Assembly: GCA_947175645.1 (NCBI GenBank)
Contig: CAMWNP010000027.1
Coordinates: 1-39,588, forward strand
Direction: 5' to 3'
Source of the DNA: an uncultured Porphyromonadaceae bacterium
GTDB taxonomy: Bacteria > Bacteroidota > Bacteroidia > Bacteroidales > Muribaculaceae
DNA length: 39,588 nucleotides
The position numbers and the translations under genes were made by a program. Below the pieces are notes generated by a model. It did not search any database. It had not been told where the DNA came from and saw nothing but the letters and a program-made list of their open reading frames with translations. Numbering within the stretch: position 1 is the first letter of the stretch; every line of letters begins with the position of its first letter. Of this stretch, positions 1 to 39,588 are shown piece after piece.

Positions 1-54
1 TAGAGCACCTGACTGTTAATCAGGGGGTCGTTGGTTCAAGCCCATCCTGGAGCG
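1..54 (+). tRNA. tRNA-Asn (GTT), 5' end cut by the window edge
   Basis: The anticodon arm is complete: stem CCTGA (8-12) pairs with TCAGG (20-24) around the loop CTGTTAA, with anticodon GTT at 15-17. The T loop TTCAAGC follows at 35-41, then a 3' acceptor strand CTGGAGC (47-53) and discriminator G54. The acceptor 5' strand and most of the D arm lie outside the window. The T stem (GTTGG/CCATC) has one T-T mismatch. CCA is not encoded, as is common in Bacteroidetes. Confidence 0.93.
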
Positions 55-58
55 CAAT

Positions 59-90
59 AAAGACTGTGTTGTGAAAACACGGTCTTTTTT
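59..90 (+). terminator. Rho-independent terminator after tRNA-Asn
   Basis: AAAGAC-TGTGTT pairs with AAACAC-GGTCTTT around a short loop and ends in a run of six T. It lies directly after the tRNA 3' end. Confidence 0.85.
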
Positions 91-386
91 GTTATTGGAC
101 AGATTTTATGGCCCGTTCCTGACTTTGCCGGGCTGAAGGCTATCATTGGATTCGTTTTGCCGTTAGGAGCGGTTGCGGAATGGAGTTCGCTGCAGGAAAA
201 TCTGACCGGATCAACTATCTTTTTGCCGGGTTCATATTTTTTTGGAGGGTTGATTATGATGTTTATTCCCGGGCGAGAATCCGTATAGAGAGACTTACGC
301 TATAAATTTTGTTAAAATTAATGATTTCCCGCGTAATTTATCCCCTTTTATTGTTAATTTAGCAAGTAAAATAATATCTAAATTAA
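91..386. other. Intergenic region with no supported gene
   Basis: About 296 bases before the S41 protease. One plus-strand frame stays open from 61 to 285 and would encode a hydrophobic peptide, but its first ATG is near the end, so I do not call a gene. The A+T-rich last 90 bases probably hold the promoter of the protease operon. No perfect TAnnTTTG box was found; the closest is an imperfect match near 300-311. Confidence 0.5.
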
Positions 387-2048
387 ATGAAGCGACATTT
401 ACTTCTGCCGTTGGCCGCAATTCTGTCCGTGTCATCGCTTTTCGCTGACACTCGCAGTTCAAAGGAAGCGGTCAACCGCAATCTTGAGATTTTTACATCT
501 GTTTATAAGGAGTTACAGACCTCTTACGTCGACTCAATCGATGCCGACAAGACGATGAGGACTGCCATTGATGCGCTCTTGAATACAATAGATCCCTACA
601 CGGAATATATTTCAGAGGATGAAAGAGATGAGTTCATGACAATAACCACCGGTGAGTTCGGAGGAATAGGGGCGTACATCGCCCAACTGAAAAACGGTGA
701 TGTCTACATTTCTCAGCCTCAGGACGGAACACCGGCAAAGGAAGTTGGTTTACGTGCCGGTGATATCATCGTCACTATTGATGGCGACACTGTCCTTGGT
801 TTGGGAAGCGCCAAAGTGCGAGAGCGTCTGCGTGGCAAAGCCGGTACAATGCTGAAGGTTACGGTTAACCGTCCTTATGTGGGCGCTGATTCAGTACTTA
901 CGTTTGACATTACACGCCGTATCATCAACGTTGATCCTGTTCCTTACTGGGGAGTGGTGCGTGACAGTATAGGATACATAGCCCTTACCACCTATAATGA
1001 GAAGTCCTACGGACAGGTGCGGGATGCGCTGGAGAAACTGAAGGCGGATCCGAGAGTGAAGACTATTGCTCTTGACCTTCGTGGAAACGGTGGCGGACTG
1101 CTCGAAAGTGCGGTCCAGATTGTAGGGCTGTTTGTGCCTAAAGGCTCTGAAGTTCTTAGAACCCGCGGAAAAGGGGCTCTGGAGGAAAAAGTTTATAAAA
1201 CCACTGTGAAACCGGTTGATACAGAAATCCCACTCGTGGTGATGATCGACGGAAATTCGGCATCATCCGCAGAAATCACAGCCGGTTCTCTTCAGGATCT
1301 CGACAGGGCTGTCATCGTGGGCAACCGTTCTTACGGGAAAGGCCTGGTGCAGAGTACCCGTGTATTGCCCTACCGTGGGCTGCTCAAAGTCACCATAGCC
1401 AAATATTATATCCCCAGCGGACGTTTGATTCAGGCTATAGACTATTCCCACCGTAATCCCGACGGGTCGGTGGCCCGTATCCCTGACAGTCTTACCCACG
1501 TTTTCTACACCAAGGGAGGGCGTGAGGTGAGAGACGGTGCAGGAATTACCCCGGATATAAAGGTGGATTACCCTGATGTCAGCCGTCTGGTATACAATGT
1601 GGTACGTGACCAGTGGGCTTTCAATTACGCCACTAAGTTTGCCGCCGAGCATGACTCTATCGCTCCTATCGAGAATTTCGTGATAACCGATGAAATATAC
1701 GCCGACTTCAAGAATTTCATCGACCCGGCCCGATTCCAGTATGACAAAGTGTGCGAGGTTATGATCGAAAACCTTGAAAAGGCGGCAAAATCGGAGGGTT
1801 ACATGACTGACTCGGTGCAGACCCAGATCAACGTCCTGAAAGACCTGCTTCACCACAATCTGGACCGTGATCTTGATATCAACCGTGATGAAATATCAGA
1901 CTATCTCGAACGCGAGATAATCACCCGCTTCTACGGAGATAAAGGTGCGGTCTATCAGGCTGTTAAAAACGATATCGGCATGGATAGCGTCCAGCGTATG
2001 TTGGGTGAGCGCGGTAAGTATGAGTCAATTCTACATCCTAAGAAATAA
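387..2048 (+). CDS. S41 family C-terminal processing protease (CtpA/Prc type)
   Basis: An exported serine protease of the tail-specific family, which trims or degrades envelope proteins from their C-termini. Residues 1-20 form a Sec signal peptide ending SLFA|D. A PDZ domain follows at about 85-165 (FGGIGAYI... GLRAGDIIVTIDG), then the S41 catalytic domain at about 190-400. The Ser-Lys dyad fits S293 (in DGNSASSAEI) and K318 (in NRSYGKGLVQ). The 25-residue spacing matches E. coli Prc and B. subtilis CtpB, and Q322 corresponds to the third CtpB residue. The last 150 residues are a helical extension often seen in Bacteroidetes members. The gene is followed after 12 bases by mfd and is probably co-transcribed with it. 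The family is certain; the substrate is unknown. Confidence 0.93.
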   Translation: MKRHLLLPLAAILSVSSLFADTRSSKEAVNRNLEIFTSVYKELQTSYVDSIDADKTMRTAIDALLNTIDPYTEYISEDERDEFMTITTGEFGGIGAYIAQLKNGDVYISQPQDGTPAKEVGLRAGDIIVTIDGDTVLGLGSAKVRERLRGKAGTMLKVTVNRPYVGADSVLTFDITRRIINVDPVPYWGVVRDSIGYIALTTYNEKSYGQVRDALEKLKADPRVKTIALDLRGNGGGLLESAVQIVGLFVPKGSEVLRTRGKGALEEKVYKTTVKPVDTEIPLVVMIDGNSASSAEITAGSLQDLDRAVIVGNRSYGKGLVQSTRVLPYRGLLKVTIAKYYIPSGRLIQAIDYSHRNPDGSVARIPDSLTHVFYTKGGREVRDGAGITPDIKVDYPDVSRLVYNVVRDQWAFNYATKFAAEHDSIAPIENFVITDEIYADFKNFIDPARFQYDKVCEVMIENLEKAAKSEGYMTDSVQTQINVLKDLLHHNLDRDLDINRDEISDYLEREIITRFYGDKGAVYQAVKNDIGMDSVQRMLGERGKYESILHPKK

Positions 2049-2060
2049 GGGAAGCCTGGC

Positions 2061-5000
2061 GTGAATCTATCTGAACTTGAACAACTGTTTCTCCCGGCGG
2101 AGAAACTTAAACCCTTGTCCAAACTGCTCGCAAGCAAGGCTGCGGCCAACCGCCTGACGGGCTTTTACGGACTTGCAGGCTCTTCGGCTTCAATGGCTCT
2201 GGCCGGTGTGGCACGTGGGGAGAAACATCCTGTTGTGATCGTAGGAGATTCCCGTGATGATGCCGGTTATCTTTATCATGACCTGTCACGTCTGCTTGGC
2301 GATGAAAGTGTGTTGGTTCTCCCTTCAGCCTATCGACGTGATATAAAGTACGGTCAGATTGATGCCGCATCAGATGTCGCCCGTACCGAAGCGCTCAGTT
2401 CTTGGCATACATCAAAGTCACTGAAGGTGGTGGTGACCTATCCGGAGGCACTCGCCGAAGTTGTGGCTACCGACAAAGAAATTGCCGAACATTCCAAGAC
2501 GCTGTCCGTGGGCGATACGGTTGATTTGATTGAACTGGAGAAGTGGCTCCGTGAAAATGAATTCCTGCAGGTAGACTATGTCTATGAACCGGGACAATTC
2601 GCTGTTCGCGGCTCCATTATCGACATTTTCAGTTACTCTCACGAACTTCCTTTCCGACTGGACTTCTTCGGTGATGAAGTTGACTCCATCAGAACATTCA
2701 ATGTTGACACACAGTTGTCAGCGGAGAAGAAGGAACAGGTCAATATCATTGCCAACATGGCAGGAAAGACATCCTCTGCCGGAATTTCTCTTCTGGAGTT
2801 CATAAGTGGTGACACCCTGATTGCATTGCGTGATGCCTCCTACACAGTCGAGCGGATAAAATCCATAGAAAAAGAGGGTTTTAGCCAGAGTGCCATTCTC
2901 GCCGAGGAGGGTGACACCTCCGCCATGCGCAGACTTGTTGACCCTGACCGGTTCGCCGAACAACTCGGAAAGTTCCGTCAGATTCATTTCACATCTTCAA
3001 ACCGCCCGCCTGACGGGTGTTCGCGCTCGGTTGATTTCCGTTGCTCGCCACAAGGGCTCTATCACAAGAACTTCGATCTTATCAGTGAATCATTCCTGCA
3101 GTTTATCAACGATGGGTTCACCATTTTCATACTCAGTGACAGCGCCAAGCAGATCGACCGCCTGCGCCAGATTTTCGTAGACCGTGGTGAAGCGATCAGT
3201 TTCACACCGGTAATCACAACTCTGCATGAGGGTTTCGTTGACTCTGAAAGTAAGATATGCGTGTTCACGGATCATCAGATATTTGACCGTTTCCACAAAT
3301 ATAACTTCAAGTCCGATCGTGCCCGTTTAGGCAAAGTCTCCTTGTCAATCAAGGAGTTGGCTGCTATTTCGCCAGGCGATTACATTGTCCACGTTGACCA
3401 TGGCGTGGGTAAATTTGCGGGTATGGTGCGAACCAATGTCAACGGTCACCGGCAGGAGATGATAAAACTTCTTTACCAGAACGACGACATAATTCTCGTA
3501 TCGGTTCATTCACTTCATAAACTTGCCAAATACCGTGGCAAGGAAGGGGTTCCACCAAAGATAAACAAACTGGGAACAGGGGCCTGGAACAAGGTGAAGG
3601 AGCGTACGAAATCACACCTCAAGGATATAGCGCGTGACCTCATCAAACTTTATGCCGACCGCAAGAGCCAGCAAGGATTCAGTTTCTCCCCTGATACATA
3701 CATGCAGCAGGAACTCGAGGCATCATTCAAATATGAGGATACCCCTGACCAGTTGTCAGCGACTCAGGCAGTGAAAGCAGATATGGAGAGCGACAAGCCC
3801 ATGGACCGCCTTATTTGCGGTGATGTGGGATTCGGTAAGACAGAAATCGCCATACGTGCCGCTTTCAAGGCTGCTACTGACGGCAAACAGACCGCCGTTC
3901 TTGTTCCCACCACGGTTCTCGCATATCAGCATTTCCGCACATTCAGTTCACGTCTCAAGGATTTCCCCGTCAGAGTGGATTATCTTTCGCGTGCCCGCTC
4001 GCCCAAGCAGGTCAAGGAGATTCTGAAAGATCTGGAAGAGGGCAGGATCGACATAATTATCGGTACACATAAACTCATTGGCAAAGGGGTGAAATTCAAG
4101 GACCTCGGTCTGCTTGTTGTTGATGAGGAACAGAAATTCGGAGTTGCCGTAAAGGAAAAACTGAAGCAGATGAAGGTCAATGTGGACACTCTCACAATGA
4201 GTGCGACCCCTATACCACGCACCCTCCAGTTCTCTCTGATGGGTGCCCGGGATCTCTCCAACATTCTGACCCCGCCACCTAACCGTTTCCCCATCATCAC
4301 CAATGTTTGCTCGCTCACTGATGATATTCTCGCCGAGGCGGTAAACTTTGAACTGTCGCGCAACGGTCAGGTGTTTATTGTCAACCATAGAATAGAAGGT
4401 CTTTACGATCTTCAGGCGATGCTGCGTCGCGTAGTGCCGGATGCGCGTACTGTGGTCGCTCACGGGCAGATGCCTCCCGCCCAACTCGAGCAGATAATAA
4501 TAGACTTCGCCAATCACGACTATGACGTGCTGATAGCCACAACAATCATCGAGAGCGGAATCGACATGCCGAACGTAAACACAATGATGGTCAACAATGC
4601 CCAGAACTTCGGGCTGAGCGAACTGCATCAGTTGCGCGGACGTGTGGGGCGTAGTTCCCGCAAGGCCTTCTGTTATCTTTTCGTGCCTCCTCATCTTCCT
4701 CTTACACCGGTGGCAATGCGTCGTCTGCAGGCAATAGAGAGTTTCAGTGAACTCGGAAGTGGCATACACATTGCCATGCAGGACCTTGACATCCGTGGGG
4801 CCGGAAATCTGCTTGGGGCGGAGCAGAGCGGATTCATCGCCGATCTCGGTTACGAAACATATCAGAAGATACTGAAGGAAGCGGTTATGGAACTGCGCAA
4901 TGAGGAATTTGCCGGACTGCTTGAAAGCGAGGAACAGGAGAACACCGAGTATGTGACAGACTGCCTCATAGAAAGCGACATGGAACTGCTGCTGCCTGCA

Positions 5001-5417
5001 TCCTACGTTCCCACGGAGAGTGAACGCATCGCACTTTATCAGGAACTGGACAGTATTGAGCGCGAACTTGACCTGCAGCAATTCCGCCTTCGCCTGGAGG
5101 ACCGGTTCGGGAAGATACCACGTGAAACCTTGGAACTGATGAGAATACCCCGTCTGAGGCGTCTTGCGCGTCAACTCGGTATTGAAAAGGTGAACCTCAA
5201 GGGTGGGAAAATGTACATCTACTTCGTGGGGGAAGAAAACAAGGCATACTATCAGAGTCCGATGTTCGGGAAACTTCTTCATTATCTGCAGGATAATCCA
5301 CGTCGGGTCAATATTCGTGATATCAGTGGTAAACGCAGTTTCCTGATAAATTCTGTGGAATCCGTCGAGGAGGCTGTGGAGATACTCAGTCAGGTTCATC
5401 AGTTGTCATCGATATGA
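2061..5417 (+). CDS. mfd: Transcription-repair coupling factor Mfd
   Basis: Mfd removes RNA polymerase stalled at DNA lesions and recruits UvrA, linking transcription to nucleotide excision repair. The 1118-residue length fits. A UvrB-like N-terminal part is followed by the RNA polymerase interaction domain near 436 (GDYIVHVDHGVGKF). The superfamily 2 translocase has Walker A GDVGFGKT at 587-594, DEEQ at 688-691 and the RGRVGR motif VI at 859-864. A C-terminal autoinhibitory region completes it. The start is GTG: an in-frame TAA at 2046-2048, the stop of the preceding gene, leaves no ATG upstream. It overlaps the next gene by ATGA, which suggests translational coupling. A 483-codon antisense open frame inside it is a coding shadow. 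Confidence 0.97.
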   Translation: MNLSELEQLFLPAEKLKPLSKLLASKAAANRLTGFYGLAGSSASMALAGVARGEKHPVVIVGDSRDDAGYLYHDLSRLLGDESVLVLPSAYRRDIKYGQIDAASDVARTEALSSWHTSKSLKVVVTYPEALAEVVATDKEIAEHSKTLSVGDTVDLIELEKWLRENEFLQVDYVYEPGQFAVRGSIIDIFSYSHELPFRLDFFGDEVDSIRTFNVDTQLSAEKKEQVNIIANMAGKTSSAGISLLEFISGDTLIALRDASYTVERIKSIEKEGFSQSAILAEEGDTSAMRRLVDPDRFAEQLGKFRQIHFTSSNRPPDGCSRSVDFRCSPQGLYHKNFDLISESFLQFINDGFTIFILSDSAKQIDRLRQIFVDRGEAISFTPVITTLHEGFVDSESKICVFTDHQIFDRFHKYNFKSDRARLGKVSLSIKELAAISPGDYIVHVDHGVGKFAGMVRTNVNGHRQEMIKLLYQNDDIILVSVHSLHKLAKYRGKEGVPPKINKLGTGAWNKVKERTKSHLKDIARDLIKLYADRKSQQGFSFSPDTYMQQELEASFKYEDTPDQLSATQAVKADMESDKPMDRLICGDVGFGKTEIAIRAAFKAATDGKQTAVLVPTTVLAYQHFRTFSSRLKDFPVRVDYLSRARSPKQVKEILKDLEEGRIDIIIGTHKLIGKGVKFKDLGLLVVDEEQKFGVAVKEKLKQMKVNVDTLTMSATPIPRTLQFSLMGARDLSNILTPPPNRFPIITNVCSLTDDILAEAVNFELSRNGQVFIVNHRIEGLYDLQAMLRRVVPDARTVVAHGQMPPAQLEQIIIDFANHDYDVLIATTIIESGIDMPNVNTMMVNNAQNFGLSELHQLRGRVGRSSRKAFCYLFVPPHLPLTPVAMRRLQAIESFSELGSGIHIAMQDLDIRGAGNLLGAEQSGFIADLGYETYQKILKEAVMELRNEEFAGLLESEEQENTEYVTDCLIESDMELLLPASYVPTESERIALYQELDSIERELDLQQFRLRLEDRFGKIPRETLELMRIPRLRRLARQLGIEKVNLKGGKMYIYFVGEENKAYYQSPMFGKLLHYLQDNPRRVNIRDISGKRSFLINSVESVEEAVEILSQVHQLSSI

Positions 5418-6181
5418 AAGAAGAATTGAAAAATTTGCTTGACTCGGCGGTGGAGGATATCAACCGCCCGGAATTCATAGCAGCCGACCCGGTTCAATTT
5501 CCGCGTAGGTTCAATGATTCCCGCGATATAGAAATAACATCGCTGTTGACGTCACATATTGCATGGGGAAACCGCAAAATGATTTGCGGTAACTGTGAAA
5601 AACTCCTCGCACTTTTTGAAAATCAGCCTTATCGTTATCTGATGGAGGGTGATATCGAAGGGATAAAGTCCGACAGTAACATCCACCGCACATTCTTCGG
5701 GCGTGACTTAAAATATTTCCTGAGGGGTTTGAAGAAAATCTATGCCACGCACGGGTCGCTTGAAGCGTTCGCACTTCACTGTGGGGCAACCGTTTCTGAA
5801 ACCCCTTCGTGGACTCTGGCAGAACAGATCAACGGACAACTGGCTCTGGCGAACACCGGGGTGGACAAATCAATCCGATGCCTGCCTGAAAATTTGCGGA
5901 CTACACCATTGAAGCGTCTGAATATGGCTCTCAGGTGGCTTGTTCGTGATGATGGAATAGTTGACATGGGGATATGGAAAGCACTTGCGCCTTCACAACT
6001 GTTCATTCCGCTTGATGTACATGTTGCCAACACATCCCGGAAATTAGGGCTGCTGGAGCGAAAGTCAAACGACAGGAAGGCTGTGGAGGAACTTACATCC
6101 ACACTCCGGCGTTTTGACCCCGCAGACCCTGTCAAATACGACTTTGCACTTTTCGGGCTCGGGGTTGAGGACAGAATATAA
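5414..6181 (+). CDS. TIGR02757 (DUF2400) family protein
   Basis: A 255-residue cytoplasmic protein of a family widespread in Bacteroidetes. Recognisable blocks are the N-terminal DIEITSLLTSHIAWGNRKMI (about 36-55) and the C-terminal PLDVHVANTSRKLGLL (from about 202) with DPVKYDFALFGLG near the end. No signal peptide or membrane segment is visible. The function is not established. The ATG overlaps the mfd stop codon (ATGA), so it is probably translated with mfd; a DNA-related role is suggested only by that coupling. Its stop is nine bases from the stop of the convergent helicase gene. Confidence 0.85.
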   Translation: MKEELKNLLDSAVEDINRPEFIAADPVQFPRRFNDSRDIEITSLLTSHIAWGNRKMICGNCEKLLALFENQPYRYLMEGDIEGIKSDSNIHRTFFGRDLKYFLRGLKKIYATHGSLEAFALHCGATVSETPSWTLAEQINGQLALANTGVDKSIRCLPENLRTTPLKRLNMALRWLVRDDGIVDMGIWKALAPSQLFIPLDVHVANTSRKLGLLERKSNDRKAVEELTSTLRRFDPADPVKYDFALFGLGVEDRI

Positions 6182-6190
6182 GACCCTCCT

Positions 6191-9100
6191 CTAAAATCCC
6201 TGGCTTCCGGGAAGTTCGGGGAGTGAACGGTGTTTGGTTATCACAGTACCTTTGCGTTGGAAAGCCTGTATAAGTTTCTTGTATAGCGGATCACGTTCAA
6301 GCAGACTGATGTCTCCCACAAGAATATTGTGGCTCCTGGCACGGGTGAGCGCCACATTGAGTTTGCGGTCGATTATGGCACCGTTTTCCATGAATCTTGT
6401 TGAAGTCATGAAAGCGAACTGGTCAGGGCGTTTGATGGTGAATCCATAGATAATGTATTCCCTCTGCGAGCCCTGGAACCTTTCTACCGTATCTACGGAT
6501 ATATTATTGAGCGCTGGGATATCAATAGAGGCAATATATTTTCTTACTGCCGCTATCTGGTTCCGGTAGGGAACGATCACACCTACACTTTTTTCCGAAG
6601 AAAAATTTTCACCTTCACGCAAATAAATGGAGTGAACGAGTTCGGCAATAACTTCAGCCTCCATGCGGTTTGAGTTGTCGTTGGAAACCGGATACTCACT
6701 CCTGACATCCACGAAAATGTTGCGACAGAGATTCAGCGCCGACCCGAAACTCCCATCCACAGAAACCTGATGGATTTCAGATTCCTGATGTGGCAAGGGA
6801 ATAACCCCGAGTTTGTTTTCATAAAAGAAAGAAGAAGCGATGTCGGCAACCTCAGTGTGCATGCGCCCCTGATCGGAAAGAGTGAATACGTACTGCGGCG
6901 GAAGGGTGCCGTGATGGCGTTTACGCACCAGATCCAGATACCGTTCAAAAAACGATCGTCTGCAGTCAGTGAGCGCAATATCCCTTAGCCCCGGTTCTAC
7001 AACTTCCGACTCTGCCACAGATTGTTTCACCACGGCCGGCAACTGCTTATGGTCACCTATCAGAATGAATTTTTTAATAGCCGGAACATTGTCATGTGTG
7101 GCGGAAAGCAGTCCTAAAATCTGAGGCTCAAGTATTTGCGATGCCTCGTCAATGATAGCGAGTGAGAATCCACGCAGACGGAACATGGATATGTTGGCGG
7201 TGAGCGACTGAATGGTTCCTACAATTACGCTGGTTTCCTTCAGCAGACTACGCACCTGGCGGATGTTTTCACATTTGTCGACCCTTGCCCCTATCATATT
7301 TTCAGCGAACTGTTCCGAACATCCCAATGAGGTTCCCATCCTTATGAAATCAATTCCCGCTTCAGTCAGTTTGCCGCATATCTCGTCTACGGCACGGTTG
7401 GTATACGCACCGAGAAGTACGGAACTGTCAGGCTGACGCAGTTCTTCAGTTAGGATATTCATTAATCCGTGCGACGTTTTTCCTGTTCCCGGCGGTCCTA
7501 TGATTATGAAAAGTTCCTCAGATTTAACCGCACCGTCCACAAGTGAGTTGAAATTGCTGTAATCTCCTGATCGACGGCGTGTTATATCAGTATTAGGTTC
7601 ACGTGTGCCAAGAATAAGTTCACGCCTGGGTGATGGAGATGACAGAAAAGTGCTGACATTTCTCCAGAGAGATTTGAAGGAAGAATCCATCACGTCATGC
7701 TCTATTGCCCACCGTCGGCCCGGGCGCTTGGCAAAGAAACTGCGGTTGGTTTGAGGTGCGCGCAGGGTAAGGGTTATGCTGTCACTCCTTATTCCCGAGA
7801 TTGAACAGCGGATGACGATGTCACGTCGCAGATCAGGCTGTTCTTTGCGGTGATAGGGATAAAGAACCACTATGTCACCAACACGGAAGTTAGGCATCTC
7901 TCCTTCCTGATCTTCCTGTTTTGAGAGTATAACACCTGAAATCGCCCCATATTCATCCTCAATGATGCCTGCAATCAGCAGACCGTGGATTATGTTGCCT
8001 GAGTTGACCTTCTCTTCAAGTGAATTACGCCAGGCTGCCGCGAATCCGTCAGCAATAACTCCGGAATCACAACCAACCTTGCTGTAGTATTGTTCGAGTG
8101 CCACGAACTTCAGGAGCCGTAAAGCATACTCTTTTGACAGTGCATCGGCCGAGGTTAACGGGCTGAGAGTCTTTTCAAGATCCGGAAGGACATAGTCATG
8201 CCAGAAGCGCGGCGACATGTTTCTGCCGTGGAACTGCTCGGGCGATAAGGTGGAGAGTCTGCGCAAACCGTCTCCCCCGGCAATTTCCATCTCCTGACAA
8301 ACAAGCAGATTCCGAATTTCAATAGCCTTCCTGAGAAGGTCGGGACAGGTCTCCTCCCGAATGAGTGGCTCGGGATACTTGGAGTATAGCAGAAATGAGT
8401 TTATCTCATTTTCAGGAATGTTGAATCCGTATCGGAGCAAGGCCCTGTAGAGAAGCAACTGAACAAGATGGGGCTCACGGTGAACAGGGCGTCCGAACTC
8501 GGAACTGCCATAATCCCCTTTACCCGACTTCTGCTCCACCAATAGAGCGAAATCAGTCTGAAGCAAGTCCATACGACCCTGCAGACCAAGCATCTCGCAA
8601 AAGAATGAGGGCTCAAGGATAATCTTGTCGGCTTCATATTCGGGCATGTTGCGGAGACTCACTCCCACAGCCTTTTCAATATTCTTCTGCTGGCGGCGCA
8701 CGTTTTTATGAAACTCGCCGTCAATGTCGTCACATACAGCAATCCTCACGGCATTTGAACGGAAGAAACCGTTGGCCAGGGAGTTATAGTCAAGTTTTAC
8801 TTCACCATCGTTTCTGACTGCTTCGTCGAGCAGCATCCCCGCGAATCCACCAAGCAGGATATGGCGCGTGACTACCTCGGGCTTCAAACGTTTGACAAGG
8901 CTCACTCTTTCTGACGTACAGTATGTCTCGAAACACTCAGCCACACCGGTGATGTCAATCAGGTAATCAGGTTCATAGATGATAAACTCAGGGACACATT
9001 CACCTTTATGATTTGTTCTCGGATTGACTATGTTGAGTTGTGTTCCAACCTTTACGTATGGTAATATCGACTCCAATTCCGAGCCGGTCTGCGAATCAAT

Positions 9101-9205
9101 GGGTATAAAGAATGACTCTTTCCCGTCATGACAAGTTGCGGCAATCCCTGCTTGGCTAACATCGCTAACCACGACTCTTTGATACACCGGTTCAATTCTT
9201 GCCAT
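6191..9205 (-). CDS. Dna2-like protein: PD-(D/E)XK nuclease fused to a superfamily 1 helicase
   Basis: A 1004-residue nuclease-helicase. The N-terminal half carries a RecB/Cas4-type nuclease core: GRMD (D213) and LVEQKSGKG (E224, K226), with a conserved Q248 region after it. The C-terminal half is a UPF1/Dna2-type superfamily 1 helicase: Walker A GPPGTGKT at about 570-577, Walker B IIDEAS at 684-689, a motif V-like VERFQGSQREYIIYGF, and motif VI LNVALTRARSHNILVGD near the C-terminus. The classic CX2CX5C iron-sulfur cysteines of Dna2/Cas4 are not evident, although cysteines occur at 91, 96, 287 and 303. It is the third gene of a leftward operon and starts 14 bases inside the end of the AsmA-like gene. 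A role in DNA end processing or repair is likely by family; a defence role cannot be excluded. Confidence 0.85.
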   Translation of the reverse strand: MARIEPVYQRVVVSDVSQAGIAATCHDGKESFFIPIDSQTGSELESILPYVKVGTQLNIVNPRTNHKGECVPEFIIYEPDYLIDITGVAECFETYCTSERVSLVKRLKPEVVTRHILLGGFAGMLLDEAVRNDGEVKLDYNSLANGFFRSNAVRIAVCDDIDGEFHKNVRRQQKNIEKAVGVSLRNMPEYEADKIILEPSFFCEMLGLQGRMDLLQTDFALLVEQKSGKGDYGSSEFGRPVHREPHLVQLLLYRALLRYGFNIPENEINSFLLYSKYPEPLIREETCPDLLRKAIEIRNLLVCQEMEIAGGDGLRRLSTLSPEQFHGRNMSPRFWHDYVLPDLEKTLSPLTSADALSKEYALRLLKFVALEQYYSKVGCDSGVIADGFAAAWRNSLEEKVNSGNIIHGLLIAGIIEDEYGAISGVILSKQEDQEGEMPNFRVGDIVVLYPYHRKEQPDLRRDIVIRCSISGIRSDSITLTLRAPQTNRSFFAKRPGRRWAIEHDVMDSSFKSLWRNVSTFLSSPSPRRELILGTREPNTDITRRRSGDYSNFNSLVDGAVKSEELFIIIGPPGTGKTSHGLMNILTEELRQPDSSVLLGAYTNRAVDEICGKLTEAGIDFIRMGTSLGCSEQFAENMIGARVDKCENIRQVRSLLKETSVIVGTIQSLTANISMFRLRGFSLAIIDEASQILEPQILGLLSATHDNVPAIKKFILIGDHKQLPAVVKQSVAESEVVEPGLRDIALTDCRRSFFERYLDLVRKRHHGTLPPQYVFTLSDQGRMHTEVADIASSFFYENKLGVIPLPHQESEIHQVSVDGSFGSALNLCRNIFVDVRSEYPVSNDNSNRMEAEVIAELVHSIYLREGENFSSEKSVGVIVPYRNQIAAVRKYIASIDIPALNNISVDTVERFQGSQREYIIYGFTIKRPDQFAFMTSTRFMENGAIIDRKLNVALTRARSHNILVGDISLLERDPLYKKLIQAFQRKGTVITKHRSLPELPGSQGF

Positions 9206-12200
9206 TGACGGAATCGTTAGGTGCTGATATGAACCCTTCCTTAATCATCAAAAGCGAGTCAGCGGATGAAATCGCTACAGTGTCATTGTCCACTTTCACT
9301 TTCTTCCTGTTGATTGTCAGACGTTCAGAGTTTGCACTCCTACGGAATATGTTCTCAATCTGGTGAACCAGGTTGATGCGTGTGGTATCGGCGATGGATA
9401 TTCGCTCAATGCTCTGGTTATTCTTGAATTTGGCACCTCCGAGTCTGATTTTCATATCATCCACATTGCCGCTTATGTTTATACCGAATTTGAACGGTAG
9501 CGGGGATTTGAGTACCGAAATATGGTAGTTGAGATTCAGGGCAAGATCGTTTGTACCCATCACTCCGAGCCGGTAGCGGTCAATGTCGAATATGAAGGGG
9601 AATATTTCCAGTTGATTGTCCTCAACAACCATTTCCACGCTCATGTGATCAATCATGTTATGCTGTTTGTTCTTGAACATCAGCCACTTTGAAAGGAACT
9701 TGAACGTGTCGGCGTCCATCAGTACCAGTGAGTCGCCGCTGAGTTTCATGGCGGCCTTCAGTGTTGGTATGATGAAGTTCATTGTGGAATCGATGCTTGA
9801 GGTAGCGGCGATATCGGCGTCGATTATCCCGCTGAAGTTATTCAGCATGGGCATGACAGTGTCGATGGCAGGAACAAGATTGAGGACCTTCTTAAGATTG
9901 AACTTGTTGATTTTCAGCCCCATGCCGAACTGGATGTCATTTTTGTCGTACGTTGAGTAGAGAGCCGACATGTCAAGCGACCCAATATCCGCATTAGCCT
10001 TCAGATTCCTCAGGTTTATGGCTTTGTTCATGATAAGCATTTCGCCGGTAAAGTCACGGAACTCAATATCGGTGTATAGCAGATGCCGCGCTTTGAGCAT
10101 CAGTTCAGCCTCGATATTTCCCGGTACCATGAAAGCCTTCGCCGTACCATCGGCCTTATGCTCTCCGTTACCGATGTTGTCTATATCGTTGGATTCCACG
10201 GATGTTGTGAAATCTGTACCTGAATCGCTGAAATCCGTAAATGCGAGGTGGCTCAGTTCATTGATATTCAAGGTGTCTGATTCCACGTTAAGCCAAATCC
10301 GGATTTTATTGTCACGCCGTGAGTTGGTCAGACTTCTGCGCAGGTTGCCGATGTAGCCGTTCACGTGAAAACTGCTTTTACCCAGTGTATAGTCAAGGTC
10401 GCGCAGATTTATACTGTCAGTTGAAAAACTCAGGTCAATGTTCCTGAAGCGGTTTTTCACAGGTACCGCACGGGAGAAAAGACGTCCACCGTCAGCCGTT
10501 ATGCTTCCCTTAACATCCCAACGGCGGAGCAGAGCCTTCATGCCGGAGTCAACCTCCATGTCAATATCATCCGCATCTGTCACACGGGTTCTGTGAACCC
10601 GTCGTGCGCGGGTGATGGTGTCGCCGGAATGAGACTGTGACCGGCGTTTGCGAATGTGTGCGTTTATGTCGAAGTGACCATTTTTGATCCCTGCCAACAT
10701 GGCAGGAGTGGCTCCGATGAGTCTGTCAGCATCAAAAATCAGTGACAGTTCAGGTACGGTTGCCTCACCTTTATAGCGTTTAAGTCCGGCTTTACAATTA
10801 ACGTTGGTAATACGCACCAGCAGTGAATCCACTCTATCAGTAAGGCGGAGAGTGCCGAAACTGATGGTTCCTCCGAACCCTGAAATCTGGTTACGGTCGC
10901 CGGTATTACGGGTGAGGCGGGTACCCACGCCACCTTTCATATCCTTGATTTTCAATAATATTGTTTCATGTTTGACAGAACCGGAATCAATCTTCAGTGA
11001 CAATGTCAGCAAGGAATCGATAACAGCGGCGTCAGAGGTGAACTTACGGTTTGTGCCGAATTCCAGCCTGCCGTCAGTTATGTAACTTCTTGTGCTGCTG
11101 TCATTTGAAACGAAAATAAAATCTTTCAGGCTGACTGATCCGTCCATACGCGTCTTATGGAAACGGTTCAGTTGCATGTAACTTTTACGTGATTCTATGT
11201 TGAGGTCTGCGCTGAAAAAACCTGAGAATTCGTTAGCGAAACGTTTTACAAGAGCAGGCGGAAGATTCCCCAGATTCAGTTTTCCCTTGAACCGGGCCTT
11301 GATGTAGGGATCACGTAATAAGTCAGTGGCTTTACCATTCAGATCAACGTCCATGGCATGTCCGTTGATGATGAACTTGTCAAGATTGATAACCGTTCGG
11401 TCCATGTTCCCGCCGTCGACATCTGCCGTGAGTTTTATACTGAATCTGCGCCAGTGCATATTGTGATAGTCCACATGGCAGTCAGGAATGTCGATAGTAC
11501 ACCTCATATCCGGAATCAAGCGAGTGGTGTCGCCCGGGGTATATGGTTTTGTCAGTTCTGCTGATAAATTCAGGTTCATGTCGGTACGGAGTCCTTTGAG
11601 CCCTTTGGTTGATTCAGCAGGTAATCTGCGGAGGATATAGTTTACTGAAAGATCAGTAATCTCACCTTTGAAACTGTTGATTTTCAGAGAATCTTCAAAC
11701 TCTATTTCCGTACTTGCTTTCAGGTTGAGGGAGTCGGCGGTGAGCGATATCTCATCGAGAGATACAGCGTAGGGGTGGGATTTATCCCATTTTATTTTGC
11801 CGTTAAGGGTCACGGGCAGTTCCTTAAGGTTGAATTGCTCCAACAAAGGAGAATGGCTGTTCATGTCAATGTCCAGACGATATTGCGGAGCCTCTGATCC
11901 GGAAAATTCCACCGCTCTGATTTTCATTGCTATGTCAGTGCTGTCAGTGAGATTACGATAGCGCAGACTTTCAGCGTCGGTCAGCGTGAACCGGTTCATG
12001 CTGATGGACGGGATGACGGTTGATGTACTGTCATCAGGAGTGGGAGGCACAATAAGGTAGTTGGCACAACTGTCATTGACCGTAATGAGATTTACTTTCG
12101 GAGATTCCACCTCCACATCGAAAAGCGCGATTTCTCCAAGGCTGAGTCTGGCCAGATTGATTCCTGCATGCAGGTGGCGTAACTGAAGCAGCGAGTCGGC

Positions 12201-12542
12201 ATCCGAAGGGAGAAGTACCGAGTCAGGCAGACCGTCAAGTGACCGGCTTATTATTTCAAGGCTGTCGACATCCACCGTAAGTTTGGGGAATGTATGCCAG
12301 AAGGTCAGTTCAACCCGGCCCACCTTTACCTCCGCATCAAGGTATCCGTTGGCCGCGTCTTCAACCAGAGGTGTGAGTTTTTCCGGAGTAAGATACCACA
12401 CCGCCAGTGAGCATAACCCCACAATGATGACCAATACTGTGATGATGAACCACAGAACTGTTTTGAGAATCCTTCTCCAAAGTTTCTTTTTTTTCTTTGC
12501 GGGTGCATCGGGTGCACTTCCGGTTGTCATTTGTTCCTTCAT
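9192..12542 (-). CDS. AsmA-like inner-membrane/periplasmic protein
   Basis: A 1116-residue protein with a lysine-rich cytoplasmic N-terminus (KKKKKLWRR), one transmembrane helix at about 28-50, and a long periplasmic part. The beginning of that part (LTPEKLTPLVEDAANGYLDA... VKVGRVELTFWHTFPKLTVDVDSLEI) is typical of AsmA-family proteins of Bacteroidetes. The rest is beta-rich with repeated D/S/N-rich strands, consistent with the repeating beta-groove of AsmA/TamB/YhdP proteins, which are implicated in phospholipid transport to the outer membrane and outer-membrane assembly. Its ATG overlaps the TGA of the upstream lipoprotein gene (12539-12542), and its 3' end overlaps the helicase start by 14 bases. 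The family call is firm; the cargo is inferred. Confidence 0.85.
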   Translation of the reverse strand: MKEQMTTGSAPDAPAKKKKKLWRRILKTVLWFIITVLVIIVGLCSLAVWYLTPEKLTPLVEDAANGYLDAEVKVGRVELTFWHTFPKLTVDVDSLEIISRSLDGLPDSVLLPSDADSLLQLRHLHAGINLARLSLGEIALFDVEVESPKVNLITVNDSCANYLIVPPTPDDSTSTVIPSISMNRFTLTDAESLRYRNLTDSTDIAMKIRAVEFSGSEAPQYRLDIDMNSHSPLLEQFNLKELPVTLNGKIKWDKSHPYAVSLDEISLTADSLNLKASTEIEFEDSLKINSFKGEITDLSVNYILRRLPAESTKGLKGLRTDMNLNLSAELTKPYTPGDTTRLIPDMRCTIDIPDCHVDYHNMHWRRFSIKLTADVDGGNMDRTVINLDKFIINGHAMDVDLNGKATDLLRDPYIKARFKGKLNLGNLPPALVKRFANEFSGFFSADLNIESRKSYMQLNRFHKTRMDGSVSLKDFIFVSNDSSTRSYITDGRLEFGTNRKFTSDAAVIDSLLTLSLKIDSGSVKHETILLKIKDMKGGVGTRLTRNTGDRNQISGFGGTISFGTLRLTDRVDSLLVRITNVNCKAGLKRYKGEATVPELSLIFDADRLIGATPAMLAGIKNGHFDINAHIRKRRSQSHSGDTITRARRVHRTRVTDADDIDMEVDSGMKALLRRWDVKGSITADGGRLFSRAVPVKNRFRNIDLSFSTDSINLRDLDYTLGKSSFHVNGYIGNLRRSLTNSRRDNKIRIWLNVESDTLNINELSHLAFTDFSDSGTDFTTSVESNDIDNIGNGEHKADGTAKAFMVPGNIEAELMLKARHLLYTDIEFRDFTGEMLIMNKAINLRNLKANADIGSLDMSALYSTYDKNDIQFGMGLKINKFNLKKVLNLVPAIDTVMPMLNNFSGIIDADIAATSSIDSTMNFIIPTLKAAMKLSGDSLVLMDADTFKFLSKWLMFKNKQHNMIDHMSVEMVVEDNQLEIFPFIFDIDRYRLGVMGTNDLALNLNYHISVLKSPLPFKFGINISGNVDDMKIRLGGAKFKNNQSIERISIADTTRINLVHQIENIFRRSANSERLTINRKKVKVDNDTVAISSADSLLMIKEGFISAPNDSVNGKN

Positions 12543-13285
12543 TTTTCGGATGGGTGACGGGTAGTGATATGGAAACAGCCCTGTTTACGCTCGTATTTGA
12601 CATAGCATCGACCTTGCTCACGGAGATCATAAAGAATTTCAGCAAGCAGGTTTTTCATATCTTCCTGAGTGCGGGGCATATTGACGGAGTCACAGATGAA
12701 TTTGGCGTAACTTATGTCGAACGTAGTACCGAAACAGTGTGCCGATGTATCCACCGCATTACGGTTTCTGCGTCGTAACTTCTTTACGGTGGCAGGTGTG
12801 CGCAACACGCTTGTAACTTTCAGCCTGTAGTGTCCGCCACCCCTCGCCTGCATCGTATCCATCCAGTTACGGCTGATATCTTCAAGCAGATCGGCTGCTT
12901 CAGGTACAAGAAAGGGTAGGGAATGGGTCAGTTCATCCACAAAATAATATCTGTTCGAGCGGATTCTCACAAGTGGGCGCCCGAGTTTCCAGAGGTCAGA
13001 GTGATCATGGATCGGTGCTATCCCTATTTCGCGTGCTGCGGCCAGGTGCTTGTAGTTGCTGTCGTTGAACACGCGACCAAGCACACCAACGTTGCGTACC
13101 CGCAGTTTGCGACCGCCCGGAGGCATGCTGTCGAAGTGGGCGTCATATACCGTGGGGAGGCCAAACGGTGCGAAATAATCTGCATAGATATCCTCCTCCG
13201 GCGTTACGGCTCTGTCATTATCACCGGAACATGAGCAGACAGCAACCGTGAGTGCCGCCGCTATTATGGCTGTAAGTTTCCTCAT
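12539..13285 (-). CDS. DUF5715-type lipoprotein with an M15/LAS-like metal-binding pattern
   Basis: A 248-residue precursor. I start at the ATG at 13285 because the longer frame begins at a TTG two codons upstream. The N-terminus MRKLTAIIAAALTVAVCSC is a lipoprotein signal with C19 as the likely acylated residue. SAHCFGTTFDI supplies H183 and D190 in the HX6D spacing of LAS-type zinc peptidases (VanX, VanY, MepA), and CFHITT supplies H239 as a possible third ligand. The segment before it (VTSVLRTPATVKKLRRRN) resembles the substrate-side region of M15 carboxypeptidases. A periplasmic peptidoglycan D,D- or L,D-peptidase is therefore plausible but unproven. It is the first gene of the operon with the AsmA-like and helicase genes and has a good promoter at 13300-13330. 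Confidence 0.8.
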   Translation of the reverse strand: MRKLTAIIAAALTVAVCSCSGDNDRAVTPEEDIYADYFAPFGLPTVYDAHFDSMPPGGRKLRVRNVGVLGRVFNDSNYKHLAAAREIGIAPIHDHSDLWKLGRPLVRIRSNRYYFVDELTHSLPFLVPEAADLLEDISRNWMDTMQARGGGHYRLKVTSVLRTPATVKKLRRRNRNAVDTSAHCFGTTFDISYAKFICDSVNMPRTQEDMKNLLAEILYDLREQGRCYVKYERKQGCFHITTRHPSEK

Positions 13286-13299
13286 ATTCAAATTTTACA

Positions 13300-13330
13300 C
13301 AAAATTAATACATCGCTTAGTCAATCACAA
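13300..13330 (-). promoter_or_regulatory. Bacteroidetes-type promoter for the DUF5715-AsmA-helicase operon
   Basis: On the minus strand, TTG (13330-13328) is separated by 20 bases from an exact -7 box TAATTTTG (13307-13300). The predicted leader before the ATG is only about 10 bases. Confidence 0.7.
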
Positions 13331-13393
13331 TTATTTCACGGGTGATTTTGACAATAATTCATTAATTTATTGATTTTGAATTGAAAAAATTAG

Positions 13394-13401
13394 TAATTTT
13401 G
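13394..13401 (+). promoter_or_regulatory. -7 promoter box of glf
   Basis: An exact TAATTTTG in the context AAAAAATTAGTAATTTTGC, which is almost identical to the rhomboid promoter at 31748-31766. The -33 element is weak; a TTTG at 13375-13378 is only 15 bases away. The predicted leader is about 14 bases. Confidence 0.65.
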
Positions 13402-13418
13402 CGGGAAATCACCTTGTT

Positions 13419-14564
13419 ATGGAACTCAGTCATTACGATTTTCTGGTGGTAGGCGCCGGTCTTTTCGGTGCTGTATTCGCACGTGTGGCCACTGACCGCG
13501 GCTATTCATGTCTTGTTGTGGAACGACGTGAGGTTACCGGCGGAAACATCAGGTGCGAGAATATCGCGGGGATTAACGTTCACCGCTACGGTGCCCACAT
13601 ATTCCATACATCGGATGAGCGTGTGTGGGAGTTCGTCAACCGCTACGCCCGCTTCAACAGGTTCACAAACTCTCCGGTGGCATATCACGGCGGGAAACTA
13701 TATAATCTCCCCTTCAACATGAACACCTTCTATCAGATGTGGGGATGCCGTACGCCACAGGATGCCGCCAAAGAACTTGACCGACAACGGAGGAATGCGG
13801 TTGAAAGGCTTAATAAACAGGGTGTTACGGAACCCCGTAATCTTGAGGAACAGGCTCTGGCTCTTGTAGGTGAGGATATTTACCGTAAACTTATAGAGGG
13901 GTATACGCGCAAGCAGTGGGGGCGTCCATGCTCGGAACTCCCCGCATTCATCATTCGTCGTCTGCCTGTCCGGCTCACGTTTGACAACAATTATTTCAAC
14001 GATCTTTATCAAGGGATTCCGGAGGGTGGATACAATCCACTTGTCGACAGTCTGCTTGAAGGGTCGGAGGTGATCTGCGGGTGCGACTGGCTTGAACATA
14101 GATCAGATTTCGATAAGATTGCAGATCGAATTGTTTTCACCGGAAATATCGACCGTTATTTCAACTTTTGCTACGGGCCGCTGGCCTACCGTTCCATCCG
14201 TTTTGAGGATGAGATCCTTGATATCCCCAACTATCAGGGTGTAGCGGTGGTGAACTATACCGATTACGAACCGGAATGGACACGAATAATCGAACATAAA
14301 CATTTCGAGATGTTCGGAGACCGGGTTTACAGTAATCCAAAGACTGTGATCTCACGCGAGTATTCGGCAGAATGGCATCCCGGTATTGAACCGTTCTATC
14401 CTGTAAATGACCGTCTGAATACTGATCTTTATGAAAAATACCGTCGTCTGGCCGATCTGGAACCAAACGTCTGGTTTGGCGGACGTCTGGCGGAATATAA
14501 ATACTACGATATGGCACCCACGGTGGGCGCCGCACTTAATCTCGCTGACAAACTGACCTTATGA
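13419..14564 (+). CDS. glf: UDP-galactopyranose mutase
   Basis: This flavoenzyme interconverts UDP-galactopyranose and UDP-galactofuranose, the donor for galactofuranose in surface glycans. The 381-residue length is typical. The N-terminal FAD-binding motif VVGAGLFGAVFAR runs over residues 10-22 and is followed by VVERR and TGGN. The segment YGAHIFHTSDERVWEFVNRY is characteristic of the family, as are YTRKQWG and the C-terminal GGRLAEYKYYDMAPTVGAAL. The ATG is 18 bases after a strong -7 box. The stop overlaps the ATG of the adjacent glycosyltransferase (ATGA), suggesting that the two act in sequence. Confidence 0.96.
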   Translation: MELSHYDFLVVGAGLFGAVFARVATDRGYSCLVVERREVTGGNIRCENIAGINVHRYGAHIFHTSDERVWEFVNRYARFNRFTNSPVAYHGGKLYNLPFNMNTFYQMWGCRTPQDAAKELDRQRRNAVERLNKQGVTEPRNLEEQALALVGEDIYRKLIEGYTRKQWGRPCSELPAFIIRRLPVRLTFDNNYFNDLYQGIPEGGYNPLVDSLLEGSEVICGCDWLEHRSDFDKIADRIVFTGNIDRYFNFCYGPLAYRSIRFEDEILDIPNYQGVAVVNYTDYEPEWTRIIEHKHFEMFGDRVYSNPKTVISREYSAEWHPGIEPFYPVNDRLNTDLYEKYRRLADLEPNVWFGGRLAEYKYYDMAPTVGAALNLADKLTL

Positions 14565-15571
14565 AGTGTTATATCTCAAAGAATTACCGTAACATGGGAG
14601 CCGCCGGTGATAAGGCGAAGACCGATATAGAAGCGGTTATGGATACTCTCGGCTATGTCAATATCGGTCTGAAACAAGGTCGCTCAAAAAATGCCGTGAA
14701 GGCATATTTCATCACTCTCTTCAGTGTGCTCAAAGGGGTGATGTCTCTCAAAAAAGGTGATACGCTTGTGCTGCAGTACCCTTTGAAGAAATATTATGAC
14801 TTTGTTGTAAAACAAGCCAACCGTCGTGGTGTAAAGGTGATAACCGTCATACATGATCTCGGAAGTTTCCGTCGTAAGAAACTCAGTGTCGCGCAGGAAG
14901 TCAAAAGGCTTAACAGGTCGTATGCGGTGGTGGTTCACTCTCCTGCCATGAAGAGATGGCTTGAGGAAAAAGGGGTGACATCGCGTCTGGTGGTGCTCGG
15001 GTTGTTTGATTATCTCTCAGATTCCACACCTGTTGTGCATGAGGGGATAAATACCGGCAGGCCACGGCTCATGTTCGCAGGTAATGTTGGTCCGGTTGCC
15101 AACAAATGGATCTACGAATTAGGTAAGAATGAACCTGATGTGGAACTTGTACTCTACGGAGGAGGTATGGATCATGCCGCTAAAACACCGAATATGAAGG
15201 AGATGGGATTCGTGGATTCCGACACTCTTATATCCTCGGCGCAAGGTGATTACGGCGTGGTTTGGTATGGCAGTTCACTTGATGAAGGTGCCGGTCCGTT
15301 GGGTGACTATCTTCAATATAATGCCCCGCACAAAACGTCACTTTATCTGCGGGCGGGTATCCCCGTGATAATATGGGACAAAGCCGCTTTGGCTGATATT
15401 GTTACCGAGTCGGGAGTGGGTATAGCAGTGCCGACTCTACGCAACATCGGTGAGGTATTGCAGAAAGTTACTCCTGAACAATATGCTGCCATGCGGCAAA
15501 ATGCAGCCGCAATAGCCGGAAAACTTGCTACCGGAAGTTTTATCCGAAAGGCACTTGCCGACGCAGAGTGA
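14561..15571 (+). CDS. Probable galactofuranosyltransferase (GT-B type)
   Basis: A 336-residue protein beginning MKCYISKNYRNMGAAGDKAKT, a beginning typical of bacterial galactofuranosyltransferase-like proteins related to WbbI. The N-terminal half has the segments LVLQYPLKKYYDFV and VITVIHDLGSFRR; the C-terminal half has LMFAGNVG, LYGGGMD and YLRAGIPVIIWDKAALADIV, as expected for a nucleotide-sugar-binding GT-B fold. There is no transmembrane segment. The four-base overlap with glf supports UDP-galactofuranose as donor. The acceptor is unknown, and no other polysaccharide genes lie nearby, so this looks like an isolated decoration pair. The gene is followed by repeat copy 1. Confidence 0.8.
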   Translation: MKCYISKNYRNMGAAGDKAKTDIEAVMDTLGYVNIGLKQGRSKNAVKAYFITLFSVLKGVMSLKKGDTLVLQYPLKKYYDFVVKQANRRGVKVITVIHDLGSFRRKKLSVAQEVKRLNRSYAVVVHSPAMKRWLEEKGVTSRLVVLGLFDYLSDSTPVVHEGINTGRPRLMFAGNVGPVANKWIYELGKNEPDVELVLYGGGMDHAAKTPNMKEMGFVDSDTLISSAQGDYGVVWYGSSLDEGAGPLGDYLQYNAPHKTSLYLRAGIPVIIWDKAALADIVTESGVGIAVPTLRNIGEVLQKVTPEQYAAMRQNAAAIAGKLATGSFIRKALADAE

Positions 15572-15670
15572 TACACATTCGTTTCAGTGGACAATCCGTG
15601 ATCTCCTGACATTTGAAGAGTTTATTTGATGATTTGTGCTCCAACAAATTCGGCTGTATTTTCCCATCAG

Positions 15671-15757
15671 CCTCATCCTCAGCGTCTTGCATCTGACCTA
15701 TTCTGACAAACCTTAAGAGGCTGTGTCAACATTCATTTTGAAGTGACACAGCCTCTT
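15671..15757 (+). repeat. Convergent-junction hairpin repeat, copy 1
   Basis: A 44-base conserved core (15671-15714, beginning CCTCATCCTCAGCG and containing GCATCTGACC and TTCTGACAAA) leads into a perfect 14-bp hairpin: AAGAGGCTGTGTCA (15715-15728) with TGACACAGCCTCTT (15744-15757). It lies between the stop codons of the glycosyltransferase (+) and ackA (-), where the hairpin could terminate transcripts from both sides. The A+T-rich stretch 15572-15670 holds no recognised gene and is not shared with the other two copies. Confidence 0.8.
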
Positions 15758-15780
15758 GATATAGGTTAAATCTCTGTGGG

Positions 15781-16983
15781 TCAGAGTGATGAAACAATGG
15801 CGTCGGTATCGCGTGCTATCATAAGTTCCTCATCTGTGGGAACCACAACCACGGTTACTTTTGATTCCGGAGTTGAGATGACGGTTTCAGTTCCACGCAC
15901 GCTGCTGTTGAGTTCCTCATTGAGTTCAACACCCATGAAACCGAGGGGTTTGCAAACGTTTGAACGTAGACCTGTCTGATTTTCGCCCACACCACCGGTA
16001 AATACGATGATGTCAACTCCTCCCATTTCGGCGGCGTATGCACCGATGTATTTGATGATGCGCTGTTCATACATGTCAAGGGCCAGGGTGGCACGTTCGT
16101 CACCCGCTTTTACGGCAGCCTCAATCTCACGCATGTCACTTGAAATCTCAGAAATACCCACAACACCGCTCTCTTTGTTGATGATGCGCTGGATATCATC
16201 GGCAGTGTAGCCATATTTTTTCATCAGGAAGGTGATAGCACCGGGGTCAACATCGCCCACACGGGTTCCCATCATCAGACCTTCGGTGGGGGTCAATCCC
16301 ATGGATGTATCCACGCTCTTGCCATGAAGTACGGCTGTGATTGACCCGCCGTTGCCAACGTGACAGGTGATAATTTTCTTATCCTCGGGTCTGACGCCCA
16401 GAATTTCACACACCCGGCCTGAAACATATCGGTGGCTTGTGCCGTGGAATCCGTAACGGCGCAGACCATCCTCCTTGTAGAACTTGTAAGGCAGAGGATA
16501 CATGTAACTCTTAGCGGGCATAGTCTGATGGAATGCGGTGTCGAACACACCAACCTGAGGCACTCCGGGAAGCACCGCCTCGATAGCCTCCACGCCTGTT
16601 ATGTTTGCCGGATTGTGCAGGGGCGCAAGGGGATAACATTCCTTCACTTTGGCAACAACCTCATCATCAATGAGCACGCTCTTGCTGAATTTCTCCCCTC
16701 CGTGAACCAGACGGTGACCCACCGCACCGATTTCGTCGAAACTCTTTATGCAGCCGTTTTCAGGGTCGGTCAGCACTTTGAGGATAGCCTCCACTGACCC
16801 TTTGTGGTCAGTCAGTCCAAGGGGAAGAATTTCCTTGGTGCCGTCAGGTTTCTTGAACTTCAGAAACGCGTCAGGCAGACCAATCTTTTCAACACCACCT
16901 TCAGCCAGTGTCTTTTCGCCGTCGGTGTCAATAAGTTTATATTTTACGGAACTGCTGCCACAGTTCAAAACAAGTATTTTCAT
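15781..16983 (-). CDS. ackA: Acetate kinase
   Basis: Converts acetyl phosphate and ADP to acetate and ATP, the energy-yielding step of acetate fermentation. The 400-residue protein is full length. N7 (LNCGSSS), R91 (GHRLVHGG), D148 (GVFDTAFH) and H180 (GFHGTSH) match the classic active-site numbering, and HVGNGGS supplies the phosphate-binding loop. It lies downstream of pta on the same strand. The 180 bases between them are almost entirely a 193-bp MITE-like element. Removing the element would make the pta stop overlap this ATG, so coupling seems to have been lost. How ackA is now expressed is unclear; no perfect promoter box is seen inside the element. Confidence 0.97.
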   Translation of the reverse strand: MKILVLNCGSSSVKYKLIDTDGEKTLAEGGVEKIGLPDAFLKFKKPDGTKEILPLGLTDHKGSVEAILKVLTDPENGCIKSFDEIGAVGHRLVHGGEKFSKSVLIDDEVVAKVKECYPLAPLHNPANITGVEAIEAVLPGVPQVGVFDTAFHQTMPAKSYMYPLPYKFYKEDGLRRYGFHGTSHRYVSGRVCEILGVRPEDKKIITCHVGNGGSITAVLHGKSVDTSMGLTPTEGLMMGTRVGDVDPGAITFLMKKYGYTADDIQRIINKESGVVGISEISSDMREIEAAVKAGDERATLALDMYEQRIIKYIGAYAAEMGGVDIIVFTGGVGENQTGLRSNVCKPLGFMGVELNEELNSSVRGTETVISTPESKVTVVVVPTDEELMIARDTDAIVSSL

Positions 16984-16999
16984 TTTTTTGATTCTTTAA

Positions 17000-17192
17000 G
17001 AGAGTGTTTGGATTTAAATGATTTTAGCACAAAGAGAGATTTTGGGATGATTTTTGAAAGTTGAAGAAGGAGCGATGCGGGCATCGCGACTGATGAAATC
17101 TTTTAAAAAGCGCACAAAAGATCCTTTGTGGAGAAATCAAAAATTTTCAAAACTCTCAAAATATTAAATTTGGTTTAAATTCGAACACTCTC
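17000..17192. mobile_element. 193-bp MITE-like element inserted at the pta 3' end
   Basis: Terminal inverted repeats GAGAGTGTTTGGATTTAAA (17000-17018) and the complement of TTTAAATTCGAACACTCTC (17174-17192) match at all but two positions. The element is flanked by the direct repeat TAA (16997-16999 and 17193-17195). It has no coding capacity. Inside are a 7-bp hairpin GCGATGC/GCATCGC (17072-17087) and CACAAA/TTTGTG (17113-17130). The three-base TNA-type duplication resembles that of some IS5-group elements, but the parent transposon is not in the window. The pta stop codon lies inside the element. Confidence 0.8.
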
Positions 17193-18195
17193 TAAGTCCG
17201 ATGGCCTGATTACATGTCATGATAATGGTTTTGTAGATATCCTCGGGGAAGCATCCGCGTGACAGGTCGTTGACCGGAGCGGCAAGCCCTTGAAGCACGG
17301 GACCTACGGCCTGCACGTTGCCCAGACGTTGCACCAGTTTGTATGCTATGTTGCCCACTTCAAGAGATGGGAAAACAAGCACGTTGGCGCGTCCGCTCAG
17401 AGGTGAGTTGGGCGCTTTGGAAGCACACACTCCCGGAACTATAGCGGCATCAGCCTGCAGTTCTCCGTCAAGAATGAGCGAGGGGTTGAGTTTATGGGCC
17501 AGTTCGGTGGCTTTGATAACCTTGTCGACGCGGTCATGCTTGGCGCTTCCTTTAGTGGAGAAACTCAGGATTGCCACACGAGGTTCGATGCCTGCTATGT
17601 CATGCGCAGTCTGACCGGCGGCCACCGCTATCTGAGCCAGTTCCTCAGCAGTTGGATCGGGGACTACAGCACAGTCGGCGAACACCAGAATACCGTCTGT
17701 TCCGAAGGGGAGACCCTCAGGCAAGAGCATTATGAACGCTCCGGAAACTACATCTATACCGGGTTGGGTTTTGATAACCTGGAAAGCCGCACGCAGCACA
17801 TTCCCGGTGGTGTTCATGGCTCCTGCCACCTGACCGTCAGCGTCACCGGCTTTAACCATCAGGCAACCTAAATACAGCGGGTTTGCAGTGGTAAGCCGTG
17901 CCTCTTCCATACTTATCCCCTTCTTTTTTCTCAATTCATAAAACAGGGGGGCATATTTGTCAATCACCTTTTCATCGGCCGGATTGACAATCGTGGCATT
18001 AGGGATATTCACCAGGTTCATCTCCTTTGACATCCGGAGAATATCCTCGGGGTCACCGATAAGTGTTATCTTGGCCAGACCGTCGCCAATGATTCGGTCG
18101 GCAGCCTTCAGCGTACGCGGTTCGGTACCTTCAGGCAGGACAATACGCTGAACATTTTCCTTGGCTTTCAGCGTCATTTTGTCAAACAGTTCCAT
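17164..18195 (-). CDS. pta: Phosphate acetyltransferase, short form
   Basis: Transfers the acetyl group of acetyl-CoA to phosphate, feeding acetate kinase. The 343-residue protein is the short form without the N-terminal regulatory domain. Typical segments are [39 protein letters not shown] and the C-terminal [23 protein letters not shown]. The last nine residues and the stop (after IGL) are read from the terminal repeat of the inserted element (17000-17192). The reconstructed ancestor would end in KESKK with its TGA overlapping the ackA ATG. The catalytic body is intact, so activity is probably retained. A promoter box lies at 18234-18241. Confidence 0.96.
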
Positions 18196-18233
18196 TTATT
18201 TTTCCTTGTTTGGGATTAGCATTTTAAGTTATG

Positions 18234-18241
18234 CAAAATTA
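18234..18241 (-). promoter_or_regulatory. -7 promoter box of pta
   Basis: Minus-strand TAATTTTG is an exact match to TAnnTTTG, 38 bases before the pta ATG. A partial -33 TTG lies at 18260-18258, 16 bases upstream, which is shorter than usual. Confidence 0.55.
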
Positions 18242-18279
18242 TAAAAAGATGTTGAGCAATGAAAATTTTCAGAACCCTT

Positions 18280-18311
18280 TTTGTTTTATTGACTCAATAA
18301 TATTAACTTTG
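18280..18311 (+). promoter_or_regulatory. Promoter of the B12 riboswitch-btuGB transcript
   Basis: TTTG (18280-18283), 20 bases, then TAACTTTG (18304-18311): a full match to the Bacteroidetes consensus. Transcription would start near 18315, at the 5' edge of the riboswitch. Confidence 0.75.
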
Positions 18312-18313
18312 CA

Positions 18314-18450
18314 TTATCCTTTTGCAGGGAATTCGGTGAGAATCCGAAACAGTACCCGCTGCTGTAACCCGGACATGCGTTCCACATTATGCCATTGGTG
18401 ACAACCGAGAAGGCGTGGCTACGATTGCCGGCAAGTCAGAAAACCTCGTA
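18314..18450 (+). promoter_or_regulatory. Cobalamin (AdoCbl-type) riboswitch
   Basis: The conserved aptamer parts are in order: GGGAATTCGGTGAGAATCCG, CCCGCTGCTGTAA, GCCATTGG with GAGAAGGC, and the B12 box AAGTCAGAAAACC at 18433-18445. After the box comes AAGGAG, then an ATG at 18459, then a small hairpin ACCG (18466-18469)/CGGT (18478-18481). That hairpin could be the P13/L13 partner of the kissing-loop switch used by class I cobalamin riboswitches. There is no T-rich terminator, so control is probably translational. It precedes the btuG-btuB pair, as expected for B12 repression. Confidence 0.9.
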
Positions 18451-18548
18451 AGGAGATCATGTTTAACCGCGGGATAACGGTGTGTCACATTCAGTCCAGT
18501 CAACAGGTCACAATCATTTCCCGCAAAATGTCAACTGTTTGCCGGGAT

Positions 18549-19631
18549 ATGCGTAACATCTGTCTGATAATTATTTCCGCACTTCTTTCAATAGCGTCAT
18601 ACGGCTGCATGAGCCGTGAGGATGATGAATTTGTCCTGCCCGGAGGTGATTTTGCCGTCACCTCGCCCCATGGGCTGCTTATTGTTAATGAAGGAAACTT
18701 CCAGTATGGAAACTCCTCGTTAAGTTATTACGACCCCACTGACATGAAGGTCACCAACGAACTGTTCCAGAAGGTCAACGGTATGCGGCTGGGTGATGTG
18801 GCACAGTCCATGACGGTTTACGACGGCACGGGATGGATTGTGGTCAATAACTCACATGTCATTTTTGCCGTCGACATTAAGACGCTCCGGGAAAAGGGGC
18901 GTATAACAGATCTAACTTCGCCTCGTTACATCCATTTTGTTAACAACCGTAAGGCTTACGTGACTCAACTCTGGGACAATCGCATTTACATCGTTGACCC
19001 GGCAACATACTCGGTTACAGGTACGATAACTGTGGATGGGATGCAACAGCAGTCCGGGTCAACTGAAAGGATGGTTCAGATTGGTGAATATGTTTATGTG
19101 ACGTGCTGGAGTTATCAACGTGATCTGCTGAAAATCGACAGTTCCACGGACCGGATCACCGACCGGCTTGACGTGGGCTTTCAGCCCGGCCCTTTAGTGA
19201 AGGACTTTGCAGGAAATCTCTGGACCATCACTGACGGCGGTTATTCAGGTTCTCCGGCCGGGAGCGGTATTCCGGCGCTTGTCTGCATAGATCCTGAAAG
19301 TATGACTGTTATCAGGCGATTGGAATTCAAACAGGGAAGTTCTCCTCGCCAACTGGCTACCGACAGTTCGGGCCACACCCTCTATTTCATCAATCAAGAT
19401 CTCTATGAGATGGATGCGGATGACTCATCTCTTCCCGTAAAGCCACTTGTTTCAGGTGATAACAGGCTATTCTACGCTCTCAGTGTCGATCCTGTCAACG
19501 GTGATATATACCTCTCCGATGCCATTGATTACACCCAGCAGGGTGTGGTCTATCGTTTTTCACCTGACGGAGTGCAGACCGACAAGTTTTATGCCGGTGT
19601 CAATCCCGCTTGTTTCTGTTGGATACCATGA
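18549..19631 (+). CDS. btuG: BtuG-like surface B12-binding beta-propeller lipoprotein
   Basis: A YncE-like seven-bladed beta-propeller with repeated segments such as GLLIVNEGNFQYGNSSLSYY, VTGTITVDG and GDIYLSDAID. In gut Bacteroides, BtuG proteins sit on BtuB at the cell surface and capture B12 with very high affinity. I start at 18549 (MRNICLIIISALLSIASYGC), which gives a normal lipoprotein signal with C20 acylated. The following REDDE is acidic, like Bacteroidetes surface-export signals. The frame is open upstream to ATGs at 18528 and 18459. The 18459 ATG has the only good Shine-Dalgarno (AAGGAG) but would put 30 extra residues before the signal. The gene follows a cobalamin riboswitch and its stop overlaps the btuB ATG. 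Confidence 0.85.
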   Translation: MRNICLIIISALLSIASYGCMSREDDEFVLPGGDFAVTSPHGLLIVNEGNFQYGNSSLSYYDPTDMKVTNELFQKVNGMRLGDVAQSMTVYDGTGWIVVNNSHVIFAVDIKTLREKGRITDLTSPRYIHFVNNRKAYVTQLWDNRIYIVDPATYSVTGTITVDGMQQQSGSTERMVQIGEYVYVTCWSYQRDLLKIDSSTDRITDRLDVGFQPGPLVKDFAGNLWTITDGGYSGSPAGSGIPALVCIDPESMTVIRRLEFKQGSSPRQLATDSSGHTLYFINQDLYEMDADDSSLPVKPLVSGDNRLFYALSVDPVNGDIYLSDAIDYTQQGVVYRFSPDGVQTDKFYAGVNPACFCWIP

Positions 19632-21655
19632 AAAGATTACTGACATTTATCACCGTCCTGGCAATGACACTGGCGGTATCCGCACAGCGGGAACTTGATG
19701 AGGTTGTTGTCAGGGCAACCCGTCCGCTCAGTGAGATTGGGGTACACAAAACCGTATTTGATTCCGTGGCTTTGAAACAGTCCGTAGCCCAGAGTATGGC
19801 TGACGTGCTTAGTAACAACTCGGCACTTTTTGTGAAAAACTACGGAAGAGCCACACTCTCAACCGTTTCTTTCCGGGGTACATCCCCGTCACACACTCAG
19901 GTGACATGGAACGGAATGAAACTGACAAGTCCCATGCTTGGCATGACGGATTTCTCAACAATCCCGTCGTTCTTCATCGACAATGCATCTTTGCTTCACG
20001 GGACATCGTCAGTCAACGAAACCGGTGGTGGGCTGGGGGGGGCCGTCCGACTCGCCACCGCAACTGTTCCCGCTGACGGGTGGCAGGCCACATACACTCA
20101 GGGAATAGGCTCATTTTCCACATTCGATGAGTTTGCCAAAGTAGGCTACGGTGATGACAGATGGGGCTTTTCAACTCGCATCGCTTACGCTTCGTCACCG
20201 AATGACTACAAATATGTCAACCACGACAAGAAAGAAAATATTTATGATGACAACCATAATATAATTGACCAATATCACCCCACGGAGCGCAACCGTTCCG
20301 GTCAATACCACGACTTCAATATACTTCAGGAACTCCGCTATTCACCAAATTCACGTAACAACGGTTCTCTTGCGGTATGGTATACCAATTCTTCGCGCCA
20401 TCTGCCTCTGCTTACCACAGACTATACATCGTCGACGCCATTCCTGAACCGTCAGCATGAGCAATCGCTCCGTGCAGTGGTGTCATGGAGGATAATATCA
20501 GGAAAATTCCGCACCGATCTCCGCGCAGGCTATACCCACACTGCCATGGCCTATGACTATCAGCGTGACCCGGGTAACGGGATTATGGCCGTGATGACCC
20601 GTTCGCGCAGTTATGTAAATTCTTTCTACGAGCAGGCTGAACTGCAGTATGTGCTCTCCTCCAAGTGGATTTTCACCGCCGGACTGACCGCATACGAACA
20701 TCTGGTTGCTTCGCATGACATGCAGGTGAACGGTGTTGACGGAGTACCTGCCCGCGTGGGTTATGACAAACACCGGACTGACTTGAGCGGTGCTCTTACC
20801 TTACGATGGCAACCCACTGACAGGCTGGGACTTTCCGCAGTGGTCCGTCAGGAATCTTACGGTGAAAAAATCGCCCCGCCAATTCCCGCGTTCTTCACTG
20901 ACTTTATAATTCTGCGGTCAATAAATCTTGTGGCAAAGGGATCTGTGTCACGAAATTACCATCACCCTTCGCTTAATGACCAGTATTTTATGCCGGGCGG
21001 AAACATAAATCTTCGTAGTGAAAAAGGTGTGACCTACGACCTGGGCACCACGTTCGCCATCAGCCGCAGCAGCCGATGCGCTGTTGAGGGTGGCGTCACC
21101 TGGTTTGACTCAAGAATAACCGACTGGATTTCATGGCTGCCGACCACCAAAGGTTTCTTCTCTCCACGAAATGTGGGGAGCGTGCATGCTTATGGAATTG
21201 AAAGCAATCTCCGCATAAAACTTGTCCCTGCAAAGGAGTGGGATGCTTCGGTTTCCTTCAACTACAGTTGGACTCCTTCCATCAACAAAGGTCCTGCCAT
21301 GAGCGAGGGTGACCGCTCCGTTGGTCAGCAACTTCCATATATTCCACGTCACAGTGCCACTGCCAACGGTTCACTTTCCTATCGCTCCTGGACACTGACT
21401 TATACCTGGAACTACTATTCACGACGTTTCACCATGACCAGCAATGAGAACACAATCACCGGGGCCCTTCCCACTTATTTCATGAATAATCTCATTCTGG
21501 AGAAAAAAATCACCACACGGCCGCTATACCTCAATCTGAAACTTGCGGTCAACAATCTGTTCAACGAGGATTACGTTTCGGTGCTGTCACGCCCCATGCC
21601 AGGCATCAACTACGAGTTCTTCATAACTTTCACTCCCCGGCTAAAAAATAAGTAG
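19628..21655 (+). CDS. btuB: TonB-dependent outer-membrane B12 receptor
   Basis: A 675-residue TonB-dependent receptor that would import corrinoids across the outer membrane. I start at the ATG at 19628, which overlaps the btuG stop; the longer frame begins at a TTG inside btuG. The signal peptide is MKRLLTFITVLAMTLAVSAQ. A short TonB-box region (RELDEVVVRATR) precedes the plug (SMADVLSNNSALFVKNYG, STVSFRGTSPSHTQVTWNG, GGGLGGAVRLAT). The rest is a beta-barrel ending GINYEFFITFTPRLKNK. The riboswitch and BtuG partner support B12 as substrate. No inner-membrane btuFCD genes are in this window, so they must be elsewhere. Confidence 0.9.
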   Translation: MKRLLTFITVLAMTLAVSAQRELDEVVVRATRPLSEIGVHKTVFDSVALKQSVAQSMADVLSNNSALFVKNYGRATLSTVSFRGTSPSHTQVTWNGMKLTSPMLGMTDFSTIPSFFIDNASLLHGTSSVNETGGGLGGAVRLATATVPADGWQATYTQGIGSFSTFDEFAKVGYGDDRWGFSTRIAYASSPNDYKYVNHDKKENIYDDNHNIIDQYHPTERNRSGQYHDFNILQELRYSPNSRNNGSLAVWYTNSSRHLPLLTTDYTSSTPFLNRQHEQSLRAVVSWRIISGKFRTDLRAGYTHTAMAYDYQRDPGNGIMAVMTRSRSYVNSFYEQAELQYVLSSKWIFTAGLTAYEHLVASHDMQVNGVDGVPARVGYDKHRTDLSGALTLRWQPTDRLGLSAVVRQESYGEKIAPPIPAFFTDFIILRSINLVAKGSVSRNYHHPSLNDQYFMPGGNINLRSEKGVTYDLGTTFAISRSSRCAVEGGVTWFDSRITDWISWLPTTKGFFSPRNVGSVHAYGIESNLRIKLVPAKEWDASVSFNYSWTPSINKGPAMSEGDRSVGQQLPYIPRHSATANGSLSYRSWTLTYTWNYYSRRFTMTSNENTITGALPTYFMNNLILEKKITTRPLYLNLKLAVNNLFNEDYVSVLSRPMPGINYEFFITFTPRLKNK

Positions 21656-21659
21656 GCGG

Positions 21660-21779
21660 TGTGTCATAATAGGCCATCTGTGTCGTTGCTTTCGGAAATC
21701 AGACTCAGCGTCTAACATCTGACCTATTCTGACAAACCTTAAGAGGCTGTGCCAAAATTTTGAATTTGACACAGCCTCT
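21660..21779 (+). repeat. Convergent-junction hairpin repeat, copy 2
   Basis: It begins GTGTGTCATAATAGGCC, shares about 50 bases of its left part with copy 3, then the core (GACCTATTCTGACAAACC) with copies 1 and 3. It ends in a 15-bp hairpin (21742-21756 with 21765-21779) with a single C-A mismatch. Compared with copy 3 it lacks about 45 internal bases. It lies between the stops of btuB (+) and the ABC permease (-), where it probably acts as a two-way terminator. Confidence 0.8.
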
Positions 21780-21806
21780 ATCCGCTCTTCAACTATTGTT
21801 ATTTTA

Positions 21807-23120
21807 TTACTTATAGGATGCCCACTTGATCAGTTCTTTGAGAGAGGGTTTCTTACCATACATGAATATGCCCACGCGGTAAACTTTGGCGGCGAACCAC
21901 ACCATGAAGAAGAACGTGGCGTAGAGGAGGATGAGGGAGGTGGCGATTTGCCAGAAGGGAATGTCAAACGGTATGCGCATCATCATGAGAATGGGCGATA
22001 CGAACGGTATCATAGAGAGCCAGGTGGAGAGTGATGAACCGGGATCCGAACCAACCATGGTGGCGAGTGCTATAGAGAGGATAATCGGGGCGAGGGCAAC
22101 CAGTTGCAGTTGCGAAGCATCCTGGATGTTATCCACAGCAGAACCAATGGCCGCGAAAATTGATGCGTAGAGGAAGAAGCCTCCCACAAGGAACAGGGTG
22201 AGATAACCGAACAGTTCCATTATATAGCCTATTTCGGAAAGTTGGGCCACGGTGCTGATCAGGTAAGGATCGTTGACTGCGGTTGAGGCGTCGAACTGAC
22301 CACTGTTGAAGGTTGAAACCTCAGCCATGACCTCGGCAGGCATGATGCCGGGAAGGATGATGAGCACACCTATGCAGATAAGTACGGCCCATATCGCTAT
22401 CTGAGTTACTGCAACCAGCCCTATTCCAACTATCTTGCCGAGCATCAACTGTTCAGGTTTTACTGACGATACAATAATTTCCAGCACTCTGTTATTTTTC
22501 TCCTCAATGATACTGGTCATCACCATCTGACCGTAAATGACAAGGAACATATAGAGCAGGAAAGCCACAAACAGACCTATGGCGAAACTTACTTCGGAAG
22601 GTAGCGCCGAACTGTCTTCACCGTCATTGTCGTCAATGCGGTAGGTGGTGATGTTCACCTCGGCTCTCACTTCGTCAAGTATCTCGCTCAGATTGCTCAG
22701 GTTATAGGATTTCAGGCGCTCATCCTCAACCGCTTTCTTTATCTGCGAACGGATTTCCATTTCACCGTCCATGTTTGACGCTGAATGGTTCAGCAATGTA
22801 ACGTCAGAAGGATTGGTCAGGATATCCCGCCCTATTACCAGCACTCCGTCGTAATCCTTGTTTTGCTTGGCTTCCGAAAGGGAGTCCTCTATCGCAACGA
22901 ATTTAAGTGTTGAAGTGTCAGTCAGTTGAGGTTGGATGATTCCGCTGCGGTCAATGACAGCATAGGTGTAGGTATCACCTTCGTGAAACATCATTATCAG
23001 GGCCGGCAACATTGACAGGCCTATCATCAGAATAGGTATCAGAATTGTGGTGATGATAAAACTTTTCTTGGTCACCCGCTCCTTGTATTCGCGGGATATG
23101 ATAATACCTATCTTGCTCAT
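21807..23120 (-). CDS. ABC transporter permease, NatB/ABC-2 type
   Basis: A 437-residue membrane protein. A first helix at about 20-45 (KKSFIITTILIPILMIGLSM) is followed by an extracytoplasmic domain (about 50-175). A cluster of about five further helices occupies 180-430, with the segment VMTSIIEEKNNRVLEIIVSSVKPEQLMLGKI typical of NatB-like permeases. It is coupled to the ATPase gene by a four-base overlap. NatAB-type exporters of other bacteria expel sodium or other compounds; the substrate here is unknown. Confidence 0.9.
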   Translation of the reverse strand: MSKIGIIISREYKERVTKKSFIITTILIPILMIGLSMLPALIMMFHEGDTYTYAVIDRSGIIQPQLTDTSTLKFVAIEDSLSEAKQNKDYDGVLVIGRDILTNPSDVTLLNHSASNMDGEMEIRSQIKKAVEDERLKSYNLSNLSEILDEVRAEVNITTYRIDDNDGEDSSALPSEVSFAIGLFVAFLLYMFLVIYGQMVMTSIIEEKNNRVLEIIVSSVKPEQLMLGKIVGIGLVAVTQIAIWAVLICIGVLIILPGIMPAEVMAEVSTFNSGQFDASTAVNDPYLISTVAQLSEIGYIMELFGYLTLFLVGGFFLYASIFAAIGSAVDNIQDASQLQLVALAPIILSIALATMVGSDPGSSLSTWLSMIPFVSPILMMMRIPFDIPFWQIATSLILLYATFFFMVWFAAKVYRVGIFMYGKKPSLKELIKWASYK

Positions 23121-24052
23121 TTGTTTTCTCTGTTAAAGTTTTCAACGGTTGTAATAAACACCTCGTCCATGGAGGGGAGGGCCGGTGCGAAGAGAGTGAC
23201 ATCAGCACTTTCGTTGGCTGCACGGAGAATCTCACGGCGTGTAACACCCGGATTGGCGCGAATTATCAGAGTGGTGGTGTCACCTTCGGTCTTCTCAATC
23301 TTATGCTCGGCAAGCAGCGGGTCAATGCCGGCAAGCAGATTGCTGACGGAGTCCGTCACCGCCATGCGGTAGCGGTTGGCACCCATCTGCTCGCGTATTT
23401 CAGCCACATTGCCGGTCAGGATGTTGCGCGACGCGTTGATCAGGGTGATATTGTCGCATACCGCCTCCACGCTGCTCATGTTGTGGGTTGAGAAAATAAC
23501 CGTGGCACCTTTGTCACGAAGTGCGAGAATCTCGTTTTTCAGAAGGTTGGCGTTGATAGGGTCAAATCCGGAGAAAGGTTCGTCGAAAATCAGCAGTTCC
23601 GGCTCATGGAGAACCGTGATGATGAACTGCACTTTCTGTGCCATCCCTTTAGACAGTTCCTCCACCTTTTTGTTCCACCAGGATGAAATCCCGAACTTGT
23701 CGAACCACTGCTTAAGGCGAATCTGAGCATCGCGGTTTGAGAGACCTTTCAGACGGGCGAAGAACAGTGCCTGCTCACCAACCTTCATTTTCTTATACAA
23801 ACCGCGTTCCTCAGGTAGATAACCTATGTGGGCTACATCGTTCTGTGTCAGTTGGTGACCGTTGAACATCACTCTGCCGGCATCCGGAGCGGTGATATGA
23901 TTTATAATTCTGATCAGTGTTGTTTTTCCGGCGCCGTTCGGACCCAGAAGTCCGTAAACCTTGCCTCGCGGAACATTCAGCGAAACATCGTCGAGAGCCG
24001 TATGGCCTGCATAATGTTTGCTGACATTTTCTATCTCAAGAATATTCTGCAT
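23117..24052 (-). CDS. ABC transporter ATP-binding protein, NatA type
   Basis: A 311-residue ATPase. Walker A GPNGAGKT lies at 37-44, the signature is LSKGMAQKVQ from 133, and Walker B with catalytic glutamate is LLIFDEPFSGFDP (D157, E158), followed by the switch histidine in FSTHNMSSVE. LSKGM in place of LSGGQ is normal for NatA-like ABC-2 exporters. The C-terminal 90 residues form the extra domain seen in this group. It is the first gene of a two-gene operon with the permease, and is divergent from thymidine kinase with 170 bases between the starts. Confidence 0.92.
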   Translation of the reverse strand: MQNILEIENVSKHYAGHTALDDVSLNVPRGKVYGLLGPNGAGKTTLIRIINHITAPDAGRVMFNGHQLTQNDVAHIGYLPEERGLYKKMKVGEQALFFARLKGLSNRDAQIRLKQWFDKFGISSWWNKKVEELSKGMAQKVQFIITVLHEPELLIFDEPFSGFDPINANLLKNEILALRDKGATVIFSTHNMSSVEAVCDNITLINASRNILTGNVAEIREQMGANRYRMAVTDSVSNLLAGIDPLLAEHKIEKTEGDTTTLIIRANPGVTRREILRAANESADVTLFAPALPSMDEVFITTVENFNRENK

Positions 24053-24167
24053 GTTGGTTTATATAAATTCTTAAATTATTTTGCCACGATTGTCACGTGT
24101 ATCTGAAAAGTATGACGCAGAAAACCCGGAAAAGTTTCACCACTGTTGAAAACTTTTTTTCAGTGCG

Positions 24168-24201
24168 TTTGCCGGGGGTATCAAAAAATATTGTAACTTT
24201 G
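24168..24201 (+). promoter_or_regulatory. Promoter of thymidine kinase
   Basis: TTTG (24168-24171), 22 bases, then TAACTTTG (24194-24201), an exact -7 box. It lies inside the longer open frame that starts at 24097 and so fixes the real start at the ATG at 24223, with a leader of about 18 bases. Confidence 0.7.
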
Positions 24202-24222
24202 AGGAGTCAAACCATCATTATC

Positions 24223-24846
24223 ATGAACCGAAAAGGTAAACTATATTTCCGCTACGGCACCATGGGCTCCGCCAAAACCGCGCTGCTGCTGACCACTGCT
24301 TTCAACTTTGAGGAGCGTAATCTCAGTTATGTCTGCATGAAGCCTGTAATTGACACTCGTGACAAAAGCAATGTCATCCGCTCCAGAATCGGCATCGAGC
24401 GCGAGTGCACATGGATTTATCAGGACAGCGACATCTACCAGATGGCATGTGAGTTGTTCGGGGCAAAAAAAATTATGGTTGACTGGTTCCTGATTGATGA
24501 AGCCCAGTTCCTGAGCGAGACTCAGGTCGACCAGTTGTCAAGAATTGTCGATGACTTCGGATGCAACGTGATATGCTACGGACTGCGGACGGATTTCAAG
24601 TCACATCTGTTCGAGGGCTCCCGTCGCCTGTTTGAGATAGCCGATACCATCGATGAGATAAAATCCACCTGCAACTGCGGAAACAAAACTATCATCAACG
24701 CCCGAATTGATGCAAACGGTGATTTTGTTGAGGAAGGGGCTCAGGTGGAGATTGGCGGGGATGACCGCTACATTGCTGTCTGCCGTAAATGCTGGAGAAA
24801 CAAGAAGATCGAACAGTCGCAGCGCGACTCACTCCCATTCCTCTGA
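24223..24846 (+). CDS. tdk: Thymidine kinase, type II
   Basis: Phosphorylates thymidine in the salvage pathway. It has 207 residues from the ATG at 24223; the frame is open 42 codons further upstream, but the promoter lies in that extension. The P-loop reads GTMGSAKT (12-19), with alanine where most P-loops have glycine before the lysine. The catalytic motif is DEAQ (D92, E93), and the zinc-binding cysteines are C150, C152, C187 and C190 (CNCGNK and CRKCW). The 45-base gap to the YhcH-family gene suggests co-transcription. Confidence 0.9.
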   Translation: MNRKGKLYFRYGTMGSAKTALLLTTAFNFEERNLSYVCMKPVIDTRDKSNVIRSRIGIERECTWIYQDSDIYQMACELFGAKKIMVDWFLIDEAQFLSETQVDQLSRIVDDFGCNVICYGLRTDFKSHLFEGSRRLFEIADTIDEIKSTCNCGNKTIINARIDANGDFVEEGAQVEIGGDDRYIAVCRKCWRNKKIEQSQRDSLPFL

Positions 24847-24890
24847 TTCTCTTTTTTATAAATACTGATAACACACAAATAATTGAAGCC

Positions 24891-25343
24891 ATGATCATAG
24901 GTACACTTGACAATGTTGAACGTTTCCGAACCCTGAATCCTCTGATTCACGAAGCCCTTGAATGGGCCTCGCAGCATGTTGGCGATCCATTTGTAAAAGG
25001 AACAGAATGGATTGTCGACGGTAAAGTTAAAGTCAGTTCGGAGGAAGTGGTCATGCTCCCCCGTGAACGCCGACAACTTGAAGCACACCGCCGTTGGGCC
25101 GACATTCACATTCCCCTGTCAAATGATGAACGGATAGGATGGGCCCCTACCGCCACACTCCGGAACCTGACCCAACCGTACGACGATGAAAAGGATATCG
25201 AATTCTATGGCGATTCTGCACAGGCCGTCGTGAACATCTGCAAAAAACAGTTCGCCATCTTCTTCCCGGAAGATGCCCATGCCCCAAACATAGGGGTAGG
25301 AAACCATCGCAAACTCTGCATAAAGATCAGGCTTGACCGGTAA
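24891..25343 (+). CDS. YhcH/YjgK/YiaL family cupin-like protein
   Basis: A 150-residue cytoplasmic protein of the EbgC/YiaL family (DUF386). I start at the ATG at 24891, because the longer frame begins inside thymidine kinase and adds 34 residues foreign to the family. Likely metal ligands are in LEAHRRWADIHI (E64, H66, D71, H73) and FFPEDAHAPNI (H130), the usual family pattern. Members are linked to the metabolism of sugars such as sialic acid or N-acetylated hexosamines and may act as anomerases or isomerases. The substrate here is not defined by the neighbours. No terminator is obvious downstream. Confidence 0.88.
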   Translation: MIIGTLDNVERFRTLNPLIHEALEWASQHVGDPFVKGTEWIVDGKVKVSSEEVVMLPRERRQLEAHRRWADIHIPLSNDERIGWAPTATLRNLTQPYDDEKDIEFYGDSAQAVVNICKKQFAIFFPEDAHAPNIGVGNHRKLCIKIRLDR

Positions 25344-25378
25344 TCTGCTTTTTTTTGAGGAGGTTTTTGTGAAAAAAC

Positions 25379-25409
25379 TTGCGACGGGGAATTTTTTTCA
25401 GTAACTTTA
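25379..25409 (+). promoter_or_regulatory. Promoter of the alpha-amylase gene
   Basis: TTG (25379-25381), 20 bases, then TAACTTTA (25402-25409), one mismatch from TAnnTTTG. The leader is about 100 bases, unusually long for this window. It contains a GGGT/ACCC hairpin near 25430 and the palindrome CGTTA-ATA-TAACG at 25464-25476, a possible operator or structured leader. Confidence 0.6.
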
Positions 25410-25516
25410 CGCGCTAATTGGGTAAGAACCCATTTGATTTTATATCTGAGACTTACATTATTGCGTTAATATAACGTTCCTACGCTAACCAATTACCTTA
25501 AACATATCACAATCTA

Positions 25517-28360
25517 ATGAAAAAATCGCTATTCATGTTGGTGACACTCGTGGCGTTGCTCTGCCCCGCGATTGTCAGAGGTGCGGACTATGGTCTGCCC
25601 GCCAATATTCAGGATGGAAACATCCTGCATTGTTTTAACTGGACGGCGGCTGAGGTTAAGGCTGATCTCCCGAAGATTGCCGCTGCCGGATTCGGAACGG
25701 TCCAGATGTCGCCCATGCAACGCCCGGACATTCGCACCGGCTCAAGTTGGCATGATCTTTACCGTCCCTATGACCTTGCTTTCAAAACCTCGGCTTATTG
25801 CTCCGAGGCTGATCTCAAATCGCTTTGTGATGCCGCGGCTGAATATGGAATCAAAATCATAGTTGACGTGGTGGCGAACCATGTTGACAAAACTGCCGGT
25901 TATCACGACACCTGGTGGGATTCCAACGGTCGCGTGCGCTGGAACGGTGGCATCAATTATGGCGACCGTTATTCCATTACTCATGGCCAGTTAGGAGATT
26001 ACGGCGATGTGAATTCCGAGAATGCGGAGGTTATCGCCAAGGGAAAAGCCTATGTTGAAAAACTGAAATCACTTGGTGTGAAGGGTTGCCGTTGGGATGC
26101 TGCAAAGCACATCGGTCTCCCCTCGGAAGGGTGTGACTTCTGGAAAGAAGTTACTTCAGTTCCCGGCATGTATCACTATGGTGAGATTCTTGACAATCCC
26201 GGTCCTAACCCCTCGATTATCAAGGAATATGCCACATACATGTCTGTGACTGACAACAAATACTCCAACTATGCCGCACAAAGCAACGGCGGTATACCCT
26301 CCGGTTTCGGCGGTGACTGGGTTGCCTCTCAGGGACTCAGTGACTCTAAACTGGTCTACTGGGGTGAGAGCCATGATACATATTCCAATGACGAATGGTC
26401 GCAGAATGTGGATCAGTCAGTGATTGACCGCGCTTATGCCGCTTATGCCTGCCGAAACGGCGCCACCGCTCTTTATCTGGCCCGTCCTAATGTAAAAGGT
26501 TTCGGCAATATTAAGGTTGGCAAAGGTTCAACCGCCTATCAGAACAAACACATCGCTGAGGTCAACAAGTTCCGCAACGTTATGGTTGGAAAGAAAGACT
26601 GGTTCGAGTCAAATGGTAACGCATGTTCCATAACACGCCAGAACGGTGGTGCTGTTGTGGTTATGAAAGGGAGCGGAAATGTATCTGTCACCAATGGTGG
26701 CGGTTACTGTCCCGCTGGTACTTACAAGGATAGGGTATCCGGCGGCACTTTCACCGTCACTCCGTCAACCATATCCGGTAACGTGGGAAGTTCCGGTATC
26801 GCCGTCCTTTATAACGATGGCGTTACTCCCGATCCTACTCCCGATCCCGATCCTACTCCTTCCGGTTCAATGTGGATTATCGGTAATGTCGACGGTGCCC
26901 AGTGGACAACTGACAAGGGCGCGGAAATGACCCTGTCCGGCAATGTCTACACTGCCAAAGATGTTAAGTTTGTAGTTGCAGCCGGTGAAACCAAGTGCTA
27001 CTTCAATATCACTGATGCTCTTGGTGCATCATGGACTGCGCTGAACACTGCAGCAAACCGTTATGGAGCCGCAACGGAAGGTCAGGCGGTTACCCTGGGA
27101 ACACCGGTGAGTGTGGTCAAATATGCCAACAACGTCGACGCATCAAACTGTAAGTCATGGACCCTGGCTCCTGGAACTTACACCGTGGCTTTCGATATTG
27201 CCGCAATGACACTTACCGTTACTCAGGGTTCTGTAAATCCTGATCCCGATCCTGATCCCGACCCGGACCCCGATCCTGATCCTGACACATACGTTACCAT
27301 CTATTTCGACAACACTTTGTCCCAGTGGGAAACTCCTTACATTTATTATTGGCCCGAAAGCAGCCCCGCATGGCCCGGTGTACCCATGGAAAAGGTATCT
27401 GATGATGTTTGGAAATACAACTGTCCCGCAGGAACAACCGGTCTGCTGTTCAATGCCGGTGACGGTGACAAAACAAAGACCGCCGATATGGTGGCGGAGA
27501 ATAACCACATCTATTCTCAGGCAGGTGACAAGGGTGAGTACACCGAAGGTGAAGATCCCACTCCTGAACAACCCAAGACCATTTATTTCGACAATGCTTC
27601 ATCAGGATGGGAAACACCCCATATCTACTATTGGCCTGCAAGTACACCCGCATGGCCCGGTGTTCCCATGACATACGTTGAAGGGGATATCTGGAAGTTT
27701 GTATGCCCTGCAGGTACGGCCGGACTTCTGTTTAACGCAGGCGACGGTGACAAAACCAAAACCGGTGATATGATTGCCATTGACAATCACGTTTACACAA
27801 CCGCCGGTGACCAGGGCGTGTATGAAGGTAGCGATCTGGTTACCATACCAGACCACCTCTATATTATAGGTAACATCGAAGATGCGCAGTGGGATACTGC
27901 CAACGGTGTGGAAATGACACGCGATGGCAATAAGTTTACGGCTGACAAAGTGTCATTCACCCTGAATGTACCTTCGCAGGTTCGCGTATTCTTTGACCTG
28001 ACTGATGCTCTTGCTTCTGACATGAACACACTTTACGAAGTGGCAAACCGTTATGGTGCCTCTCAGGAAGGTGTGATCATTACCTTGGGTGAGCCCGCCA
28101 CTATGGTTGAATACAAGAAGAATGATACGGCTTGGGAGTGCCCCGCATGGTCAATGGAGCCCGGATTGTACTCTATAGAAGCGGACTTCGATGCCATGAC
28201 AGTTACCGTAATCAAGTCTTCTTCCGCAGCCGAAGTAACTGTTGATGAAGAAGTTGCTCCGGTCTACTATAACCTTCAGGGTGTGGAAGTTTCCAAACCT
28301 GTTTCCGGAATGTATATCGTTCGCCGCGGAGATAAGTTTACCAAAGAGGTAATCCGCTGA
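25517..28360 (+). CDS. Secreted multi-domain alpha-amylase (GH13) with two CBM26 modules and a C-terminal sorting tag
   Basis: Hydrolyses starch-like alpha-glucans outside the cytoplasm. A signal peptide (1-22) is followed by a GH13 catalytic domain (about 23-434): DVVANH at 117-122, nucleophile D194 in CRWDAAKH, acid E223 in YGEIL, and D287 in ESHDT. Next come a D/P/T linker (435-450), a beta-sandwich module (451-571, MWIIGNVDGAQW...), a DP-repeat linker (572-591), two tandem CBM26-like starch-binding modules (592-676 and 687-771, each with YYWP.S.PAWPGVPM and LLFNAGDGDKTKT), and a second copy of the first module (778-900, LYIIGNIEDAQW...). The C-terminal tag (916-947, YYNLQGVEVSKPVSGMYIVR) is shared with the proteins at 34433 and 35955. 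There is no SusC/SusD pair nearby. Confidence 0.93.
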   Translation: MKKSLFMLVTLVALLCPAIVRGADYGLPANIQDGNILHCFNWTAAEVKADLPKIAAAGFGTVQMSPMQRPDIRTGSSWHDLYRPYDLAFKTSAYCSEADLKSLCDAAAEYGIKIIVDVVANHVDKTAGYHDTWWDSNGRVRWNGGINYGDRYSITHGQLGDYGDVNSENAEVIAKGKAYVEKLKSLGVKGCRWDAAKHIGLPSEGCDFWKEVTSVPGMYHYGEILDNPGPNPSIIKEYATYMSVTDNKYSNYAAQSNGGIPSGFGGDWVASQGLSDSKLVYWGESHDTYSNDEWSQNVDQSVIDRAYAAYACRNGATALYLARPNVKGFGNIKVGKGSTAYQNKHIAEVNKFRNVMVGKKDWFESNGNACSITRQNGGAVVVMKGSGNVSVTNGGGYCPAGTYKDRVSGGTFTVTPSTISGNVGSSGIAVLYNDGVTPDPTPDPDPTPSGSMWIIGNVDGAQWTTDKGAEMTLSGNVYTAKDVKFVVAAGETKCYFNITDALGASWTALNTAANRYGAATEGQAVTLGTPVSVVKYANNVDASNCKSWTLAPGTYTVAFDIAAMTLTVTQGSVNPDPDPDPDPDPDPDPDTYVTIYFDNTLSQWETPYIYYWPESSPAWPGVPMEKVSDDVWKYNCPAGTTGLLFNAGDGDKTKTADMVAENNHIYSQAGDKGEYTEGEDPTPEQPKTIYFDNASSGWETPHIYYWPASTPAWPGVPMTYVEGDIWKFVCPAGTAGLLFNAGDGDKTKTGDMIAIDNHVYTTAGDQGVYEGSDLVTIPDHLYIIGNIEDAQWDTANGVEMTRDGNKFTADKVSFTLNVPSQVRVFFDLTDALASDMNTLYEVANRYGASQEGVIITLGEPATMVEYKKNDTAWECPAWSMEPGLYSIEADFDAMTVTVIKSSSAAEVTVDEEVAPVYYNLQGVEVSKPVSGMYIVRRGDKFTKEVIR
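27236..27285 (+). repeat. Microsatellite-like Asp-Pro codon repeat
   Basis: Tandem GATCCC/GATCCT/GACCCG-type hexamers encode nine consecutive Asp-Pro pairs, forming a flexible extracellular linker before the CBM26 modules. A shorter DPTPDPDPTP linker lies at 26824-26866. Such tracts can vary in length between strains. Confidence 0.85.
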
Positions 28361-28387
28361 AAACAGTCATTCTAATACTTACATAAT

Positions 28388-28545
28388 GAGGGAGTGTCAA
28401 AATTTTCGGTTTGACACTCCCTCTTAAGTTTTGTCAGAAAAGGTCAGATGCAAGGCGTTGAGGATGAGGACTATAGGAGTATACATAAGTATGTGACTGA
28501 GTCCGAATTCCGAAAGCAACGGCACAGATGGCATATTATGACACA
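28388..28545 (-). repeat. Convergent-junction hairpin repeat, copy 3 (inverted)
   Basis: Read on the minus strand, it begins GTGTGTCATAATATGCC (near 28545), contains CCTCATCCTCAACGCC and CATCTGACC, and ends in a perfect 14-bp hairpin: GAGGGAGTGTCAAA (28388-28401) with TTTGACACTCCCTC (28410-28423). In copies 1 and 2 the stem is GAGGCTGTGTC/GACACAGCCTC, so both arms changed together here. It lies between the amylase stop and the tolC relic and supplies the relic's last 39 codons and stop. Confidence 0.8.
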
Positions 28546-28813
28546 CAGCCTGGTTGGCGAAATTATGGCTCGTGGAGAATCCTACGGACGGAAGCCAAGC
28601 ATCCTTGGCTGAGCCTATGGATTCTTCGGCATCAAGGATCGAGAGTACGTTTCGTCGGATTTCAGGATTGCTTTCCACTGCGCGTTCCACACATCGGCTG
28701 AAGGTCCAGACGTTTGACCCGGAAATGCTGTCAGCGGTTTGTGCTGACGCATACAATGGGAACATGGTCCATAAGGATGCGCCAAGGACCGTGATTATCT
28801 TTAAAGGTTTCAT
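28424..28813 (-). pseudogene. Truncated TolC-family outer-membrane efflux gene
   Basis: Residues 1-90 are a normal TolC/OEP beginning: signal peptide MKPLKIITVLGASLWTMFPL...ASAQ, then VWTFSRCVERAVESNPEIRR and IGSAKDAWLPSVGFSTSHNF. A full protein would be about 450 residues. After V90 (near 28544) the frame passes into repeat copy 3 and stops 39 codons later, so the barrel and most of the tunnel are missing. No remainder of tolC lies on the other side of the repeat, so the event was a deletion or rearrangement, not a simple insertion. The promoter (28835-28866) still looks intact, so a short secreted peptide might still be made. Confidence 0.85.
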
Positions 28814-28834
28814 AATTGTAGACTAAATCAGGTA

Positions 28835-28866
28835 CAAAAATACCGATATTATTCATTGATTACAAA
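28835..28866 (-). promoter_or_regulatory. Intact promoter of the truncated tolC gene
   Basis: On the minus strand, TTTG (28866-28863), 20 bases, then TATTTTTG (28842-28835): a full consensus match upstream of the ATG at 28813. Confidence 0.65.
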
Positions 28867-28991
28867 TATATTCGGCATAAACGCCTGAATTATATCCGGA
28901 TAGCCGATTTCTGCCAACAAACGGCTTGATGTGGCACGCAGTTCTTAATGATTGTTAAACAAGAGCCGGATTATCGCGCTATGTTCATATA

Positions 28992-29852
28992 TTATAATGT
29001 GAAATAGTCAGCCGGATTGACTCTGTCTCCGTCAAGCCACAGTTCAAACTCGAGGAGGGGGTTTTTCGTTGGCATGCTCCCAATGGATTGACCTGAAAGC
29101 ACCTTGTCTCCGTCAGAAACACGCGCCCTGTCAAGTCCGCGGTAAACCGAGATGAAATTCAGCGGATGCTGGATGATGACTGTGGCACCCGAACCGGGGG
29201 TAAAGTATGATGCTATTACGCGCCCTCCGTAGCAACTGTTCACTGATGCGCCGGAAGGTGTGATATATACCGGCTGGGTCACCTGAGATGACTGCTCCTC
29301 TCCTATTGCGGTACCCCCTTTAACAGGTGCTACAAACGGCAGAATCTTGCTGGGGAGCGGGGTAAGCACAGAGAGTTTATATTTCTCCTCCTCTTCATGG
29401 CGGGCGACAAATGCCGTTTCAACCTTGGATGTAGGAAGCAGGGAGTCTACAGGTATTAGGTGGATTGAATCCTCCGTGACTACGACCGGAATCTCGGCAA
29501 TCTCAGGATCCGGAAGCAGAAGGGCCATCATGTTTTCAAGGTAAACGGTTTGATTGGCAACCACGGCTGTGAGCGAGTCGGTCTGCGAGTCAAGTCGCTC
29601 ATAGGCATTGCGGCTGTCGCGGTTAAGGTAGCCGGGTAGAAGAAAACTGAATGGGGTGAATGTGATCAGAAGCACACCTAAAGCAACCGCTATCATCAGG
29701 AATCCAACTATAGTGGCAATCACTCGGGGACGCGTAAGCCTTACTCCCCAAACCTCTTGCAGACGGTTCAGATCCACGATGCTCAGTTTCCATGAACCCC
29801 GTAGTTTGAATTTCTCCTTCTCGCTGTTTCTATTTAACGGATTCTTTTTCAT
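28992..29852 (-). CDS. Membrane-anchored M23 (LytM)-fold protein with degenerate active site
   Basis: A 286-residue protein with a basic cytoplasmic N-terminus, one transmembrane helix at about 44-66, a possible coiled segment (75-110), and a C-terminal LytM/M23 domain (about 190-284; SGASVNSCYGGRVIASYFTP, VIIQHPLNFISVYRGL, VSDGDKVLSGQSIG). Active M23 enzymes have a HX(n)D motif and HXHFE near the end. Here the last motif reads LLEFELWLDG and the first His/Asp pair is not visible, so zinc binding is probably lost. By analogy with EnvC and NlpD it may activate or position a peptidoglycan amidase. The 178 bases between it and the tolC relic hold no gene. Confidence 0.85.
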   Translation of the reverse strand: MKKNPLNRNSEKEKFKLRGSWKLSIVDLNRLQEVWGVRLTRPRVIATIVGFLMIAVALGVLLITFTPFSFLLPGYLNRDSRNAYERLDSQTDSLTAVVANQTVYLENMMALLLPDPEIAEIPVVVTEDSIHLIPVDSLLPTSKVETAFVARHEEEEKYKLSVLTPLPSKILPFVAPVKGGTAIGEEQSSQVTQPVYITPSGASVNSCYGGRVIASYFTPGSGATVIIQHPLNFISVYRGLDRARVSDGDKVLSGQSIGSMPTKNPLLEFELWLDGDRVNPADYFTL

Positions 29853-29859
29853 TTGTTGA

Positions 29860-29890
29860 CAAATGTAATAATTATCTCTGAAACGGCAAA
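29860..29890 (-). promoter_or_regulatory. Promoter of the M23-fold gene, nearly leaderless
   Basis: On the minus strand, TTTG (29890-29887), 19 bases, then TACATTTG (29867-29860), both exact. The ATG begins only seven bases after the box, so the transcript would have a leader of a few bases or none. There is no alternative Met for more than 50 codons. Confidence 0.6.
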
Positions 29891-30175
29891 ATAAAAAAAG
29901 ATTCCAACGGATTCGGAATCATCGATTAACAAGCGCGATTAAGAATGTTAAAGGCTATGATTTGTTACGTGTTAAATGTCTGCTGATCAAATGATTATTG
30001 CTTTAAGAATGCATGAGACAGGAGTTTGTGATGTTAAAAAGTTCAGATGTGTCTGAACAAAAAATGAATCAATGCCGTTATCATTACATAACATCAGGAA
30101 CGCATGAAACAAATGAGTGCTGTTCACAATTCAACTAAAAAAAGAAATAATCATAATCCAAAAAATTCAAGTAAC
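29891..30175 (+). promoter_or_regulatory. OmpA upstream region with a leader hairpin
   Basis: 285 bases between the divergent M23-fold and OmpA genes hold no other gene. A perfect hairpin GTTCAGA (30041-30047)-TGTG-TCTGAAC (30052-30058) is followed by six A. It lies about 120 bases before the ATG, as an operator or a leader structure. No exact -7 box was found; TATGATTTG at 29956-29964 has one extra base. Confidence 0.4.
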
Positions 30176-31387
30176 ATGAGAAAGCAAACTATCTTAACAA
30201 TGGCCGCTTGTGGTGCTGCTCTTTTTATGGCAAATCAGGCTAAAGCACAGGACGCTGTGGTTGTGGAACAAGAATCAATCAGCGTAGTTCAGGCCCCGGA
30301 GAGCAAAGATCACTATTATTCAACAGGTCGTGACAATTGGTTCATTCAGTTCGGCGCAGGTATCCAGTCTCCATTTGCTGAGAATCATCTTGAAAAAGGT
30401 GATGCCAAACACCACATCACCGCAGTCTATGACTTTGCTTTCGGTAAGTGGTTCTCACCTTACTTAGGTTGGCGTCTGGCGTTCAACGGAGGTGCAATCC
30501 ACTATGATGACATGCAGTATACCAAAGCCAAGATGGTCAACGGTAGTTTTGACCTCATGTGGGATATGACAAATACAATCGGAGGTGTTAATCCTTCCCG
30601 TCCCGTAAGCGTTGTGCCTTTTGTTGGAGTAGGTGGAAACTATCTCTGGGATATCCGCGGATATCAGGGAAACATCGCTACTGACGGTGGCAAGATTAAA
30701 AATTCACAGTGGAGCCTCCCTGTTTCAGCAGGTATCCAGTTCCGCTTCCGCACAAGCCGCTACGTTGACCTCTTCCTTGAAGGACGCGCACAGTTCATGG
30801 GTGACAACTTCAACAATATAGCATGGGGTGAACCTGTCGACATCAACCTTATGGCTATCGGCGGTGTGGCAATCAACATCGGCGGATCAGATTTCAAGAA
30901 ATATAATCCTACTGATAACCTCGCTTACATCAGTTCTCTGAACAATCAGATCAATGAACTCCGTGGTCAGGTGGCAGCAACTACAGCCGCTCTTGCAGCA
31001 GCCGAGGCTCAACTTCCTTGTCCTCCCCAGCAGGTTGTGGTTGAACAGACTGAAGTGGTTTCCGCACCTCTCTTCCCCACTGTTCGCTTCACTATCAATT
31101 CCGCACGCATCAGCGATGAAGAAATGGTCAACGTCTACAACATGGCTCAGTACATGACGGAAAACCCCGAAGTGAACGTAGTAATCAAGGGTTATGCTGA
31201 TGAAGACACCGGTACTGCAAACTATAACATGGGTCTTTCTGAACGCCGTGCCAAAGCAGTCTACAACGTACTCGTCAACACTTACGGAATCAATCCTGAC
31301 CGTCTGACAGTTCAGCCTGAAGGTAGCAACAGCCAGGTTTACGACACTAACAACTGGAACCGTATCGTAATCTTCGCAGGAAAATAA
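30176..31387 (+). CDS. OmpA-family outer-membrane protein
   Basis: A 403-residue major outer-membrane protein that links the outer membrane to peptidoglycan. I start at the ATG at 30176 (MRKQTILTMAACGAALFMANQAKAQ, a clean signal peptide); the longer frame adds 24 polar residues. Residues of about 40-250 form the beta-barrel (WFIQFGAGIQSPF, YLGWRLAFNGG, FLEGRAQFMGDNF). An alanine-rich coiled-coil segment (NNQINELRGQVAATTAALAA) leads to the C-terminal OmpA peptidoglycan-binding domain (FPTVRFTINSARI, VVIKGYADEDTGTANYN, LSERRAKAVYNVL). A strong terminator follows directly. The codon choice looks like that of a highly expressed gene. Confidence 0.95.
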   Translation: MRKQTILTMAACGAALFMANQAKAQDAVVVEQESISVVQAPESKDHYYSTGRDNWFIQFGAGIQSPFAENHLEKGDAKHHITAVYDFAFGKWFSPYLGWRLAFNGGAIHYDDMQYTKAKMVNGSFDLMWDMTNTIGGVNPSRPVSVVPFVGVGGNYLWDIRGYQGNIATDGGKIKNSQWSLPVSAGIQFRFRTSRYVDLFLEGRAQFMGDNFNNIAWGEPVDINLMAIGGVAINIGGSDFKKYNPTDNLAYISSLNNQINELRGQVAATTAALAAAEAQLPCPPQQVVVEQTEVVSAPLFPTVRFTINSARISDEEMVNVYNMAQYMTENPEVNVVIKGYADEDTGTANYNMGLSERRAKAVYNVLVNTYGINPDRLTVQPEGSNSQVYDTNNWNRIVIFAGK

Positions 31388-31411
31388 TCTTAAATCCTAT
31401 ATCATAAACAG

Positions 31412-31458
31412 CAAATAAAGAGCGCCTCAATTCGGGCGCTCTTTATTTGTTTTTTTCT
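31412..31458 (+). terminator. Rho-independent terminator after the OmpA-family gene
   Basis: AAATAAAGAGCGCC pairs with GGGCGCTCTTTATTT around the loop TCAATTC, followed by a T-rich tail. Confidence 0.92.
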
Positions 31459-31486
31459 TATGGTGTTGGAGTTCCGGGATCCCCCC

Positions 31487-31526
31487 TAAAACAACATAAG
31501 CCAAGCGGATGCTTGACTTATGTTGT
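31487..31526 (-). terminator. Hairpin downstream of tRNA-Ser
   Basis: Minus-strand transcripts leaving the tRNA gene meet ACAACATAAGTCAAGC/GCTTGGCTTATGTTGT, a 16-bp stem with one mismatch around a four-base loop. It is followed by TTTTAG, so it is probably the tRNA terminator. Confidence 0.75.
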
Positions 31527-31528
31527 TG

Positions 31529-31615
31529 CGGAGAGGACGAGATTCGAACTCGTGGTAGGATTACTCCTACGACAGTTTAGCAAACTGTTGGTTTCAGCCA
31601 CTCACCCACCTCTCC
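31529..31615 (-). tRNA. tRNA-Ser (GCT)
   Basis: An 87-base tRNA. Acceptor GGAGAGG/CCTCTCC with discriminator G at 31529; anticodon stem ACAGT/ACTGT around TTGCTAA, with anticodon GCT read from 31581-31579; a long variable arm (GTAGGA/TCCTAC) typical of serine tRNAs; T loop TTCGAAT. It reads AGC/AGU codons. CCA is not fully encoded. Confidence 0.96.
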
Positions 31616-31734
31616 TTTGAATGTGGATTGTTGCTTTTGCAGTGCAAAGTTACGACTTTTTTTTTATTCGTGCAAGTGGTTGGGAGATTTTTTTATTCAA
31701 CCCGGCAATTTTTACTTTTATTATAATGTCGGAT

Positions 31735-31765
31735 TTTGTTATAGGCGAAAAAATTAGTAATTTTG
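31735..31765 (+). promoter_or_regulatory. Promoter of the rhomboid-rhomboid-EEP operon
   Basis: TTTG (31735-31738), 19 bases, then TAATTTTG (31758-31765). It shares AAAAAATTAGTAATTTTGC with the glf promoter. It overlaps the TTG at which the longest frame begins, so the true start is the ATG at 31793. Confidence 0.75.
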
Positions 31766-31792
31766 CATCTTGAAATACCAACGCAATATCAG

Positions 31793-32527
31793 ATGTTCCG
31801 ACGATATTTTCAGAATCTTCCGCCAGTAACAAAAAACCTTCTTATAATAAACCTGATTGTTTGGCTTGCAATCAATCTGATCCGCAGAGGTGATATAATT
31901 GTTGAGTACGGCGCTCTGTACTATATAGGCTCACCATACTTCAAGCCTTACCAGTTGATTACATACATGTTCATCCAGAAGGAGTTCATGCACCTGTTTT
32001 TCAATATGTTCGCTCTGTTCATGTTCGGGCGAACGCTTGAATATGTGCTCGGTAGCAAGCGGTTTCTGTTCTACTACATAAGTTGCGGAATTGGGGCGGC
32101 GCTCATCCAGATGGGGGTGTTCGCCGTGGTGATAGGTGATTATGAACTCCCTCAGGCCGTAAGCGCTGCCATGGCCAACGGCATGTCGGACGTCCGGATA
32201 TCGGAGGCTGACTATTATCAGTTGATGCATGGGGTGGGGCACTACTTCTTCGTACCTACCATAGGTGCATCGGGTGCAGTCTACGGTATTCTGCTTGGTT
32301 TCGGAATGTTATTCCCCAACCAGCCGTTATATCTCATGTTTATTCCGGTACCTATCAAGGCAAAATGGATGGTGTTAGGCTATGGAGTCCTTGAACTCGT
32401 ACAGGGTCTGGGCCGGTTTCAAGGAGATAACGTTGCCCACTTCGCTCATCTTGGAGGAATGATAATCGGCTTGTTCATAATCCTTTACTGGAAGAAAAAG
32501 GGAGTTGTCGGGAATGGATATTACTAA
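31793..32527 (+). CDS. Rhomboid family intramembrane serine protease
   Basis: A 244-residue polytopic membrane protein that cleaves transmembrane segments. The motif HLFFN (near 67-71) supplies the oxyanion side. GASGAVYG supplies the catalytic S160 and AHFAHLGG the catalytic H219, a complete Ser-His dyad. About six helices are visible. The start at 31793 is chosen from the promoter at 31735-31765. The 3' end overlaps the second rhomboid gene by 14 bases. It is the first of three overlapping genes; its substrates are unknown. Confidence 0.93.
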   Translation: MFRRYFQNLPPVTKNLLIINLIVWLAINLIRRGDIIVEYGALYYIGSPYFKPYQLITYMFIQKEFMHLFFNMFALFMFGRTLEYVLGSKRFLFYYISCGIGAALIQMGVFAVVIGDYELPQAVSAAMANGMSDVRISEADYYQLMHGVGHYFFVPTIGASGAVYGILLGFGMLFPNQPLYLMFIPVPIKAKWMVLGYGVLELVQGLGRFQGDNVAHFAHLGGMIIGLFIILYWKKKGVVGNGYY

Positions 32528-33275
32528 GGTTATGCGTAATGCCACACCCACTCTTGTGGTAGGCAATATCCTGGTTTTTCTTTCTGTAAGGCTGTTATAT
32601 GCTTTTGCAGGAGTGGACTGGTTGCACCTCCTTGCCTTACCATCGTCATGGAGCGTGGCTATACGTGAACCCTGGACAGTGTTTACTTATATGGTAACAC
32701 AATTTGACCTCTGGCAACTGATTTTCAATATGTTGTGGCTCTGGTGGACGGGTAGTCTGCTCTCATCTCTTAAAGGAAATTCAACCGTAATCTGTGCATA
32801 TCTGTCGGGCGGTCTTGCCGGAGCGGCAGCCTTCCTTCTTTACAACCTGGCGGATTTCTCATCAGGTCCACTCATAGGAAGCAGTTGTTCTGTTCTTTCG
32901 GTTATGATATGCCTTGCCGTGGTTGCACCTGACATGCGGGTCAATATGTTGCTGTTGGGAAGAGTGAGACTCAAATGGATAATACTTGCAACTTTACTGC
33001 TATATGCTTTCGGAAACGGATTATCGTTTCCGGCAGCCTCGGTGGCTCATCTTGCAGGTGCGGTGGCCGGCGCAGGACTGGGTATAATCTGCCGTATGCA
33101 CCCCAATCGTGGCAAGAAACATGTTTCACAACGGGATAACGGATTGAAAATCAACGGTGACGACGAACTCATCCTCAATGGACTCCTTGACAAGGTACGC
33201 CGTTCCGGCTATGCTTCCCTGACCCCCGTCGAGCGTAGAATGCTCATTGAAATAACAAACAGAATAGGTAAATGA
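32514..33275 (+). CDS. Second rhomboid-like protein with altered motifs
   Basis: A 253-residue, six-helix rhomboid-fold protein starting at the ATG at 32514; the longer frame begins at a TTG three codons upstream. Where the first rhomboid has HLFFN it has QLIFN. Where that has GASG it has GSSC (S124 could be the nucleophile). It keeps AHLAG (H179). The dyad residues are thus present but the oxyanion histidine is lost. It could be an active divergent protease or a partner of the first rhomboid. The C-terminal cytoplasmic tail of about 60 residues includes LLDKVRRSGYASLTPVERRML. It overlaps both neighbours. Confidence 0.88.
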   Translation: MDITKVMRNATPTLVVGNILVFLSVRLLYAFAGVDWLHLLALPSSWSVAIREPWTVFTYMVTQFDLWQLIFNMLWLWWTGSLLSSLKGNSTVICAYLSGGLAGAAAFLLYNLADFSSGPLIGSSCSVLSVMICLAVVAPDMRVNMLLLGRVRLKWIILATLLLYAFGNGLSFPAASVAHLAGAVAGAGLGIICRMHPNRGKKHVSQRDNGLKINGDDELILNGLLDKVRRSGYASLTPVERRMLIEITNRIGK

Positions 33276-34357
33276 AACGAACGCTTCACATATTTTTTCT
33301 GATACTTTTAATATCGGTTTGTGCTATCACACTGCTCGCGGCCTACGGAGGTGTGTTTGATCCGGCGTATCTCTATGCTCTTCCGGCCATGATAAGCATG
33401 ACATTCCCTATATGGATTGTAGTCATGCCTGTTCTTGCCATCGTTGCCTTTTGTATCCGCCGAAAACTGGCATGGATTCCGGTGATTACTATGGCGTTAT
33501 GCGTTGGTCCGTTCATTGACTTCTGCCCGCTCCATTTCACTCATGAGCAACCGGATTTTGACCCCGGTTTCACTCTTCTTTCATATAACGTGTTCTACTG
33601 CGAGAACTACCTTGACCGTACTAAAACCGTAGAACGCAATCCCACGGTCAGGACCATTCTCGACTCGAACGCTGATGTGGTTTGCCTTCAGGAGACCTTA
33701 CCAATCAATGAGGATAAATTCAGAGGCGTGACGGCGGAACAGATCGACTCGCTTTACATCCGATACCCTTATCGTATTTTTAACAACGGGAATCTGGGCA
33801 TACTGTCGAAATACCCCGCTGACACCATAGCGGCTCCCGATCTGCCCGGTCAGACTGCCTCACTGATGATCGCTGACGTCAATATCCTTGGTGAGATGGT
33901 CCGCTTTTACAATGTTCATCTCCAGTCAATAGGACTGACCGACACTGATAAGGAACTTTACAAGGAACTGACCCGTGGCAACGCTGACAATCACCTGAAA
34001 CAAGCCAAGGAAAGTATTCTGTCGAAACTCCATGCCGCATATAAGAACCGTGCCAATCAAGCACGCCTGATAAAGGAAGTCCTTCAACAGACGACCACAG
34101 AAAATATGGTTGTTTGCGGTGACTTCAATGATATACCAGGATGCTACGCCATGAGAAAGATCCAGTCGGCGGGACTCAAAAATGCCTACACACATGCCGG
34201 ACTCGGTCCCTCACCCACTTATCGCGCCGACAGGTTCTATTTCCACATTGACCAGGTGCTCTACAACAACGGGTTGGCACCAACGGAGATGTACGTAATC
34301 AAAAACACCGGTCAGAGCGACCATCTGCCCGTGCTCACTGACTTTGAGTTCAGATAA
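33272..34357 (+). CDS. Endonuclease/exonuclease/phosphatase (EEP) family membrane protein
   Basis: A 361-residue protein with about three N-terminal transmembrane helices (1-85) and an EEP hydrolase domain. The motifs are LLSYNVF (N106), CLQET (E141), CGDFND and a final SDHLPV, all metal- and phosphate-binding positions of the superfamily. Membrane anchoring suggests a phosphodiester or phospholipid substrate at or beyond the inner membrane, but that is inference. The ATG overlaps the stop of the second rhomboid (ATGA). Confidence 0.9.
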   Translation: MKRTLHIFFLILLISVCAITLLAAYGGVFDPAYLYALPAMISMTFPIWIVVMPVLAIVAFCIRRKLAWIPVITMALCVGPFIDFCPLHFTHEQPDFDPGFTLLSYNVFYCENYLDRTKTVERNPTVRTILDSNADVVCLQETLPINEDKFRGVTAEQIDSLYIRYPYRIFNNGNLGILSKYPADTIAAPDLPGQTASLMIADVNILGEMVRFYNVHLQSIGLTDTDKELYKELTRGNADNHLKQAKESILSKLHAAYKNRANQARLIKEVLQQTTTENMVVCGDFNDIPGCYAMRKIQSAGLKNAYTHAGLGPSPTYRADRFYFHIDQVLYNNGLAPTEMYVIKNTGQSDHLPVLTDFEFR

Positions 34358-34432
34358 ACTTCACATTTATAATATCATACTTAACATCATTAATTTAACA
34401 CAAATCTTTCACATCACATCAAATCTTAACAC

Positions 34433-35914
34433 ATGAAAAAATTATTACTCATTTTCTTGACCTTCATGTCCGGTTTGTGCGTAATGGCTGAGGATTTCAC
34501 AGTATTCCTCAAAAACAGTTCCAACTGGGGCAAACCTACTGTCTGGGCATGGAATCCATCAACCGGCGAGAACTGTACCATGAAAGGGTCATGGCCCGGC
34601 GATGAAATGACAAGGGAAGGTGATCTTTGGAAGTGGACAGCAAAGGCTAATACCACCCCCACCATGATTATCTTTTCAAATAACGGCGGTTCGCAGACAA
34701 AGGATCTCAAATACGTTAACGGTGCAACCTATGATTGCAGCGGAACGATAATCTCAGGTGGCGGTGGCGATGATCCTGTCATTCCCGTCACTCCTCCCGA
34801 AGGCGGTGAGTTCGCACCAGGAAAATATCTTATAACTGACTATTACAAGGTGAACCCCGACGGCAAGGTTGGCTCCAACAAAACCATAGCCGTGGGCAGC
34901 GGACAGAAATGCGGTGCCCTCAGCCACTGGACTGATGCCGAACTGATCTGTCAGGGTGTGGCACGCGACGTATGCATGGCAATCAAGGGTGTACACGAAC
35001 GACCTGTTATCGACACTTATTCCGTTTATGCCGCGTACGACAATGCTAATCTCTACCTCGGAATCCAGTTCGTATACACCGTCTACGATAAATACGGCGA
35101 AGGCTATCAGCCCGGTGAATCAAAGCCTTACAACATGGATGGCAAGATAATGATTGCATTCGATATTGATCCCAAAAAGAGTTGCGACGGCACTCTCACT
35201 AACGGAGCATCCGTGTGGTTTGACAAAAAATACACCACCTTTGACAACGGTATGGACTGCCTTTTCCTCGGTTCTACAAAACCGGGAGTGGGAACACCGG
35301 GACTGTTCGTGCCCAACGCCGCGGGAAAATTTGACTATAACGACCCTAACTCATGCAAGGACCACAACGTGGTTTACGGCTATGATGACGGACTCCTATC
35401 TTCCATAGAGCACATCTGGGGTCAGGAAAAATTCCGCTACGATCCTTCAGCGCTCGAAGGGAATGAAGGTTTTGTCGACCTTATCCCTCAGATTGCCGAA
35501 CTCGGAGGAAAGGACACTGACCACACTTTCTATGAATTCAAGTTCCCGCTGTCTGACCTCGGTATAAATGAGGAATACATCAACACTTACGGTATTGGAG
35601 TGATGGTTGTTGACATCTATGGCTCCAGTGCCCACTCTTGCAACCCCTATGACCCCTCTATGTTCGACAATGTCAACGAGTCATACTCGCAGGATGCGTC
35701 AACATCAAAAGAAAAAGAGGATGAGGACCTGATCACTTACGGCTTCGCAAGGATTGGCAAACTTGCCGGTGATTCAGGTGTGGATGCGATTCCCGGTGAC
35801 AATGACCGTGCTCCTGTAGAATACTTTAATCTCCAAGGTCTTCGCGTCAGCAATCCGGGGCACGGCTTCTTCATCATGCGCCAAGGTAACACCGTGAAAA
35901 AAGTAATATTATAA
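34433..35914 (+). CDS. Secreted starch-binding (CBM26) protein with a DOMON/CBM9-like domain and sorting tag
   Basis: A 493-residue exported protein. After a signal peptide (1-19) comes a CBM26-like module (about 20-105: VFLKNSSNWGKPTVWAWN, GSWPGDEM, WKWTAK). A G/P-rich linker (106-127) leads to a large beta-rich domain (128-450; TYSVYAAYDNANLYLGIQFV, GKIMIAFDIDP, FYEFKFPLSDLGI) that resembles the DOMON/CBM9-like carbohydrate-binding fold. No hydrolase motif is visible. The C-terminal 33 residues (YFNLQGLRVSNPGHGFFIMR) match the tags of the amylase and the CotH protein. It is separated from the CotH gene by 40 bases and probably co-transcribed with it. A role in capturing starch or glycogen outside the cell is likely. 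Confidence 0.8.
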   Translation: MKKLLLIFLTFMSGLCVMAEDFTVFLKNSSNWGKPTVWAWNPSTGENCTMKGSWPGDEMTREGDLWKWTAKANTTPTMIIFSNNGGSQTKDLKYVNGATYDCSGTIISGGGGDDPVIPVTPPEGGEFAPGKYLITDYYKVNPDGKVGSNKTIAVGSGQKCGALSHWTDAELICQGVARDVCMAIKGVHERPVIDTYSVYAAYDNANLYLGIQFVYTVYDKYGEGYQPGESKPYNMDGKIMIAFDIDPKKSCDGTLTNGASVWFDKKYTTFDNGMDCLFLGSTKPGVGTPGLFVPNAAGKFDYNDPNSCKDHNVVYGYDDGLLSSIEHIWGQEKFRYDPSALEGNEGFVDLIPQIAELGGKDTDHTFYEFKFPLSDLGINEEYINTYGIGVMVVDIYGSSAHSCNPYDPSMFDNVNESYSQDASTSKEKEDEDLITYGFARIGKLAGDSGVDAIPGDNDRAPVEYFNLQGLRVSNPGHGFFIMRQGNTVKKVIL

Positions 35915-35954
35915 TTCTGAAATCCAATCATTTAGATAAACTATTGTATATTTT

Positions 35955-37838
35955 ATGAATAAGTTAAAAACAATTCTACTGAGCCTTATCCTGCTGTGCT
36001 CTTTCGGCTATGTCAAAGCATACGATGCAATGGATAATGACGGCTATCCCCTGTTCTATATCCGCGGTGGATTCAATGGCTGGAATGCTGAGCAGAACTA
36101 CTGCATGACGCGTCAGGGCGACCATTACTCCATCACCCTTTCATATCTTGACGGGGAATTCAAGGTAGGTGCCAGCGAATGGCAGAATAACTACGGAGCC
36201 GTTTCAGGCGGTCAGAATGAAATTTCATCGTCAGCAGTTGTCGAGGCGGCACCTAACGGTCCTAACTTCGTGGCTCATAATTTGAACGATGTCACCATTG
36301 AATTCGACATCCGGCGAAATGATTCAGGACAACTCCAGAACACAACCATCAAGTTCACTATAGGAGGTCAGCCCGTCAGCGACGGCACTTCCGGCACTCT
36401 TCCCGTACTTCACATAAACGTGTACAATGAGGACGGAACTTCGTTCAACAATGAAATTATCGACAAGGATCTCAGCCACAAGAACTACTTTACCGGTTCT
36501 TACTGGCTTGACCTCAACGGATGCGAATGGATGGAGGCCGAAGGTGCCAAGTCTATAGGATCCGAGGAGGAACCTCTTCCGCTTCAGATAAAGGCACGAG
36601 GCAACTACACCCGTAAAGCCTTTTCAAAGAAGCCTTTCAAACTGAAACTTGACAAAAAGCAGTCGCTGCTGGGTTTGAGCAAAAGCAAACACTTCGCTAT
36701 CCTTGCACATGCTGATGACAACTACGGCTACATGCGAAACTTCACCGGCTTCAACCTCGGCAAGCGCATCGGTCTTCCCTGGACTCCCTCGCAGCAGCCG
36801 GTTGAGGTAATCATAAACGGTGACTACCGCGGGCTCTATTTCCTCACCGAGTCAATCCGTATTGAATCCGATCGCATTGACATTCAGGAACTTGACGACC
36901 TTGCCACTGACCCTGAACTGATTTCGGGCGGATATCTTGTTGAACTTGACAACTATGATGAGGAGAACCAGATCCGTATGCCCGAACAGTCATACGTTGG
37001 CGGACACTACCTTGATGAACTACGCATTACATGGGACACTCCTGAGGAGTATTCCGATGTGCAGAAACGTTTCGTTACCGAGCAGTTCTCTAACATGAAC
37101 GACTATGTTGGTCAGAACAACGACAAACTATGGAGTTATCTCGACCTTGATGATGCTGCCCGTTACTACATCGTTGAGGAAATAATCTCCCACACCGAGT
37201 CTTATCACGGATCAACATATCTGTTCCGTGACCGTGGCGAAGGTAAGAAATGGCACTTCTCGCCACTGTGGGACTGCGGTAACGCTTTCAATGGCGACAC
37301 TCACAACTATTTCTACAACTGCGACCCCTATGGCAACACCTGGATTCCTTCGCTGCGTGCTAACGAAATGTTCAACGATAAGGTAAAGGAAACCTGGCTC
37401 TGGTTCATGCAGAACCGCTACGACGGACTCATCAATGATCTCAACGATTATTGCTCCCATATTGCCGAGGCTGCCAAAGCCGACCGCAAACGTTGGAAAG
37501 ATACCCCGCAGCCAAACTATGAGGCTCCGCAGCCTGTTGTCGACAACTCTGATATCGAGAGCCGCAAGTATGCTGTAATCAATCATCTCAATGCCAAAAC
37601 CAACTGGCTCAAAAACCAGTTCGGTGATTTCAACCAGGGCTTCTTCGCAGAACCTGAACGTGACACAACTCCTGCGGCATCCCTTCCATCATGGTCATCC
37701 GTGAAGAATGTGCTTTACGAGAATATTGATGCTGATGCAGAATACTTCAATCTCCAGGGTATCCGCATCACCAATCCTGCCAAAGGTCAGATCTACATTC
37801 TCCGTGAAGGTGACAAAACATCCAAGATAATATTCTGA
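35955..37838 (+). CDS. Secreted CotH-kinase family protein with carbohydrate-binding-like N-terminus
   Basis: A 627-residue exported protein with a signal peptide (1-22). An N-terminal beta module (about 30-135; YIRGGFNGWNAEQNYCMT) resembles the starch-binding modules of SusE/SusF-type proteins. The CotH domain (about 148-500) has LQIKARGNYTRKAFSKKPFK, PVEVIINGDYRGLYFLTESI, and the metal-binding motif PLWDCGNAF (D440), where family members more often read WDxD. CotH of Bacillus phosphorylates spore-coat proteins; members in non-sporing gut bacteria have no known target. The C-terminal tag (EYFNLQGIRITNPAKG) is shared with two other secreted proteins here. The nitroreductase gene begins four bases after its stop. 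Confidence 0.85.
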   Translation: MNKLKTILLSLILLCSFGYVKAYDAMDNDGYPLFYIRGGFNGWNAEQNYCMTRQGDHYSITLSYLDGEFKVGASEWQNNYGAVSGGQNEISSSAVVEAAPNGPNFVAHNLNDVTIEFDIRRNDSGQLQNTTIKFTIGGQPVSDGTSGTLPVLHINVYNEDGTSFNNEIIDKDLSHKNYFTGSYWLDLNGCEWMEAEGAKSIGSEEEPLPLQIKARGNYTRKAFSKKPFKLKLDKKQSLLGLSKSKHFAILAHADDNYGYMRNFTGFNLGKRIGLPWTPSQQPVEVIINGDYRGLYFLTESIRIESDRIDIQELDDLATDPELISGGYLVELDNYDEENQIRMPEQSYVGGHYLDELRITWDTPEEYSDVQKRFVTEQFSNMNDYVGQNNDKLWSYLDLDDAARYYIVEEIISHTESYHGSTYLFRDRGEGKKWHFSPLWDCGNAFNGDTHNYFYNCDPYGNTWIPSLRANEMFNDKVKETWLWFMQNRYDGLINDLNDYCSHIAEAAKADRKRWKDTPQPNYEAPQPVVDNSDIESRKYAVINHLNAKTNWLKNQFGDFNQGFFAEPERDTTPAASLPSWSSVKNVLYENIDADAEYFNLQGIRITNPAKGQIYILREGDKTSKIIF

Positions 37839-37842
37839 TATA

Positions 37843-38466
37843 ATGAAACTTAAAAACTTATTTATTGCATCCGCCATGCTTTTCGCTGTCCTTATGGCGG
37901 CATGCACCGGGGGAGGGGAGACCGCAGATCGGGCTGGTGTTGACGAATCCTCAGCGGTTATCAACAACATAATGACCCGCACAAGTGTCCGGCGCTTCAC
38001 CTCACAACCCGTCTCACCCGACACGATCGAGATACTGCTAAAGGCAGGTATGGCCGCACCGACTGCAAAAAATATCAGGCCATGGTCATTTGTAGTGGTC
38101 ACTGAACGTGCTGTTCTTGACTCACTTCAGGCAGTGCATCCCTATTCTAACCTCGCTACTGCTACCGCTGCCATTATCGTATGTGGCGACATGCAGAAGT
38201 ATGACGATGATATCCTCCGCCAGTACTGGATTCAGGACTGCTCGGCTGCAACCGAAAATATCCTTCTGGCTGCCCATTCTCTTGGATTAGGAGCCGTATG
38301 GTGCGGGGTATATCCGGGCCAGGAACGTGTTGCGGGAGTCCGTAAGGTTCTTTCCCTCCCGGGTAACATCATCCCGTTGAATCTCATCACCATGGGTTAT
38401 CCTGATGGTGAACAGACTCCCAAAGATAAATGGAATCCTGAAGTGGTTCACTATCAGAAATGGTAA
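37843..38466 (+). CDS. Nitroreductase family protein with a lipoprotein signal
   Basis: A 207-residue protein whose residues 45-207 are a flavin-dependent nitroreductase domain (TRTSVRRFTSQPVSPDTIE, GMAAPTAKNIRPWSFVVVTE, NILLAAHSLGLGAVWCGVYP, ITMGYPDGE). Most members are cytoplasmic NAD(P)H:FMN enzymes. This one starts MKLKNLFIASAMLFAVLMAAC, a clear lipoprotein signal with C21, placing it in the periplasm or on the outer membrane. The reductant available there is unclear. It is probably translated with the CotH gene. A strong terminator follows. Confidence 0.92.
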   Translation: MKLKNLFIASAMLFAVLMAACTGGGETADRAGVDESSAVINNIMTRTSVRRFTSQPVSPDTIEILLKAGMAAPTAKNIRPWSFVVVTERAVLDSLQAVHPYSNLATATAAIIVCGDMQKYDDDILRQYWIQDCSAATENILLAAHSLGLGAVWCGVYPGQERVAGVRKVLSLPGNIIPLNLITMGYPDGEQTPKDKWNPEVVHYQKW

Positions 38467-38481
38467 ATCCAACCATGTAAC

Positions 38482-38525
38482 AAAAGTAAGAGCGACCCCA
38501 CGGCGGAAGTCGCTCTTACTTTTTA
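38482..38525 (+). terminator. Rho-independent terminator after the nitroreductase gene
   Basis: AAAAGTAAGAGCGAC pairs with GTCGCTCTTACTTTT, a stem of about 15 bp with a 12-base loop and a T-rich end. It closes the CBM26-CotH-nitroreductase transcript. Confidence 0.92.
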
Positions 38526-38767
38526 TATACATCCTTGAAGCGTTTTCCATCCTGTCTACCCGAAGTTTAATTCTGTCCGACGGATGCTCTACCGGCATCT
38601 GTCTCAAAGGAGAACGTCTGTAAGACGTTGATTATCAGTAACCCTGTACGCTGCAGCGAAGCAAAGCGTGCAGGGATAGGCAACTCATATCACTCTCTGG
38701 TGTCCGGCTCAGGACGCCGATTAAATCACGCATGCACCCACACTCCCCACACACCTCATCAGCCCCA

Positions 38768-38803
38768 GTCCGACCAGTCTGACCAGTCTGACCCGTCCGA
38801 CCC
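38768..38803. repeat. Four tandem 9-bp repeats
   Basis: GTCCGACCA, GTCTGACCA, GTCTGACCC, GTCCGACCC in direct succession. They form a possible iterated protein-binding site or a slippage-prone tract about 190 bases upstream of the DUF6291 gene. Confidence 0.9.
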
Positions 38804-38951
38804 ATATTTTTTTGCACTTTTTCCGCATAATTTCGTTCCCGGAAACACCCCCGTAACTCCCTGACCTACCGGAGCAAACACCTGCGAAATTGTCAGACTT
38901 TCCGCCTCACCCCCTCTGACATTTTTTCGTCGGAAAAGCCGTTTTCCATAT

Positions 38952-38959
38952 TACCTTTG
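38952..38959 (+). promoter_or_regulatory. -7 promoter box of the DUF6291 gene
   Basis: TACCTTTG is an exact TAnnTTTG match 30 bases before the ATG. The -33 side is only loosely matched (TTCG at 38926-38929, 22 bases away). Confidence 0.55.
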
Positions 38960-38989
38960 CAGCGACAAACCCACAAAATCAGTAAGAAT

Positions 38990-39588
38990 ATGAAAAACAT
39001 CATCATCAAGGAAGAGTGGATCAAGGCACTCGAGGAAGAATCCGTTGAACTGCGCGACACCGTCATGGGCGCCATCTATGATTACGCACTCCGTGGCAAG
39101 GAACCGGAAGGATTGCCACCCGTGGCAGCAGTGGCCTACAGGCTCATCAAGGCCGAGATCATAGCCATGGAACGTGACCTTGACTTCGACGGCGCACGCG
39201 AAGCCGCCATCCGCAGGAAACGTGCCATGCAGCGGCGTGCCGAACGGCAGGCAGCACGCAACAGCGAGGAAAAACGTCAGAACGCCGGAGCCCGGGTCAT
39301 AACCATAGAGAAACGTCCCATCCACAACGCCCGTCCGCTCCCCAAATCAGGCAAGGTGCCACAGACACACGTCAACGACTACGACCACTTCAATTCATTC
39401 GAGGAGTTCTACGACCTCTACCCCGGGCAGAAAGATGATATCATGGAGGAATACTCACGCCTGGTGTGGCAGTTCGGCAAACTGAACGATGAGATGGACA
39501 CCCTACCCATAGCCCTGCGCAACCACATCGGGTGGCACCGCACCATGACTGAACGAGGTTACCGCACCGGACAGTTCCCCACCATGCA
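38990..39588 (+). CDS. DUF6291-like protein, 3' end beyond the window
   Basis: At least 199 codons, open to the window edge. The N-terminal segment (IKEEWIKALEEESVELRDTV, AIYDYALRGKEPEGLP, AYRLIKAEIIAMERDLDFD) resembles the DUF6291 module found in phage- and element-associated proteins of gut Bacteroidales. A very basic stretch follows (about 66-105, rich in Arg/Ala/Gln: RRKRAMQRRAERQAARN), which could bind nucleic acid. After it comes an acidic YDLYPGQKDDIMEEYSRLVW region. Its codons are more C-rich than those of neighbouring genes. The function is unknown; a replication-initiation or phage-type role is possible by family context only. Confidence 0.7.
   Translation, partial: MKNIIIKEEWIKALEEESVELRDTVMGAIYDYALRGKEPEGLPPVAAVAYRLIKAEIIAMERDLDFDGAREAAIRRKRAMQRRAERQAARNSEEKRQNAGARVITIEKRPIHNARPLPKSGKVPQTHVNDYDHFNSFEEFYDLYPGQKDDIMEEYSRLVWQFGKLNDEMDTLPIALRNHIGWHRTMTERGYRTGQFPTM

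Follow-up and report, generated by a model that had tools for sequence, protein, structure and literature searches.

A covarying hairpin with tandem G.A pairs at a fixed distance from the end of IS5-type elements of Muribaculaceae, met in a 193-bp MITE at the end of pta

The window, i.e. the whole stretch of 39,588 nucleotides that was analysed, comes from an uncultured bacterium of the family Muribaculaceae and carries the genes for phosphate acetyltransferase (pta) and acetate kinase (ackA) on the minus strand, with a short mobile element between them that reaches into the end of pta. The features are the following:

15781..16983, minus strand: ackA, acetate kinase, 400 aa (NCBIfam TIGR00016, 518.2 bits)
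16997..16999, plus strand: target duplication TAA, left copy (direct reading; identical TNA flanks in 48 of 71 related GA..TC elements)
17000..17192, plus strand: MITE of IS5 type, 193 bp (terminal inverted repeats, target duplication, 96% identical copies at two other places in a genome of the genus, IS with matching ends in a relative)
17000..17018, plus strand: left terminal inverted repeat GAGAGTGTTTGGATTTAAA (repeat search; matches the left end of the IS of locus L047)
17056..17105, plus strand: conserved hairpin module, containing tandem G.A pairs (60.1 bits with model R1, E 3.2e-16, this copy being also in the alignment of the model; covariation; distance)
17174..17192, plus strand: right terminal inverted repeat (repeat search; matches the right end of the L047 IS)
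17193..17195, plus strand: target duplication TAA, right copy (direct reading; same TNA comparison)
17164..18195, minus strand: pta, phosphate acetyltransferase, 343 aa (NCBIfam TIGR00651, 363.2 bits)
17167..17193, minus strand: nine codons, RECSNLNQI, replacing the native Pta tail (end of the pta ORF; comparison with same-genus Pta tails)
28463..28512, plus strand: second, divergent copy of the hairpin module, in another repeat family (R1, 28.9 bits, E 1.4e-6, also one of the 45 alignment rows)

The identities that an earlier note on this DNA had given to pta and ackA are borne out by the NCBIfam matches, and the 193 bp between the two TAA copies are a MITE with IS5-type ends, whose insertion in pta is an ordinary mobile-DNA event. 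The same note had seen a MITE-like insertion with near-perfect terminal repeats and a flanking TAA target duplication, and both points stand: the duplication by direct reading, the insertion by the terminal repeats, the TAA copies, the copies in relatives and an IS5-family element with matching ends. The repeat search of 16900-17300 reported a single inverted repeat, with 20-nt arms at 16999-17018 and 17174-17193 that are 90% complementary, and no direct repeats; the 19-bp arms of the element match at 17 of 19 positions, counted by eye. As single-stranded DNA, positions 16997-17195 fold at -36.1 kcal/mol, against -17.7 ± 2.84 in 200 shuffles (z -6.48). The longest ORF wholly within the element has 38 aa, i.e. 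no transposase gene lies inside, and a simple scan for promoters and terminators gave one match each, against 0.9 and 0.4 in shuffles, respectively. An assembly artefact at the pta site was rejected, the element lying inside a 39.6-kb contig and near-identical elements occurring at other places.

Evidence of mobility comes from relatives only. In the own genome (3.17 Mb in 139 contigs) there is one full copy of the element, two other places match part of its interior only, and no transposase of the L047 type was matched at E 1e-40 or better. At least part of the element is matched in 78 of 298 Muribaculaceae genomes, the own included, from 13 of 30 genera, and the nearest copies, 96% identical, are two at other places in a same-genus genome (G001). 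The two ends of the element match about 890 bp apart in genome G171, and the same-ended IS occupies positions 1596-2486 (891 bp) of L047, in a genome of the same family. Its ends are 93.5% identical to those of the element over 31 bp on the left and 87.5% over 40 bp on the right; blastn returned these two end matches in the same orientation, two inverted counterparts and two chance-level pieces. Between the ends lies a single ORF for a 259-aa transposase, which matches transpos_IS5_3 of NCBIfam (NF033580, 182.6 bits with a cut-off of 110, E 9.5e-54) and the Pfam families DUF4096 (PF13340) and DDE_Tnp_1 (PF01609), while the flanks, TAA and TTA, are not identical. At a cut-off of E 1e-40, this transposase is matched in 29 of the 298 family genomes. 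That the MITE is the same-ended IS with its middle deleted was rejected, the two aligning over 31 and 40 bp at the ends only and the IS being without the hairpin module; in fact, R1 finds no module in L137, which is the same place as L047, nor in its nearest relatives L138-L142, so that not every such IS needs the module.

The pta stop (17164-17166) lies inside the element, and the rewriting of the Pta C-terminus to RECSNLNQI by the element is confirmed by the same-genus tails, which read KENK or KESK; the first of the nine replaced codons takes one base from the target duplication. Likewise, the 180 bases claimed between pta and ackA are those from 16984 to 17163, and deletion of the element with one TAA does leave, by eye, a continuous frame ...IGLKESKK whose TGA overlaps the ackA ATG. 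The relatives do not bear out the further claim that this ATGA overlap is the ancestral, translationally coupled state. In the same genus, pta is present in seven of nine genomes, namely that of the window, one in which the locus is truncated by the end of its contig, and five with a readable junction; in these five the element is absent, Pta ends in KENK or KESK, and a TAA stop followed by a spacer (21, 21, 21, 28 and 30 nt) stands at all five empty sites, where pta-ATGA-ackA had been expected. A wider search, with a start pattern that demanded TGAA, resolved 79 junctions from the 80 pta loci kept; their spacers have a median of 28 nt and lie between -4 and 109 nt, except for a single one of 590 nt, and the 4-base overlap occurs in two of them (L098 and L099) and is absent from 77. 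All 79 resolved ackA starts carry a TGA at +1, which is in part a selection effect of that pattern; in 19 of the 77 non-overlapping junctions this TGA is in register with the pta frame, and in eight the frame, read on past its stop, would terminate exactly there. Because the ackA start itself supplies the TGA, the reconstructed ATGA is weak evidence of coupling, and the same can be said of such an overlap reconstructed at any gene junction where the downstream start provides the stop codon.

A pta-ackA pair translationally coupled through the ATGA, the coupling being broken by the insertion, is thus rather doubtful: the frame open to the ATGA after removal of the element and one TAA, and the overlaps of L098 and L099, speak for it, whereas the 21-30 nt spacers of the genus, the 77 junctions without overlap and the TGA at every resolved ackA start, which eight frames in 77 would reach by chance, speak against it. 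The junctions compared come from species other than that of the window, so they leave room for an overlap private to its lineage just before the insertion. A plausible alternative, held with less than even confidence, is that the element entered a junction with a normal spacer and that a later deletion shortened the old pta tail and spacer, which could shorten because the new pta stop is inside the element; the ATGA overlap would then never have stood in a working gene. The TAA stop and spacer of the relatives agree with such a deletion, as do, by eye, the leftover KES, similar to the KESK tail of L009, and the run of A before the ATG, but no intermediate was seen, and the intact TAA duplication confines any deletion to its ackA side. 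The Pta tails beyond the conserved NQA differ among the relatives of the 79 junctions and, since both these tails and the spacers vary, little effect of the insertion is expected; the changed last residues of Pta would be unlikely to matter, with little loss of function.

The interior of the element matters more than its insertion in pta. It holds a hairpin whose stems covary strongly, for which the Rfam searches gave no match, and which keeps a constant distance from the end in elements with diverse terminal repeats. Of 113 distinct contexts of the core, 82 are bounded by a good inverted repeat with arms separated by 150 bp or more, and 71 of these have GA..TC ends. The 3-bp flanks are identical in 51 of the 71 (20 lack identical flanks) and are both identical and of the form TNA in 48; a TNA target is the rule in the IS1031-like group of the IS5 family. 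The ends around the core include GAGAGTGTTTG, GAGTATGTTTAC, GAAACTGTTTAAA, GAGCTTGTTTAAT, GAGTCTGTCTTG, GAGCCAGTTTACT and GAAGTTGTTTAAAC; these differ, and therefore the same core sits between different ends. Identical 3-bp TNA flanks on both sides were also read by eye in the module-bearing elements L143, L155, L159 and L161-L165.

The module follows the pattern GA-R-GGAG-stem-loop-stem-YGAC-Y-GA, in which two tandem G.A pairs lie between standard pairs, often followed outwards by a third (GA on both sides in 23 of 45 copies). In an ungapped alignment of the copies of the core 18-mer, paired positions change together, and a search with the stem left open found other stems with their complements (CAATGC, CATAGC, TGTAGC, CGTAGC, CATACC and more), the mononucleotide-shuffled control giving 0 hits for the strict pattern and 8 for the relaxed one. 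The regular expression gave 120 hits, of which 16 with fewer than 3/5 inner pairs were left out (about nine second-register hairpins, the rest apparently coding). Alignment A1 comprises 45 of the 48 nonredundant copies, without L109 (near a pta locus, apparently coding) and L225:410-468 and L249:411-463 (second-register or poor). The expression fixed R-GGAG and YGACYGA, whose invariance in A1 is due to selection, admitted only G-U or G-C at columns 17/34 and demanded at least 3/5 pairs in the inner stem; the outer pairs and the first GA were free, and the latter is nevertheless present in 39 of 45 rows.

Standard pairs fill 93.1% of the pair cells of A1, against 21.7-43.2% in slid controls. 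Both sides change in 125 cells, against 44.1 in shuffles, and the covariation score is 0.618 against 0.238, neither being reached by any of 500 shuffles; two of the five measures are not extreme, namely the changes on both sides in 10 of 12 pairs (reached by 17/500 shuffles) and the further pair types, 23 against 20.8 (65/500). RNAalifold recovered the inner nine pairs and missed the outer three. In a second alignment (A2) of 20 distinct rows from other families of Bacteroidales, fitted to the model, 84.1% of cells are paired, against 16.8-42.9% in slid controls; the inner helix has 95.4% and the outer one 48.1%, so that the outer pairs are unsupported there. G-U is the commonest pair at columns 17/34 in both alignments (33/45 and 19/20 rows), in A1 with the admission of G-U and G-C only. 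At least six stem sequences keep their pairing through changes on both sides. The 18-mer as a palindromic operator of double-stranded DNA was rejected, the G.A positions not being self-complementary and the stem changing in step on both sides, and so was a small reading frame in the module, which by eye is destroyed by the other stem versions. Rfam gave no match up to E 1 in 16800-17400 of the window and, in ten loci, most of them with a module, only a cobalamin riboswitch reached its gathering score.

Elements with the module occur in many genomes of Muribaculaceae, which are a major family of gut bacteria. The exact 18-mer GGAGCGATGCGGGCATCG occurs in 36 of 298 family genomes, the own included, with up to 41 copies in one, whereas the reversed 18-mer has no match in the same 298; in the order-wide sample it was found in 3 of 295 genomes, all three Muribaculaceae. 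The model R1 matches 114 of 199 Muribaculaceae genomes, the own included, and 14 of 247 genomes of the order, i.e. three Muribaculaceae and eleven from ten other families, several of these weak. R1 finds two places in the window and gives for the own genome as a whole at least 57 candidates at E ≤ 0.1 and at least 51 at E ≤ 0.01 (150 of 728 candidates scored), with E-values that are rough and some copies that are also in the alignment of the model. Thirty own-genome copies that were read are of three sorts. The first comprises the window MITE together with a MITE that has AGAAACTA ends. Elements of the second have AGACCCGGTTCCCC-like ends, and their hairpin is either of the CGTAGC type, close to one end, or of the CAATGC type, close to the opposite end. 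The third is a repeat that contains AGAGGGTGTGTC-like palindromes. Of the 80 pta loci, three have a module copy nearby, about 1.3 kb past the pta match in L062 and L065 and about 1.7 kb before it in L085, and none of these copies lies in the pta-ackA spacer.

The position of the module is constant. In the 71 contexts with an inverted-repeat score of at least 11, arms at least 150 bp apart and GA..TC ends, the distance from the end GA to the GGAG of the module falls within 67-71 nt in 70, of which 41 have exactly 69; among the latter is the window element, in which the module strand is antisense to pta-ackA and GGAG begins 69 nt from the left end; the outlier is L056, with 140 nt. The distance from the module to the opposite end varies from 83 to 235 nt. 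Among 30 loci with IS5-family transposase matches, R1 finds 18 module copies in 10 loci. In L156, L159 and L161-L165 the transposase match has a module to either side, and the two point inward. In L159 and L161-L165, terminal repeats of 34-35 bp enclose the transposase match and both modules over spans of 1112-1283 bp, and each module starts 57 nt from its end (12/12); in L156 the two modules are enclosed by 22 bp of repeat, in L155 and L143 a single module is enclosed, at 57 nt, and in the window MITE the module lies near one end only. Among these IS elements, terminal repeats and stem differ in sequence and the place of the fold is constant. The same spacing could come from common descent without insertions or deletions; selection on the arrangement would be the simpler reading, because stems and ends have changed so much.

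Such an arrangement has partial counterparts in known systems. In the IS5 family, a hairpin set at a constant position next to the terminal repeat is not known to occur. Subterminal hairpins at a set distance from the ends are present in IS200/IS605, which use HUH single-strand transposases and have no terminal inverted repeats; the likeness is in the placement of the hairpins, and the difference in the IS5-type DDE transposase, terminal repeats and target duplication of the elements described here. A three-nucleotide target is a feature of the IS1031 group of the IS5 family (PMC2516522), and the likeness to this group extends to the single-ORF DDE transposase of the same-ended IS, while the window MITE is without transposase. 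In Porphyromonas gingivalis, BrickBuilt, MITE464/PgRS, MITE239 and MITE700 are IS5-related MITEs, similar in their Bacteroidales host, in ends that match IS5-family ISPg elements and, for some, in beginning with GAGAC; BrickBuilt and MITE464/PgRS differ in being built around tandem repeats, the word hairpin is absent from the main text of the source, and the passages covered describe no such module (PMC4596501). The Correia/NEMIS elements of Neisseria are likewise short MITEs with a conserved core, and can bind RNase III and control neighbour genes (PMC2649163); they have other hosts and other ends, and no double tandem-G.A module was seen in the accessible description. A literature search whose scope took in few subscription papers and no preprints found nothing on MITEs of Muribaculaceae or on this hairpin.

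On the whole, the 193 bp are with good confidence a non-autonomous IS5-type MITE inserted in pta, with an interior module that is placed at a fixed distance, shared between differing ends and may be a cis-acting part of the end. The MITE would have been cut and pasted into a TAA 16 nt before the ackA start by a transposase that acted in trans, none of its kind being found in the own assembly. With the insertion, pta acquired a new stop and nine other residues at its C-terminus, and 180 nt now separate it from ackA. The transposon end would then consist of a terminal repeat and an adjacent hairpin of fixed size, whose folded strand may be recognised by a protein common to these elements, and MITEs would keep the module without coding DNA because it is a cis-acting end part. 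A cis-acting end structure recognised as a folded strand is the leading reading and the most likely mechanism, with a probability slightly below even; it is ranked over an action on RNA because the distance from module to end is fixed, and a part in transposition is favoured because MITEs keep only what is needed in cis and yet the module survives. More tentatively, some IS5-type transposons of Bacteroidales may have composite ends, each a terminal inverted repeat with a double tandem-G.A hairpin at a fixed 69 nt, present at both ends and pointing inward, in which the fold and not the letters would be recognised, in common to differing terminal repeats, and which MITEs would have spread to scores of places per genome.

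The folding asymmetry of the GA strand and the G-U at columns 17/34 weaken the cis-acting end reading, speaking for RNA over DNA. In the main rival explanation, a real possibility given a lower probability, transcripts entering the element from either side would fold, and a protein or nuclease would limit read-through into the transposase or protect or process the host transcript. In agreement with this, in 32 nonredundant elements out of 78, the GA strand folds as RNA better than its complement in 30, the strand difference exceeds the shuffle mean in 28 (mean z -1.5) and the z-score is lower for the GA strand in 26; in the window element the values are -64.9 and -43.9 kcal/mol, respectively. 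Both modules of an IS read inward, and the neighbouring gene on the 5' side has the sense orientation in 69 of 109 cases, and in 19 of 22 in the own genome (25 copies), by simple ORF calls over mixed element types. On the other hand, a fixed distance to a DNA end is unexpected for a feature of transcripts, the gene on the 3' side is unbiased (51 sense, 56 antisense), the folding strand in the window is antisense to pta-ackA, and G.T pairs favour one strand in DNA too. It is unlikely, finally, that the module is without function, a remnant of a single old element that recombination carried from one element family to another. Elements beside or inside others (flanks of L027, L226 and L279), the near identity of many copies within a genome and a fixed spacing that could be inherited are compatible with a relic, but decay would break pairs that at least six stem sequences have kept through two-sided changes, and the distance has been kept although the enclosing terminal repeats differ strongly. 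The testable question raised is whether a folded strand is used in the ends of DDE transposons or an RNA module is spread by the elements; were a folded strand to form part of the end of such a cut-and-paste transposon, the principle would be a new one, and an action on RNA would make the module a new RNA module of mobile DNA.

Rickettsia palindromic elements also alter protein sequence on insertion, lying in frame inside ORFs (PMC10969869), whereas the window element replaces the last residues only and brings a new stop. Among 32 elements with at least 700 bp on both sides, ten long open frames, counted stop to stop and belonging to eight elements, end at or inside the element, pta being the one for which the native and changed protein ends were compared.

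At three of the compared loci (L054, L171, and L198), a long open frame adjoins the element and has the target duplication's own TAA as its end; therefore, a TNA target, the form of 3-bp duplication flanking most of the related elements, can preserve a stop codon upon insertion.

Within the single genome G001, which belongs to the same genus as the window, two types of terminal repeat (L018/L051 and L169, L218) enclose one and the same core hairpin, and this sharing suggests that interiors have been exchanged between MITE families. A palindrome of about 40 bp, located at approximately 1501–1541 of locus L017 (G000:C3:28927), looks like the two ends of the MITE, left and right, fused without the interior.

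In two named relatives, a copy of the hairpin module is located shortly beyond ackA and not in the pta-ackA interval (L062, 2884–2935; L065, 4303–4354). The longest pta-ackA spacer among the 79 resolved junctions of the wider relatives reaches 590 nt, in L132. In G008, a 98% complete genome of the same genus, a search for pta at E 1e-60 found nothing, which may reflect loss, divergence or a contig break.

The window also contains a further repeat, present twice, and a cobalamin riboswitch.

Other features of the window
15600–15780, minus strand: other repeat, first copy, with palindromic hairpin and common stretch
28370–28550, plus strand: other repeat, second copy, with the same two parts and a divergent G.A hairpin module
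18264–18465, plus strand: cobalamin riboswitch (RF00174, 89.5 bits)

In each copy of the other repeat, the palindromic hairpin is a perfect one of 14 bp, adjoining the stretch common to both. The riboswitch, found by an Rfam search in which it was matched on L001 at 2768–2969, is placed past the pta start and extends as far as the ORF at 18459.
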